A stretch of 64,000 nt of DNA, taken from Sphingobacteriales bacterium. GTDB lineage: Bacteria > Bacteroidota > Bacteroidia > AKYH767-A > OLB10. This document shows, one piece after another, positions 1-64,000 of the stretch. The stretch is taken from positions 38,126 to 102,125 of the forward strand of contig JAJTFW010000010.1 in assembly GCA_021299095.1 (NCBI GenBank), written 5' to 3'. How positions within the stretch are numbered: position 1 is the stretch's first letter; each line of letters opens with the position of its first letter. The notes beneath the pieces are model-generated. The model did no database searches and was not told the DNA's origin. It saw only the letters and a list, made by a program, of their open reading frames with translations. The position numbers and the translations under genes are program-made.

Positions 1-20
1 TTTTTTATGCCTAACTGCGC

Positions 21-28
21 TATATTTG
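21..28 (+). promoter_or_regulatory. Bacteroidetes-type -7 box TATATTTG, 3 nt before the putative GTG start of murI
   Basis: Match to the TAnnTTTG consensus. Confidence 0.5.
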
Positions 29-31
29 AGT

Positions 32-856
32 GTGCCCAAAGCAATTTCAGTTCGATCCCGCCCGCTGGGAATTTTCGATTCCGGAATAGGCGGACTTACC
101 GTTGCGGATGCTATACGCGAGCGGATGCCTGGTGAACAATTGGTGTATTTCGGCGACACCGCACATTTGCCCTACGGTGACAAATCAGAGGAGTCCATTA
201 AGAAGTGGTCTGTTTGTATTGCGGACTTTCTGTTGGCACAAGGCTGCAAGGCCATTGTAATTGCATGCAACAGTATTTCAGCGGTCGCCTACTCAGCGGT
301 CAAAAAGCGTGTTGGACCTGGTATTCCGGTCATCAACGTAATTGACCCGGTCGTTGGTCACGTTTGCTCAGAAAAGAACTTCAAACACGTCGGTGTCATT
401 GGTACCAAAGCCACGATACGGGCCAATGTGTACGCTGCAAAGCTGAACCGCAAACGTCCCGACATGACCGTATCCTCGCTCGCTACCCCTTTGCTTGCGC
501 CGATGATTGAAGAGGGCTTCTTCAATAACAGTATATCACGCACTATTATTAACGACTACCTTTCAAGGACCAAGCTGAAGAAAATCGATAGTTTGATTCT
601 GGGATGTACGCATTACCCACTCATCCGTCCTGAGATAGATGCCTTTTACAAGGGTAGAATAGAGGTATTTGATGCAGCAGGAATCGTGGCTGATGCCGTT
701 AAAGCCGTACTGGATTCTGAAAACCTGAGCTATTCCGGAAAAAGAAAGCCCCAGCATCACTTTTATGTATCGGAATACACGACAGCCTTCGAAAAGAGCA
801 CACGCATTTTCTTCAAGGGTAAAGTCAGACTTCAGCAGAAAAACCTGTGGCGCTGA
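32..856 (+). CDS. murI: Glutamate racemase
   Basis: LGIFDSGIGGLTV, VYFGDTAHLPYG, IVIACNS and LGCTHYPL motifs; GTG start at 32 preferred over TTG at 26. Confidence 0.93.
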   Translation: MPKAISVRSRPLGIFDSGIGGLTVADAIRERMPGEQLVYFGDTAHLPYGDKSEESIKKWSVCIADFLLAQGCKAIVIACNSISAVAYSAVKKRVGPGIPVINVIDPVVGHVCSEKNFKHVGVIGTKATIRANVYAAKLNRKRPDMTVSSLATPLLAPMIEEGFFNNSISRTIINDYLSRTKLKKIDSLILGCTHYPLIRPEIDAFYKGRIEVFDAAGIVADAVKAVLDSENLSYSGKRKPQHHFYVSEYTTAFEKSTRIFFKGKVRLQQKNLWR

Positions 857-861
857 AAAAA

Positions 862-887
862 CAAAGGCCCCTTTTACGGAGCCTTTG
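862..887. terminator. Imperfect inverted repeat between convergent murI and the PPIase gene, probable bidirectional terminator
   Basis: CAAAGGCCCC-TTTTAC-GGAGCCTTTG, one mismatch, A/T flanks. Confidence 0.5.
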
Positions 888-916
888 AAATCAGAATGTG
901 AAGTTCTGTATTTATA

Positions 917-3004
917 TCAGTAGAACTTGTACCGGTTATCTACGATGCCAGCCTTTTCGCGCAGAGCAGATTCAACTTCGTACTGTGACCGGCTTTGTAA
1001 CTGCATCAGCGATTGCTTGACATCGTTCGAAAGATCGGCAGGAGCCTTTACATCAGCCACAGAAACAACCTGCACAACATACACCCCATTCATTCCTTTG
1101 ATCGGAGAAGTGGTTTTACCGGCTCCTACGTTGGTAAGAGCACCCACCAGGTAAGGTTCCATGCCGCTGCTCGGCAAATAAGGTGATGCGAAAAGTACGT
1201 TGTCCGCTGTGAGAACTTGTTGACCGTTTGCAGAAGCCAGTGACTCAAGACTTCCGCCCTTGGACAATTTCGCCTTGATTTGCTCAGCCTTCTTGTCGCG
1301 GCGAACTTCTGCGGTCAATTGATCGCGAACCTGATCCATAGTACCAATGCCTTTTTCACGGCGGTCAACCAACTTGGCAATCACAAACCGGCTTCCGAAC
1401 TCATAGGCCTTCGAAACCGAACCAGGCTCATTGGTGTGTGCCCAACGTACTACTTCGCGGGAGTTTTCCATTCCGGCAAACATGCGGGCATTGGACATGA
1501 TATTGCTTTCGGTCAGTTTGGTGAGCTTTGCTGAAGTAACCCCTGCGTCAAAAGCCTCCGCAGTGGCATTGGCGGCGGCAAATTGGTTGGCCTTCTGATA
1601 AACGGCCTGGTACGTTTTGCTGCTGGGTTCGATTTTCTTCTCCAAATAGGCCACATTGATCTGACGGCTTAGCTTACCCTGGTCAGTGATATGAATAACG
1701 TGAATTCCGAATTGGGTCTCCACCAAGGTGTAATCTCCTTTCTTTCCTTGGAAACAGGCATCGTTGAACGGCTGTACCATCATTCCTGGAGAAAACCATC
1801 CCAAATCTCCGCCCTTACCTTTTGCAACCTGGTCGGTCGAATACTGGTCGCTCAAGGCTTGAAAGGAAGCTCCACCTTCGAGCGCTTTCTTAATACTATC
1901 GGCTTGTGCCAGCACAGCATCTTTTCCGGACGCACCAACCGCAAGCAGTATGTGTGATGCCTTGACTGAATCAGGAATCATTTTCACCGCAGACAACTTG
2001 GCGACTTTATAGGAATTACCTTCTTCGTAAGGACCGTAGGTGAAGCCTACCGCTGACGAAAACATGATGGAATCAAGCATCGGAGAAAGTGTCCCCTTCT
2101 TGTTGAAACTTGAGTTGTAAGAACCATCGCTGTTCAACACGACAAATGCTGAATCTGAAGCAGCGGAACGGAATTCATCCGCCAGTTTGTTGATGGCAAA
2201 TGATGCCGCCTGCCGATCGATATCAGTCGGGGTGATATCAAACATGACATAGTCAACCGTTGCCATAGCCTCCTGCTTATACTTCTTGCTCGTGGCATTG
2301 TACAACGTTTTCAGATCAGCATCGGAAACTTCTATGCTTGAGTCCGAAATGGAAGAATACGGAACCATGACGTAGCGAATATTCATACCCTTGCTACGTC
2401 CCATAAAATCCTGTGCGGCCTCAGCCTTCGAAACGAACACACCGTTGCGGATCAGGTTGCTATACTTCTGCTTGACCCGCTCTTCGCGAATCGCTTTTTC
2501 GAACAACAACCATTGATTACGGGTGCGACCGGTTTGGTCGTTGTCCATATTCTTTAGGAAGTTAGCGACATTGGCCGGGTTGAACGTACCTGTTTTGGGG
2601 TCGGTGAATGCCTGCTTGATCTGTGGATGGGGGTTTTTTCCCTGAACCATATCAACCAACTCAACCGCACTGCACGAAAGGCCAAGCTTTTCGTACTGCG
2701 GCTTAAACACCAACTCCTCTACCAGCTGACCCCAGGTCTGCTCGCGAATCTGATCCATGGTATTCTGGTCGATGTTGTCGCTGTTGGTCTGCATCTTGTA
2801 ATTGTTGGCCTGGACCTCCACTTTCGCTTCGAAATCCATCGCATTGACCTTTGAACCAGCGATTTCACCGGCGGTGATTTCGTTGCTGCTGAACAATCCG
2901 TTCTGCGAAGAGAACAGGTCGCCGAGCAGGAAAGCCAACAAACTGAATCCGACGATTCCGATCAACAAACCGCCTTTACTTCTGATTTTCTCGATTACTG
3001 CCAT
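917..3004 (-). CDS. Peptidylprolyl isomerase, SurA/PpiD-like, with N-terminal TM segment and PPIC-type rotamase domain
   Basis: Start at MAVIEKIRSKGGLLIGIVGFSLLAFLLGDLF; rotamase segment VKASHILLAVG...GGDLGWFSPGMMVQPFNDACF. Confidence 0.9.
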   Translation of the reverse strand: MAVIEKIRSKGGLLIGIVGFSLLAFLLGDLFSSQNGLFSSNEITAGEIAGSKVNAMDFEAKVEVQANNYKMQTNSDNIDQNTMDQIREQTWGQLVEELVFKPQYEKLGLSCSAVELVDMVQGKNPHPQIKQAFTDPKTGTFNPANVANFLKNMDNDQTGRTRNQWLLFEKAIREERVKQKYSNLIRNGVFVSKAEAAQDFMGRSKGMNIRYVMVPYSSISDSSIEVSDADLKTLYNATSKKYKQEAMATVDYVMFDITPTDIDRQAASFAINKLADEFRSAASDSAFVVLNSDGSYNSSFNKKGTLSPMLDSIMFSSAVGFTYGPYEEGNSYKVAKLSAVKMIPDSVKASHILLAVGASGKDAVLAQADSIKKALEGGASFQALSDQYSTDQVAKGKGGDLGWFSPGMMVQPFNDACFQGKKGDYTLVETQFGIHVIHITDQGKLSRQINVAYLEKKIEPSSKTYQAVYQKANQFAAANATAEAFDAGVTSAKLTKLTESNIMSNARMFAGMENSREVVRWAHTNEPGSVSKAYEFGSRFVIAKLVDRREKGIGTMDQVRDQLTAEVRRDKKAEQIKAKLSKGGSLESLASANGQQVLTADNVLFASPYLPSSGMEPYLVGALTNVGAGKTTSPIKGMNGVYVVQVVSVADVKAPADLSNDVKQSLMQLQSRSQYEVESALREKAGIVDNRYKFY

Positions 3005-3117
3005 GATGAACTGGGAATTCTGTAGTGTACAATTGAGTTTGGCCTGCGAATATACGAATGAAAACGGTACGGGGAAAGAGGCGGTTATATGCCTGAATCC
3101 GGACGGGGTAAGCCCCT

Positions 3118-3309
3118 TTAGCGCGATGATCCTCGGCGGGTAATCCTGCGTCGCTGTGAGCGCCGAACGGACCAAAAAATTGACGCTACCCCGGCAAACA
3201 GAAAATACCACCAGGCGGAGGAAAAGCCTTCGGTCAGCCATTTGAAGGCTCCAATGCCTGTACCTGTCAGGACAATGGTAAGCCAGGCAATTTCAAGAAT
3301 CCTGAGCAT
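3118..3309 (-). CDS. Small hypothetical membrane protein
   Basis: 63-aa ORF between lptC and the PPIase, two hydrophobic segments; ATG start. Confidence 0.5.
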   Translation of the reverse strand: MLRILEIAWLTIVLTGTGIGAFKWLTEGFSSAWWYFLFAGVASIFWSVRRSQRRRITRRGSSR

Positions 3310-3311
3310 GT

Positions 3312-3866
3312 TCAGTCGGTCAGAGTAATCCTACCCCGCACGTTGAAGATACGGTATCTGCTGAAATCCTGATCCGCCTCAAAGCCTTTTCCAAAAATGA
3401 CCTCTTCGGCCGTGGTGATTTTAACGTCTTCCTCACTTGTCAGCAACTCCTTGCGCTCGTCCCAGATCAGATGCTGGGTATCGAGACGTTCACCCTTTTG
3501 ATTCACCACAACCACATCCTTTCTGGCCTCCCATACTCTTTCGTTTTCGCGATGAAGTGCCCATCCGGCGGTTAGCTGCGATTCAACACGCAGATTTTCG
3601 TCAAAAAACTCAATCCGTATGCCCTCAGGGAGACGGGTAAACACCTGCTCCTTTCTGATTTTCTCGTAGACTGGAGCGTTCACCCGAACGGTAACCTTTC
3701 CCGAGTCACTGTAGAGCGTGGTAAGACCACGGATACGCTCCACGGGAAGGTCTGGATTGGCATCGGCTGTTCCTGGATCAGATCCACCAGAACAAGCCGT
3801 GATGAAAATGGAAATCAATGCTGTAGAAAACAGGCATGCCAGCGTCGATTTGATGCTGGATTTCAT
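3312..3866 (-). CDS. lptC: LPS export ABC transporter periplasmic protein LptC-like lipoprotein
   Basis: Lipobox-like ITACSG; YSDSGKVTVRVNAPVYEK...PEGIRIEFFDENLRVESQLTA...VWEARKDVVVVNQKGERLDTQHLIWDERKE. Confidence 0.85.
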   Translation of the reverse strand: MKSSIKSTLACLFSTALISIFITACSGGSDPGTADANPDLPVERIRGLTTLYSDSGKVTVRVNAPVYEKIRKEQVFTRLPEGIRIEFFDENLRVESQLTAGWALHRENERVWEARKDVVVVNQKGERLDTQHLIWDERKELLTSEEDVKITTAEEVIFGKGFEADQDFSRYRIFNVRGRITLTD

Positions 3867-5164
3867 CAGTCGTAGCGACGTTTCTGGAACCAACCTTCGT
3901 TAAATGTGAGTCCAAGTACCAACCGCAGGTAACGCTCGCGAACCAAATTGCTATCGACGGTTCCGCGCTGAAGCGCTTCAATGGCCACATTAAATTGTGA
4001 ATGGAAAGCCTTTCGGAGTGGCAGGCCAAATCCAATGCTTAGACCATATTCGTCTACGTGACGATCGCGCAGAAGGATGTTGGTTCTGGAATGAAATAAA
4101 CCTCCCCGGTAGTGCACTTTCCTGAAATACGCGCTGGCCTTTGCGTCGTTGGTGTATTGAGCACCCACCGAAATTCGGTAACTGCGATCGAGTTGTGGCA
4201 CCGATTCACCGAATTCGGAGTAGGAAGTCCAATCCTGCATCCGATAGTCTGCAGACATCACCCAATGTTCGGCATCGTTCCACTGTATACCGAAACCCAT
4301 CGACAGAGGCAGTGAGATTTCCCCTTGCTGATCCTCGATTGACACGATGGTATCCTTAATGACATCCACCCCGAATGCATTTGTTCTGAAATTATCCCAG
4401 ATCAGGTTGCGTTCGGCATTCGTACTGGTGGCAAGTCCACACGCTGCACCGATAGTGAGTCGCGAATCATTTTTAAGCTTCAACCGCCACATTAGACCTA
4501 AGTCAAAAAGAAATCCGGAGATGGTGGTGCTTTCGATAATTCGTGTATCGAAGAAATTCTCATCGGCATACCGGACAATTCTCGAACGGTCAGTTGTACC
4601 ATAAACATACGAGGTGTTCAGGCCGACAGAAATTGCTGGAGAAACCCGAAAGCCATTGCTGATGAAATACCTGTTGATCCCCCCTGCTCCTGAAAATTCA
4701 GTGGAGAAACTATTTAGTGAATCGACCGGGCTGTTCGAGGTAACGGAGTACCCCGTACCACTATACGGAACAAACCCAAACGCCAGACCCCAGCGATTGC
4801 GTTTAAATGGCAAACCGATTGCAAAATATTCAAGCCTTGCATTCGTAGAAATCGCTTCAACTTCAGATTGTTGCTGTACGATGCGCTCAGCAGAAAGTCC
4901 AAACTCAAAAACCTTGAGCGAATCTCCATCGTAGGTTGCAGGATTGACCAGGTTGAATGCACCTGGCATCTCAGTTGCTACCGCAGTTCCGCCCATAGCC
5001 CGTTGCCAGGCAAATCCATTAAACAGCAATTCACCCGGACCAAAACGAGAGTAAGGCGATATTGTGGTGGTTTGGGCACACGCTATCCCGGACAGAATTG
5101 CAGAAATTCCGCAGACTAAAAGGAGGCGACCGATACGATTAGGGCAAATTCGAAAGGATGGCAT
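3866..5164 (-). CDS. Putative outer membrane beta-barrel protein with signal peptide
   Basis: Signal peptide ending in ACAQ, TTTISPYSRFGPGELLFNGFAWQRAMGGTAVA, beta-strand-rich; overlaps the lptC start. Confidence 0.7.
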   Translation of the reverse strand: MPSFRICPNRIGRLLLVCGISAILSGIACAQTTTISPYSRFGPGELLFNGFAWQRAMGGTAVATEMPGAFNLVNPATYDGDSLKVFEFGLSAERIVQQQSEVEAISTNARLEYFAIGLPFKRNRWGLAFGFVPYSGTGYSVTSNSPVDSLNSFSTEFSGAGGINRYFISNGFRVSPAISVGLNTSYVYGTTDRSRIVRYADENFFDTRIIESTTISGFLFDLGLMWRLKLKNDSRLTIGAACGLATSTNAERNLIWDNFRTNAFGVDVIKDTIVSIEDQQGEISLPLSMGFGIQWNDAEHWVMSADYRMQDWTSYSEFGESVPQLDRSYRISVGAQYTNDAKASAYFRKVHYRGGLFHSRTNILLRDRHVDEYGLSIGFGLPLRKAFHSQFNVAIEALQRGTVDSNLVRERYLRLVLGLTFNEGWFQKRRYD

Positions 5165-5858
5165 GGAGTCCGTGGAGGGTTAATCCGGGGACGGCAAAGA
5201 TGTCCTTTTGCAGCCGATTTACCAAGGTGTCGGTATCGCCGCCCGTCAGAACCACATGTACGCAGGGATACTCAGCCCGGTAGCGCATGACCATACCAGA
5301 GATTTCTGCGGCAATTCCATTCAGCACTCCGGATCGGATCGAGGTGAACGTGGAGTTTCCTACTAACGGAGACTCTCCCTCTGGCTCGACACGTGGCAGG
5401 GCAGGGCAATAATAATGTAGTGCCTCGAACCGCATTACCAATCCTGGTGCAATGGATCCCCCATGATACCTCCCATCCGATGTAACCAAATCGAACTTCA
5501 GGCACGTTCCGGCATCAATGATGAGAACGTCTTGTTGAGGGTATAGTGAAGCGGCAGCACAGGCGTTCACCAGCCGGTCTTTCCCCAAGGTTGCCGGCGT
5601 GGAATACGCATTGTTGACTGGAAGGGGTGTTTTATCGTCAAACACATGAAAATCAGTGAATGACCGCATGTATTCGACAAGATTTTCGGGCGGGGAAATG
5701 ACCGAAACCAGCATGGATCGACGCAGGTCGAATTGTCCAATCCAAGCGGTCATTTCCCGATCAGACACTACGGGAAAAGAGGCTTGGGCAATCGGCACAG
5801 CATTTTGGTACACTGCCAATTTCACTGCAGTATTTCCTACGTCAACCACCAGATCCAT
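5139..5858 (-). CDS. coaX: Type III pantothenate kinase
   Basis: MDLVVDVGNTAVKLAVY, TPATLGKDRLVNACAA, VLIIDAGTCLKFD, GGSIAPGLVMR, LTGGD. Confidence 0.93.
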   Translation of the reverse strand: MDLVVDVGNTAVKLAVYQNAVPIAQASFPVVSDREMTAWIGQFDLRRSMLVSVISPPENLVEYMRSFTDFHVFDDKTPLPVNNAYSTPATLGKDRLVNACAAASLYPQQDVLIIDAGTCLKFDLVTSDGRYHGGSIAPGLVMRFEALHYYCPALPRVEPEGESPLVGNSTFTSIRSGVLNGIAAEISGMVMRYRAEYPCVHVVLTGGDTDTLVNRLQKDIFAVPGLTLHGLHAILSNLP

Positions 5859-5862
5859 CGAA

Positions 5863-5870
5863 CAAACTTA
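5863..5870 (-). promoter_or_regulatory. -7 box TAAGTTTG for coaX, 4 nt from its ATG
   Basis: CAAACTTA on the + strand. Confidence 0.5.
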
Positions 5871-5899
5871 GAACTAATGGGGCGGAACAGGGTCGGCGG

Positions 5900-5929
5900 T
5901 TGGATATTCCGGAAAAAAACCTACTTTTG
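5900..5929 (+). promoter_or_regulatory. Complete Bacteroidetes promoter upstream of tRNA-Phe (TTG-N19-TACTTTTG)
   Basis: TTG at 5900-5902, 19-nt spacer, TACTTTTG at 5922-5929; tRNA begins 12 nt later. Confidence 0.8.
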
Positions 5930-5941
5930 CAGGCCATTCTT

Positions 5942-6014
5942 GGTGATGTAGCTCAGTTGGTAGAGCAAAGGACTGAAAATCCTTGTGTCGGCGGTTCGAC
6001 TCCGTCCATCACCA
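5942..6014 (+). tRNA. tRNA-Phe (GAA anticodon), CCA not encoded
   Basis: Acceptor GGTGATG/CATCACC; anticodon stem-loop AAGGA-CTGAAAA-TCCTT; T arm GGCGG-TTCGACT-CCGTC. Confidence 0.97.
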
Positions 6015-6039
6015 CACCTCTTTCCTGAACGCCCACCGG

Positions 6040-6435
6040 ATGAATCCCGCCCGCTACCGCAGGGTACTCTTAATTGACGATAACGAAATCGACAATTTCA
6101 TCAACGAGCGGATGATTACAGCCAGCCGTTTTTCTGAAACCGTCACGGTAAAAAATTCAACAGACGAAGCAATTGCCTTCCTAGGCTCCATTGAAGACTC
6201 CTCCCAATATCCAGAGGTTATTTTTCTGGATTTGAATATGCCGGTTAAAGACGGATTCGCTTTTCTGGAAGAATACGAGCGACTTCCTGAGCAACTGAGA
6301 ACGAATGCCCGGATTGTAGTGCTATCCTCTTCCATATCTCCTGAGGACATCAACCAAGCATCAACTAACCCCCATGTTCTGAAGTACGTCAATAAGCCAC
6401 TCAGCGAAAAATACCTGAATGCGATTGATTTTTAA
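6040..6435 (+). CDS. Single-domain response regulator (CheY/Rcp1-like REC)
   Basis: VLLIDDNEIDNFI, VIFLDLNMPVKDGF, IVVLSSS, YVNKPLS. Confidence 0.9.
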   Translation: MNPARYRRVLLIDDNEIDNFINERMITASRFSETVTVKNSTDEAIAFLGSIEDSSQYPEVIFLDLNMPVKDGFAFLEEYERLPEQLRTNARIVVLSSSISPEDINQASTNPHVLKYVNKPLSEKYLNAIDF

Positions 6436-6452
6436 CGAATCAACTTCAACCG

Positions 6453-6483
6453 AAAAGGGGAGCTTATGGCTCCCCTTTTTTTT
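6453..6483 (+). terminator. Rho-independent terminator after the response regulator
   Basis: AAAAGGGGAGC-TTAT-GGCTCCCCTTTTTTTT. Confidence 0.9.
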
Positions 6484-6499
6484 GCTGAATGATCTGTAA

Positions 6500-7957
6500 T
6501 CAAGATTTAATGGGATTACTCATCTTCCGGATCACAGCCTCTTCAATCCTGAGATCGGCTAGTACACCGAACACATTTCCTGGCACGGTTGTGAATTCAT
6601 CCCACAACTCCGCAATTCGCTTGACTTTTTTCCTGTAATCTGCGGGCTTCAATGCCGTCTTGATGATCTTGATTGCATGCCGGGCGGGAGCGAAGGCGTC
6701 GTCCTGCTCACGAATTTGGCGCTTGAGGCTGGACAGGATTTGCTGACAGAGGCCGTCCTCTCCGACAATACAGTATTGAAGTGCCTGGAAGACTTTCACA
6801 TCTACATCGGTATGGAGATACTGTTTCAATGACATGCAATTCCGGAGTTCGTTCAGCTTACGGGCAGCACCGCTATAATCACCCTGATAGAACCGAACGG
6901 TAGCGAGGTAGCGAATTACGCTCACATAGTGATACGCTTCTTCGGTTTCGACATCAAAGCTCTTATCCAATTTGTCGGCATAGTAAAGCAGATGATTCAG
7001 GTTGCCATCGATGCGGTATTTGGCGAGCTTGGCACGCAGGAACTGCACCACGAAGAAATTCATAATGTGCTTCCCTGTCATCGAGGGTAGACCCTGATGT
7101 ATTTTCTGGATGTAGTGGTCTGCTTTTACCAGATTCGACGTCCTGACGTAATATTCGAAGCGGAGCAGATCAACTACCCATTTCATGTTCTGGTAAAATG
7201 TATCCATCGGATACCTGTTGAAGATGTCCGATAACTTGTCGAGCGTAAACTCGATCTCCTCTTCACGCGACTTCAACCCTTCTCGGTCTGTAGAAACATT
7301 GCAGTGGTAATAAATCCGGACGATATTGTAGAGCACATACAAACGGTGTGAATCGTACAGTTCGCAGATGTTGCTCAGCTCGCGCTTCATGGCAATGATT
7401 TCATCCAGGTGAGTGGATTCGGCACTTAGTTGATAGGTACCAAGTCGCTTGATGAACCGAAAGAAAATGCCTTCCGCCTTCGACACTGCCAGTGAATACG
7501 CAACATGTCGTTGGTACTTCGAATTATAAAAATCGTAATCCTCCGTATGCAGGTTTAGCTGGGCGAGTGTTTTGTAGACGACGATTAACTCCGCGTTCAG
7601 GTCGTACTCGATCAGTTGCTTTTCAAGTTCACGAAGTGCCCTAACCGAAAAATCACGGTTTCCTCCAAACAAGTGAGCAGGCACCCTTGAGACTTCATCC
7701 ATAAGACCCTGGATTGGATTCTCCACTTTCTTACTCAGTACAGCTGCAATCTTGGAGTTGAGTCGTGATTTGAGCGTATAGTATGCGCTTGGATTGACCT
7801 GCAGCATCTCCATCATTTCGCTATCGTCAATGTCGCGCTTGCGGGTGGTCTCCAGCACGATAAATGGTTTGTTCTTCCGGTTGCCCGATACCTCGGCCAG
7901 CAGTTGCTGGTAGTCGTGTTCGGGAAGCTTCTTGATTGTTTTGCTTAAGGTATCCAT
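6500..7957 (-). CDS. Hypothetical protein, ~485 aa, probably alpha-helical
   Basis: Long ORF, start at MDTLSKTIKKLPEHDYQQLL; no family recognised. Confidence 0.75.
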   Translation of the reverse strand: MDTLSKTIKKLPEHDYQQLLAEVSGNRKNKPFIVLETTRKRDIDDSEMMEMLQVNPSAYYTLKSRLNSKIAAVLSKKVENPIQGLMDEVSRVPAHLFGGNRDFSVRALRELEKQLIEYDLNAELIVVYKTLAQLNLHTEDYDFYNSKYQRHVAYSLAVSKAEGIFFRFIKRLGTYQLSAESTHLDEIIAMKRELSNICELYDSHRLYVLYNIVRIYYHCNVSTDREGLKSREEEIEFTLDKLSDIFNRYPMDTFYQNMKWVVDLLRFEYYVRTSNLVKADHYIQKIHQGLPSMTGKHIMNFFVVQFLRAKLAKYRIDGNLNHLLYYADKLDKSFDVETEEAYHYVSVIRYLATVRFYQGDYSGAARKLNELRNCMSLKQYLHTDVDVKVFQALQYCIVGEDGLCQQILSSLKRQIREQDDAFAPARHAIKIIKTALKPADYRKKVKRIAELWDEFTTVPGNVFGVLADLRIEEAVIRKMSNPIKS

Positions 7958-8245
7958 TGATGTAAATCCAGTTCGGTTTTGGCGCTTGTTACGCAGGTGT
8001 AAGAAAAAGGTTCGGAATGCCTGCATTTTATCTGAAAAACATCCATGGAAACCCCTAAACGGGTTTTGCGTACACAGGAAACATACAGCAAATCGGACGC
8101 CACACATCAGACCGCAAGAATTTTAATAAAAACGAAACCCAATCCGAAAAGCGCGCGTACAAATCTTCAAATCACGCGCCCCGAACGGGTCAATCAAAGC
8201 GAACAAACAACTTATAACATGTATACTTCCTCACCCACCGCAAGC

Positions 8246-8704
8246 ATGAAAACAATTCGCACCCAGATGATGGCATTGGCCACAGCTATGCTTTTGACAA
8301 TCTCTTCCGCTGTTTCTGCGCAAGACAGTCCGACCCTACAGCGTGAAATTCCCGCTGCTGACAACCAGCCAAAAATGAACATCCACAACTATACCGCTAC
8401 TTATAATAGCGGCAAGGTGTTTGTCAGCTGGACATCGAAGAACGAAACTGCCGATTGCCTTTATATCATCGAGCGATCGAAGGACGGTTACGGCTTTGAA
8501 TCCGTAGGTATTAAGGAAGGCATCGGTTCCGAAATCGAGCTCTACTATTCCTGGATCGACAAAAATCCTCCTGCAGGATTCGCGTATTACCGTGTTAAGA
8601 AAATCACACGCGACGGTACGCAGATGTATAGCGCTGTCAATGCTGTAATCAATCAGTCGACCAACTTCGAGAATTACGCACTCGAACCAGAAGGCCAGAA
8701 GTAA
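8246..8704 (+). CDS. Secreted hypothetical protein with a fibronectin III-like core
   Basis: Signal peptide MKTIRTQMMALATAMLLTISSAVSAQ; GKVFVSWTSKNETADCLYIIERSKDG...YYRVKKI. Confidence 0.65.
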   Translation: MKTIRTQMMALATAMLLTISSAVSAQDSPTLQREIPAADNQPKMNIHNYTATYNSGKVFVSWTSKNETADCLYIIERSKDGYGFESVGIKEGIGSEIELYYSWIDKNPPAGFAYYRVKKITRDGTQMYSAVNAVINQSTNFENYALEPEGQK

Positions 8705-8736
8705 TTCAACCCGACCACAGACCAAACACCCCCCCT

Positions 8737-11700
8737 ATGTTTCAAAACACGATCCGTAAAAGCGGATGGATCCTTGTGATCCATCTGCTTTTTTTCGTGT
8801 ACTCGGTGAATGGGCAAGCGGCATTCAGTGCGGATAAGCGCAGCGGATGTGCCCCATTGCAGGTCAACTTCACAAACCTGACACCCGGCAACAACTCGTA
8901 CACCTGGAATCTCGGGAATGGCAACCAACCCGTCACTACGAACGCTACGGCCAACTACAGCGTACCCGGCACCTATATTGTCACACTAACTGCGACATCA
9001 GTATCGGGAACAATCAGTGTCGTTACAGACACCATTACCGTACATCCCAAACCAACGGCAGCATTTTCAGTATCACAACTCAGCGGGTGTGTCGGTGCAA
9101 CGGTATTTCAATTTGCAAACTCATCTTCCGGTGCAACAGCGTATATCTGGGATTTTGGTGATGGCACCTCATCATCCGATGTAGACCCTAGCCACACCTA
9201 TAGTCAGCCTGGCACCTACTGTGTCAAACTGATTGCAGAAAGCGGAGCCGGTTGTAGGGATATCCGTATCCAAACCAATTGCATTACAGTTCATGCGCTC
9301 CCAAGCGCAAGCATTGGCATGAGCATGGGAGGCAGTTGCGATTCAAACACAGTATTCCAGTTCACCGGTTCCGGAAGCGGAATCAGCGCCTGGAGCTGGA
9401 ATTTCGGTGACGGATCGACTGCGAACACACAACAAGCAACACACATTTATGGCTCAACAGGATCATTTCCGGTGAGTCTGACTGTAACCAGTACAAATGG
9501 TTGCACAGATACTTTCTTTGCCAATGCGCCAGTTACCATAGGACCTGCATTATCGCCTGTATTCAGTGCAGCAGATAGCAGTGGATGTGCACCATTCACT
9601 ACGCAATTCAGTTGCACTATGCCGGGGACCACAACATGGAGTTGGGATTTTGGCGATGGAAATACATCCACCCTTGCCAATCCACAGCACACCTATGCAA
9701 CTGCGGGTATTTACAGCGTAAGCCTACAGGTGAGTACGACACCCGGATGCAGTGGAACTAGCATTGCCAATCAGCTCATCACGGTACATTCGATTCCAAC
9801 AGTTTCTGTCACCGCAAACCAGGATAGTGGTTGTGCCCCATTCTCAGTCCAATTTCAAAGCAATTCGACCGGATCCACCCAATTCAACTGGGACTTCGGC
9901 AACGGCAGCTCATCAACGCTGAACAACCCGACACATACCTATACACAAAGCGGCACCTTTACCCCTACCCTGACGGTTACATCGGGTGCCGGATGCACTG
10001 CAAGCACAAGCATACAACCCGCCATCAGGGTGTTTTCACCCAAAGCATTTTTCTCTGGCAGTCCGTTAATCGGCTGTCCCGGCATGACAGTGAATTTCCA
10101 ACACACAGCAGCCAGCACGTTTATCGTACAATACGATTGGAATTTCGGCGACGGGAATACCGGATCTGGTCGCAATGTGAGCCACACCTATACCCAGGCT
10201 GGTGTTTATTCGGTATCCCTTATTGTTACAAATAGCTTTGGATGCAAGGACACAGTAATTAAAAACAACTATGTCACTGTTCTGAACCCACAATTGACCA
10301 TTCAGAATCCTGACACCCTGTATGTATGCGAAGACCTGCCGGCCGTATTCAGTGATCCCGGAAATGCAAACATTTCATGGAGCTGGGATTTCGGAAATGG
10401 ATCGACATCCACCAACCAAACCGATGTGACCTTTTATACCCAGCCGGGGTTTTATACTGTAACCCTGCAGACCGTTATGCCCGGTGGTTGCGTTCAAACC
10501 TTTTCGCCATTCGCTATCGTTCGGGTCATTCCATACGACCCGCAGCCCATCCAATTCAGCCACGACAATCCCTGCAAACCCTATACGGTCAGTTTCAACA
10601 ATGCCACACCGGATGTGAACGGATATTCCTGGGATTTCGGTGACGGAAATAGCTCTACGCTCGCCAATCCGACACATTCCTACTATTACCCGGGGACTTA
10701 TGTAGTAACACTTTCCGTATTGGTAGGCGATGGCTGCGTAGGATCGATCTCAACAACGATTACCGTGGGACATCAAAATCCCATTCGGGTCAGTGACAAT
10801 GATATTTGCACCGGCGTCCGAACGAATATTTCCCTGGCAAATCCACTGGAGTTCTCATCAGCTACTTGGTTTTTCGGAGACGGGACATCGGGCACAGGGG
10901 CTTCTGTCTTCCACAACTACACGGACACTGGTGCCTTTGCTATTACATTAATCACGACCGACTTGAACGGATGCATTGATACATTCACCTATGCACCCAT
11001 CAATGTCCACAATCCCATCCCCTTGTTCGGCACTGTTCGCGATGCATGCATCAATTCGGCTGTACAATTCAACAACTTTTCAACTGGCGCCGATAACTAT
11101 GAATGGGAGTTTGGGGATGGTGGCACCGCTAATTCAGTAAATCCGATTCATACCTACACCCAAGCGGGTACGTACTCCGTCACACTTCACGCTACAAGCG
11201 GAACCTGCACGAGTTCACGCACCTGGAACGGCTACATTCACATCCATGCGCCTGAAAGCAGATTTAGCCTTATCGGTGCCGGTCCGTGCCTGCCGGTGAC
11301 TGTGAGCTTTAATGACCAGTCAACAGGCGCAGCATTCTGGAATTGGGAGTTTGGTGATGGAAACTCATCGACTTTGAATTTACCTACGCATGTGTACACC
11401 ACTCCACCTAGCGATTCCATCAGGCTGACCATTACGGATGCCTATGGATGTTCCGATGCCATGGCGATAGCACCATTTCCGGTCTATCAGGCCCAAGCCA
11501 ACGTGGATGACCCTACCGGCTGTATTCCGCATGCTGTACAGTTCACTGACCAATCGCAGCAGGGAATTGCATGGCAGTGGAATTTTGGCGATGGAACATA
11601 TTCGACTTCGCAAAATCCACAGCACACCTATTCCGCCAATGGATACTATACCGTGACTTTGATAGTGGAATTTCCCGGAAACTGCTTCGACACAGTGGTG

Positions 11701-13743
11701 TATACAGATATGATTCATGTGAATACTCCGGTTGCGGCATTTCATGCACCAAACGCGGCAGGATGTTCACCTACCCAAGTCAGTTTCATCAACACGAGCA
11801 GCCAAGCTGATCAATTCAGTTGGAATTTCGGCGATGGTAACACCTCGACTTTAAATAATGCCCAAAACATCTACTACATTCCGGGTACATACACGATTAC
11901 ACTCATTGCTTCGAACAACTACGGATGCGGCGATACGCTCATCAGACCGCAATACGTTAGCATTCCCGGCACATACACCCGATTTGGCATTTCCTCCACA
12001 TCAATTTGCGTTGGCGAACCCGTTTTCTTTAGTGACTCCTCAATCAATGCATCGGTCCATAGTTGGGATTTCGGTGATGGACCCGTTTCTTCCCAAGTTC
12101 AACCGTCACACACCTATGCTCAGGCGGGACAATACACCATTACGCTAATTACATGGGATAGCACTGGCTGCAGTTCGGCATACACCTATCCGCAGCCGAT
12201 TACCGTACACCCGAAGCCCGATGCTCTGGCAACTATAAATGACAGTGCATTTTGTACTTATGAGCCAGTTGCGTTTGTGAACGAATCGCAAGGTGGCTTC
12301 GCCTACAACTGGCAATTCGGCGACGGAACGAGCTCGAACATGTTTTCACCGGATCATCTTTACACGAACTCCGGCGTTTACACACCCGTACTAGAAGTCA
12401 TCACGGACATGGGTTGTAAAGACACTTTTGTGTTCTCGTCACCTGTAGAAATCCTTATGACTCCCAATGCAGGATTTACAGTCCCTGCACAAAAGCTGTG
12501 TCCAGGATCCGTGTTACAGATGAACAACACCTCTTCAGCACTGGATTCACCCGTATTCCTTTGGAATTTCGGCTTCACCACAAGTACCCAGATACACCCA
12601 ACAATCACGGTAGTACCCGGCACGCACGATATAACACTTTTCGTTTCAAACGCCAATGGCTGTAAGGACACGCTGTTTGTCGCATCGTCCGTTGAAGTAT
12701 ATGACACCCTTCCGCCTAATGCAGATCCGGTTGCTACTGCGACCGTTCAAGATGATGAGCATGTTGAAGTCATTTGGATGAATAGCAGCGCTAGCGATCT
12801 CAAAACATATCGGCTTTATCGACTTGACGCCACAATCAATCAGTGGGTGCTGATCCATGAGGATACATCCGCCACACCTGCATCAGTAAACCAGACAAGT
12901 CGCTTTACAGATAGCGGATTGAACACCTTGGAAAAGAGCTATAGTTACAAGTTACAGACCATCGATGTATGCGGTTATGCATTACCGCTAGATAGCCTCA
13001 TCGCATATACTACCATGAACGTAACGACAGCGGTCAACGGAACAATTGTTACGGTGAGCTGGACTCCCTACGAAGGCTGCGATTTCAACGAATACAGAAT
13101 TTACCGTAAGGAAAATGCCTTCAGTCAGTCCTTGGCTATCGCCACCGTACCACGCAACCAGTTGAGCTTCCTTGATACGACCATCCGATGCCCATATCCT
13201 TACGAATACCGCATTGAAGCCTTGGCATTGTGCGGAAGGGCATACACCTCATTCAGTGACACCAGTACAGCATTACCGGAGAACACTCTGGCAGACCAGG
13301 TCGCCGAAATAAAAAGGACTACCGTAGTCGATAACTCGAATGTATTGACCGAATGGCTTGAACCCATGTTAGCGCCCGAACGGGTTATTGAATACCAAAT
13401 TTTGCGATCGGTTGATGGCGGAACATATACCTACCTGGCAACCGTTCCTGCCGGAGTTCATTCTTTTCTGGACGAGGACACAGATGTTCAGCAGAAGCAG
13501 TACAATTACCTGATTCTTCCTGTAAACGACTGCTACTTGACAGGCATGCAAAGCAACGAAGGCTCCAGCATACTTGTGAAAGGCACTTGGAAAGATTACA
13601 AAACCACCCTGAACTGGAACCCATACATGCGATGGGATGCCGGGGTGAACCACTACCGCATTGAACGGGAAGAAAGCCCCGGAAACTGGATTTTTATCGG
13701 AGACACCAATCCAGGTACTACCGTTATCGAAATCAACGAGTAA
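8737..13743 (+). CDS. Large secreted PKD-repeat protein (16 PKD-like repeats plus C-terminal fibronectin III-like repeats)
   Basis: Signal peptide; repeated W[DN]FGDG...HTY...GTYxVTL units; Fn3-like segments such as YRLYRLDATINQWVLIHED. Confidence 0.9.
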   Translation: MFQNTIRKSGWILVIHLLFFVYSVNGQAAFSADKRSGCAPLQVNFTNLTPGNNSYTWNLGNGNQPVTTNATANYSVPGTYIVTLTATSVSGTISVVTDTITVHPKPTAAFSVSQLSGCVGATVFQFANSSSGATAYIWDFGDGTSSSDVDPSHTYSQPGTYCVKLIAESGAGCRDIRIQTNCITVHALPSASIGMSMGGSCDSNTVFQFTGSGSGISAWSWNFGDGSTANTQQATHIYGSTGSFPVSLTVTSTNGCTDTFFANAPVTIGPALSPVFSAADSSGCAPFTTQFSCTMPGTTTWSWDFGDGNTSTLANPQHTYATAGIYSVSLQVSTTPGCSGTSIANQLITVHSIPTVSVTANQDSGCAPFSVQFQSNSTGSTQFNWDFGNGSSSTLNNPTHTYTQSGTFTPTLTVTSGAGCTASTSIQPAIRVFSPKAFFSGSPLIGCPGMTVNFQHTAASTFIVQYDWNFGDGNTGSGRNVSHTYTQAGVYSVSLIVTNSFGCKDTVIKNNYVTVLNPQLTIQNPDTLYVCEDLPAVFSDPGNANISWSWDFGNGSTSTNQTDVTFYTQPGFYTVTLQTVMPGGCVQTFSPFAIVRVIPYDPQPIQFSHDNPCKPYTVSFNNATPDVNGYSWDFGDGNSSTLANPTHSYYYPGTYVVTLSVLVGDGCVGSISTTITVGHQNPIRVSDNDICTGVRTNISLANPLEFSSATWFFGDGTSGTGASVFHNYTDTGAFAITLITTDLNGCIDTFTYAPINVHNPIPLFGTVRDACINSAVQFNNFSTGADNYEWEFGDGGTANSVNPIHTYTQAGTYSVTLHATSGTCTSSRTWNGYIHIHAPESRFSLIGAGPCLPVTVSFNDQSTGAAFWNWEFGDGNSSTLNLPTHVYTTPPSDSIRLTITDAYGCSDAMAIAPFPVYQAQANVDDPTGCIPHAVQFTDQSQQGIAWQWNFGDGTYSTSQNPQHTYSANGYYTVTLIVEFPGNCFDTVVYTDMIHVNTPVAAFHAPNAAGCSPTQVSFINTSSQADQFSWNFGDGNTSTLNNAQNIYYIPGTYTITLIASNNYGCGDTLIRPQYVSIPGTYTRFGISSTSICVGEPVFFSDSSINASVHSWDFGDGPVSSQVQPSHTYAQAGQYTITLITWDSTGCSSAYTYPQPITVHPKPDALATINDSAFCTYEPVAFVNESQGGFAYNWQFGDGTSSNMFSPDHLYTNSGVYTPVLEVITDMGCKDTFVFSSPVEILMTPNAGFTVPAQKLCPGSVLQMNNTSSALDSPVFLWNFGFTTSTQIHPTITVVPGTHDITLFVSNANGCKDTLFVASSVEVYDTLPPNADPVATATVQDDEHVEVIWMNSSASDLKTYRLYRLDATINQWVLIHEDTSATPASVNQTSRFTDSGLNTLEKSYSYKLQTIDVCGYALPLDSLIAYTTMNVTTAVNGTIVTVSWTPYEGCDFNEYRIYRKENAFSQSLAIATVPRNQLSFLDTTIRCPYPYEYRIEALALCGRAYTSFSDTSTALPENTLADQVAEIKRTTVVDNSNVLTEWLEPMLAPERVIEYQILRSVDGGTYTYLATVPAGVHSFLDEDTDVQQKQYNYLILPVNDCYLTGMQSNEGSSILVKGTWKDYKTTLNWNPYMRWDAGVNHYRIEREESPGNWIFIGDTNPGTTVIEINE
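8850..12700 (+). repeat. Tandem degenerate PKD-domain repeats, about 16 units of roughly 80-90 codons
   Basis: Counted WxFGDG-like motifs, the last degenerate (FLWNFGFTTS). Confidence 0.85.
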
Positions 13744-13783
13744 GATCACTCCCCGTTTGGCTTACCTTTACAGGAAACAAGGT

Positions 13784-14749
13784 ATGGCCAGACCGCTTCT
13801 ACTTTTTTATGTACTTGTTGTGTATGTCATCATGCAATTCAGCTGGTGGGCTTACATGATCATAGACCTCAACAAAGAGGTTATCGGAACCCGATTGGAA
13901 GTCACTTCCCTTCTTGGGTTGGATGAGACGGCAACACTGGCACAATCTGCGGCATACAATGAAATTCTGCAGAAAAAGGTCCGCATGGTGTACGGAGAAG
14001 GCGTAGTATTCTTAGGACTGCTCATTTTCGGTATGTACAAAATCAGGATTGCATTCCGAAATGAATTCCGCCTTGCACAACAACAGAAAAATTTTCTGCT
14101 TTCAATCACTCACGAATTCAAATCGCCCTTGGCTGCCGTGAAGTTGAACCTGCAAACGCTTCAACGGCGAAAATTAGAACCTGAACAAGAACAGCGCCTG
14201 CTTGGCAGCTCTATTCAGGAAACGGAGAGGATCCACGAGCTTGTTGAAAACATTCTACTTGCTGCAAGACTGGAGAACAGCCAACAGCATTTCCAACTTG
14301 AACCAATACAACTCGACGAGGTGGTTGATGGCACCATTGCCGGCTTCCAAGAACATGCAGGAAGGGATGTGAAACTGACCAGCACAATTCAAGCCGGCTT
14401 AAAAATCAACGGAGACCGCCTGGTGTTTCACTCCCTGGTACTCAACCTGCTCGAAAACGCAGTGAAATATGCCCCGGGAAGCCCGGTCAATGTATCTCTT
14501 GAACGCTCTGGAAACGATGCCCTACTGACCATATCGGATTGGGGAAAGGGTATTCCCGAGGCCGAACGAAAGCGCATATTCAGTAAATTTTACCGCATTG
14601 GTAACGAAGACACACGCCTGACCAAGGGAACCGGACTCGGCCTTTTCAATGTCAGACATATCGCTATCCTGCACAAAGGAAATGTAACCGTTCGGGATAA
14701 TCGCCCTCAAGGAGCTGTTTTTGAAGTCAGAATACCCTTAATTGCATAG
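13784..14749 (+). CDS. Sensor histidine kinase (two TM segments, HisKA, HATPase)
   Basis: SITHEFKSPLAAVKLNLQTL H-box; LVLNLLENAVKYAPG; ISDWGKGIPEAER; TKGTGLGLFNV. Confidence 0.9.
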   Translation: MARPLLLFYVLVVYVIMQFSWWAYMIIDLNKEVIGTRLEVTSLLGLDETATLAQSAAYNEILQKKVRMVYGEGVVFLGLLIFGMYKIRIAFRNEFRLAQQQKNFLLSITHEFKSPLAAVKLNLQTLQRRKLEPEQEQRLLGSSIQETERIHELVENILLAARLENSQQHFQLEPIQLDEVVDGTIAGFQEHAGRDVKLTSTIQAGLKINGDRLVFHSLVLNLLENAVKYAPGSPVNVSLERSGNDALLTISDWGKGIPEAERKRIFSKFYRIGNEDTRLTKGTGLGLFNVRHIAILHKGNVTVRDNRPQGAVFEVRIPLIA

Positions 14750-14767
14750 GGCTCCGCGTGTAAAACC

Positions 14768-14775
14768 TACCTTTG
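14768..14775 (+). promoter_or_regulatory. -7 box TACCTTTG upstream of gpmI
   Basis: TAnnTTTG, 14 nt before ATG. Confidence 0.45.
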
Positions 14776-14789
14776 CCAATAATTTTTTC

Positions 14790-16310
14790 ATGAAATCCGT
14801 TTCGAAAGTAGCGCTCATCATACTCGATGGCTGGGGAATCGCCCCGGATGGAAACGGAAATGCAGTTTCACTGGCGGCAACTCCGGTGATGAACGATTTA
14901 TTGCAACGATACCCATCATCACGTTTGAGCACTTCTGGTGAAGATGTTGGCTTGCCGCCAGGACAAATGGGCAATTCGGAAGTGGGACACCTCAACCTCG
15001 GTGCCGGTAGAGTTGTATGGCAAGAACTGGCGAACATCAACCGCAGTATCCGCAGCGGCGAGTTTGCATCCAAACCGGAAATCCGAGTTGCACTTGATCA
15101 CGTAAAAAACCATGGTGGCACCCTTCACCTCATGGGCTTGGTATCGGATGGAGGTGTGCACTCGCATTTCGACCACCTTGTTTCTTTGTGCCACCTAGCC
15201 AAGGAAGCCGGAATAGAAGGATTTCAGGTACATGCGTTTACAGATGGCAGAGATACCGACCCACGAAGTGGATTGAACTTCATCGAAACACTTCTTGCCG
15301 ACTTGGACTCAATCGGTGGAAAACTTGCAACGGTTGTTGGAAGATACTATGCCATGGATCGTGATAAACGCTGGGAACGGATCAAGATCGCCTACGATGC
15401 ATTGGTAAATGGAACAGGTGAGGCTGTAACCAATCCTGTTTCCGCAATGAAAGCATCCTATTCCGCGGGAATCACAGATGAATTCATCCTTCCGAAAATC
15501 ATTGAAGGGTCCAAGCGGATCCAGGAAGGAGATACCGTGATCTGCTTCAACTTCAGGACCGACCGCTGCCGCGAAATCACCGAGGTTCTTACCCAGCAGG
15601 ACATGCCTGAATTGGGTATGATAAAAATGAACCTCCACTATGTTACGATGACCCGTTACGATGACCGGTTCAAGAACGTGCACATAGTATTCGAAAAAGA
15701 CAATCTGAGCGACACGATAGGTGAGGTTATTTCAAAACATAACCTATCGCAGCATCGAATTGCTGAAACAGAGAAGTACCCGCACGTCACGTTTTTCTTC
15801 AGTGGAGGCCGCGAGGAGCCTTTCCCAGGTGAATCCAGGACAATGATCCCCTCACCGAAAGTAGCTACCTACGACCTGCAGCCTGAGATGAGCGCACATG
15901 GAGTTTGCCAAGACGCTACGCAGATCATGCGTGAACAAAGCCCCGACTTCATTTGTTTGAATTTCGCCAATGCAGATATGGTCGGACATACCGGTAGCTT
16001 GGGCGCGGCAATCAAAGCCATTGAAACGGTTGACAACTGCCTCGGACAACTGATCGACTGTGGACTCCCCCTTGGATACATTTTCATTGTTCTTGCTGAT
16101 CACGGCAATGCCGAATTCATGATCAACAATGATGGAACACCCAATACCGCACATACCATCAACGCCGTACCCTGCGTTCTTGTTGGCTCCGGCACCAAAA
16201 ACTACAGCATTAAGGATGGCCGTCTCGCAGACATCGCCCCTACCATTCTCGACCTCCTCGGTATTGCCAAGCCCGACTCCATGACGGGATTGACCTTGCT
16301 ACGAAGCTGA
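14790..16310 (+). CDS. gpmI: 2,3-bisphosphoglycerate-independent phosphoglycerate mutase
   Basis: ALIILDGWGIAPDGNGNAV, GQMGNSEVGHLNLGAGR, HAFTDGRDTDPRSG, NFANADMVGHTG, LADHGNAE. Confidence 0.96.
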   Translation: MKSVSKVALIILDGWGIAPDGNGNAVSLAATPVMNDLLQRYPSSRLSTSGEDVGLPPGQMGNSEVGHLNLGAGRVVWQELANINRSIRSGEFASKPEIRVALDHVKNHGGTLHLMGLVSDGGVHSHFDHLVSLCHLAKEAGIEGFQVHAFTDGRDTDPRSGLNFIETLLADLDSIGGKLATVVGRYYAMDRDKRWERIKIAYDALVNGTGEAVTNPVSAMKASYSAGITDEFILPKIIEGSKRIQEGDTVICFNFRTDRCREITEVLTQQDMPELGMIKMNLHYVTMTRYDDRFKNVHIVFEKDNLSDTIGEVISKHNLSQHRIAETEKYPHVTFFFSGGREEPFPGESRTMIPSPKVATYDLQPEMSAHGVCQDATQIMREQSPDFICLNFANADMVGHTGSLGAAIKAIETVDNCLGQLIDCGLPLGYIFIVLADHGNAEFMINNDGTPNTAHTINAVPCVLVGSGTKNYSIKDGRLADIAPTILDLLGIAKPDSMTGLTLLRS

Positions 16311-16317
16311 TTTCACC

Positions 16318-17205
16318 ATGTTCAAATTCATAACCTACACGATATCCCTCGCCGTCATACTGGCTGCCACAACAACTACAGACGCTCAAACCCGGCTCGG
16401 AATCTTCGCGGGCGGCGGTTTCGATTGGTATTATGGAGACATGAATGACCGGGTGATCTCGCATCCGGATTTGATCAAGAACTACTGGACAGCAGGACTA
16501 CTCTATCGGCCGGGAGACCGCATTCATTTCGGATTGTCGTATGCAAAAGGAAACCTGACCAGCGCAGACTCCTTGGCTGTACAGGATTTCCAGAAACGCC
16601 GAAACTTGCATTTTCAGACCGAAATTGAGCAAGCATCTTTTCACATCAATTACCGTCCGCTCCGAAACGCACGACGGGCTATACCCTACTTCATTGCGGG
16701 TATCAGTTATTTCCGTTTCGACCCGGTAGCAGAGTACGGAGGACAGGAAATCCGACTTCAACCTTTGGGGACCGAAGGGCAATACATAGATGGATCGGAC
16801 AATCCAGAGCCCTATAAACTATACCGACTCTCTGCCCCTCTGGGAATCGGAGTCGAAGTTCCCTTGAGTTGCTCATTCGCATTGCGCATCGAGGCCATCA
16901 ATCACCTCACCTTTTTTGATTTTCTGGATGATCTGAGTACCGACTATGCCGACTCTACTGCACTGCTAGCCACACAAAACGGACCTTTGGCTTTTGAACT
17001 GGCATCGAATCTTCCGGATGGTTATCCTGCAACAGGATTCAAACGGGGAAACGAAGAGAACAACGACACGTATTTCTTCTTCGGAGCCACCTTGTTATAC
17101 ACTCCATGCTGGAAAGGTTCTTCCACAGGCAGAGGTCCGGGGCCTGACGGACCGGCTCGACTAGGCAGAAAAAAACGAAAGAATACTTGTCCAGCTTACC
17201 AGTAA
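16318..17205 (+). CDS. Outer membrane beta-barrel-like secreted protein (resembles DUF6089)
   Basis: Signal peptide; GIFAGGGFDWYYGDMND...FGLSYAKGNLTSAD. Confidence 0.65.
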   Translation: MFKFITYTISLAVILAATTTTDAQTRLGIFAGGGFDWYYGDMNDRVISHPDLIKNYWTAGLLYRPGDRIHFGLSYAKGNLTSADSLAVQDFQKRRNLHFQTEIEQASFHINYRPLRNARRAIPYFIAGISYFRFDPVAEYGGQEIRLQPLGTEGQYIDGSDNPEPYKLYRLSAPLGIGVEVPLSCSFALRIEAINHLTFFDFLDDLSTDYADSTALLATQNGPLAFELASNLPDGYPATGFKRGNEENNDTYFFFGATLLYTPCWKGSSTGRGPGPDGPARLGRKKRKNTCPAYQ

Positions 17206-17260
17206 ACGATGTGCAGCAGGGCTTTGCATTCCCTACTTTTACGCGCCTGCACCCATCTGC

Positions 17261-20200
17261 GTGGACTTAAATCAACTCCTTGACACGTTCGCTGCCCACC
17301 CCTCTCTGAGGCAACTGGAGCAGGCACTCCGCAGCAGAAATGAACATAGAATCCACATTGACGGCCTTAGTGGATCCTCTGGTGCCGTTTGCTGCGCTGC
17401 ATTAATCAGAAATATGCCCCACCCGGCGCTCTTCATATTCGGAGACCGGGAAGAGGCAGCATACTTTCAAAATGATTTAGAAAACCTACTGGGTAGCCAG
17501 AAGGCCTTACTTTTTCCAGCCTCATACAAAAAACCCTACCAACTCGATCAGCATGACAAAGGCATGATCCTGCAGCGGGCGGAAGTCCTGTCCAGAATCA
17601 ACCGGACGCGCGACCGCTTCATTATCATTGCTACAGCCGAATCGATCCATGAACGCGTTGTCACTGGAAGCACCCTTGAACGCAACACCCTCGATTTACG
17701 CACAGACAGTGTGCTCGACACTGCCTTCATGTTGGAGTTCCTGCAGGAGAATGCGTTCGAACAAACCGACTTCGTATATGAACCTGGTCAATTCGCAATT
17801 CGGGGTGGAATCGTCGACATCTACAGTTTCGCAAATGACCTGCCCTACCGCATCGAACTTGCAGGAAACCGCATCCATTCGATGCGGACCTTCGATCCTT
17901 CCACCCAGTTGAGCGAGCAGATGATGGGAACAATCACCATCATTCCGAACATCCAAACAGGTCTTATCCGTGAGGCTCATCAATCATTTCTCGATTTCAT
18001 CCCTTCCGATACCATCATTTACATACGCGACTACCGCTACTGTATTGATAGCATCCGGAGTTCACTTAACACCGCAAGAGAAAAATTCGGTGATGAAATA
18101 AAAGCAGGCGTCGATCAGAATGTTTACCCGATCAAGGATTTGTTTGACCAGACTGAAACCATTGAGGACAAGTTAAACGCGCACTGTATTGTCGAACTAG
18201 GCACGAAAGGTGTATCTGATGCAGGACGAAAGCTGACTTTCAACGCGAAGCCGCAGCCACATTTCAATAAGAATTTCAACCTCTTGCTAGAGGATCTTTA
18301 CGCAAACCAGGACAAGAAAATTACGAACGTCCTTTTTGCCGAATCTGCGCGTCAATCGGAGCGCCTGTACAGCATCCTCGAAGACATGCCACGTCCGGAA
18401 AACCGGAAAGGAAGCAGCCTTCTATTCCATACGATGAATACGGCCTTGCACCAGGGTTTCATCGACGAAGACCTCCGTATTGCCTGCTACACCGACCATC
18501 AGATTTTCGACCGGTATCACCGCTTCAAGCTCAAGAAAAACTACAGTAAGAGTGAAGCTATCACCCTCAAAGAAATCCAAAGCCTCAAACCTGGCGATTT
18601 TATAACGCACATCGATCATGGTGTTGGCCGGTTCGGTGGCCTTGAGACCCTTGATGTAAACGGCAGGAAACAGGAAGCTATACGACTTGTATACAAGGAC
18701 AACGACATCCTATATATCAGTATCCACTCGTTGCACCGAATCACCCGGTTTGCGGGTAAAGAGGGTTCTGTTCCGAGCCTCAACAAGCTTGGCAGCACGG
18801 CCTGGACGAATCTCAAACAGAAAACGAAGAAAAAGGTCAAGGACATCGCCAAAGACCTTATTGACCTGTATGCTAAACGTAGAGCTCAGCGCGGGCACGC
18901 CTTTGCCAAGGACAGCTATTTGCAGACAGAACTTGAAGCCTCGTTCATGTACGAGGATACTCCTGACCAGGTAAAAAGCACCCGTGATGTGAAGCGGGAC
19001 ATGGAGAAAGACTACCCGATGGACAGGTTGATTTGTGGTGATGTCGGGTTCGGCAAGACAGAAATCGCGGTTCGTGCAGCTTATAAAGCGGCAGCCGATG
19101 GGAAACAGGTGGCCATACTCGTTCCAACTACAATTTTGGCACTGCAGCATTTCCGCACATTCAGTGAACGCTTAAAAGAATTCCCTTGCCGAATCGACTA
19201 CCTGAACCGATTCAAAAGTGCGGCAAAACAACAAGAGACTCTCAAAGCACTTGCGGAAGGGAAAATCGATATCATTATCGGCACCCATAGAATACTCAGC
19301 AAAGACATCCGCTTCAAGGATTTGGGACTGATGATCATCGATGAAGAACAGAAATTCGGTGTTGCATCCAAGGAGAAACTGAAATCACTTCGTGTAAACG
19401 TCGACACCCTGACCTTGACCGCTACACCGATTCCCCGTACGCTTCAATTTTCCCTTATGGGCGCACGGGATCTCAGCATTATCAATACTCCGCCTCCGAA
19501 CCGCTTTCCGGTAACCACTGAGCTGCATGTATTCAATGATGCACTGATCCGAGATGCAATCCTGTATGAGATATCTCGCGGAGGACAGGTTTTCTTTGTA
19601 CATAACCGCGTGCAGGACATTCACGAAATTGAAGCGTTAATCGGCAGGCTATGCCCCGGCGTTCGAACCGGAGTGGGTCACGGACAAATGGATGGTGACA
19701 AATTGGAAGACGTTCTGGTACGGTTCATTGAAGGCGAAATTGACGTATTGATTGCAACTACCATTATTGAATCGGGGCTGGATATCAGCAATGCAAATAC
19801 CATCATTATCAACAATGCGCATTACTTCGGCTTGAGCGACCTCCACCAGATGCGCGGAAGGGTCGGACGTTCAAACCGAAAGGCCTTTTGCTATCTTCTT
19901 TCACCTCCGCTTACCGTACTAACACCTGAAGCCAGGCAGCGCCTAAAAGCCATTGAAGAGCATGCCGACCTGGGTAGTGGATTCCAAGTGGCGATGCGGG
20001 ATCTGGATATACGCGGGGCTGGCAACCTGTTGGGAGGAGAACAAAGCGGATTCATATCGGAAGTCGGTTTTGAGATGTACCACAAGATCCTTGACGAAGC
20101 CATCCGTGAATTGAAGGAGAGTGATTACAAAGACCTGTTTGAACAGGAAGAAACGACCGAATACGTACGGGATTGCCAGATCGATACCGATATGGAAATG

Positions 20201-20620
20201 CGTATTCCCGAGGACTATGTGTCCAACATTGCTGAACGGCTTGCATTGTACCGCGAACTGGACGAAAGCGAAACTGAGGAGCAGCTGGCCAAATTTGAAT
20301 CCCGCCTGCGGGACCGTTTCGGACCCGTCCCATCACAGGTCGACGAACTGATGAGCACTATCCGATTACGCTGGACAGCACGGAAACTTGGATTCGAGAA
20401 AATCGTGTTGAAGAATAGGTCACTGAGGGCTTATTTCATTCCCAACCAGGACTCAGCCTATTTCCAAAGCCAACTTTTCAGCGGCATCCTGAAGTTTGTG
20501 CAGCAGCATGCGCGGTCTTGCAAAATGAAAGAAGACAAGGGCAAACTCAGCCTGACACTGACTCCGGTCAGCAGCATCGCTGAGGCAGAACGTCAGCTTG
20601 CACTCATGCTAGGCTCCTAA
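17261..20620 (+). CDS. mfd: Transcription-repair coupling factor
   Basis: RID domain LKPGDFITHIDHGVGRFGGLE; helicase motifs GDVGFGKTE, DEEQKFGV, TATPIPRTLQ, MRGRVGRS; GTG start. Confidence 0.95.
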   Translation: MDLNQLLDTFAAHPSLRQLEQALRSRNEHRIHIDGLSGSSGAVCCAALIRNMPHPALFIFGDREEAAYFQNDLENLLGSQKALLFPASYKKPYQLDQHDKGMILQRAEVLSRINRTRDRFIIIATAESIHERVVTGSTLERNTLDLRTDSVLDTAFMLEFLQENAFEQTDFVYEPGQFAIRGGIVDIYSFANDLPYRIELAGNRIHSMRTFDPSTQLSEQMMGTITIIPNIQTGLIREAHQSFLDFIPSDTIIYIRDYRYCIDSIRSSLNTAREKFGDEIKAGVDQNVYPIKDLFDQTETIEDKLNAHCIVELGTKGVSDAGRKLTFNAKPQPHFNKNFNLLLEDLYANQDKKITNVLFAESARQSERLYSILEDMPRPENRKGSSLLFHTMNTALHQGFIDEDLRIACYTDHQIFDRYHRFKLKKNYSKSEAITLKEIQSLKPGDFITHIDHGVGRFGGLETLDVNGRKQEAIRLVYKDNDILYISIHSLHRITRFAGKEGSVPSLNKLGSTAWTNLKQKTKKKVKDIAKDLIDLYAKRRAQRGHAFAKDSYLQTELEASFMYEDTPDQVKSTRDVKRDMEKDYPMDRLICGDVGFGKTEIAVRAAYKAAADGKQVAILVPTTILALQHFRTFSERLKEFPCRIDYLNRFKSAAKQQETLKALAEGKIDIIIGTHRILSKDIRFKDLGLMIIDEEQKFGVASKEKLKSLRVNVDTLTLTATPIPRTLQFSLMGARDLSIINTPPPNRFPVTTELHVFNDALIRDAILYEISRGGQVFFVHNRVQDIHEIEALIGRLCPGVRTGVGHGQMDGDKLEDVLVRFIEGEIDVLIATTIIESGLDISNANTIIINNAHYFGLSDLHQMRGRVGRSNRKAFCYLLSPPLTVLTPEARQRLKAIEEHADLGSGFQVAMRDLDIRGAGNLLGGEQSGFISEVGFEMYHKILDEAIRELKESDYKDLFEQEETTEYVRDCQIDTDMEMRIPEDYVSNIAERLALYRELDESETEEQLAKFESRLRDRFGPVPSQVDELMSTIRLRWTARKLGFEKIVLKNRSLRAYFIPNQDSAYFQSQLFSGILKFVQQHARSCKMKEDKGKLSLTLTPVSSIAEAERQLALMLGS

Positions 20621-20748
20621 GCCCATACCGGTCATGTTTCCGGGTATTGTCATCGAAGCAGAAGGGCTGACCCAGTCATATAATCTATTCGCCAAAAAAG
20701 TCATGCCTTCAATAGCATCTCGAAAGAACTTGCTTAAAAATTAAAGCC

Positions 20749-20844
20749 ATGAAAACAATCTCCATCGCCATTGTTTGCCTCGGCATCATCTGCGTGTTCT
20801 GGCAGCAGTTCCTTGAAGTGAAATCCCGGAAATCCGGATCCTGA
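20749..20844 (+). CDS. Putative 31-aa membrane microprotein MKTISIAIVCLGIICVFWQQFLEVKSRKSGS
   Basis: ATG-to-TGA ORF below the ORF-track cutoff; hydrophobic core with basic tail; similar to 21494..21592. Confidence 0.45.
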   Translation: MKTISIAIVCLGIICVFWQQFLEVKSRKSGS

Positions 20845-20875
20845 GCAGGCATAAGGGTAACTGGATGCGGGGAGC

Positions 20876-20883
20876 TATCTTTG
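20876..20883 (+). promoter_or_regulatory. -7 box TATCTTTG upstream of the SET gene
   Basis: TAnnTTTG, 8 nt before ATG at 20892. Confidence 0.45.
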
Positions 20884-20891
20884 CGCCCCCT

Positions 20892-21410
20892 ATGAGCAGC
20901 TTCCCTTTCGCAAAAACCCCCGACAAAGACTGGTCCGATAGCGTTCGGATTAAACGCAGCCAACTCCCCAAAGCAGGAAAAGGTCTCTTTGCAAAGCGTG
21001 AATTCAAACGCGGTGATATCGTGTGCGAATACGAAGGGGAAATTGTACCCTGGTCCGAATGCGAACGGCGCTCCGATGAAGGACACGAAGGTTATGTCGT
21101 TTTCATAACGAAAAACCGCTGTGTTGATGCATTTTTCACACCTTGGGCTCCGGGTCGATTTGCCAATGACGCCCGTGGCATTGGCCGGGTAAGTGGCTTG
21201 CGTAACAACGCGCATTATGAAATCCAGACCCGCAAAGGAGAAAAACGGGTCTTCATCGTCGCCACAAGGACCATTGAGCCTAGTCAAGAAATATTCGTGC
21301 ATTATGGTGACGACTACTGGCGCTACCTTTCCAATACCCGTGAGTTGTTTTTGAAACTAGAGCGGGAGAAAAGACAGAAAAGAACCGCTAAGAAAGCTCG
21401 GCGCAACTAA
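20892..21410 (+). CDS. SET-domain protein-lysine methyltransferase
   Basis: SQLPKAGKGLFAKREFKRGDIVCEYEGEIV, GRFANDA, NNAHYE, IEPSQEIFVHYGDDYW; basic C-terminal tail. Confidence 0.88.
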   Translation: MSSFPFAKTPDKDWSDSVRIKRSQLPKAGKGLFAKREFKRGDIVCEYEGEIVPWSECERRSDEGHEGYVVFITKNRCVDAFFTPWAPGRFANDARGIGRVSGLRNNAHYEIQTRKGEKRVFIVATRTIEPSQEIFVHYGDDYWRYLSNTRELFLKLEREKRQKRTAKKARRN

Positions 21411-21493
21411 CGGTCACCTGTTGAAATCCGTGATGGAGATTTAATTATCACATAACACGGGCACGCGAACTTTGCATCAAAGAAAATCGCGTT

Positions 21494-21592
21494 ATGTTCA
21501 ACCTGTCCATTGCCATTGTGTGCGTCACCCTCTCCCTTGTATTACTCAGCCAAATCAGCGACTCCCTATCGGCCAGACGCCGGAACCGCTGA
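21494..21592 (+). CDS. Putative 32-aa membrane microprotein MFNLSIAIVCVTLSLVLLSQISDSLSARRRNR
   Basis: ATG-to-TGA ORF; near-consensus promoter upstream and strong terminator downstream. Confidence 0.5.
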   Translation: MFNLSIAIVCVTLSLVLLSQISDSLSARRRNR

Positions 21593-21623
21593 ACCGAATC
21601 CGATCGAACCATTTTTAGAGCGT

Positions 21624-21650
21624 ATCCCCCGAAAGGGGGATTTCTTTTTT
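21624..21650 (+). terminator. Rho-independent terminator after the second micro-ORF
   Basis: ATCCCCC-GAAA-GGGGGAT followed by TTCTTTTTT. Confidence 0.9.
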
Positions 21651-21713
21651 AATACACCCCGATGGCACAATCCTTGGAATTGCTCCGTGTAGAAACCAAT
21701 AGGAGGGCAAACA

Positions 21714-22424
21714 ATGAAAAACTACATCTACACCTTCGCATTCAGCGTAATCTTCAGTACGATCGTTCACGCTGACCCCTACGCATCCCGGTTGAGGGTA
21801 CGCGACATCGACAACAGGCCCATTCGCGTACAAATAGACCGGGGCCCAATCATTACCGATCCCCGTAGCGCTGTCATTGAATACATCAGCCCTGGGCAAC
21901 ACCAGATTACCGTATGGATCAAAGGGAATTACAGAAATCCCCACGCATACAGGTTGGTGCACACCGGATCCATTCAGATTCCTGCCGGAAGTGATGTCAG
22001 AGCAATTCTTGGCCGCAACAACCGAGTGAGGATCCACGACATACAGCCATTCGTTTACCCCATGGCAGGGACTCCGTTCGCAAGCACGGTTTACACATAC
22101 CCTGTAAACGGACACTGTGGAACCTATGGACCCACCGGCATGGACGAAGACCGCTTCAGACATGTTTTGGCAGCCATGGATCATGCTGGATTTGAAAGCA
22201 CACGCCTGCAGGTGGCCCGGCAGGCTATTCAGTCCTCCGGAATCATCCGAACAGCCCAAATCCGGGAGATATTGATCCGATTGGACTTCGAAAGCAGCAG
22301 GCTCAACCTCGCCCGAATGGCTTACCCATATGCGGCGGACCAGGACAATTACTACAGCCTTTTCGACCTGTTCCAGTTTGATTCCAGTATTCGCGAATTG
22401 AGCCACATGATGACCGGATCTTAA
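21714..22424 (+). CDS. DUF4476-domain secreted protein
   Basis: Signal peptide; MDEDRFRHVLAAMDHAGFESTRLQVARQAIQSSGIIRTAQIREILIRLDFESSRLNLARMAYPY; strong SD AGGAGGG. Confidence 0.82.
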   Translation: MKNYIYTFAFSVIFSTIVHADPYASRLRVRDIDNRPIRVQIDRGPIITDPRSAVIEYISPGQHQITVWIKGNYRNPHAYRLVHTGSIQIPAGSDVRAILGRNNRVRIHDIQPFVYPMAGTPFASTVYTYPVNGHCGTYGPTGMDEDRFRHVLAAMDHAGFESTRLQVARQAIQSSGIIRTAQIREILIRLDFESSRLNLARMAYPYAADQDNYYSLFDLFQFDSSIRELSHMMTGS

Positions 22425-22453
22425 CAGCACTTCATCATCCATGCACTTAACCT

Positions 22454-22479
22454 AACCGGCCCCGTAAGGCCGGTTTTTT
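22454..22479 (+). terminator. Rho-independent terminator after the DUF4476 gene
   Basis: AACCGGCC-CCGTAA-GGCCGGTTTTTT. Confidence 0.9.
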
Positions 22480-22629
22480 CATGTACTGATGGTACCAAAA
22501 GGTCAGCAGATTGTCCTTTTGCGCCGATGTCCTGAAACCATTTGATTTTTCACGCACATAGGAAGCCGAAAACCAGCTCAAAACTCCTATTTTTGCACCT
22601 TCGAAAAGTGACCCATTCCTTTATTTATC

Positions 22630-24471
22630 ATGGCTGAACAACAACAGGTCCTCGAGCGCGTAATTATCAAGTTCGCAGGCGATTCAGGTGACGGTATGCA
22701 GCTTACCGGCACACAGTTTACGAATACCGCTGCCTTACTCGGAAACGACCTCAGTACTTTCCCCGACTTCCCGGCTGAAATCCGTGCCCCGCAAGGAACG
22801 ATTCCCGGCGTATCCGGCTATCAACTCCACTTTGGCTCTGTCAATATTTTCACTCCTGGTGATGCTTGTGATGTGTTGGTGGTGATGAATGCAGCAGCAT
22901 TGAAAGCCAACCTTCGCAACCTTCAAAAAGGCGGAACCATCATTGCCAATACCGATGGTTTTGACCCAAAAAACCTTAGGCTTGCCAATTACCCTGATGG
23001 TGTGAATCCGCTTCACGATGGTTCGCTCGAAGGTTTCCGTCTCATTACCATGGACGTGACCAAGATGACCCGAGCCGCACTCAGCGACAGTGGACTTGGT
23101 GTGAAGGAAATCGACCGCGCCAAAAACATGTTCGTTCTGGGCTTCCTGTATTGGATGTACAACCGCGACATGGCCCACACGGAAAAGTTCCTCGTAGAAA
23201 AATTCTCTAAGAAGCCCGAGATTTTAGAAGCCAACATGAAGGTTCTGAAGGCTGGCTACAATTTCGGCGAGACCAGTGAAACCGTTGGCGTCCGCTACCG
23301 GGTTCTTCCGGCTCCGATGCCGGCGGGTACCTACCGCAACATCATGGGAAATCAGGCTACGGCCATCGGACTGGTAGCGGCTTCCCAGAAATGTGGACTG
23401 GATCTTTTTCTCGGCTCCTACCCCATTACCCCTGCCTCTGATATTCTGCATGAATTATCGAAATACAAGAATTTCGGTGTTCACACCTACCAGGCTGAGG
23501 ACGAAATCGCCGCAATTTGTGCTGTAATCGGTGCCGCGTTCGGTGGAAAATTGGCCATAACCACTTCATCGGGACCCGGAATCGCCTTGAAGGGAGAAGC
23601 TATGGGCTTAGGTATTATGCTCGAACTCCCGATGGTTATCATCAACGTACAGCGGGGAGGTCCCTCGACCGGATTGCCTACCAAAACAGAACAAAGCGAT
23701 TTGTTTCAGGCCATGTATGGCCGCAATGGTGAGGCTCCCATGCCGGTTATTGCCGCTAAGTCACCTGCCGATTGCTTCGATACCATCTATGAAGCCTGCC
23801 GCATTGCGGTTGAGTTTATGACACCGGTGATGTTCCTCAGTGATGGATACATTGCCAATGGTTCTGAGCCCTGGCGCTTCCCTCAGTCGGGAGACCTGAC
23901 TGCGTTCAAAGGCAACTTCATCACCGAGAGCAACGGAGACAAATTCCTTCCCTACAAGCGTGATGAGAAGTTGTCGCGTCCATGGGCAATTCCCGGAACC
24001 AAGGGACTTGAACATCGTATCGGAGGACTTGAAAAACAACACGAAACAGGTAACATCAGCTACGATCCGGAAAACCATGAATTCATGGTTCGTATGCGGG
24101 AAGCCAAGGTTGCTAAAGTGGCCGATTATATTCCTACACAGACCATCGACAACGGAAATGAAAAGGGGAAACTTCTGGTTGTCGGCTGGGGATCAACCTA
24201 CGGTGCAATCAAAGCTGCAGTAAAAGAAGCCCGCGCCAAAGGACTGGATGTAAGCCATGCTCATCTACGCTACATCAACCCCTTCCCGAAAAACCTTGGC
24301 GAACTCTTGTACAACTTCGACAAAGTACTTGTGCCGGAAATGAACACAGGACAGTTGAATTCCATCCTGCGCGACAAATTCATGATTCCGTCCATCGGAC
24401 TGAATAAAATCAAAGGCCTTCCCTTCTCGACATCAGAAATCCTGGCGAAAATCGAAGAGCTGAGCAAATAA
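22630..24471 (+). CDS. korA: 2-oxoacid:acceptor oxidoreductase subunit alpha (2-oxoglutarate:ferredoxin oxidoreductase type, fused gamma domain)
   Basis: [16 protein letters not shown]...[50 protein letters not shown]. Confidence 0.9.
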
Positions 24472-24510
24472 CACAACCATTCACAGTATCCCCAACAATA
24501 CCAGTAGATC

Positions 24511-25551
24511 ATGTCAGTTGCAACGAACTCATCAGAAGCCGCAGCCTACACCAGCAAAGACCTTGTCACCGACCAGGAAGTCAGATGGTGTCCGGGATGT
24601 GGCGATTACTCCATCCTGAAGCAGGTTCAGACCGTCGTTCCTGAACTGGGCATTCCCCGGGAGGATATTGTTTTTATTTCCGGTATCGGTTGCTCCTCGC
24701 GTTTCCCTTATTACATGGAAACTTTCGGGATGCACAGTATTCACGGCCGAGCAGCAGCCATTGTCAGTGGTTTGAAGAGTGTACGTCCGGAATTGAGTGT
24801 CTGGATGGTCAGCGGCGACGGGGACTCGCTCTCCATCGGCGGCAACCATTTCATCCATTTGCTACGCAGAAACTTCGATGTGAATCTGCTGTTGTTCAAC
24901 AATGAGATCTACGGCCTAACCAAGGGGCAGTACTCACCTACTTCAGAAGAAGGCAAGGTGACCAAATCAACCCCGATGGGATCAGTCGACCATCCTTTCA
25001 ATCCGATTGCACTGGCCTTGGGAGCGGATGGCACTTTCGTTGCACGGTCGATGGACCGCGATCCTGTTCACCTGAAAGAAATGCTGCGCCGTTCGAATGC
25101 CCACAAGGGTACATCGTTCCTTGAAATCTATCAGAACTGCAACGTATTTAATGACGGAGCATTTGAAGTATTCACGGAAAAATCGAGCAAGAAAGAAGAG
25201 ACCCTTTTCGTAGAACATGGCAAGCCATTGGTCTTCGGGCAGAACTCCGATAAGGGAGTCAAGCTTGACGGATTCAAACCGGTGGTTGTTGATTTGAATG
25301 ATGGACAAAACAGCGCGAATGACTTGTGGATCCACGATGAACGTGATCGTGTGAAGGCAGGAATTCTTTCACGCTTCTTCGATCGTGCTCAACCGGGGGC
25401 GACCCACTTCCCACGTCCGTTTGGCGTATTCTATGTTGAAGACCGGGCATGCTATGAGACCGGACTCAAAGCACAGATTGAGACGGCAAAAAGCAAAAAG
25501 GCCGACCTCGACGCACTTCTGAAGGGTCGTGAAACATGGGTTATCGGCTAA
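24511..25551 (+). CDS. korB: 2-oxoacid:ferredoxin oxidoreductase subunit beta
   Basis: VRWCPGCGDYSILKQVQ, ISGIGCSSRFPYYM, HGRAAAIVSGLK, GDGDSLSIGGNH. Confidence 0.93.
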   Translation: MSVATNSSEAAAYTSKDLVTDQEVRWCPGCGDYSILKQVQTVVPELGIPREDIVFISGIGCSSRFPYYMETFGMHSIHGRAAAIVSGLKSVRPELSVWMVSGDGDSLSIGGNHFIHLLRRNFDVNLLLFNNEIYGLTKGQYSPTSEEGKVTKSTPMGSVDHPFNPIALALGADGTFVARSMDRDPVHLKEMLRRSNAHKGTSFLEIYQNCNVFNDGAFEVFTEKSSKKEETLFVEHGKPLVFGQNSDKGVKLDGFKPVVVDLNDGQNSANDLWIHDERDRVKAGILSRFFDRAQPGATHFPRPFGVFYVEDRACYETGLKAQIETAKSKKADLDALLKGRETWVIG

Positions 25552-25567
25552 TTAGCTCAATACCTAT

Positions 25568-25603
25568 AACAAAAACAGGCGCCGATCGGCGCCTGTTTTT
25601 GTT
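25568..25603. terminator. Perfect 36-bp palindrome, bidirectional terminator between korB and nadE
   Basis: AACAAAAACAGGCGCC-GATC-GGCGCCTGTTTTTGTT. Confidence 0.93.
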
Positions 25604-25616
25604 TCGAATCAATAGA

Positions 25617-27266
25617 TCAGATTTTTTTTCGGGCAACCAATGGCATTCGTCGCCCACTGCCAAAGGCTTTGGAGGAAACACGCAAAATGGGAGCGAACTG
25701 ATGTCTTTTCCATTCATTCGAATCGACCATACGCACAATTCGACGAACGAGTTGTTCGTCAAAGCCCTGAAAAACCAAAGAACCAATGTTCCGCTTTTCA
25801 ATCAAATATGATTTCAAAATTCGATCAAGAACCTCGTAGTCGGGAAGAGAATCACTATCGAATTGCCCGGGCCTGAGCTCGGCTGAGGGTGCTTTATGAA
25901 TACTGTTTTCAGGTATTCGTATTTGCGCGCGATTGATGTGATCCGCGAGTGCATAGACCTCCGTTTTAAAACAATCACCTATGACCGACAGACCTCCGCA
26001 CATATCACCGTACAGCGTTCCATACCCAACAGCAAGTTCGCTCTTATTGGATGTGTTCAACAGAATATACCCGTGCTTGTTGCTGATGCCCATCAAGAGG
26101 AGCCCTCTGATGCGAGCCTGTATATTTTCTTCTGCAATACCGAAATCGGTTCCTATGAACGAAGGCTTGAGCGTTTCCAACAAAGAATCATACGCTGATT
26201 GAATGGACATGACCTCGTGTTTACAGCCCAGGTTGTGTACGAGATCAAGGGCGTCTTGCACGGAGTGGGGACTTGAAAATGCCGAAGGCATTAACACAGC
26301 ATGAACATTCTCGGCTCCCAAGGCATCTGCTGCCAAGGTCAATACGACTGCCGAGTCAATTCCACCAGAGAGACCTACCAGGGCCTTGCGGAATCCCATC
26401 TTCCGGAAATAACCACCAATACCCATCAATAAGGCCTGGTGGAGGGATTCGATATCCGGAGTGGTTGCATGCACATTGCCCTTGGCCGCACCAATGCCCT
26501 TCGGAGTTCCCGGCTGAAAATCTACACAGACCAGATCCTCTGCAAATGGACGAAGGCGGTGTACCAATTCACCCTGGGAATCATACACCAGTGAGGCGCC
26601 ATCAAAAAGTATATCGGATTGTGCACCTACGCAATTCACATACACCAGTGGCAGAGAGAAACTTTTGACATTCTTGCTTAGGATACGCATGCGCTCCTGT
26701 TCGTGACCGATCGCAAATGGTGAAGCTGCGATATTTATCATCAACTCAGGATCCTGGCGAATAAGCTCCTTCATCGGCCAGAATGTGTACAGGGGATCCT
26801 CCTCCATATTCCACAAATCCTCACAGATAGTCAGAGCAATTTTGATTCCTGCAACTGTGATGCACTCGAAAGAACGATTCGGCTCGAACCAGCGGTATTC
26901 ATCAAACACATCGTATGTTGGAAGCAGCGTTTTCGCTACTGTATGCGAAATGCTACCACTTTGCAACACCACGGCTGCATTGAAAAAATCCTTCCCGTTT
27001 CGGCCGGGATTGCGGACAGGACTACCGAGAATGACCGAAATACCTGCTGTTTCCTCAGCGATTCGCTTTAAGGCCTGCTCGCAAGAATCCACGAAACCTT
27101 CCTGTTCGATGAGATCGAGGGGTGGGTATCCACACAAACACAATTCAGGAAAGACAACCAAGTCTGCACCCAGACCTTTGGCCTCATGGCAGCGTTCGAT
27201 GATTATGCCCGCATTTCCGTCAATGTCCCCAATCAGGGGATCGAACTGTGCGAGTGCGATTCTCAT
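25617..27266 (-). CDS. nadE: Glutamine-hydrolysing NAD+ synthase
   Basis: Nitrilase domain MRIALAQFDPLIGDIDGN; synthetase GLSGGIDSAVVLTLA; NTSNKSELAVGYGTLYGDMCGG. Confidence 0.96.
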   Translation of the reverse strand: MRIALAQFDPLIGDIDGNAGIIIERCHEAKGLGADLVVFPELCLCGYPPLDLIEQEGFVDSCEQALKRIAEETAGISVILGSPVRNPGRNGKDFFNAAVVLQSGSISHTVAKTLLPTYDVFDEYRWFEPNRSFECITVAGIKIALTICEDLWNMEEDPLYTFWPMKELIRQDPELMINIAASPFAIGHEQERMRILSKNVKSFSLPLVYVNCVGAQSDILFDGASLVYDSQGELVHRLRPFAEDLVCVDFQPGTPKGIGAAKGNVHATTPDIESLHQALLMGIGGYFRKMGFRKALVGLSGGIDSAVVLTLAADALGAENVHAVLMPSAFSSPHSVQDALDLVHNLGCKHEVMSIQSAYDSLLETLKPSFIGTDFGIAEENIQARIRGLLLMGISNKHGYILLNTSNKSELAVGYGTLYGDMCGGLSVIGDCFKTEVYALADHINRAQIRIPENSIHKAPSAELRPGQFDSDSLPDYEVLDRILKSYLIEKRNIGSLVFQGFDEQLVRRIVRMVDSNEWKRHQFAPILRVSSKAFGSGRRMPLVARKKI

Positions 27267-27327
27267 CTTCAGCGTTTAATCAGGTGTATCCCACGCAACT
27301 CATTGCAAGCTGTGGAATCAAACCAGT

Positions 27328-27987
27328 TCAAAACAACACACCTGCGTGAATACCGAGGTAATTGGATACTCCTTTAATCTTCGCATCCGAGGGCTGAACT
27401 TCTGAGAACTTCTTATCGAACACATTTAAAAATCCATTGTTGAATTCGAGACCGACAAAGGCGACAGTAGTTCCGCTGATCGTATACTCTATTCCCGAAC
27501 CGATAATCATGTTCATGTTGAAGGCATTCGCATAGTCCATGAAATCGTTGTCGCCATCGATTTCGTTTGAACTTTCAGCACGAATCAGGTAACCAGGCGA
27601 TACACCGAACTGACCATAAACGCGGATTTTTCCGAATGGATTCGTCAACATTTTCAACGTAAGGGGAATCTCTACGTATTGAAGCTTGATGTCAAACTCA
27701 TTGTTCACCCCGGCAGGCAATGTCACCTCGTCAGTGTACTTAAGATTACCTCCGCGGTATTGAATCTGCAAACCGGTAGCAAAAGAGTAATTCTCCTGAA
27801 ATCGGATTTCCGTCTGAATGCCATATCCAAAACCGATTCGGGATCCATCGCGGGTGATTTCCTTGGCATCGGGCTTGATCCAGGCCATACTTGGCAGAAC
27901 CTTTAGTCCGAAATGGAATTTCTGATCCTGGGCGCTACCTGAATGGAAGGCAAACAGGAAAACAAGTACTGGTGCGAGTAAGCGCAT
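27328..27987 (-). CDS. PorT-family-like outer membrane beta-barrel protein
   Basis: Signal peptide MRLLAPVLVFLFAFHSGSAQ; FHFGLKVLPSMAWIKPD...QTEIRFQENYSFATGLQIQYRGG. Confidence 0.75.
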   Translation of the reverse strand: MRLLAPVLVFLFAFHSGSAQDQKFHFGLKVLPSMAWIKPDAKEITRDGSRIGFGYGIQTEIRFQENYSFATGLQIQYRGGNLKYTDEVTLPAGVNNEFDIKLQYVEIPLTLKMLTNPFGKIRVYGQFGVSPGYLIRAESSNEIDGDNDFMDYANAFNMNMIIGSGIEYTISGTTVAFVGLEFNNGFLNVFDKKFSEVQPSDAKIKGVSNYLGIHAGVLF

Positions 27988-28009
27988 ATCCTTATTTTTA
28001 TACCCTACA

Positions 28010-29074
28010 ATGATAGGGAAAACCCGCCAATCGCTACTTGTCTTTCTATCGATGCTGCTGGTATCATGCAGTACCGATCCGGCTGAGAAGGACAGGCCAG
28101 AATCCATTCCGCTTCGCGAAACGGATTCTGTAAAAGCAGTTCATATTAACCGTTTCGATTCGGACATGCGGGCTCTTGGCACATCGCCCACCGCCGCAGA
28201 CGTATCTCGGCTCAGGCAAAAGCACGGGCGTTTCTTTGAGTTGTGGTGTGGACAGCTTGCCGGAATCACATCACCACTTGATACTGCTCCCAGCAATGCC
28301 GAAATCGCCTACAACTTATCCCAATACCTTTCTGATGAGTATATCCGTTCACTGATGCACGATTGCGACAGTGCATTCAAAGACATAGCATGGCTGGAAG
28401 AAAGACTAGCGCCAGTCATGGACCGGTATGAAAGAGGATTCCCTGGCCAGATCATTCCTGGCATCATAACCTTCGTTGAACCATTCAATTACAAGGTCAT
28501 GGCTATGGATAGTTCGGCCGGTATCGGACTACACTACTACCTGGGTAGTGAGTACAAATACTATCCCTCCCTTCAACTTCCACAATACATGGTTCGGAAA
28601 ATGGACCGCGAATACATGGTTCATGATTTGGTCAAAGGCTGGCTTGACAGTGAATATCTGGACGATTCGGCACAAAACAGCTGCCTGTCGCAAATGATTT
28701 ACCAGGGGAAAATCATGTATACCATGGATATGCTGGACCCTACAATGCACGACACCATCAAAACCGGATTTTCGGAAGAGCAATACACCTGGGCACTGAA
28801 CAATGAATATGACCTCTGGGCGTTTTTTGTGGGACAGAAATTGTTGTACAATACAAATCCAAAGGTTTACCTCAAGTATATCCACGATGGAAATACAACC
28901 AGTGGTTTCCCGAAACAAGCGCCTGCCAGACTTGGACCATTCATCGGATGGAAAATCGTTCGAGCCTACATGAAGAATCACCCCGAAATGAATCTGAAGG
29001 AACTTTTTGCAAAGCGAAACGCGCAAAGCATACTACTCGAATCGGGTTACCAACCTGAGAAAAACAAGGACTGA
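28010..29074 (+). CDS. gldB: Gliding motility lipoprotein GldB-like
   Basis: Lipobox LLVSCS; HINRFDSDMRAL; FKDIAWLEERLAPVMDRYERGFPGQIIPGIITFVEPFNYKV; GPFIGWKIVRAYMKNHPEM. Confidence 0.87.
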   Translation: MIGKTRQSLLVFLSMLLVSCSTDPAEKDRPESIPLRETDSVKAVHINRFDSDMRALGTSPTAADVSRLRQKHGRFFELWCGQLAGITSPLDTAPSNAEIAYNLSQYLSDEYIRSLMHDCDSAFKDIAWLEERLAPVMDRYERGFPGQIIPGIITFVEPFNYKVMAMDSSAGIGLHYYLGSEYKYYPSLQLPQYMVRKMDREYMVHDLVKGWLDSEYLDDSAQNSCLSQMIYQGKIMYTMDMLDPTMHDTIKTGFSEEQYTWALNNEYDLWAFFVGQKLLYNTNPKVYLKYIHDGNTTSGFPKQAPARLGPFIGWKIVRAYMKNHPEMNLKELFAKRNAQSILLESGYQPEKNKD

Positions 29075-29075
29075 C

Positions 29076-29711
29076 GTGAGAATCGAGCGATTCACTTTCA
29101 ACCCATTCCAGGAGAACACCTATCTGCTTATTGCATCCGATGGCAGTTGTGCAATCGTTGATCCAGGCTGCTATGGGCAGTACGAGTGCGATGCCTTGTC
29201 AAAATACATCGAATCGAACGGGTTACGTACAGAGCGACTACTGCATACACATTGTCACCTGGATCATATGTTCGGCAACCGCTACATTGCCGAACGCTAT
29301 AACCTGACTCCCGAGCATCATCCGCTCGAAACTGATATTCTATCGGCAGCTGTAGAAACCGGAATGAGATTCGGACTTCCGGTAGACGCTTCCCCCGAGG
29401 GAAATCCGTGTCTACTGGATGGGATATTCGTTCAATTGGGTGATCTGCAACTGGAAATCCTCCATACCCCGGGGCACAGCCCAGGCAGTGTGTGTTTTTA
29501 CCATTCAGAAAGTGGCCAGCTCATTGGCGGGGATGTCCTTTTCAGAGAGAGTATCGGGCGCAGTGACCTGCCTGGAGGGAACCACCAGGTCCTATTGAAA
29601 TCGATCCGCGACAGGTTATTCACCCTACCTGAAAATACCGTTGTATTTCCAGGCCACGGAGAAAGCACAACCATCGGATACGAGATCCGGAATAATCCAT
29701 TTCTGCAATGA
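29076..29711 (+). CDS. MBL-fold metallo-hydrolase
   Basis: LLHTHCHLDHMFGN, LHTPGHSPGSVCFY, GGDVLF, VFPGHGEST; GTG start. Confidence 0.9.
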   Translation: MRIERFTFNPFQENTYLLIASDGSCAIVDPGCYGQYECDALSKYIESNGLRTERLLHTHCHLDHMFGNRYIAERYNLTPEHHPLETDILSAAVETGMRFGLPVDASPEGNPCLLDGIFVQLGDLQLEILHTPGHSPGSVCFYHSESGQLIGGDVLFRESIGRSDLPGGNHQVLLKSIRDRLFTLPENTVVFPGHGESTTIGYEIRNNPFLQ

Positions 29712-31210
29712 GTCGAAACAGAATACCGCTCTTTTGTCTGACTGCACTGGTTGCACTTGCATCAACAGGCTTGCTGAATGCTCAAACTGTGACCATGAGT
29801 GCCCTGAACATCGATCGTGATGGAGCAGAATACGCCAAGGTACTGGGAGCAGGAGGAAGCGGCGCATATGTCCAGCTCAGCAACCTTCCAATCGATAACG
29901 AGCGCGCGCGCACCGGACTTCGGATGCGGAAAAATGAAATCGCCTACTTTGATTCGAAACTGGAAGTGAAATGGAAACAAGCCCAGATGGCCAAGCCCTC
30001 GGCGGGAGATCCTGACCAGTTATTCGTATTCAGGAACCATCTGATTTCCGTCACCCGTATCATTTCCAAACCTGAGTCTGAAATCAGGCTTTACATCCAG
30101 GCCTTCGACAGCAGTGGCAAAGAACTCTTGGCTGAACGACTTGCCTACGCCGGCAGTTACCAGCGAGGATCCTCCATCGGTGCAACACGCAGCCTGCTCA
30201 GTCCGGACAAAAACGGTGTTGCCTTGGTCATTATTGAGCGCAATGGAGAATCGGCCTGGAGCCATCAGGTCAACTTGGATTCACTACTAAGGCCAGTCGA
30301 TCAGGCAAAACTGGCCTTCAAAACGACATCACCCGAATCCCGCTTTCCGGAATCGGGCTTACTCGACGATGGTCGCACCTATTTTATTGAGCAGGCACCG
30401 CTGGATGAACCAGCACGACGCGACGAGCCTTTTTTATCCTTCACCCTCCATTTGCAACAGACGGGAAGTCCGGCATTTAAGCGAATCCCGTTGAACGGCT
30501 CCGACCGCCCGATGCGTGAAATCGGGATGACATTCGACAAAGCCAACCAAAAAATCATCCTCACCGGATTCCATGTTGACAAAACTTCATTCTCAGGAGT
30601 TGGATTGCTCTACTGCACAACCGGCATATCCGATAGCTCCACCTCAAGCATCCTTTCGGCTCCGATCGATGCAGAGGCGCACCGCAAACTCATCGGACGC
30701 AGAAATACAGGCGGAGGATTAGGCATTGAAGAGTATCCCATCCAACGCATTATTGCAAGAAGTGATGGAGGCGCCGTAATCATCGCTGAAGCCATTTATC
30801 TCAGTGAATACAGTTTCTATGATTATTTCACCCAGACCTACAACCGGCGGATTGAGTACCACTTTGACAACCTCATCCTTTTATCGGTTGATGCGGCAGG
30901 TAACACCGACTGGTTGCATGTGATTGAAAAAGATCAGCGCTCCATGGACGATGCGGGGATGTATTCCTCATTCATTCCTTATGTCATGCCTGAAGAGCTG
31001 GTTATTGCTTTCGGAAATGGAACAGGAAAAACAGACAATCTCAATTTACTCCGGTACAATCCGGATGGAAACGCAATGTCATTGCGCGCCCGAACCGGAG
31101 GCGAACAGTTGAGCATCCTGCCCAGATTCGGCAAGCAAGTGGACGGCGGCACGCTGATTATGCCGGTTGTTTCCAGAAAACGTTTATTCCTGGCTAAGCT
31201 TAGTTTCTAG
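29708..31210 (+). CDS. Secreted hypothetical protein
   Basis: Signal peptide; start overlaps the stop of the MBL hydrolase gene. Confidence 0.7.
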   Translation: MSRNRIPLFCLTALVALASTGLLNAQTVTMSALNIDRDGAEYAKVLGAGGSGAYVQLSNLPIDNERARTGLRMRKNEIAYFDSKLEVKWKQAQMAKPSAGDPDQLFVFRNHLISVTRIISKPESEIRLYIQAFDSSGKELLAERLAYAGSYQRGSSIGATRSLLSPDKNGVALVIIERNGESAWSHQVNLDSLLRPVDQAKLAFKTTSPESRFPESGLLDDGRTYFIEQAPLDEPARRDEPFLSFTLHLQQTGSPAFKRIPLNGSDRPMREIGMTFDKANQKIILTGFHVDKTSFSGVGLLYCTTGISDSSTSSILSAPIDAEAHRKLIGRRNTGGGLGIEEYPIQRIIARSDGGAVIIAEAIYLSEYSFYDYFTQTYNRRIEYHFDNLILLSVDAAGNTDWLHVIEKDQRSMDDAGMYSSFIPYVMPEELVIAFGNGTGKTDNLNLLRYNPDGNAMSLRARTGGEQLSILPRFGKQVDGGTLIMPVVSRKRLFLAKLSF

Positions 31211-31299
31211 TCCGCTGGAATTCAATCGGTTGAAAATCAGTACATAAGTATACCCTAAAGACTGATTTTAACTCGTAGTGCCTATTTTAGCCACTAGCT

Positions 31300-32376
31300 A
31301 TGTCAAAAGTCACCTTCAACAACCGCAATAGTCCCTTCTTCGATGCACTCAAGGCAAGAATTGATGCCTACTTCGAAGAGAACCGCATCAAGCCGACCGG
31401 AAATATTGCCCTTTATTCAAAAACGGCCATTCTGCTTACAGCTGCTGTACTGATTTACTGCCTACTGGTATTTGCCAACCTACCAGTTTGGGCCGCATTG
31501 ACCGGCTGCGCCCTGATGGGACTGGCCTTTGCGAGCATCGGATTCAACGTGATGCACGACGGAGCGCATGGATCCTATTCCGATAACAAAGCGGTGAACG
31601 CCCTGATGTCCTGGTCCCTGAACTTGATGGGCGGGTCGAGTTTTATGTGGAAAATCAAGCACAACCACGTACACCATTCATTCACCAACATTGATGGCAT
31701 TGATGATGACATCGACATCCGCCCTTTCATGCGCGTGAACGAGCATCAGGAGCGGTATTGGTTTCACCGATTCCAGCATGTGTATTGGGTATTACTCTAT
31801 GGCGCTTCCTATGCGATGTGGATTTACTGGATGGACTTCCAAAAGTACTTCACCAATCGGGTCGGGCCTACGCCTATTCGGAAGATGAAAACACGTGATC
31901 ACATCGGGTTCTGGTTTTCCAAACTACTTTATCTCTGTCTATTCATCGTACTGCCTGTGTTTTTCAAAGGATGGGTGGCCACTTTGGTGGGCTACTCCGT
32001 GATTCTATTCGTTACCGGATTGACGATTGCCGTCGTCTTTCAGTTGGCTCACGTGGTTGAGGATACAGCCTTCCCGATGCCTGATTCGAATACAAACAAA
32101 ATCGAACAGGAGTGGGCCATGCACCAGGTTCGTACCACAGCTAATTTTGCAACGAGGAACCGCGTTGTGAGCTGGTTTATGGGAGGCCTAAACTTTCAGG
32201 TAGAGCACCACCTCTTCCCTAAAATCAGTCACATCCATTATCCGGCCATCAGTAAACTGGTTCGTGAAACCTGTCAGGAGTTCAACATCCGCTACATTGA
32301 GTACCCATCGGTGCTTTCAGCAATTGCAGCGCACGTTCGCCACCTGAAAGAACTCGGTCGGCCGCAAGTGGCATAA
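31300..32376 (+). CDS. Membrane fatty acid (acyl-CoA) desaturase
   Basis: Histidine boxes HDGAHGS, HNHVHHSF, QVEHHLFP. Confidence 0.93.
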   Translation: MSKVTFNNRNSPFFDALKARIDAYFEENRIKPTGNIALYSKTAILLTAAVLIYCLLVFANLPVWAALTGCALMGLAFASIGFNVMHDGAHGSYSDNKAVNALMSWSLNLMGGSSFMWKIKHNHVHHSFTNIDGIDDDIDIRPFMRVNEHQERYWFHRFQHVYWVLLYGASYAMWIYWMDFQKYFTNRVGPTPIRKMKTRDHIGFWFSKLLYLCLFIVLPVFFKGWVATLVGYSVILFVTGLTIAVVFQLAHVVEDTAFPMPDSNTNKIEQEWAMHQVRTTANFATRNRVVSWFMGGLNFQVEHHLFPKISHIHYPAISKLVRETCQEFNIRYIEYPSVLSAIAAHVRHLKELGRPQVA

Positions 32377-32387
32377 AAAGAATCGGT

Positions 32388-33371
32388 TCAGTTTTCCCGG
32401 GCCATTAAAAAATCGGCCAACTCCCTCAGCGGCAGCTTCTTCTCCGCCTGGATGTCCACTGCATTCAAGTCCTGGAGTGCCTTGCTGTACAACTGTTCCA
32501 TTTTGGTTAAGGCCTGTTCGCGCACACCAAGGGTATTGTAAAGCTGTGTTACCGCCTGCACTTTCTCGCCAGTATCATAGCTACCCTCCTCCTGGCTTAG
32601 CCAATGGTTGAGTGACGAGGCCTCGTGTCCCGTGGCGGATGACAAAGCGGTCAACAGTAAAAAAGTCTTTTTATTGGCAAGGATATCCCCGCCCGCCTGC
32701 TTACCAAACTTGGCCTGATCGGCATACACGTCCAATATATCATCCTGCAGCTGAAAGGCGACCCCCAGATTCACCCCGAAATCGTAGAGGTGATTCACGG
32801 CTTCCTTTGAGGCTCCGGAGAGCGTTGCACCAATGGCCAGGCTACCGCCCAACAATACGGCTGTTTTCAGTCGTATCATATCCAGATAACGATCAATGCT
32901 GACCTCCTCCTCCGTCTGAAAATCCATATCATACTGCTGACCCTCACAGACCTCGAGCGCGGTTTGAAGAAAAACTTCCATAGCCACTGCATGATTCTCA
33001 CCCTTGCAAGCCATCAGCAACTGAACCGACTTCACAAACATGGCATCACCGGAAAGTATCGCGATGTCGGATGACCACCGCTCATGCACTGTGGGATTAC
33101 CACGGCGCAAGGGTGCCTTGTCCATGATATCGTCGTGAAGTAAAGTGAAGTTGTGAAACACCTCCACAGCAAGGGCTGCAGGCATCAGATCGGATGGCTT
33201 TCGCCCGAACATTTGTCCTGCCATCAATACAAGGACGGGGCGCATGCGCTTTCCTCCCAAGCCAAGCATGTAGCGAATCGGCTCGTACAAACGGACCGGA
33301 CTTTGAGGAAATTCAAGTTCGGATAGCGCGGACTCTACTTCCTGCTGCAGTTCAGCTACTGACTGGTTCAT
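32388..33371 (-). CDS. Polyprenyl diphosphate synthase family protein
   Basis: GGKRMRPVLVLMAG, LLHDDIMDKAPLRRGNPTVH, FQLQDDILDVYAD. Confidence 0.94.
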   Translation of the reverse strand: MNQSVAELQQEVESALSELEFPQSPVRLYEPIRYMLGLGGKRMRPVLVLMAGQMFGRKPSDLMPAALAVEVFHNFTLLHDDIMDKAPLRRGNPTVHERWSSDIAILSGDAMFVKSVQLLMACKGENHAVAMEVFLQTALEVCEGQQYDMDFQTEEEVSIDRYLDMIRLKTAVLLGGSLAIGATLSGASKEAVNHLYDFGVNLGVAFQLQDDILDVYADQAKFGKQAGGDILANKKTFLLLTALSSATGHEASSLNHWLSQEEGSYDTGEKVQAVTQLYNTLGVREQALTKMEQLYSKALQDLNAVDIQAEKKLPLRELADFLMAREN

Positions 33372-34315
33372 AAGAAAGGAACTGCCTGACGGGCCTCAAG
33401 CAGCCTGCGAATACCATCATCAATCGAGGTCATTTTCCGATCAAGCAGGTGACGCATGACGGAAATATCCGGACAGCGACGGGTCATATCTCCTTCTTTC
33501 AAGGCAGGCAAAAAGACGATTTGGGAGGAGGATCCGGTAATCTCTATAATCCGCTTTGCGAGGTCGAGAACCGAAATTTCAAAATCGCTTCCGATGTTGG
33601 CCACATCATTCACGCAGCGGTTCTCATAAAATGCGTTTAGTGTGGCATCGACGTTATCATCGATGTAACAAAACGTCCTTGTCTGACTACCATCACCGTA
33701 AATGGTGATGTCGTTACCGGCCAAAGCCGCATCCACAAAGCGTGACATCACGAAGTCGCTGCTTTGCTTGGGACCATATGTATTGAAAAAGCGGAAAATG
33801 GTATACTCTAGTCCAAATTCCTGATAATAGGCACGGAGATAGGCCTCTCCTACGTTCTTGACGATAGCGTAAGGAAGACGGGAATTCAAGGGTGTTGTAT
33901 GTTCGTTTTGCGGAAACTCAACCGGCTCTCCGTAGACTTCGGAACTGGATGAGAAATAGACACGACGCACGCCGGTATTCTTGGATAAATCGAGCACATT
34001 CCGGATTCCGTTGAGGTCATCAAGTACCATCATCGGATTGGCGAGAGTCCGCTTCACACCAACCGTGGCAGCATAGTGGAACACGTAATCGAAGGAGAAG
34101 GTGCAAAACACGGTGGATATGTCGGCGAAGGCGTTCACATCAGCCTTAATAAACCTAACGTTATCGTGGATGGATACAGGAAGCTTGGATTTGGATCCTG
34201 TTTGAAGATTATCCACCACCACAACGAGGTTTTCGGGGTTGTCAGCCAAGCGTTGGGCCAGACAACTCGCGACAAAACCAGCTCCACCGGTAACCAGGAT
34301 TCGACGTTGCATCAT
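33368..34315 (-). CDS. NAD-dependent epimerase/dehydratase (extended SDR, sugar-nucleotide type)
   Basis: ILVTGGAGFVASCLAQRL, YFSSSSEVYGEP, YAIVKNVGEAYLRAY, FRFFNTYGP. Confidence 0.92.
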   Translation of the reverse strand: MMQRRILVTGGAGFVASCLAQRLADNPENLVVVVDNLQTGSKSKLPVSIHDNVRFIKADVNAFADISTVFCTFSFDYVFHYAATVGVKRTLANPMMVLDDLNGIRNVLDLSKNTGVRRVYFSSSSEVYGEPVEFPQNEHTTPLNSRLPYAIVKNVGEAYLRAYYQEFGLEYTIFRFFNTYGPKQSSDFVMSRFVDAALAGNDITIYGDGSQTRTFCYIDDNVDATLNAFYENRCVNDVANIGSDFEISVLDLAKRIIEITGSSSQIVFLPALKEGDMTRRCPDISVMRHLLDRKMTSIDDGIRRLLEARQAVPFL

Positions 34316-34422
34316 TTTGAAATTGGAACCTTCAAGGTCATTCCCGAAGACACTTCACTAACAAAGTTACGATAAACCGGGTATTCTGGCAACGCTTTTC
34401 AGCGGGAAATGACATTGAGGAA

Positions 34423-35286
34423 TCATTCACTTAAAATGGATCTCAGGTAATTCCCGTAACCGCTTTTTACCAGCGGACCCGCAAGAGCTTCCAGTCCTTC
34501 GTGACCAATGTACCCCATACGGAAGGCGACCTCCTCAATACAACCGATTTTCAGCCCCTGTCGCTCCTCGATGACTTGAACAAACTGGGCTGCCTGCATC
34601 AAAGAGCCGAAAGTGCCCGTATCGAGCCAGGCCGTACCCTTGTCGAGAATACCAACCTTCAATTTACCGGCCGAGAGATAGACCTTGTTGACATCCGTAA
34701 TTTCGAGTTCACCACGGGGACTGGGCTTAAGTGTGGAGGCAATAGACACCACATCATTGTCATAAAAATAAAGGCCGGGCACTGCATAACTCGATTTCGG
34801 ATGCAGGGGTTTTTCCTCAATACTGATAACCTGATTCTCCTTGTTGAATTCAACAACACCGTAGCGCTCCGGGTCGGAAACGTGATAGGCAAATACAACA
34901 CCACCCAGGGGATCGACATTCCCCTGCAGCAATTGCTGGAGACCTGTTCCATAAAAAATATTGTCCCCCAAAATGAGTGCGACTTTATCCGACCCGATAA
35001 AATCTTTCCCGATGATAAACGCCTCAGCAAGACCATTCGGTTCAGGCTGGACGGCGTAGGAAAACGAACAACCCAAGGAGCGCCCATCGCCAAGTAAGCG
35101 TTGAAACACTTCCTGATCGTGAGGAGTCGTGATAATCAGGATTTCACGGATTCCCGCCATCATCAGTACGCTGAGCGGATAATAAATCATCGGCTTGTCG
35201 TAAACGGGCATCAGCTGTTTACTCACGGCGATGGTTAGGGGATGCAGTCGGGTTCCTGACCCGCCGGCAAGAATGATACCTTTCAT
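34423..35286 (-). CDS. rfbA: Glucose-1-phosphate thymidylyltransferase
   Basis: [63 protein letters not shown]. Confidence 0.96.
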
Positions 35287-37742
35287 GATTTTGGAGTGGT
35301 ATAATCGGAAGAGGATGAGCTCGGTAAGGCCTGCCCATGTGAAGGATCAAGTGACGAACCGCCCGATTCACCGTCCTCCTCTTCATCGTCAGTTTCAAAG
35401 ATCGGCTCGGACAAGAATGCCTTAGTGGTCAGACGCCGCTCAAGGCTGATGAGGAACGCGGGAAGGAGGGTCAGGTTGGCCACCATGGCGAGCAAAAGGG
35501 TTATGCTCAGCAGTTTGCCCAGTGAGGCGGTACCACCAAAACCGGAAGCAGCAAAAATCAGAAAGCCAAAATAAAGGATAACAGCGGTATAGATCATGCT
35601 GACACCGGTTTCGCGGATAGTAAGCGTAACGGCTTTGGATATACTCAATACCGGATTTACACGCATTTCATGCCGATACTTCGTAAGGAAATAAATGGTC
35701 TGATCGGAAGCGATTCCGAAGGCGATACTAAAAATAAGGATGGTCGAAGGTTTAAGCGGTATATTGAAGAATCCCATGAGTCCGGCTGTGATGACCAGAG
35801 GAACAATACTGGGTAAAATCGAAATCAGGATCATGCGCACTGACATGAACAACATCACCATGATCAGAGAAATCAGAAAAATGGCCAACACGATACTTTC
35901 TACGAGATTGCTGAAGAGGTAATCGTTGCCTTTGAGGAAAATCAGGCTATTTCCAGTGACCTGGGTTTCAAAACGGTCCGGTGGAAAGATGGAATCGATT
36001 CGTGGGCGCAGCTCGGTAATCAACGTTGCCATACGTTCCGAGCCTACATCGGCCATCTGAACACTCACGCGTGTTCGTTGTCGTGTGCTATCAAGAAAAC
36101 TGCGGAACATTTGACCTTTTACTTCGCCAGAATAGGCCGAAAGCTCGGCAAGTTGCAGTGCTCCCGGAAGGATATAAAATCGGGGCTCACCGCCCTGGTA
36201 TGCCTGGTAGCTGAATTTAACTCCGTCAACCACCGAAAGTGAGCGGGCAAACTCCGGATATTTCGACAACATTTTTTGAAGTCGATTTATTTTCTGAAGC
36301 GTTGCCAATTTCATAGCAGCACCAGGCTCTTTGGCATCAATAAACAACTCAAGAGGCAAGACACCCTTGAATTCCGATTCGAAAAACTTCATGTCACGGT
36401 ACACCGGATCATCTTCGGGGAGGTCGTCGACCACATATCCAACAGTGCTTAACAGTGTGATACCATAAATACTTATGCCGACCAGAACAATCACTATGGC
36501 GTAAATGAGTCGCGTGTGCTTATGGATCCAACGCTCAGCACGCTCCAATACCGCTGTAATGCGTGGCGCCTGTAAGTGGCGTGTATGTTTCGGGTCCGGC
36601 GGTGACAAATAGCTGAAAATGGCCGGAACCAGCACCAACGAAATCATCCAAGTGGACATCACATTGACGGCTGCTACAAGCCCGAACTCCATCAGCAGGA
36701 GACTTCCTGTAAAGTACAACACGCCGAAGCCAATGGCAGTGGTTACGTTCGCCAGGAATGTGGTAGGGCCGATTCTCCTGATCATCCTTACCAGCGCCGT
36801 AGCTTGCTGGCCATGGCGGCTGAATTCCGTTTGGTATTTATTCAGGAAAAAAATCGTGTTGGGGATACCGATAACGATGATAAGTGGTGGAATCAATCCA
36901 CTGAGAACCGTGATTTTGTACCCAAACAACGCGATAGTTCCCACAGACCATACCACCGAAACACAAACGACCACCAGTGAAAAGAATACCGCCTGAAAGG
37001 ATCGAAAAAAAATAAAAAGCACAACCGCAGTCACGAGAATCGCTAGCCCCATAAACAACTGCATTTCTCGAACTACCTTGGAAGTGATTTCGGTTCGGAT
37101 GTAAGGCATTCCACTTAGATGAATGGAAATGCCATGCTGTTCACCGAAGGCCAAGGCCCTTTCCTTAATATCACGAACGACGGCTATACGGCTCTTGGTA
37201 TTGAGCTTGGCTTTATCGAAAGTGACCGCCATTAGCGTTGCACCGGTAGCGCTATTCTGAATAAATCCTTCGTAAAACGGCAAGGCGCTAAGGACCTGGC
37301 GCAGGCTATCCATCTCAGCCTGAGACCTGACTTCGCCCTTGACCACCGGTAGGACATCAAAACTTCGCAGACTATCGTTGCGTTGTACGGTGTAGAGCGA
37401 TGCGTTTGAAATCACCGCTTCGATGCCATCGATTTTGGAGATTTCATCACCCAGCTTGCGCCAGGCATTAAATTTGGCAACCTCGAAAAAAGTTGAATCA
37501 CGAAGTCCGATGACCAGGACACTTCCATCTTCGCCAAAGGTTTTTTTGAATTCCTGATACGCCCGGTAGTCGGGGTCGCTTTCAGGGAGGACCTTGGCAA
37601 AATCGTAGGATAGCTGGATACGTGTGGCCTGATAGCCGAAAAAAACAGTCAATAGACCCAGCAGTACGAGCAGCGGCAAACGCTGCCTGACAACGAAACG
37701 CGATAACCAGTTAAACACGAGGGTAAAAATAGCCATTGCCAT
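35283..37742 (-). CDS. MMPL/RND-superfamily transporter
   Basis: Two repeated blocks of TM segments; [27 protein letters not shown] and [26 protein letters not shown]. Confidence 0.88.
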
Positions 37743-37801
37743 TGAAGGTTGGGACCCGCACACATTCCTTTCTCTCTGTTCCTTTCAGCTATTTTTACGA
37801 C

Positions 37802-38824
37802 ATGAACAGAAACCTCCGCGATACACTCGGAATGCTGAGTAAGGCCACGCCGTCGCGGTTAGCGAATCTGATTTCTGTTGTGGCATCCTATTATCTGGCC
37901 CGATTGACAGGGAAACCTGTGCATTGGGGTCTACCTGTAGCCCTATCCATTGAGCCCACAACCTCTTGCAACCTTCGCTGTCCCGAATGCCCTAGCGGCC
38001 TGCGCTCATTTACCAGACCGATCGGAATGCTTGACCCAGCATCATTGGAAACTTTGCTGAAGGAAATTGGTCCCAGCCTGTGGTACATGAATTTCTATTT
38101 CCAGGGCGAGCCTTACCTCCATCCTGAATTCACCCACCTGGTCCAATTAGCCAACAGCCATGGGGTTTATACAGCCACATCCACCAATGCCCACTACCTC
38201 AACCCGGAGAATGCGCGCAAAACAGTGGAGTCAGGCCTGGATCGGCTTATCATATCGATTGACGGAACCACACAGGAAGTTTACGAGCAATACCGGATTG
38301 GAGGGCAACTCACTAAAGTTTTGGACGGAACCCGAACCATCGTTGAGTGGAAACGCAAACTAAAATCGTCAACTCCACACATCATTTTCCAATTTCTGGT
38401 TGTTGCACCAAACGAGCACCAGATGCAGGATGTGCACAAATTGGCGACCGAACTGGGTGTGGATGAGGTCGCCTTCAAGACCGCCCAAGTGTACGATTTC
38501 GAAAATGGCAATCCCCTGATTCCAAAAGACGGTCGCTATGCCCGTTACCAACAGGGCGAGGATGGCAAATGGTCGATCCGAAACAGGCTCCTGAACCATT
38601 GCTGGAAGCTTTGGCACAGCTGTGTAATCACCTGGGACGGCACAGTTGTACCTTGCTGTTTCGACAAAGATGCCGAACATCCCATGGGCAATGTCAAAGA
38701 CCAAAACTTTAGAGCGGTTTGGGAAAGCAATGCCTATACTGCTTTCCGTCAAACTGTCCTTCGCTCGCGTAGCGAAATAGAAATGTGCAAGAACTGTACA
38801 GAGGGAACGAAGGTATGGGGTTGA
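37802..38824 (+). CDS. Radical SAM/SPASM domain protein
   Basis: SIEPTTSCNLRCPECPSG; C-terminal CWKLWHSCVITWDGTVVPCCFDKD...CKNCTEG. Confidence 0.93.
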   Translation: MNRNLRDTLGMLSKATPSRLANLISVVASYYLARLTGKPVHWGLPVALSIEPTTSCNLRCPECPSGLRSFTRPIGMLDPASLETLLKEIGPSLWYMNFYFQGEPYLHPEFTHLVQLANSHGVYTATSTNAHYLNPENARKTVESGLDRLIISIDGTTQEVYEQYRIGGQLTKVLDGTRTIVEWKRKLKSSTPHIIFQFLVVAPNEHQMQDVHKLATELGVDEVAFKTAQVYDFENGNPLIPKDGRYARYQQGEDGKWSIRNRLLNHCWKLWHSCVITWDGTVVPCCFDKDAEHPMGNVKDQNFRAVWESNAYTAFRQTVLRSRSEIEMCKNCTEGTKVWG

Positions 38825-38974
38825 TTTTTAACGAAACCCCAGAATAAATTTGGAAAAAAACAGACTGGTTCTTGCAAATTAAATTCTAAACCGACACCAA
38901 ACAGCAATTTTCCCTTTATGTTGCTTCGTTCATCAACCAGAAGGAAGTAATGTTACAACCTTAATTCATTGGAT

Positions 38975-40294
38975 TTAGGCATGTGCCTGTGAACGGCTTT
39001 CCCTAGCCTCACGCATAATCTCCTCTACGTCCTCCACTTCCAAGGGAATGGAGGCCATCAAATCGACCGGATCCTTTGAGGTGACGAGTATATCGTTTTC
39101 GAGGCGGATTCCTAGTCCTTCCTCCGGGATATAGATTCCTGGTTCGCAAGTGAAGACCATACCTGCTTGCATGGGCAAATAGCGATCTCCGATATCGTGC
39201 ACGTCGAGACCCAGAAAGTGCGAAGTGCCGTGCATGAAATACTTTTTATAGAGCGGAGCATCGGGGTTTTGCTTTTTCACCTCATCGCGACTCAACAGTC
39301 CCAGACCGATCAACTCCTCCTCCATCACCTTACCCACTTCCACGTGATAAGCCTCTATGGTATTACCCGGACGCAACATGTGTGTGGCCGCCTTCATCAC
39401 ACGAAGTACGGCGTTGTACACATCACGCTGTCGCTCGGTGAATTGCCCACTGACCGGAACACAGCGCGTCAAATCAGCAGCATAATTCGCGTACTCGGCG
39501 CCAAAGTCCAACAAAATCACATCGCCATCCTTGCATTCGCGGTTGTTGTCGTTATAATGCAGAATGCATGCACTGGGCCCGCTGGCAATAATCGGGGTGT
39601 ATGCATGCCCGGTAGCACGTTTACGAATGAACTCGTGGGTGATTTCGGCCTCAATTTCATACTCCATCACACCTGGCTTAACAAAACGAAGCACACGACG
39701 AAATGCCTTTTCAGTAATATCCATCGCCTTCTGCATCAGCTTGATTTCAATATCATGCTTGATGGATCGCAGAGCCGCCATATGGGGTCCTGAGCGCTCG
39801 AAGGAATGGCCTGTAAGCCTTGACTGAAGATCGCGTGCGAAGCGAAGTTCACGGTAAGGCACATCCGATACGAAACGATCGTTTTCATTCAAGTTTACAT
39901 AAACCGTGGAGCAATGGTTCAGCAGCATCGGCACTATGCTGTCGTAATCTTCCAGCCATAAAACCGTACGGATTCCAGATGCGGCCCGGGCTTCCTCCTT
40001 GGTGTATTTGTGACCTTCCCACACAGCGATGTGCTCGTTGGTCTTACGGACAAATAAAATCTCCCTATAGCGGGGCAGCGGAGCATCAGGGAATAAAACC
40101 AAAATCGTTTTTTCCTGATCGATTCCAGACAGATAAAACAGATCCGACTGCTGGCGAAAAAGAAAGTTGGCATCCCCATTCCTTGGCATTTCATCGTTCG
40201 AATTGAAAAAGGCGATAGAACCGGGTTTCATACGGGCGCAAAAGCGTTCGCGGTTATGGGTAAACAAGGCAGCGTCGATTGGAGCGTATTTCAT
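38975..40294 (-). CDS. pepP: Xaa-Pro aminopeptidase
   Basis: LLDFGAEYANYAADLTRCVPVSGQFTERQRDVYNAV; MHGTSHFLGLDVHDIGD; VFTCEPGIYIPEEG...IRLENDILVT. Confidence 0.93.
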   Translation of the reverse strand: MKYAPIDAALFTHNRERFCARMKPGSIAFFNSNDEMPRNGDANFLFRQQSDLFYLSGIDQEKTILVLFPDAPLPRYREILFVRKTNEHIAVWEGHKYTKEEARAASGIRTVLWLEDYDSIVPMLLNHCSTVYVNLNENDRFVSDVPYRELRFARDLQSRLTGHSFERSGPHMAALRSIKHDIEIKLMQKAMDITEKAFRRVLRFVKPGVMEYEIEAEITHEFIRKRATGHAYTPIIASGPSACILHYNDNNRECKDGDVILLDFGAEYANYAADLTRCVPVSGQFTERQRDVYNAVLRVMKAATHMLRPGNTIEAYHVEVGKVMEEELIGLGLLSRDEVKKQNPDAPLYKKYFMHGTSHFLGLDVHDIGDRYLPMQAGMVFTCEPGIYIPEEGLGIRLENDILVTSKDPVDLMASIPLEVEDVEEIMREARESRSQAHA

Positions 40295-40455
40295 GGCTGA
40301 GGATTTATGTTGTCAATCACTACGAAGGTAGGCAATCAACTCGCGGCGACAAGAAATCGCAGGCCTTGGGAAGGGTCAGGGCCCGCAGAAACCCTATTCG
40401 CCAGCGTTCCAATCAGGTCCCTGATTTTCAATTTATTGAAAAGTGCAGCGCTCGG

Positions 40456-40485
40456 TTGCAGAAAGGGCTGTTCCGATTACATTTG
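40456..40485 (+). promoter_or_regulatory. Complete Bacteroidetes promoter for sdhCAB (TTG-N19-TACATTTG)
   Basis: TTG at 40456-40458, 19-nt spacer, TACATTTG at 40478-40485. Confidence 0.75.
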
Positions 40486-40530
40486 TGCCACCTTGCGAAA
40501 ACCCTCAAGCACCCGTACACCCCTATTCCC

Positions 40531-41237
40531 ATGACGAGTTTCTTCGAGTTTCTAAATTCTTCCGTTGGCAGAAAATGGCTGATGGCCCTTACCGGGCTGT
40601 TTCTATGCATCTTCCTGGTTGTCCATGTATCCGGTAATCTTCAATTGTTCAAGGACGACAATGGAATGTCCTTCAACCAGTACTCGGTTTTCATGACCAC
40701 TTTCACACCAATCAAAGTGGTCTCTTACCTCCTGTACGCTACTGTGATTGTGCACGCCATCAATGGTTTTTACCTGATGGGCAGGAACCGTAAAGCCAGA
40801 CCCGTGGCCTATGCCTCCACATGGCCAATTTTTGGTATAACTACAAGTTTGGTAGCATTGACTGGAAGACCTATGTTGTTGAAGCCAGCACCGGAAAACT
40901 GGTGACCGAAGACACCATTCCTGCAGCTGAAGCACTTGCACAAAACCTGCAGCCTGTTACCATGGAATACATGGGGAACAACATCATCATTTGCAAAGAC
41001 CTGTACAGCGTAGTAGCCGAAGCGTTCAAATCGCCGGCCCTCTCAGCCTTTTATATTTTAAGCATGGCGGCTTTGTCCTACCATTTGTTGCATGGGTTTC
41101 AGAGTGCTTTCCATACACTGGGGCTACGGAGAAAACGCTACGAAACCCTAATCCGGACAGCTGGCTTAGCGGTATTTGGTGTGATCATACCGGCCCTATT
41201 CGCTGCAATGCCAATCTATTTCCTCTTTGTCAAGTAA
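40531..41237 (+). pseudogene. sdhC: Succinate dehydrogenase cytochrome b subunit, frameshifted and apparently internally deleted
   Basis: N-part MTSFFEFLNSSVGRKWLMAL...RNRKARPVAYA in one frame (stop ~40905); C-part HMANFWYNYKFG...YHLLHGFQSAFHTLG in another frame ending 41237; TM helix III region absent between them. Confidence 0.82.
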
Positions 41238-41250
41238 TCCTATCGTCTCC

Positions 41251-43164
41251 ATGAAGCTCGATTCCAAGATACCTGCAGGACCACTTGCCGAAAAGTGGGA
41301 CCGCCATAAGTTCAATTGCAAACTGGTTAACCCGGCCAACAAACGCAAGTACGATGTCATCATTGTCGGTACAGGTCTAGCCGGTGCGTCGGCCGCTGCT
41401 TCACTGGCCGAACTCGGGTACAATGTAAAGACCTTTTGCTTTCAGGACTCACCCCGTCGTGCGCACAGTATCGCGGCACAAGGAGGAATCAATGCAGCCA
41501 AGAATTACAGAAACGACGGTGACAGCGTTTACCGGCTTTTCTACGATACGATTAAAGGTGGCGACTACCGTGCGCGCGAGGCAAATGTTCACCGCCTGGC
41601 ACAGGTCAGTGTAAACATCATCGACCAATGCGTTGCTCAAGGTGTACCCTTCGCCCGTGAGTATGGCGGCTTACTTGACAACCGCTCGTTTGGTGGTGCA
41701 CAGGTGTCGCGTACGTTTTATGCCAAAGGGCAGACAGGCCAGCAATTGTTGCTCGGCGCCTACTCCGCCATGAACAGGCAGATTGGCGAGGGTAAGATCA
41801 AGAGCTATACCCGTCACGAAATGTTGGAGTTGGTCATGATTGACGGACAGGCGCGCGGAATCATTGCACGCGATATGGTCACGGGTGAGATTGAACGACA
41901 CAGTGCGCATGCCGTAGTTTTGGCGACTGGTGGATACGGAAACGTTTTTTATCTGACCACTTACGCTCGTGGAAGTAACACCACAGCCATTTGGAGAGCG
42001 CACAAAAAAGGCGCCTTCTTCGGCAATCCCTGTTTCACACAAATCCATCCGACTTGCATTCCCGTCTCGGGCGATCATCAGTCTAAATTGACACTCATGT
42101 CGGAGTCGCTGCGAAACGACGGAAGGATTTGGGTACCGAAGCAGAAAGGTGATCCGCGTAAGCCACAGGATATTCCAGAAGAGGATCGTGATTATTACCT
42201 GGAGCGCCGATACCCTTCATTCGGAAACCTGGTACCCCGCGACATTGCTTCGCGTGCCGCCAAGGATATGTGTGACAAAGGCTTCGGAGTCGGAAAAACC
42301 GGACTTGCGGTTTACCTCGACTTCAGTGATGCCATAAACCGGATGGGTGCAAAAACCGTTGAATCCAAATACGGCAACCTTTTCGATATGTACAAGCAGA
42401 TCACCGGTGAGGATCCCTACACGACGCCGATGATGATTTACCCTGCAGTACACTATACCATGGGAGGACTTTGGGTGGATTACAACCTGATGACCACGAT
42501 TCCCGGACTCTACGCATGTGGGGAGGCTAACTTCAGTGACCACGGTGCCAACCGCCTGGGGGCATCCGCATTGATGCAAGGCCTGGCAGATGGCTATTTC
42601 GTGCTCCCCTACACCATCGGAGATTACCTGGCCGGAGAGGAGCGCAAGGCCATCCCAAATGATACCCCTGAATTCATGGAGGCGGAGGCAGCTGTGAAAG
42701 AACGACTTGCTGCGCTGCTTGCCATCCGTGGCAATAAGACCGTACACGAGTATCACCGCGAACTCGGACTCATCATGTGGAATTACTGCGGTATGGCCCG
42801 CAATGAATCCGGTTTGAACGAGGGAATCGAGAAAATCAGAAGCCTGAAAAAAGACTTTTGGAACAACCTGCTGGTCCCTGGCGGCAGTGCCGAACTCAAC
42901 CAGAATCTCGAAAAAGCGGGTCGCGTTGCTGACCTGATCGAGCTCGGCGAACTGATGATGGTGGACGCTCTTGACCGGAAGGAAAGCTGCGGAGGACATT
43001 TCCGCGAGGAATACCAGACTCCCGAAAACGAAGCCTTGCGTGATGACGAAAACTATGCTTACGTAGCTGCCTGGGAATACAAAGGACAAGACCAACCGCA
43101 TCAACTTCACAAAGAGGATCTGGTTTTCGAAAATGTGAAACCCAGCCAACGTTCTTACAAGTAA
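41251..43164 (+). CDS. sdhA: Succinate dehydrogenase/fumarate reductase flavoprotein subunit
   Basis: [77 protein letters not shown]. Confidence 0.97.
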
Positions 43165-43211
43165 AACCAACCCATTAACACCCATCGCCGTCGGCGAAAC
43201 ATCATACGACC

Positions 43212-43970
43212 ATGAGCGGAACCATGAACCTGACACTGAAGGTGTGGAGGCAAAAAAATGCAACCACCGGAGGCTCTTTCGAAACCTATGCGGCGCGCAA
43301 CATCAGCCCCGACATGTCCTTTCTTGAGATGCTCGATGTGGTAAACGAAGACCTCATCAAAGGCGGAAAAGAACCCATTGCATTTGATCACGATTGCCGT
43401 GAAGGTATTTGCGGAATGTGCAGCATGTACATCAACGGCCGGGCTCATGGTCCTGTAAAAGGGGTCACGACCTGCCAGTTACATATGCGAAGCTTCAATA
43501 GCGGAGAGACGATCACCATCGAACCCTGGCGTGCTGCCGCATTTCCTGTAATTCGCGATCTGGTCGTTGACCGTAGATCATTTGACAAGATTCAGCAGGC
43601 CGGTGGATTTGTTTCAGTAAATACAGGAGCCGCTCCTGATGCCAATAGTATTCCGGTTCCGAAGGCGAATGCCGATGAAGCCTTCAATTCTGCAGCTTGT
43701 ATCGGATGCGGAGCCTGTGTAGCCGCATGCACCAACAGCTCAGCGATGCTGTTCCTGTCGGCCAAAGTCTCTCAATACGCATTGCTCCCCCAAGGGCATG
43801 TAGAAGCAAAGCGCCGCGTTGCAAACATGTTAAAAGCGCATGATGAGGCAGGTTTTGGATCCTGTACCAATACGGAAGCCTGCGAAGCCGAATGCCCCAA
43901 GGGGATTTCGGTCAGTAACATCGGTCGATTGAACGCCGAATTTGCTGGAGCACTCTTCAGTGGCGAGTAA
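43212..43970 (+). CDS. sdhB: Succinate dehydrogenase/fumarate reductase iron-sulfur subunit
   Basis: [43 protein letters not shown]. Confidence 0.96.
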
Positions 43971-44054
43971 ATCGAGGTTTGTGTAAACCCCGGTTTAAAA
44001 CACCCGAATCAGGGCGGTGGAAACGGGAACCATTCCTGTGTACCTTAGCAAAGC

Positions 44055-44612
44055 ATGAACCGGTTTTCCATACCCCTATGCTTTTTCGCCTTGATGTACC
44101 TGCTTTCGGGATCGGTCAGTCGTTTACACGCACAGCCCTTCCCATTTTGTAATCCCTGCAAAGACACTACCAAGATTGAAAACGTTTTTTTCTCGTGCTT
44201 CCAGGATTATAATCCAGTTTGCGCCTGCGACGGGAAGACCTACCGTAACGATTGCTTTGCAATAAATAAATACAACTTCTATCCTTGCGGATATTACAGT
44301 GGCATCTGTGGAAGTTTCGACATTGATTTGCAACCCTCGTTGATTGACCCCTTGGAGAATACAATTAACATCAAGGCCTTCATGAACAGCACTGGGTACT
44401 TAAGCGTGAATGTTTTCAACGCATATGGCCGTATCCAATACCAGAATGTTTTTCCGATGGCCCAGAATGTTTTTCCAGGCCCGTCACTAGGCCCTTACAA
44501 TTCCATTTCGATCGATGTAGCTGCCTGGAATCAGGGTTTGTATCTGATCGAGGCCATTTATCAAGGTGAACGAAAGGTGTTGAAGATTCTGAAACCCAGT
44601 TCCTTGTTCTAA
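44055..44612 (+). CDS. Secreted Kazal-like domain protein with possible T9SS type A-like C-terminal region
   Basis: Signal peptide; YNPVCACDGKTYRNDCFAINKYNFYPCGYYSGICG; C-terminal VNVFNAYGRI...ISIDVAAWNQGLYLIEAIYQGERKVLKILKP. Confidence 0.75.
   Translation: MNRFSIPLCFFALMYLLSGSVSRLHAQPFPFCNPCKDTTKIENVFFSCFQDYNPVCACDGKTYRNDCFAINKYNFYPCGYYSGICGSFDIDLQPSLIDPLENTINIKAFMNSTGYLSVNVFNAYGRIQYQNVFPMAQNVFPGPSLGPYNSISIDVAAWNQGLYLIEAIYQGERKVLKILKPSSLF
44441..44482 (+). repeat. In-frame 21-nt tandem duplication within the Kazal-domain gene
   Basis: CCAGAATGTTTTTCC repeated at 44441 and 44462; protein QNVFPMA-QNVFPGP. Confidence 0.85.
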
Positions 44613-45197
44613 TCAGATTAAGGAATTATAGCCCTTGCAGGCCTCCTGAAGTTCAGGAAAAAACCTTCTGAATTCCCCTTCAAATTCCTGATAATATTCC
44701 TGTAAAAACTGATGTGCATGTTCCATGCCGGAACTAAAACGGGTACGTTTAGACAACCCACACAAAGCCTTCTCGATTCCCGTGATGCTTGCATAGGAAA
44801 CGAGCCAGTTTTGAGACTCCATGTATGACAGCATGTACATGGTCCGCTCGGGGAGATGTTGACGGTTGTTGTTCATCAGGCTATAGGACGAACTGGCAAA
44901 GTCAGTCAGCGGCTGATGGTGATACATGGACCAGTCGCGGGCAAGAAAATGATCGAAATAGACATCGGCAATAACAGAAGCGTACTTACCATACACCGTC
45001 CGTAGCCGTTTCTTACTCTCCTCCACTATCGGGTGGGCATCAGTAAATGCATCGATATGGCGGTGTAATCGAATACCCTCCAGGACGTTCCCAGTATAGC
45101 GTTCGATCTCCCGACCCTTGACATGATCGGCGATGAAATTCCCGATGCTCAACTCCGGGTGATCAGCAGAGAGGTAAAGGTGAGCCAGATAGTTCAC
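44613..45197 (-). CDS. ACP phosphodiesterase-like protein
   Basis: MNYLAHLYLSADHPELSIGNFIADHVKG...IRLHRHIDAFTDAHPIV...YFDHFLARDW; GTG start. Confidence 0.87.
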   Translation of the reverse strand: MNYLAHLYLSADHPELSIGNFIADHVKGREIERYTGNVLEGIRLHRHIDAFTDAHPIVEESKKRLRTVYGKYASVIADVYFDHFLARDWSMYHHQPLTDFASSSYSLMNNNRQHLPERTMYMLSYMESQNWLVSYASITGIEKALCGLSKRTRFSSGMEHAHQFLQEYYQEFEGEFRRFFPELQEACKGYNSLI

Positions 45198-45233
45198 GAC
45201 CGCACTGGTTTATCTCCCGAGATACACCGGTAA

Positions 45234-48113
45234 TCAGGCGTGCGCAGGTTCCTCGGTAACGTATGTGCTGATATCGGGACAGGAACAAACCAGATTCCTG
45301 TCACCGTAGGCATTATCGACCCGCTTGACCGATGGCCAGAATTTATTGCCCTCGAGCCAAGACACAGGCCATGCAGCCTGCTGACGAGAATACGCATGCG
45401 ACCAGTGGTCGGCTGTCAATTCCTGAACTGTATGCGGAGCATTCACCAGAACATTGTCTGTACGGTCAGCACGACCTTCTTCCAGGGCACGAATTTCATC
45501 ACGGATTGAAATCATGGCGTCGCAAAAACGATCTAACTCTGCACGCGATTCACTTTCAGTCGGCTCAACCATCAGCGTTCCTGCAACTGGGAAAGCGACA
45601 GTGGGTGCGTGGAATCCGTAATCCATCAGACGCTTGGCGATATCGGTCACCTCGATGCCGGCGCTCTGTTTGAATGCACGACAATCGAGAATCATTTCAT
45701 GAGCCACCGTACCGCTGGAACCTACATACAGGATTGGATAATGCTCCTGCAGGCGATGCTTCATGTAATTCGCATTGAGGATGGCATACTCGGTAGAACG
45801 CGTGATTCCTTCGGCACCAAGCATACGGATGTAACCATAACTGATCAGCAGAATCAATGCAGAACCCCAAGGAGCAGCACTCACGGCTGTGCCTTGCCGA
45901 TTATCTGACACAGACACCAAGGGATGGTTTGAAAGATAAGGAGCCAGATGCGCGGCTACGCCGATAGGACCCATTCCAGGCCCGCCACCGCCGTGTGGTA
46001 TCGCAAAAGTCTTGTGAAGATTCAGATGGCATACATCCGCACCGATCATTCCGGGGCTGGTCAATCCAACCTGAGCGTTCATATTTGCACCGTCCATATA
46101 CACCTGACCACCGTATTCATGTACGATACGGGTAAGTTCCCGGATTCCCTCTTCAAACACACCATGTGTACTTGGGTAAGTCACCATGACCGCAGCGAGG
46201 TTATCGCGGTGTTGCTCCGCCTTGGCTTTGAGGTCGGCAAGATCGACGTTACCCTGGTCGTCGCATTTTACGACAACCACATTCCAGCCGGCCATGACCG
46301 CACTTGCAGGATTGGTTCCGTGCGCACTTTGAGGAATCAGGCAAATATTACGGTGGCCCTCCCCTTTTGATGCCAGATAGCCACGAATAGCCATGAGTCC
46401 GGCATATTCGCCCTGGGCACCGGAGTTTGGTTGAAGCGATACAGCAGCAAAACCAGTCACCTCACAGAGGTATTGCTCGAGATCACTGATAATGCGGGAG
46501 TAGCCTTTCGCCTGCTCACGGGGAGCAAACGGGTGCATGCGGTTCCATTCAGGCCAGCTCAGCGGGATCATTTCGCTGCTCGCATTGAGTTTCATAGTAC
46601 ATGAACCCAACGCAATCATGGAATAGTTGAGTGAAAGATCCTTGCTCTCGAGTCTGTGGATATACCGCAGCATATCGGTTTCACTGCGGTATGCATTGAA
46701 CACCGGATGGGTAAGATATGAGGAAGTACGAGCCAATTTACCGGAAATCGGTGAGCTCAATGTGCTGGGCTTTTCAGGATTTGCTTTACCCGTGGCCTTA
46801 GCAAATACCATTAATATGCCATCGACATCCGCAGCGGAGGTCGTCTCATCCGTATTGATCACAACGATACCATCACCTGCATAACGGAAGTTCATACCTG
46901 CTTCTTCGGCAAGGGAACGGAGCTTCATTTCTATTGAAGAAGCATTTACAGCAACGGCATCGAAAAAGGTCTGGTGCAGCGGATTCAATCCGAGCTTCTG
47001 TAGCCCTGCAGCCAGTGCCAGTGTTCGCTGGTGGGTGTTATTGGCAATGGTCCTGATTCCATCGGCACCGTGGTAAACGGCATACATGGAAGCCATCACC
47101 GCCAACAGTACCTGAGCTGTGCAAATATTGGAAGTGGCTTTGTCCCGCTTGATGTGCTGTTCACGCGTCTGTAAAGCCATACGCAGTGCCGTTTTACCCG
47201 AAGCATCGATGCTCACGCCGATAATCCTTCCGGGTATATCGCGCTTGTATGCTTCGCGTGTTGCAAAATACGCTGCATGCGGTCCGCCATATCCCATCGG
47301 AACTCCGAAACGCTGTGTGGAGCCCACTACCACATCAGCACCCCATTCTCCCGGAGGTGTGAGCAGGGCAAGTGATAGTATATCCGCAGCGACTACCACC
47401 CGAACACCCATGGCATTGCATCTGGCCGTGAATCCGGAGTAGTCCGTCACACAACCTGTGGCCCCGGGCAACTGTAGCAGAGCACCGAAACACCCCTCGG
47501 GAAGTTTGTTTTCGTCTGGTATTCCAAACACCAGCTCGATGCCAAGCGGCTCAGAGCGCGTTTTGAGAACATCAATGGTTTGAGGGAAGGTATCGGCCGC
47601 GACAAAGAAACGAATCAACCCGGCCTTTTCCTGTTCCTTGCTGCGCGTATGGAACAGCATGGTCATGGCTTCCGCTGCAGCTGTAGACTCATCGAGGAGA
47701 GAGGCATTGGCAAGCTCCATGCCGGTAAGGTCACACACCATCGTTTGGAAATTGAGCAGCGCTTCCAAACGCCCCTGCGCAATCTCAGCCTGATAGGGTG
47801 TATAGGCTGTGTACCAACCTGGATTTTCAAAAATGTTGCGCAATATCACACCTGGTGTGATCGTATCGTAATAACCCAAACCGATATAGGATCTGAACAC
47901 CTGGTTACCAGCAGAAATGCTTCGCAATTCCTCCAGGTAGGCCGCCTCGGATATGGCAGACGGAATGTTCAAGGATTTACGGATCCGGATATCGGCGGGA
48001 ATCGTTTTTTCGACGAGTGTTTGCAGGGAAGGCTCTCCCATTGCAAGCAGCATTTCGGAGGTTTCATGGGCGTCCGGACCAATGTGTCGGCCGGAAAAAG
48101 GAATGGTTGACAT
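45234..48113 (-). CDS. gcvP: Glycine dehydrogenase (decarboxylating), P-protein
   Basis: GRHIGPD start; [60 protein letters not shown]. Confidence 0.97.
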
Positions 48114-48224
48114 GGCTCTTTTCAGGAATGAAGCGAAATTACGAAACACAGGGCTTCCTCGCAGGGAAGATATCCGGTATTTAAGGGGCTCAAACTGGTT
48201 GCATGACACATACATTGCAATGAT

Positions 48225-48232
48225 TACCTTTG
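48225..48232 (+). promoter_or_regulatory. -7 box TACCTTTG, 3 nt before the ATG at 48236
   Basis: TAnnTTTG. Confidence 0.5.
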
Positions 48233-48235
48233 GAT

Positions 48236-48859
48236 ATGATGCGATTCCTACGACTGCTCAGCTTCACCCTGCTCCTGCTTAACGGCAACACGACTCTCCA
48301 CGCACAACACAACATGTTGATGCTGAATGGCCGAAAGGTGAGTATGACCGAATACAGGATAACCGGGGATGAAATCAAATACAGCATTGTAAGTGAAAAA
48401 CACACCCGCCATCGCAGTGCTGATCGCTATGATGTGTTCTCCATCACCGCTCCGGATGGAAAAGAAACCATCCTTTACAGCCCAATCGATAGCCTTGACT
48501 TTAGCATTGAGGAGGCCCGTCAGTTCATTTCCGGAGAACAAGCCGGCCGAAGCTACCACATGCGAAAAGGCCGAACCGAGGTATTGTCGGCCGCCGTTGG
48601 TATCGGCTCCGGTTTTCTGGGCTTCTACTCCCTACCGGTTCCGATGATTTATAGCGTCATTGTAGGCCGGTTTAATCCCTCTCATCTACGGGTGCCCGAG
48701 GGAGTCGATCCGGAAGTACGAACCACGGAGGCCTACCGCATGGGATACGATAAGGGAGTCAGAAACTTGCGTATACAACGCGCCATGAAGTGGGGTTATA
48801 TTGGATTGGGTGCAGGACTAACCGGGCTCCTGATCTACGGCATTTCGCAACACGATTAA
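48236..48859 (+). CDS. Hypothetical protein with signal peptide and hydrophobic segments
   Basis: [24 protein letters not shown] signal peptide; no family recognised. Confidence 0.65.
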
Positions 48860-48878
48860 TTTCTTTAACCTCTACAGG

Positions 48879-49634
48879 GTGTCATTCCCAACGCGGTGGA
48901 AATCGGCCTTCTACACCGCCGCTGCGGCCTTCGCGTGGTGTTTTGGCGACCCGTTTTCGTCTGTTGAAGCACCTTGGATGCTTGCTGTGTCGCTAGGTCT
49001 GATGACCTTCACTGTATACATGCCCATCCGAAAATCGCCCTGGAGTTATTTACCGGGACTGGCTTGCTTTGCAATGGCTTTTAGCCAAACCATGTTCCCC
49101 GACATGCTTACCCGGCTGCTTACTCTGCTTGCTGCATCAGCCTGTTGCTTTCTTTACATGGGGTATTACCCCGGATTTTTGAACCCGCTTCCAAAGGCGC
49201 ATTCCCTTTCACGATTACTCATCCTCAAAAATGTATCCATTGCTCTCGCCTGGACCCTGGCCACCATCTTTATCGTTACGCCCTTCCCTCCAATAGGTTG
49301 GGCGATACATCGGTTTTTATTCGTGTTCGGCTTGAGTCTTGCCGCTGATTTACGGGACATAAAACGCGACCAAGGTTTGGGGATTACAACTGTTGCATCG
49401 CTACTTGGACACGACAAAACAAAATGGCTTGCGGCCGTGATTGTCTTTACTTCGAGCTTGACCTTACTCACACTTGATGAACCTTTTAGTGCTGGCCTGC
49501 TTTGGGCAAGTCTGGCTTCGTTCATCTGTGGAGTCATCGTCCTTTGTTTACGCCAATCCATACCGGAACAGCGTTTCGGCCCGTTGATTGATGGCTTGAT
49601 GGTATTCACCGCAGTGGGGACAATGCTCTTTTAG
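48879..49634 (+). CDS. UbiA-family-like membrane protein
   Basis: Polytopic; LSLAADLRDIKRDQGLGITTVASLLG resembles the second UbiA motif; GTG start. Confidence 0.6.
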   Translation: MSFPTRWKSAFYTAAAAFAWCFGDPFSSVEAPWMLAVSLGLMTFTVYMPIRKSPWSYLPGLACFAMAFSQTMFPDMLTRLLTLLAASACCFLYMGYYPGFLNPLPKAHSLSRLLILKNVSIALAWTLATIFIVTPFPPIGWAIHRFLFVFGLSLAADLRDIKRDQGLGITTVASLLGHDKTKWLAAVIVFTSSLTLLTLDEPFSAGLLWASLASFICGVIVLCLRQSIPEQRFGPLIDGLMVFTAVGTMLF

Positions 49635-49662
49635 CTTGACCGAGCTTTTCCATCAAGCCCCG

Positions 49663-49670
49663 TACCTTTG
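49663..49670 (+). promoter_or_regulatory. -7 box TACCTTTG, 11 nt before the ATG at 49682
   Basis: TAnnTTTG. Confidence 0.45.
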
Positions 49671-49681
49671 GTCAGATTAAC

Positions 49682-50356
49682 ATGAGAACCCTGCTACTCT
49701 GCGCTATCATCATGTCGGCCACTCCGGCATTTGTTTCAGCACAAACGCAAGAGGATCGGAAATGGAATCCGTTTTTCAACCTTGACCAATATGCCTCGTT
49801 TATCGGCAAGCGTGGAGCGGATGTATGGGGGTTTAGAACCGGAATCGAATGGAACAAAACCTGGCGCTTTGGTGCAGGATACAACAAACTGAGCTCTGAC
49901 ATCATCGAAGAGAAAGCCCTCCCGGCAACCGAACGCCCATTCTCGGACCAGGACACAGTAAAAGCACAACTATTCTTCAATTTCTACCCTGTAATGGGTG
50001 AGGCCATTTTTTTTCGCAAGGACCCCTGGCAAGCCAGTGCAGTGTTCCTGATGGGCTATGGCCAATCCTATTTCTCCTATTACGACCGGGATAATATCAG
50101 ACGCCCCTTGTACAAACGTGGAGTGTTCGGTATGCAGCCCGGCTGCAATGTTCAGTATAAACTAATCCGCTGGGTTGGCTTGACAGCAGGCCTGGGGTAT
50201 CGGTTCATGTTGATCAATAATCCCGAAATCGAAACCCGATTGGACTCACCTGTTCTCTCCCTGGGCGTTCGCGTGTTTCTGGGCGAAATATGGAAGAGCA
50301 TCCGCGGAAAAGAAGTCGGCGATTCGGTTGGACCCGGCAGAGGCAACAATCCCTGA
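49682..50356 (+). CDS. Secreted hypothetical protein, probable beta-barrel
   Basis: Signal peptide; alternating aromatic/beta pattern. Confidence 0.6.
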   Translation: MRTLLLCAIIMSATPAFVSAQTQEDRKWNPFFNLDQYASFIGKRGADVWGFRTGIEWNKTWRFGAGYNKLSSDIIEEKALPATERPFSDQDTVKAQLFFNFYPVMGEAIFFRKDPWQASAVFLMGYGQSYFSYYDRDNIRRPLYKRGVFGMQPGCNVQYKLIRWVGLTAGLGYRFMLINNPEIETRLDSPVLSLGVRVFLGEIWKSIRGKEVGDSVGPGRGNNP

Positions 50357-50357
50357 C

Positions 50358-50365
50358 TATCTTTG
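50358..50365 (+). promoter_or_regulatory. -7 box TATCTTTG, 4 nt before the dCMP deaminase ATG
   Basis: TAnnTTTG. Confidence 0.5.
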
Positions 50366-50369
50366 TTCG

Positions 50370-50831
50370 ATGAGTAAAATCAGCTTCGACCAGCTTTACA
50401 TGGAACTGGCCGGCAACTTGGCCTTGAAATCCCACTGCGTAAAAATGAAAGTTGGAGCCGTCATTGCCAAAGACACCCGGATCGTTTCGCTCGGATACAA
50501 CGGACCTCCTGCCGGAACACACAATTGCGACGAGGAATGGCCAGAAACCGGATGTCCGAGAGACCGCAAAGGAGGTTGCTCGTTGGCATTGCATGCAGAG
50601 GCGAATGCCATTCTTTATGCAGCTAAAACCCAGCTGACCCTTGACAATTCCACACTCTACGTCACACTTGCCCCTTGCCTGCCCTGTGCACGTATCATTT
50701 ATACTTCGGGGATAAAGAAAGTTATTTTCCGGGATTCCTACGCAGCATATAAAGGCATTGACGTAGAAGAAGGTGTAGATTTCCTCAAGCGCTTCGGCGT
50801 TGAAGTGAACCAGTACGAAACGGCTCAGTAA
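50370..50831 (+). CDS. Deoxycytidylate deaminase family protein
   Basis: HAEANAILYA and TLAPCLPCARIIYTSGIKKVIF zinc motifs; GYNGPPAGTHNCDE. Confidence 0.93.
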   Translation: MSKISFDQLYMELAGNLALKSHCVKMKVGAVIAKDTRIVSLGYNGPPAGTHNCDEEWPETGCPRDRKGGCSLALHAEANAILYAAKTQLTLDNSTLYVTLAPCLPCARIIYTSGIKKVIFRDSYAAYKGIDVEEGVDFLKRFGVEVNQYETAQ

Positions 50832-50840
50832 CCCCCACCC

Positions 50841-52418
50841 ATGAGCGCACCTTCCAATCGTGTCTTTTTACCGCTACTACTGGGACTATCCCTTGCTTTG
50901 GGTGTTTTTTTAGGCAACAGACTGGGTCCAGTGCCTGAACGCAGTGAAGCCTCCGAAAAACTCAAACTGGTGCTAGATTACATCCGCCAGGACTACGTCG
51001 ACACGGTTTCAGGAGATGAACTTGTAGAGAATAGCATCACGGCATTGCTGGAGCAACTTGATCCACATTCAGCCTATATTCCTGCCGAAGAACTGCAATC
51101 GGTGAATGAATCACTCGAGGGAAACTTTGAAGGAATCGGAATCGAATTCCACATTCAGCGAGATACCATCGTTGTGGTTGCCGCACTTTCGGGTGGACCC
51201 AGCGAGCGTGCAGGACTTCGCGCAGGCGATCGTTTGGTCAAGGTGAATGATAAATCCGTGACTGGCCCTCAAATCAACAACGAGTTCGTGCAAAAAACAC
51301 TGCGGGGAAAAGGCGGTACAACCGTAAACGTTGGGATACTTCGGCGTGGATCCGACAAGGTCCGGAAGTTTATGATCGTTCGCGGAAAGATTCCACTGAA
51401 CAGCGTCGAAATCGCATACATGCTTGATGCAAAAACAGGATTGATCAAAATCAATCGGTTCAGCGCAACGACCTACGATGAAACGGTTAAAGCACTTCAG
51501 GACCTTCGCGGGCAAGGTATGCAGCGGCTGATTCTTGACCTGAGGGGTAATCCGGGCGGATTCCTCGATGCAGCTACCGAACTTTGCGATGAACTGCTTG
51601 AAGACAAGCGACTGGTTGTGTACACACAGGGAAAAGCCCGATCAAGAGCTGAATACCGCACCAAACGTACCGGCCTGTTTGAAGAGGGTCCGCTTGCTGT
51701 CTTGATTGACGAAGGCTCCGCATCGGCCTCGGAAATTCTTGCCGGTGCAATCCAGGACTGGGATCGCGGAATGATTATCGGGCGACGCTCATTTGGCAAG
51801 GGCCTGGTCCAGGAGCAAACTGAACTACCCGATGGTTCAGCCATCCGGCTTACCATTGCACGTTACTATACACCCAGCGGTCGTTGTATTCAAAAACCAT
51901 ATTCCGATGGCGCTGATGCATACGAGGAGGAGTTATCTAACCGCATGGCCCACGGGGAGTTCATTCACGCCGACAGCACACGCACCAACGATTCGTTGCG
52001 TTACAAAACCCACGGAGGCCGAACGGTTTTCGGTGGAGGTGGCATCATGCCTGATCATTTTGTTTCGATGGACACCAGCCATTATAGTGAATACCTCCAG
52101 AAACTCTATTCAGAAGGTGTCATCAGTTCGTTTTGCTATGCCTACGTCGACGAAGAGCGAGAAGGTTTACGCAATTACAAAAACGCAGGGGAATTCAAAA
52201 AATCCTTTGAGATTGACGATGCATTCCTAAAGCGCTTCTTGGCCTTTGCCGAAAAAGAGGGCGTACCCACCGATCAAAAGGGACTTGCAATATCCGATTC
52301 ATTCCTTCGAACACAAGTGAAATCCGGAATTGCCCGCCTGCTTTGGCAAAACACCGGAATGTATCCGATCCTCCTGGAGCAAGACCCGTTCGTACTTGAA
52401 GCACTCAAGCATTTATAG
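50841..52418 (+). CDS. S41-family C-terminal processing protease (CtpA-like, PDZ domain)
   Basis: PDZ SGGPSERAGLRAGDRLVKVNDKSV; LILDLRGNPGGFLDAA; LIDEGSASASEILAGAIQD; GRRSFGKGLVQ. Confidence 0.95.
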   Translation: MSAPSNRVFLPLLLGLSLALGVFLGNRLGPVPERSEASEKLKLVLDYIRQDYVDTVSGDELVENSITALLEQLDPHSAYIPAEELQSVNESLEGNFEGIGIEFHIQRDTIVVVAALSGGPSERAGLRAGDRLVKVNDKSVTGPQINNEFVQKTLRGKGGTTVNVGILRRGSDKVRKFMIVRGKIPLNSVEIAYMLDAKTGLIKINRFSATTYDETVKALQDLRGQGMQRLILDLRGNPGGFLDAATELCDELLEDKRLVVYTQGKARSRAEYRTKRTGLFEEGPLAVLIDEGSASASEILAGAIQDWDRGMIIGRRSFGKGLVQEQTELPDGSAIRLTIARYYTPSGRCIQKPYSDGADAYEEELSNRMAHGEFIHADSTRTNDSLRYKTHGGRTVFGGGGIMPDHFVSMDTSHYSEYLQKLYSEGVISSFCYAYVDEEREGLRNYKNAGEFKKSFEIDDAFLKRFLAFAEKEGVPTDQKGLAISDSFLRTQVKSGIARLLWQNTGMYPILLEQDPFVLEALKHL

Positions 52419-53862
52419 TGGACATTTCCTAAGGTTCGAGCCGCTCTTGTTGGTGGCCTGTACGCTTCTAAGCCGCATACCATTTTTATTCGATGGATAT
52501 GGTTCCGAAGAAGACGCTTGGGCGCTTGCATTGGTTGCAGAGCGAATAGCAACTACCGGCCACTACGAAGTTTCCCGCCTGCCTGGGCATCCTGTCCAGG
52601 AAATCGTATTTGCCTTGCTGAGTTCGTGGGGATCATTCATGTTCAATCTGACCACAGCCCTTATCAGTACCGTTGGTGTGTGGGCATTTTATCGGATTGT
52701 CCGAATCATGAACAGACCAATTGCATTTTGGTCCGGAATTGCCTTGGCAGCGACCCCAATCGTATTTATACACTCAACGAATTCGATGGATTATACCTGG
52801 GGAATGTCACTATTAATCTGTGCAACACTGGCCCTCATTTCCAACAGGATCCTGCTGTGCGGTATTCTAGTCGGAATTGCAACCGGCTGCAGAATCACCT
52901 CGCTCGCCAGTTTAGTACCCATGATCGCATATCTCTTATTTCTTGACTCAACATCGTCCGGTATAAGATCATCTATTAAACTTTGTTGCTGTGCGCTCGC
53001 ATCCACTTTGTTGGTATTTACACCGGTGTTGGCGGAATATGGCACCTCGTTCTTCACTTTTTACGAGCATTTCCCGATTCCTCATTGGACAAAAAATCTC
53101 TATAAAGGAACTCTGGGTGTTTGGGGATTGCCAGCCCTTGTAACTTTTACAATCGCATCAACCATTCAAGCAGCACAACTCCGAAGGAATTGGGGAAACC
53201 TTCAGCGGGAACAGAAAGCCTTTGCCGGACTTAGCGCAGGTATGGTGATTTTAATGGCTTTGGTATTTTTCAGGCTCCCGCTCAAGTCTGCCTTTCTTGT
53301 ACCTGCAGTACCCTTTACCATCGTGCTTGCGGGCTTCTTTTTTTCGGGCAAGCAGTTTCATGTCCTAACAGGTTCATTGCTGGCCGGATGTTTCGTGCTT
53401 GGGGTCAATCTTGCCGAAGCACACAGAGGATCAGCCCTGAGTGCACTGGCTGTAGAGTACAAGATTGCAGGTCACAGGGTCGCACTGGATCCCCTGTACG
53501 GACTAGTGACGGCAGATCGCAGTAAGCGCATCCAACGAACCGAATTCGCTGAATCGGTGGTAGCACAGTGTGAATTGATTAGACAACCTTCCGCAATCTT
53601 GTGCGGATGGTGGCTCGCTGATATTCTGGTCTTATCCAAACAGTATCCAGCGAATTCCGATGTCATTTACCTACACTACATCAGTCCAATGCAACTGAAT
53701 AGCCTGAAAACAAGAAATATCCGCATCTTTTACCTCGAGGACCAAGCCGAGTACAACGATCTGCGGTTTGACAGCGCGTTTACAAAAAACAACGCATTAC
53801 CATTCACATCCCTGCATCAAATCCCGCCGGATTCAAATGCCAGTACCTTCTCCCTCCAGTGA
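52330..53862 (+). CDS. Polytopic membrane protein, possible GT-C-type glycosyltransferase (start uncertain; probably after ~52415)
   Basis: Many TM segments; FLFDGYGSEEDAWALALVAERIATTGHYEVSRLPGHPVQEI. Confidence 0.6.
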   Translation: MPACFGKTPECIRSSWSKTRSYLKHSSIYSGHFLRFEPLLLVACTLLSRIPFLFDGYGSEEDAWALALVAERIATTGHYEVSRLPGHPVQEIVFALLSSWGSFMFNLTTALISTVGVWAFYRIVRIMNRPIAFWSGIALAATPIVFIHSTNSMDYTWGMSLLICATLALISNRILLCGILVGIATGCRITSLASLVPMIAYLLFLDSTSSGIRSSIKLCCCALASTLLVFTPVLAEYGTSFFTFYEHFPIPHWTKNLYKGTLGVWGLPALVTFTIASTIQAAQLRRNWGNLQREQKAFAGLSAGMVILMALVFFRLPLKSAFLVPAVPFTIVLAGFFFSGKQFHVLTGSLLAGCFVLGVNLAEAHRGSALSALAVEYKIAGHRVALDPLYGLVTADRSKRIQRTEFAESVVAQCELIRQPSAILCGWWLADILVLSKQYPANSDVIYLHYISPMQLNSLKTRNIRIFYLEDQAEYNDLRFDSAFTKNNALPFTSLHQIPPDSNASTFSLQ

Positions 53863-54254
53863 GCAGGCATTGCAATGCTGACACCCTGTTCGTAATCGAA
53901 ACAGACCTGTACGGATTTACCTGTGGCAGCGATATGAGGCTCACCATCACGTCTGCGGGCAACAATCCTATACTCCATTTCAAAACTGCTGTTTCCCAAC
54001 CGGGAAACCCTGCAGTCGACTTCAACTTGCTCACTAAGTAAAAGGGGGCGCTTGTAATCGATTTCGATCCGGGCCAGAATGATTCCCTGGCGATTCCAGT
54101 TCAATTCAGTTCCAAGGAGGGTGTTAAAATAATGGACGCGTGCCAATTCGAAGAAGGAAAGATGGTTGGCATTGTTCACATGACCCATAGCGTCAATATC
54201 CTTGAACCGGAGCTGTACTTGAACCCTACTCCTGAATTGACTCTCAATTTGCAT
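53817..54254 (-). CDS. Acyl-CoA thioesterase (4HBT hot-dog fold)
   Basis: VQLRFKDIDAMGHVNNANHLSFFELARVHYFN. Confidence 0.92.
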   Translation of the reverse strand: MQIESQFRSRVQVQLRFKDIDAMGHVNNANHLSFFELARVHYFNTLLGTELNWNRQGIILARIEIDYKRPLLLSEQVEVDCRVSRLGNSSFEMEYRIVARRRDGEPHIAATGKSVQVCFDYEQGVSIAMPAHWREKVLAFESGGI

Positions 54255-54258
54255 GACC

Positions 54259-54266
54259 CAAATTTA
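54259..54266 (-). promoter_or_regulatory. -7 box TAAATTTG, 4 nt from the thioesterase ATG
   Basis: CAAATTTA on the + strand. Confidence 0.5.
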
Positions 54267-54290
54267 CTGAATCCCTCCGGCCGATTCGCT

Positions 54291-54298
54291 TACCTTTG
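54291..54298 (+). promoter_or_regulatory. -7 box TACCTTTG, 6 nt before the glycosyltransferase GTG
   Basis: TAnnTTTG. Confidence 0.5.
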
Positions 54299-54304
54299 CA
54301 TCAC

Positions 54305-55474
54305 GTGGAAAAACCAGGCTTATTATTCCTGACCTCGAGATTCCCCTATCCATTGGAAAAGGGCGATAAACTCAGGGCATACCACCTGATCAAGTCCCTG
54401 AGCCAGGATTTTTCAATCCACCTGTTTAGCCTTTCTCAGTCAGCACCGGCCCAGAACAGCATCAACGAACTAGAGCAGTATTGTAAATCCATTCGCACCG
54501 TTGTTGTTCCGCGGTGGAAATCCGGTTACAATATGTTGCGTCAACCAAGCCTACCCTTTCAAGTTGCGTATTTTACCGACTCAGCAGCAAAAAGAGAACT
54601 GAATGATTTTACGGCAACTTGTAAACCACAATACATACTTTGTCATCTCATCCGAATGGCTGAATACGCGAAAGGGATTGAGGGTACCAAAGCAATAGAT
54701 TACATGGATGCCTTTTCAACCGGCATGCACCGTTACGCGGAACGATGCAACCCAATGCTTAAACCCTTCGCAAGAATTGAAGCATCGCGACTCGATGTGT
54801 ACGAAGCGAAGGTGTTCGATTGGTTCAAAGCACATTTCATCATTTCGGAACAAGACCGCAATTTGATTCCACATGCCGAGAGGCATAAAATCGACATTGT
54901 CCGTAACGGAGTTGACACTACTTTCTTTCATCCGTCTGAATCGGAAAGACAATTCGACTTGCTCTTCAATGGACACATGGCCTATCCACCGAACATTGCC
55001 AGCGCTGAGTATGCTGCTCGAGAGATACTGCCCCTCGTACGGAAAAAGAGGCCTGAAACCTCATTGCTGATTGCAGGGGCCGAACCCGGTAAGCGCATCC
55101 AGAGCCTAAGCGGACAAGGTGTGACGGTAAAGGGGTGGATGGATGATGTACGGGAGGCCTTTAATACTTCGCGGATTCTTCTCGCTCCCATGCTCATCAG
55201 CATTGGATTACAAAACAAGATTTTGCAGGCAATGGCCATGCGCATTCCCTGTGTGGTGAGTACGATGGCCAACAATGCACTCGGAGCCAGACCCGATGAA
55301 GAAGTACTGGTAGCGAATTCGCCCGAAGAGTATGCACATAAAATTGAATTGTTGCTTGAAGATGACGCGCTGTACAAGCGTATAGCAGAAGCTGGTTACC
55401 AATATGTACTGAAACATTTCAGCTGGGAGGAAGAGGCGAAAAAAATTAAAAATAGTCTCTTGAACTTCAGCTGA
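54305..55474 (+). CDS. Glycosyltransferase (resembles the TIGR03087 sugar transferase family)
   Basis: LLFLTSRFPYPLEKGDKLRAYHLIKSLS; RNGVDTTFFHP; ILLAPMLISIGLQNKILQAMAMRIPCVVS. Confidence 0.88.
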   Translation: MEKPGLLFLTSRFPYPLEKGDKLRAYHLIKSLSQDFSIHLFSLSQSAPAQNSINELEQYCKSIRTVVVPRWKSGYNMLRQPSLPFQVAYFTDSAAKRELNDFTATCKPQYILCHLIRMAEYAKGIEGTKAIDYMDAFSTGMHRYAERCNPMLKPFARIEASRLDVYEAKVFDWFKAHFIISEQDRNLIPHAERHKIDIVRNGVDTTFFHPSESERQFDLLFNGHMAYPPNIASAEYAAREILPLVRKKRPETSLLIAGAEPGKRIQSLSGQGVTVKGWMDDVREAFNTSRILLAPMLISIGLQNKILQAMAMRIPCVVSTMANNALGARPDEEVLVANSPEEYAHKIELLLEDDALYKRIAEAGYQYVLKHFSWEEEAKKIKNSLLNFS

Positions 55475-57830
55475 CTTTTTGTTTAAGCAAACGTGCCATC
55501 TCTTCGCTGAATTGCCTACTGACTTGACGAATTACAACATTCAACTGCTCGAGATCTGCACACAACTCCTCGTTGGTTCGCTTACGCTCCTTGAAGTATT
55601 CAATATTCCGAATCGTTTCCTTTAACGATATTATTCCTGAACCATCCAGCGTTGGTCTGATTTTGTGTGCCAACTCTGATACCGATTTCAGGTCGCCGGC
55701 GGCGTATTGACCTAACATGGCATCAACAGTCGAGGGTACAGTTTCGTTAAATATCTCCAGCATCCGTAAGATAAAATCCCGATTGGAGTCCACATCGTAT
55801 GTCAAACCCGACAATTCGTAAAGTGGGCTTGAAATTGGTCTGCTTTTGATTTCTGAGGGAACCCGCCTGGCGGGTCGACTAACGCCAGCTTTCCCTCCGG
55901 GATTCACGCAGGATATCATTTTCCTGAACAGGCTATCTTCCTTGAATGGTTTCACCAGGCAATCATTCATTCCGCCTGCTATGCATTTCCTACGCATAAT
56001 CCGTGAAGTATTCGCCGTGACTGCCAGAATCGGAATCTGGCTTTTTTTTAAATCAGCCAATGATCGAATATGCCTTGTCGTTTCAATACCATCCATACCG
56101 GGCATTTGAATATCCATTAAAATAATATCAAAATCGGATTGCTGGAATATATCAATGGCCTCTTGACCAGAAATTGCTGTTTTAACCTGCATGTGCCAGC
56201 CTTTCAGCATGGCCTCTGTAACAAACAGGTTCACTTTGTTGTCATCGACTACAAGTACACGAATTGTTGATGGATCGGTAGCGCTTGTGAAGGATTTACT
56301 TGCACGATCTGTTCGATTTCCGGCTTTGGGATAACGCAACTCGAATATGAAAGTACTGCCTTTATCCGGTGAGCTATCAACACGGATACTTCCACCTTGC
56401 TTTTCAACCAGACTCTTGCTGATAGCAAGTCCGAGCCCAAGACCACCATTTCCGAATTCAGACGTATTCACTTGTGTGAAACTCTCAAAAATCCGATTGT
56501 GCATGTGCGCTGGAATGCCGATTCCGGTATCTGTAACGCTGAATTGCATCAAAACCGAATCCGGACCATCAACCAAAACAGATTGTTTTAGCACAACGCT
56601 TCCTTTTTCGGTAAACTTGACTGCATTACTCAGCAGATTCAGTAAAATCTGACTGAGTCGATGCGGATCACCCAAAACGAGAGGCGCAGGCTCATGTCCC
56701 TCCCAGAGATGTTTTATGGATAATCCCTTTTCCTGAGCACGAAAAACCTGTAGTTGAAGGCTACTATCGGCGACTTTAAATGGATCAAAAACCGACTCCT
56801 CAAATGAATATTCGCCACTTTGCCAACGTGCGAAATCAAGCAAGTCGTTGATAATCACCAGCAAGTTACCAGCCGCTTCATTCATCACTTCGATGTACTC
56901 GCGTTGAATTCCATTGAGCTGAGTCTTCCTGAGTAGTCGAATGATTCCGAGGATGCCATTGAGTGGTGTTCTTAACTCATGACTGATATTGGCTAAAAAA
57001 GCCTCTTTGGTTTTGACAGACTCCTGCAATTCAGCCTCCTTCTGACGCAGACTGGCCAATAGAATCTCACGTTCTGTCACGTCCTGACAACTCCCGATAA
57101 GGACCGGAGTATTGCTTTCGGAATCTATGACGATTTTTGAATGTGCCTCTATGTGCCTTACTTCACCGGATGGAAGAATAATACGATACCGTATTGCCCA
57201 TGGGGGATTTTCCGGCTTCATTAAGGCGAATGTCTCCTCTACCGATGGTTTATCCTCCGGATGCAGTAGCGTGTAAAACAAGTCCAAATCCGGTTTTCGG
57301 CTTTGATCGACACCGAATATGGCGAACATTCCCACGGACCATTCAATTTGGCCGGTATTGAATGATAAACGATAACTACCGGTTCGGCTCAGCAATTGAG
57401 CCTCATTCAATCGTCGTTCGCTCTCGCTCAGTTGTTGCTCCTTGTTTCGAAGCGCTGTAATATCAATTCCGTGGCCGATCAGGTAATCGATTTCCCCTAC
57501 CTGAGAGATTACAGGAAATAAACGGCGTGAGTAATACCTGATCTCACCGGAGTCGGTTTCCAGACACTCCTCCCATTCGAACATCCTGCGCTCGGCAATG
57601 GCCCGTTGGAGGTATGCATTTCTGGCTTGTGCAACTTGCGGGGGTCGACCCTTCAACTCACAATAATCAAACACTGTTTTCCCAATCATCCACTCACGGA
57701 TCTGGTTGTCTTTTATGGCGAATTGGTTCAAATAAACGTATCGCCCTTCCGTATCAAGTACGACCACATCTCCCTGAAGGTTCTCAAGGACACCCCGATA
57801 GAATTCAAGTTTTCCGGGCAATTCCATCAC
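55467..57830 (-). CDS. Soluble hybrid sensor histidine kinase (PAS-PAS-HisKA-HATPase-REC-Hpt)
   Basis: FLANISHELRTPLNGILGIIRLL; LLNLLSNAVKFTEKG; VLVVDDNKVNLFV...IILMDIQMPGMDG; Hpt-like ELAHKIRPTLDGSGI; no obvious TM segment. Confidence 0.9.
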   Translation of the reverse strand: MMELPGKLEFYRGVLENLQGDVVVLDTEGRYVYLNQFAIKDNQIREWMIGKTVFDYCELKGRPPQVAQARNAYLQRAIAERRMFEWEECLETDSGEIRYYSRRLFPVISQVGEIDYLIGHGIDITALRNKEQQLSESERRLNEAQLLSRTGSYRLSFNTGQIEWSVGMFAIFGVDQSRKPDLDLFYTLLHPEDKPSVEETFALMKPENPPWAIRYRIILPSGEVRHIEAHSKIVIDSESNTPVLIGSCQDVTEREILLASLRQKEAELQESVKTKEAFLANISHELRTPLNGILGIIRLLRKTQLNGIQREYIEVMNEAAGNLLVIINDLLDFARWQSGEYSFEESVFDPFKVADSSLQLQVFRAQEKGLSIKHLWEGHEPAPLVLGDPHRLSQILLNLLSNAVKFTEKGSVVLKQSVLVDGPDSVLMQFSVTDTGIGIPAHMHNRIFESFTQVNTSEFGNGGLGLGLAISKSLVEKQGGSIRVDSSPDKGSTFIFELRYPKAGNRTDRASKSFTSATDPSTIRVLVVDDNKVNLFVTEAMLKGWHMQVKTAISGQEAIDIFQQSDFDIILMDIQMPGMDGIETTRHIRSLADLKKSQIPILAVTANTSRIMRRKCIAGGMNDCLVKPFKEDSLFRKMISCVNPGGKAGVSRPARRVPSEIKSRPISSPLYELSGLTYDVDSNRDFILRMLEIFNETVPSTVDAMLGQYAAGDLKSVSELAHKIRPTLDGSGIISLKETIRNIEYFKERKRTNEELCADLEQLNVVIRQVSRQFSEEMARLLKQKVS

Positions 57831-57833
57831 GAA

Positions 57834-59207
57834 TCAAATCTCACCGTCTTTGATCATTTTATAAATGGTCGACTTACCTATATCTAGCCGGCTGGCCGCC
57901 TCGATGACATTGTGATCGAAACGGTCGAGGTAATGACGAACAATGATTCGTTCATACTCGCGCAAGGTCAAATCCTGATCCAGTAAATCCTCGGGGGTTC
58001 TGGATGCTGTAAAAGAGATTTCTGATGCCTCAATGCGGTCGCTATCTGACATGACGGCTGCAAGTTCAACAACTGCCTTTAGTTCCCTTACATTTCCCGG
58101 ATACCGGTATTGCATCAGTTTTTCTTTTGCTTCCGAACTGAATTGTTTTTTGCCGAGTTTGTTGCTGTGAGCAAACTGATCCAGAAAATGCTTTGCGAGT
58201 AAGAGCTTATCATTTCCACGATCTTTCAGAGCCGGCAGGTGAATCGGGAGTCCGAGCAACCTGTAGAATAAATCTTCACGGAACCTGCCGTGTTTCACCT
58301 CGGTCGATAACTCCTTGTGTGATGCGGTAATCACGCGCACATCGACAGTTCTTCGTTGACTGGAACCAAGTCTAACGACCTCTCGTTCCTGAATGGCACG
58401 TAACAATTTAACCTGAATGGCAAGCGGCACATCGGCAATCTCATCTAAAAACAATGTGCCACCATCCGCCTCCTCGAAGCGACCCGTACGTGACTGCGAA
58501 GCTCCGGTGAAGGAACCTTTTTCATGACCGAACAATTCACTCTCAACAAGATCAACCGGTATGGCAGCAAGGTTTACGGCTACAAACGGATGTGCAGATC
58601 GCGAGGAATTGTAGTGAATGGCACGCGCCACAAGCTCTTTACCTGTACCCGTTTCGCCACTCAGTGATACATTGATTGAAGTAGCAGCCGCCTTAGCAAT
58701 CAGATGGTAAACCGATTTGATGGACTCACAATTTCCAATGATCAGATTCTTGAACTCATATTGCGAGTTTACCTGACTTCTAAGCTGTTCAAGTTCAGAA
58801 CGGAGCACGACTTGTGTTCGGACATTGTTGATGGCATTCCACAAGCGTTCGCGCGTTTCTTCATTTTTAACCAAGTAATCATACACACCCTGCCGTAACA
58901 GTTCCAAGGCCGTATGCACATCTTCCTGACCCGAAATCACAATCAAGGCCGAATCCGAAGCCAATGCTTTGATCTTCTTGATCAGTTGTTGCCCGTCTAG
59001 ATCGGGTAGGCGGTAATCGATTGTGATAGCATCCGGTGTTTCTTGCTCCAGTGCTAAGAGGACCTCAGAAGCCGATTCGAATCCACGAACTGAATTATCG
59101 GGATTAAGGCTCAGGTGATGCGTCAACAACTCCCGATACCAGGCATCATCTTCTACTACGAAAATGTTCAATTTGGAACTTTGGCTTTTGCGCCTGATTT
59201 CAGCCAT
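57834..59207 (-). CDS. Sigma-54-dependent NtrC-type response regulator (REC-AAA+-HTH)
   Basis: IFVVEDDAWYRELL; SGETGTGKELVARAIH; ELFGHEKGSFTGA; DGGTLFLDEIADVPL; C-terminal HTH. Confidence 0.95.
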   Translation of the reverse strand: MAEIRRKSQSSKLNIFVVEDDAWYRELLTHHLSLNPDNSVRGFESASEVLLALEQETPDAITIDYRLPDLDGQQLIKKIKALASDSALIVISGQEDVHTALELLRQGVYDYLVKNEETRERLWNAINNVRTQVVLRSELEQLRSQVNSQYEFKNLIIGNCESIKSVYHLIAKAAATSINVSLSGETGTGKELVARAIHYNSSRSAHPFVAVNLAAIPVDLVESELFGHEKGSFTGASQSRTGRFEEADGGTLFLDEIADVPLAIQVKLLRAIQEREVVRLGSSQRRTVDVRVITASHKELSTEVKHGRFREDLFYRLLGLPIHLPALKDRGNDKLLLAKHFLDQFAHSNKLGKKQFSSEAKEKLMQYRYPGNVRELKAVVELAAVMSDSDRIEASEISFTASRTPEDLLDQDLTLREYERIIVRHYLDRFDHNVIEAASRLDIGKSTIYKMIKDGEI

Positions 59208-59211
59208 GCTT

Positions 59212-59219
59212 CAAAGATA
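59212..59219 (-). promoter_or_regulatory. -7 box TATCTTTG, 4 nt from the ATG of the sigma-54 regulator
   Basis: CAAAGATA on the + strand. Confidence 0.5.
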
Positions 59220-59271
59220 CGGACGGAGCCGGCTAAATGCGCCGGTGGAGTGCAAGCCACCCTGAAAGGAT

Positions 59272-59279
59272 TAGTTTTG
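59272..59279 (+). promoter_or_regulatory. -7 box TAGTTTTG, 4 nt before the GTG of the MFS gene
   Basis: TAnnTTTG. Confidence 0.5.
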
Positions 59280-59283
59280 TCCG

Positions 59284-60510
59284 GTGGAAATACCCAAACA
59301 GGATCCCTACGCAGCACTCCGGCACCGGGACTTCCGGTTTTTTCTTGCAGGAAAATTTCTGCTCACCGTCGCATTGCAAATGCAGGCGACCGTAGCTGCT
59401 TGGTTGATTTACCAGCAAACCAAGGATCCACTTTCACTGGGCCTGATTGGACTGAGCGAGGCGGTACCTGCGCTGGGCCTTGCCTTACCAGGCGGTATCC
59501 TGGCCGACCGTTTCGACAGACGGATGATCATGCTGGCGAGTAGCACATTGATGCTAACGGCATCGCTGGCATTCGTGTATTTCATCTTGGGAGGCAGTGC
59601 TTTACTTAGTGCCTGGCCTGCATACATGCTAATTTTTGTCATCGGGTTGGCACGCGGACTTTTCGTTCCAGCACAATCGGCTCTTTGGGGAAAACTATTG
59701 CCCTCCACGCACTATGTGAACGGCTCAGTTTGGAACAGCAGCCTGTGGCAGATTGGAGCAGTTAGTGGACCCGCCGTGGGTGGATTGTGCTATGCCTGGA
59801 TTGGCGCTGGTCACACCATGATTTTGGTTTGCCTGTTGATAGGCCTTGCTCTGTTGTCATACATGGCAATGAACGGCAGAAAAACAGAACGCTCATCGAA
59901 GGCGGAAAGCGTCATGGAATCATTAGAGAGTGGACTCCGCTTTTTCTTCGGACACAAACTCCTGCTCTCAGCTGTTACGTTGGATCTTGTTGCGGTATTG
60001 TTCGGCGGAGCGGTTGCACTTCTGCCAGCATTTGCAGATGAAGTGTTGCATTGCGGCCCTGAAGGATTGGGGTATCTGCGCGCGGCACCGGCACTTGGTG
60101 CTGTAATGATGGGGCTTTATCTCGCGTTCAGACCACCAGCCAAGAAGGCGGGTATACTAATGATGTGGTGTATCGCCGGTTTCGGATGTTGCATGATAGG
60201 TTTCGCCCTTTCAGAGGCATTTTGGCTTTCCATGGCCTTGCTAGTCATGTCGGGTATGTTTGATAACGTCAGTGTCATCATCCGTAGTACGATTCTTCAA
60301 TCCCATACGCCTGACGAAATGCGCGGCAGGGTTTCGGCTGTCAACAGTTTGTTTGTCGGCTCCTCAAATGAAATCGGGGCATTTGAATCGGGGCTCGCTG
60401 CAAAACTTTTCGGATTGGTCCCATCGGTCGTTGGCGGAGGAATCATTACCATCGCCTCTGTGATCATCACTTCACGGCTTTCACCAAGCCTGCGTAAGCT
60501 GAACCTCTAA
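59284..60510 (+). CDS. MFS transporter (enterobactin-exporter-like family)
   Basis: YAALRHRDFRFFLAGKFLLTVALQMQATVAAWLIYQQTKDPLSLGLIGLSEAVPALGLALPGGILADRFDRR. Confidence 0.92.
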   Translation: MEIPKQDPYAALRHRDFRFFLAGKFLLTVALQMQATVAAWLIYQQTKDPLSLGLIGLSEAVPALGLALPGGILADRFDRRMIMLASSTLMLTASLAFVYFILGGSALLSAWPAYMLIFVIGLARGLFVPAQSALWGKLLPSTHYVNGSVWNSSLWQIGAVSGPAVGGLCYAWIGAGHTMILVCLLIGLALLSYMAMNGRKTERSSKAESVMESLESGLRFFFGHKLLLSAVTLDLVAVLFGGAVALLPAFADEVLHCGPEGLGYLRAAPALGAVMMGLYLAFRPPAKKAGILMMWCIAGFGCCMIGFALSEAFWLSMALLVMSGMFDNVSVIIRSTILQSHTPDEMRGRVSAVNSLFVGSSNEIGAFESGLAAKLFGLVPSVVGGGIITIASVIITSRLSPSLRKLNL

Positions 60511-60519
60511 GTGGGCTTT

Positions 60520-61005
60520 TTAATAAAACAATCCCCAGTCGTCGCGAATATCAGTGCTACGGTCGAAGCCAGCTACCCAGGCAACGAATAAGTACCTGAA
60601 CTCGTCCATTTCTTCACGCAGCAACCGAACATAACTCTCGTCACAAAAACCGAGCATACGCAAACCTGCCGACTGGGAGATGATGTTACGCGCGGAAATC
60701 TTGATCTGTACAGCATTTTCCATGCGCATGGTGTAAAGTGAAGTCCCCTCTGCAGCCGCAATGCGTGCCGCAATGAATCCTGCATCACCCAGCATGATTT
60801 CTCGGTAGTGCGAAGCCAAATCGTCACGCTCGGGAAATGTACCCACCAAGGCGTTAATCAATTGGTATATCGATCTGGCCTTACGCATCAAGGGCATCGC
60901 TGTAATACGGGCACGCTCGCGCTCAATATCGCGCAAGGCTTCGCGTCTCACACCATCCTCTTCTCCCAGAGAACCCAAAAAGAAATCATCAGAATCAAAA
61001 TTCAT
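60520..61005 (-). CDS. Conserved-looking hypothetical protein
   Basis: 161-aa ORF with -7 box (CAAAGGTA at 61026-61033) upstream. Confidence 0.6.
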   Translation of the reverse strand: MNFDSDDFFLGSLGEEDGVRREALRDIERERARITAMPLMRKARSIYQLINALVGTFPERDDLASHYREIMLGDAGFIAARIAAAEGTSLYTMRMENAVQIKISARNIISQSAGLRMLGFCDESYVRLLREEMDEFRYLFVAWVAGFDRSTDIRDDWGLFY

Positions 61006-61210
61006 TCCCTAAAATGGCTTTCTATCAAAGGTATGGCCGTGACCAATATGAGTCAAGTAAAATTGTCCAGCGCCACGTTGAGCGTAACAATGGATTGAAA
61101 CGGAAAAATGCTGTACACCAGCAGAATGGACGGTATTACCAGCCTGAATAGCAAGTATTTAAGCGACAGACAGAAGCAGGCTCCACAAGGGCAAACTGCC
61201 CAATAAACAG

Positions 61211-61218
61211 TACCTTTG
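61211..61218 (+). promoter_or_regulatory. -7 box TACCTTTG upstream of secA
   Basis: TAnnTTTG, 21 nt before ATG. Confidence 0.5.
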
Positions 61219-61239
61219 CAGCCCTGAATCCCATTGATT

Positions 61240-64000
61240 ATGCTCGATTTTGTCAATAAACTGATCCGTTCCATGGTGGGCAGCAAGGCCGACCGCGACC
61301 TGAAGGAAATTGGCCCCTATGCGGAGAAGATCAACTCTGTATATGCCAGTTTGCATACGCTGTCAAATGATGAATTGCGTGGAATGACGCATGCGTTTCG
61401 CAAGCGCATCAACGAAGCCATCGCCGAAACAGAGGATCAAATGGCTCAGCTAAATGCACAAGCCGAATCGGATCCAGACATGGATCTACAGGAAAAAGAA
61501 CAGATTTTCTCCCAGGTCGATACCCTCAAGAAGGAACGCAATGCCCAAATAGAAACTGTTTTACTCGAATTGTTACCCGAGGCATTTGCAGTTGTAAAAG
61601 AAGCCGCAAGGCGTTTCAAAGAAGTAGGAGACCAAAGTCTGATTGCAGAGGAGCACGACCGGTCCATTGCCGCACGAAAGAACCATGTGGTCATCAACGG
61701 AGAACAGGCTACCTACAAGAAGTCCTGGAATGCAGCAGGAAATGAAGTCACCTGGGACATGTTGCATTATGATGTACAGCTCATTGGAGGTACAGTACTT
61801 CATCAAGGAAAAATTGCGGAAATGGCAACCGGAGAAGGAAAAACCTTGGTTGGCACCCTACCGATTTATCTAAACGCGCTGGCTGGACGCGGAGTGCACG
61901 TAGTTACCGTCAACGATTACCTCGCAAAACGCGACTCCGAATGGAACGGTCCGATTTTCGAATTTCTAGGCCTTAGCGTCGACTGCATCGATAAACATGC
62001 CCCCAACTCACCCGAGCGCAGAAGGGCCTATCTCGCCGACATTACCTACGGGACCAACAACGAATTCGGATTCGACTACTTGCGCGATAACATGGCGCGG
62101 AGTCCGGAGGACATGGTACAGCGTGAACACCACTACGCAATTGTGGACGAAGTAGATTCGGTGTTGATTGATGATGCCAGAACGCCCCTCATCATCTCCG
62201 GGCCAACACCCAAAGGTCACGACCAGGAATTCCATGCCCTAAAGCCTAAGGTTGAATTGCTCGTCAATGCGCAGCGCAACTACGTCAACACTTTGATTTC
62301 CGATGCCAAGAAAAACATCGAAAACAAAGACAAGCAGGATGAGACAGGACTTGCCTTGCTTCGGGCACACCGTGGAATGCCCAAGCACAGGGCACTGATC
62401 AAATTTCTGAGTGAGCCTGGTGTAAAAACCCTTCTTCAGAAAACCGAAAACCAATACATGGCCGAACAGGGCCGTTTGATGCGCGAGAAAGTGGATCCAG
62501 AGTTGTTTTTCATTATCGATGAGCGCAATCACAGCATCGAATTGACAGAAAAGGGCATCGATCTCATTTCGAACAACGTTTCCGATCCCCATTTCTTTGA
62601 ATTGCCCGATGTCGGTTCGGTGATGGCCGACATTGAACGCAGTGGATCGAGTGCTGAGGAAAAAGCGTCGAAAAAAGACGAACTACTCCGCGACTTCTCG
62701 ATCAAAGGTGAACGCATCCACACGATCAACCAATTGTTGCGTGCCTACACCCTGTATGAGAAAGATGTGGAATACATCATACAGGAAAGTAAAATCAAGA
62801 TTGTTGATGAGCAGACCGGCCGTGTGCTGGAAGGCAGAAGATACTCGGATGGACTTCACCAAGCCATTGAGGCGAAAGAGAATGTGAAGGTTGAGGCTGC
62901 GACTCAAACGTACGCCACCATCACGCTTCAGAATTACTTTAGGATGTATCACAAGCTGGCCGGCATGACCGGAACAGCCGAAACGGAAGCAGGGGAATTC
63001 TGGGAAATCTACAAACTGGATGTGGTTGTGATTCCAACCCACCGAAAAATCCAGCGGAAAGATGAAGAGGACCTGGTGTATAAGACAGTCCGCGAGAAGT
63101 TCAATGCTGTTATTGATGAAATTCAAAAACTGACCCAGGCCGGCAGACCGGTACTCGTTGGAACAACATCAGTCGAAATTTCCGAACTGCTGAGCAGAAT
63201 GCTGAAGCAGCGCAGTGTCACACACAATGTACTTAACGCGAAGCAACACCAACGCGAAGCCGAAATCGTAGCACAAGCCGGACAACGCGGCGCTGTAACG
63301 ATTGCCACCAACATGGCTGGTCGCGGCACCGACATCAAGTTGGGGCCCGGCGTCAAAGAGGCAGGAGGACTTGCCATCATCGGTACTGAGCGGCACGAGT
63401 CACGGCGTGTCGACCGTCAGTTGCGGGGACGTTCCGGTCGTCAAGGCGACCCTGGATCATCTCAGTTCTTCGTATCACTTGAAGACAACCTCATGCGCCT
63501 GTTCGGTTCCGAACGGATCGCCAGCCTAATGGACCGTATGGGTCTGAAGGAAGGTGAAGTTATCCAGCACAGCATGATTACACGCAGCATCGAGCGTGCG
63601 CAGCGCAAGGTGGAGGAAAACCATTTCGGTACACGGAAGCGGCTCCTCGAATACGACGACGTGATGAATGCTCAGCGAGAAGTCATTTACAAAAAGAGAA
63701 GGCATGCCCTGTATGGAGAACGACTCGCGCTCGACTTGCAGAACATGTTGTATGACATGTCCGAGCAACTGGTCGTACAGCATCAGGAAACCCGCGATTT
63801 TGAAGAATTCAATCTTGACTTGATTCGCACCTTCGCAGTAGAAAGTCCTTTAACGCAGGAGGAATTCCTTGGCTCCAAGACCGAAGTGCTCGCCACCGAC
63901 TGTTTCAATGCACTCGACACGCACTACAAACAGAAAACACGTACGGTTGCCGATGGGGCTTTCCCTGTGGTAAAGCAAGTGTTCGAACAGCAAGGGCAGC
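61240..64000 (+). CDS. secA: Preprotein translocase ATPase SecA, 3' end beyond the window
   Basis: [72 protein letters not shown]; absent from the ORF track because no stop lies in the window. Confidence 0.97.

Follow-up and report, generated by a model that had tools for sequence, protein, structure and literature searches.

The window, that is, the whole stretch of 64,000 nucleotides that was analysed, belongs to contig C47 of a draft genome that comprises 93 contigs, totals 2,513,363 bases and is estimated to be 96% complete. On its plus strand, positions 40531–41237 are occupied by the sdhC gene, which is interrupted by a single out-of-frame deletion at 40813–40817. The gene opens with an ATG at 40531 and remains in frame up to the TAT at 40810–40812, possibly including the GCC at 40813–40815. 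This N-terminal part (40531–40815), with transmembrane (TM) helices I and II, matches positions 1–87 of the TIGR02046 profile (SdhC, b558 family; E 5e-19) and is 81% identical to residues 1–96 of the SdhC protein of a congener (G002). Past the junction its frame is out of register and runs into a stop at 40903–40905. The C-terminal part (40818–41237), with the terminal His of TM III followed by TM IV and TM V, is encoded in another frame, which reads CAC ATG GCC from 40818 and closes with the stop codon that ends at 41237. It matches profile positions 134–209 (E 9e-14) and shows 67% identity to residues 122–262 of the same congener protein. The two halves in different frames, which the preliminary description had placed as meeting at about 40815–40825, were thus confirmed, with the change of frame at 40813–40817. 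Scored singly against TIGR02046, the halves give 68.7 and 51.6 bits, and neither reaches the curated cut-off of 96 bits. Since the matches end at position 87 and resume at 134, it is the middle of the family that is missing from sdhC.

Downstream, sdhA (41251–43164, plus strand) begins 13 nt after the sdhC stop and encodes an intact flavoprotein subunit of 637 aa, with 90% and 89% identity over 637 aa to its counterparts in the congeners G002 and G003, respectively. It is followed on the same strand by sdhB (43212–43970), an open frame of 252 aa assigned to the iron-sulfur subunit by its position and its Cys motifs. That both genes are intact, as previously described, is therefore supported for sdhA by the identity to the congeners over 637 aa and for sdhB by its open frame. 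This context, together with SdhA and SdhB, is the one found for members of the SdhC family.

In order to size the missing segment, the sequence was aligned with the two congeners that carry sdhC at this site, G002 (L009) and G003 (L010), in both of which a single frame runs across the junction (the G003 contig ends inside the gene). The distance between the Tyr codon of the KARPV-x-Y motif and the His codon at the end of TM III (in THM or THL) is 87 nt in both congeners, whereas it is reduced in the window to the five bases GCCTC (40813–40817). Assuming an ancestor with the common spacer, this indicates that 82 nt have been lost from sdhC. The assumption is well supported by the sequences, because the Tyr–His spacer comprises 29 residues in G002, in G003 and in 15 of the 15 further family genomes in which it was measured. 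The earlier estimate of about 28 residues with TM III, in a loss of a length not divisible by three, is hence close to the value obtained from the congener alignment. The lost segment comprises the loop together with almost the whole of TM helix III. The terminal His of this helix is retained, and we take it to be one of the haem ligands, as in the Bacillus subtilis and Wolinella succinogenes proteins; a literature search for haem-ligand data on SdhC gave nothing. Hydropathy analysis agreed with this, as helices I to V were found in the G002 protein and only I, II, IV and V in the open reading frames of the window, where TM III (MGILGTILLIFIVTHM in G002) is missing. In the window, therefore, no single polypeptide of sdhC carries the five TM helices.

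One important question is whether this architecture might be an inherited one, or whether a different functional copy of the gene might be present elsewhere in the genome. Contig ends aside, all family members having sdhC showed it intact, like the two congeners, which leaves the ancestral split architecture considered in the preliminary description without a counterpart among relatives. A third genome of the genus (G001, a draft estimated to be 97% complete) yielded no sdhC and no close sdhA, which probably reflects a gap in that draft assembly. The search for a second sdhC that had been proposed was carried out in the own genome with TIGR02046, with PF01127 and with the missing peptide, and each of them matched only the sdhC locus in this approximately 96% complete draft; nor was the lost segment found at any other site of this genome. 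Hence, both an ancestral split and a second functional copy can be given almost no weight. The genome also contains an intact terminal oxidase of the COX1 type, so the organism should respire, and a respiring cell with this sole SdhC should need the gene.

The two halves of sdhC have not evolved as a decaying pseudogene would. Compared with G002, pN/pS was 0.16 for the N-terminal half and 0.26 for the C-terminal half, with pS near saturation, the corresponding value for sdhA being 0.09. Signs of relaxed selection were not found in either remnant, and the strong purifying selection on both halves argues against an old sdhC pseudogene. Since this selection has acted through nearly all of the divergence, the lesion is either recent or artificial.

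Retention of frame and of the selection signature in both halves would also be compatible with a shortened or split anchor, made either as a four-helix protein through a frameshift or as a pair of two-helix polypeptides, with the second starting at the ATG at 40821, which lies in the frame of the C-terminal half. Such an anchor would have to function without TM III, no slippery sequence is evident at the junction, and the architecture occurs in no relative, as the constant spacer of 29 residues indicates. In addition, unrelated soluble enzymes of the same assembly have comparable breaks. We consider this explanation highly improbable.

These other breaks were analysed in the same assembly. The nadA gene (quinolinate synthase), at about 66.9–67.8 kb of contig C93 (L123:6942–7795), is broken out of frame with no N in the sequence; profile positions 5–123 and 174–309 are read in different frames, which join at C93:67376. 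By tblastn, 142 nt are missing in comparison with G001, and both G001 and G002 have the gene intact. The absent part of nadA was also looked for, as had been done for sdhC, and was not found, the query being short and without a positive control. A gene for a 7TM-HD phosphohydrolase on the minus strand of contig C80 (L125:215–2097) shows an out-of-frame break with 95 nt missing, and this segment, which covers the HD motif region (HDIGK) in part, is present in all three congeners. Two more genes are broken out of frame: one for an ActE-like monohaem cytochrome c at C65:9169 (L170, around 9169), in which the CxxCH region is apparently missing and whose name is our reading of the sequence and of a weak cytochrome match, and one for a secreted protein of the beta-propeller type at C35:633 (L164, around 633). 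A different kind of defect came to light in nadB during a search for FAD-binding proteins. This gene, on contig C81 (L119:3735–3779), lies in two frames separated by a scaffold gap of 45 N, the flanks of which share 10 identical bases. The flanks therefore probably overlap at the true join, and 45 N is a wrong gap length, which demonstrates that scaffold joins of this assembly are imprecise.

The frequency of such lesions was compared with that in related genomes by means of a codon-usage scan for frame switches on the same strand, using 523 kb (21%) of the assembly and, as control, 1.02 Mb from five related genomes. Eight matches were obtained in the own-genome sample, which on inspection corresponded to five unmarked lesions (those of sdhC, nadA, the 7TM-HD phosphohydrolase, the ActE-like cytochrome and the beta-propeller protein), one N gap and two normal gene boundaries. 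The control gave three, two of them normal boundaries and one a possible lesion. The latter, in genome G023 (L204, around 873), concerns a repetitive secreted protein whose frame may be broken, by a real lesion or by an error. Frame switches at 34.3–37.7 kb of the window (an MMPL-type transporter followed by an RfbA-like gene), at 28.0–29.7 kb (gldB followed by a gene of the metallo-beta-lactamase fold with a GTG start) and at L120:19524 in the own-genome sample were discarded as normal gene boundaries. Five unmarked lesions in 523 kb versus one in 1.02 Mb correspond to a binomial P of approximately 0.02. The numbers are small, and the contrast is inflated because sdhC itself is one of the five and because the thresholds were relaxed after a first scan had missed it. 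With the stricter threshold, four unmarked lesions plus the N gap were found in the own genome and none in 365 kb of control. Comparable lesions are thus in excess over the related genomes, in a comparison that is small and depends on our inspection of the matches.

Because similar unmarked lesions recur in the same assembly and the relatives are intact, the loss of 82 nt is probably a local error made in assembling a fragmented draft, and the gene otherwise an ordinary sdhC of the b558 type in an sdhCAB operon. The 82 nt would have been dropped during assembly and not from the DNA, and a complete SdhC with five helices is most likely present in the organism. Assembly collapse is accordingly the one of the three options of the preliminary description that gained support, whereas loss of anchoring and rescue by frameshifting did not. 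Some observations count against an assembly error. The pN/pS of the C-terminal half (0.26) is somewhat higher than that of the congener pair (0.16), and the sdhC, nadA and 7TM-HD junctions have little or no microhomology, which is not what a simple merge of overlapping ends would give. The same junctions speak against a deletion between short direct repeats, which had been suggested for sdhC: in our reading, about one base at most can be assigned to both sides, and this mechanism is not supported for the three genes.

The clean junction, with flanks that are otherwise well-formed coding sequence, would also be expected from a real and recent deletion of 82 nt affecting the sampled strain or some members of the population, and a recent loss too would leave no signature of decay. 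Such a deletion would nevertheless have to coincide with the losses in nadA, in the gene of the ActE-like cytochrome and in other genes of the assembly, and would have hit the sole anchor gene in a genome whose terminal oxidase is intact, so that we regard it as rather unlikely. Its consequence would be the destruction of the anchor, with SdhA and SdhB off the membrane and no electron transfer from succinate to quinone. Still more doubtful is a strain truly without membrane anchoring of complex II, with SdhA and SdhB intact, in which the sdhC deletion would be a recent one in a genome-wide wave of deletions of 80–140 nt. Real deletions would leave the bacterium with no anchored complex II and unable to make NAD de novo via quinolinate, which would be a remarkable situation. 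As it stands, core genes of the draft genome, sdhC and nadA among them, contain internal deletions that nothing in the sequence marks, and consequently a gene that appears absent or truncated in it should not be taken as the loss of a pathway.

Compared with known systems, the gene resembles the TIGR02046 family in that its two halves follow the order of the profile, and differs from it in the absence of some 46 profile positions (the loop and TM III) and in the broken frame. The likeness to the congener G002 extends to the sdhC-sdhA-sdhB order and to the sequence, with 81% and 67% identity for the two halves. With regard to the break itself, many apparent pseudogenes of bacteria are spurious and produced by assembly, according to Cooley and Wright (2024, PMC11017572). 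The case described here resembles those in that conserved genes under selection are broken, several of them in one draft; their description covers frameshifts and internal stops in general, whereas the losses measured here are of 82–142 nt.
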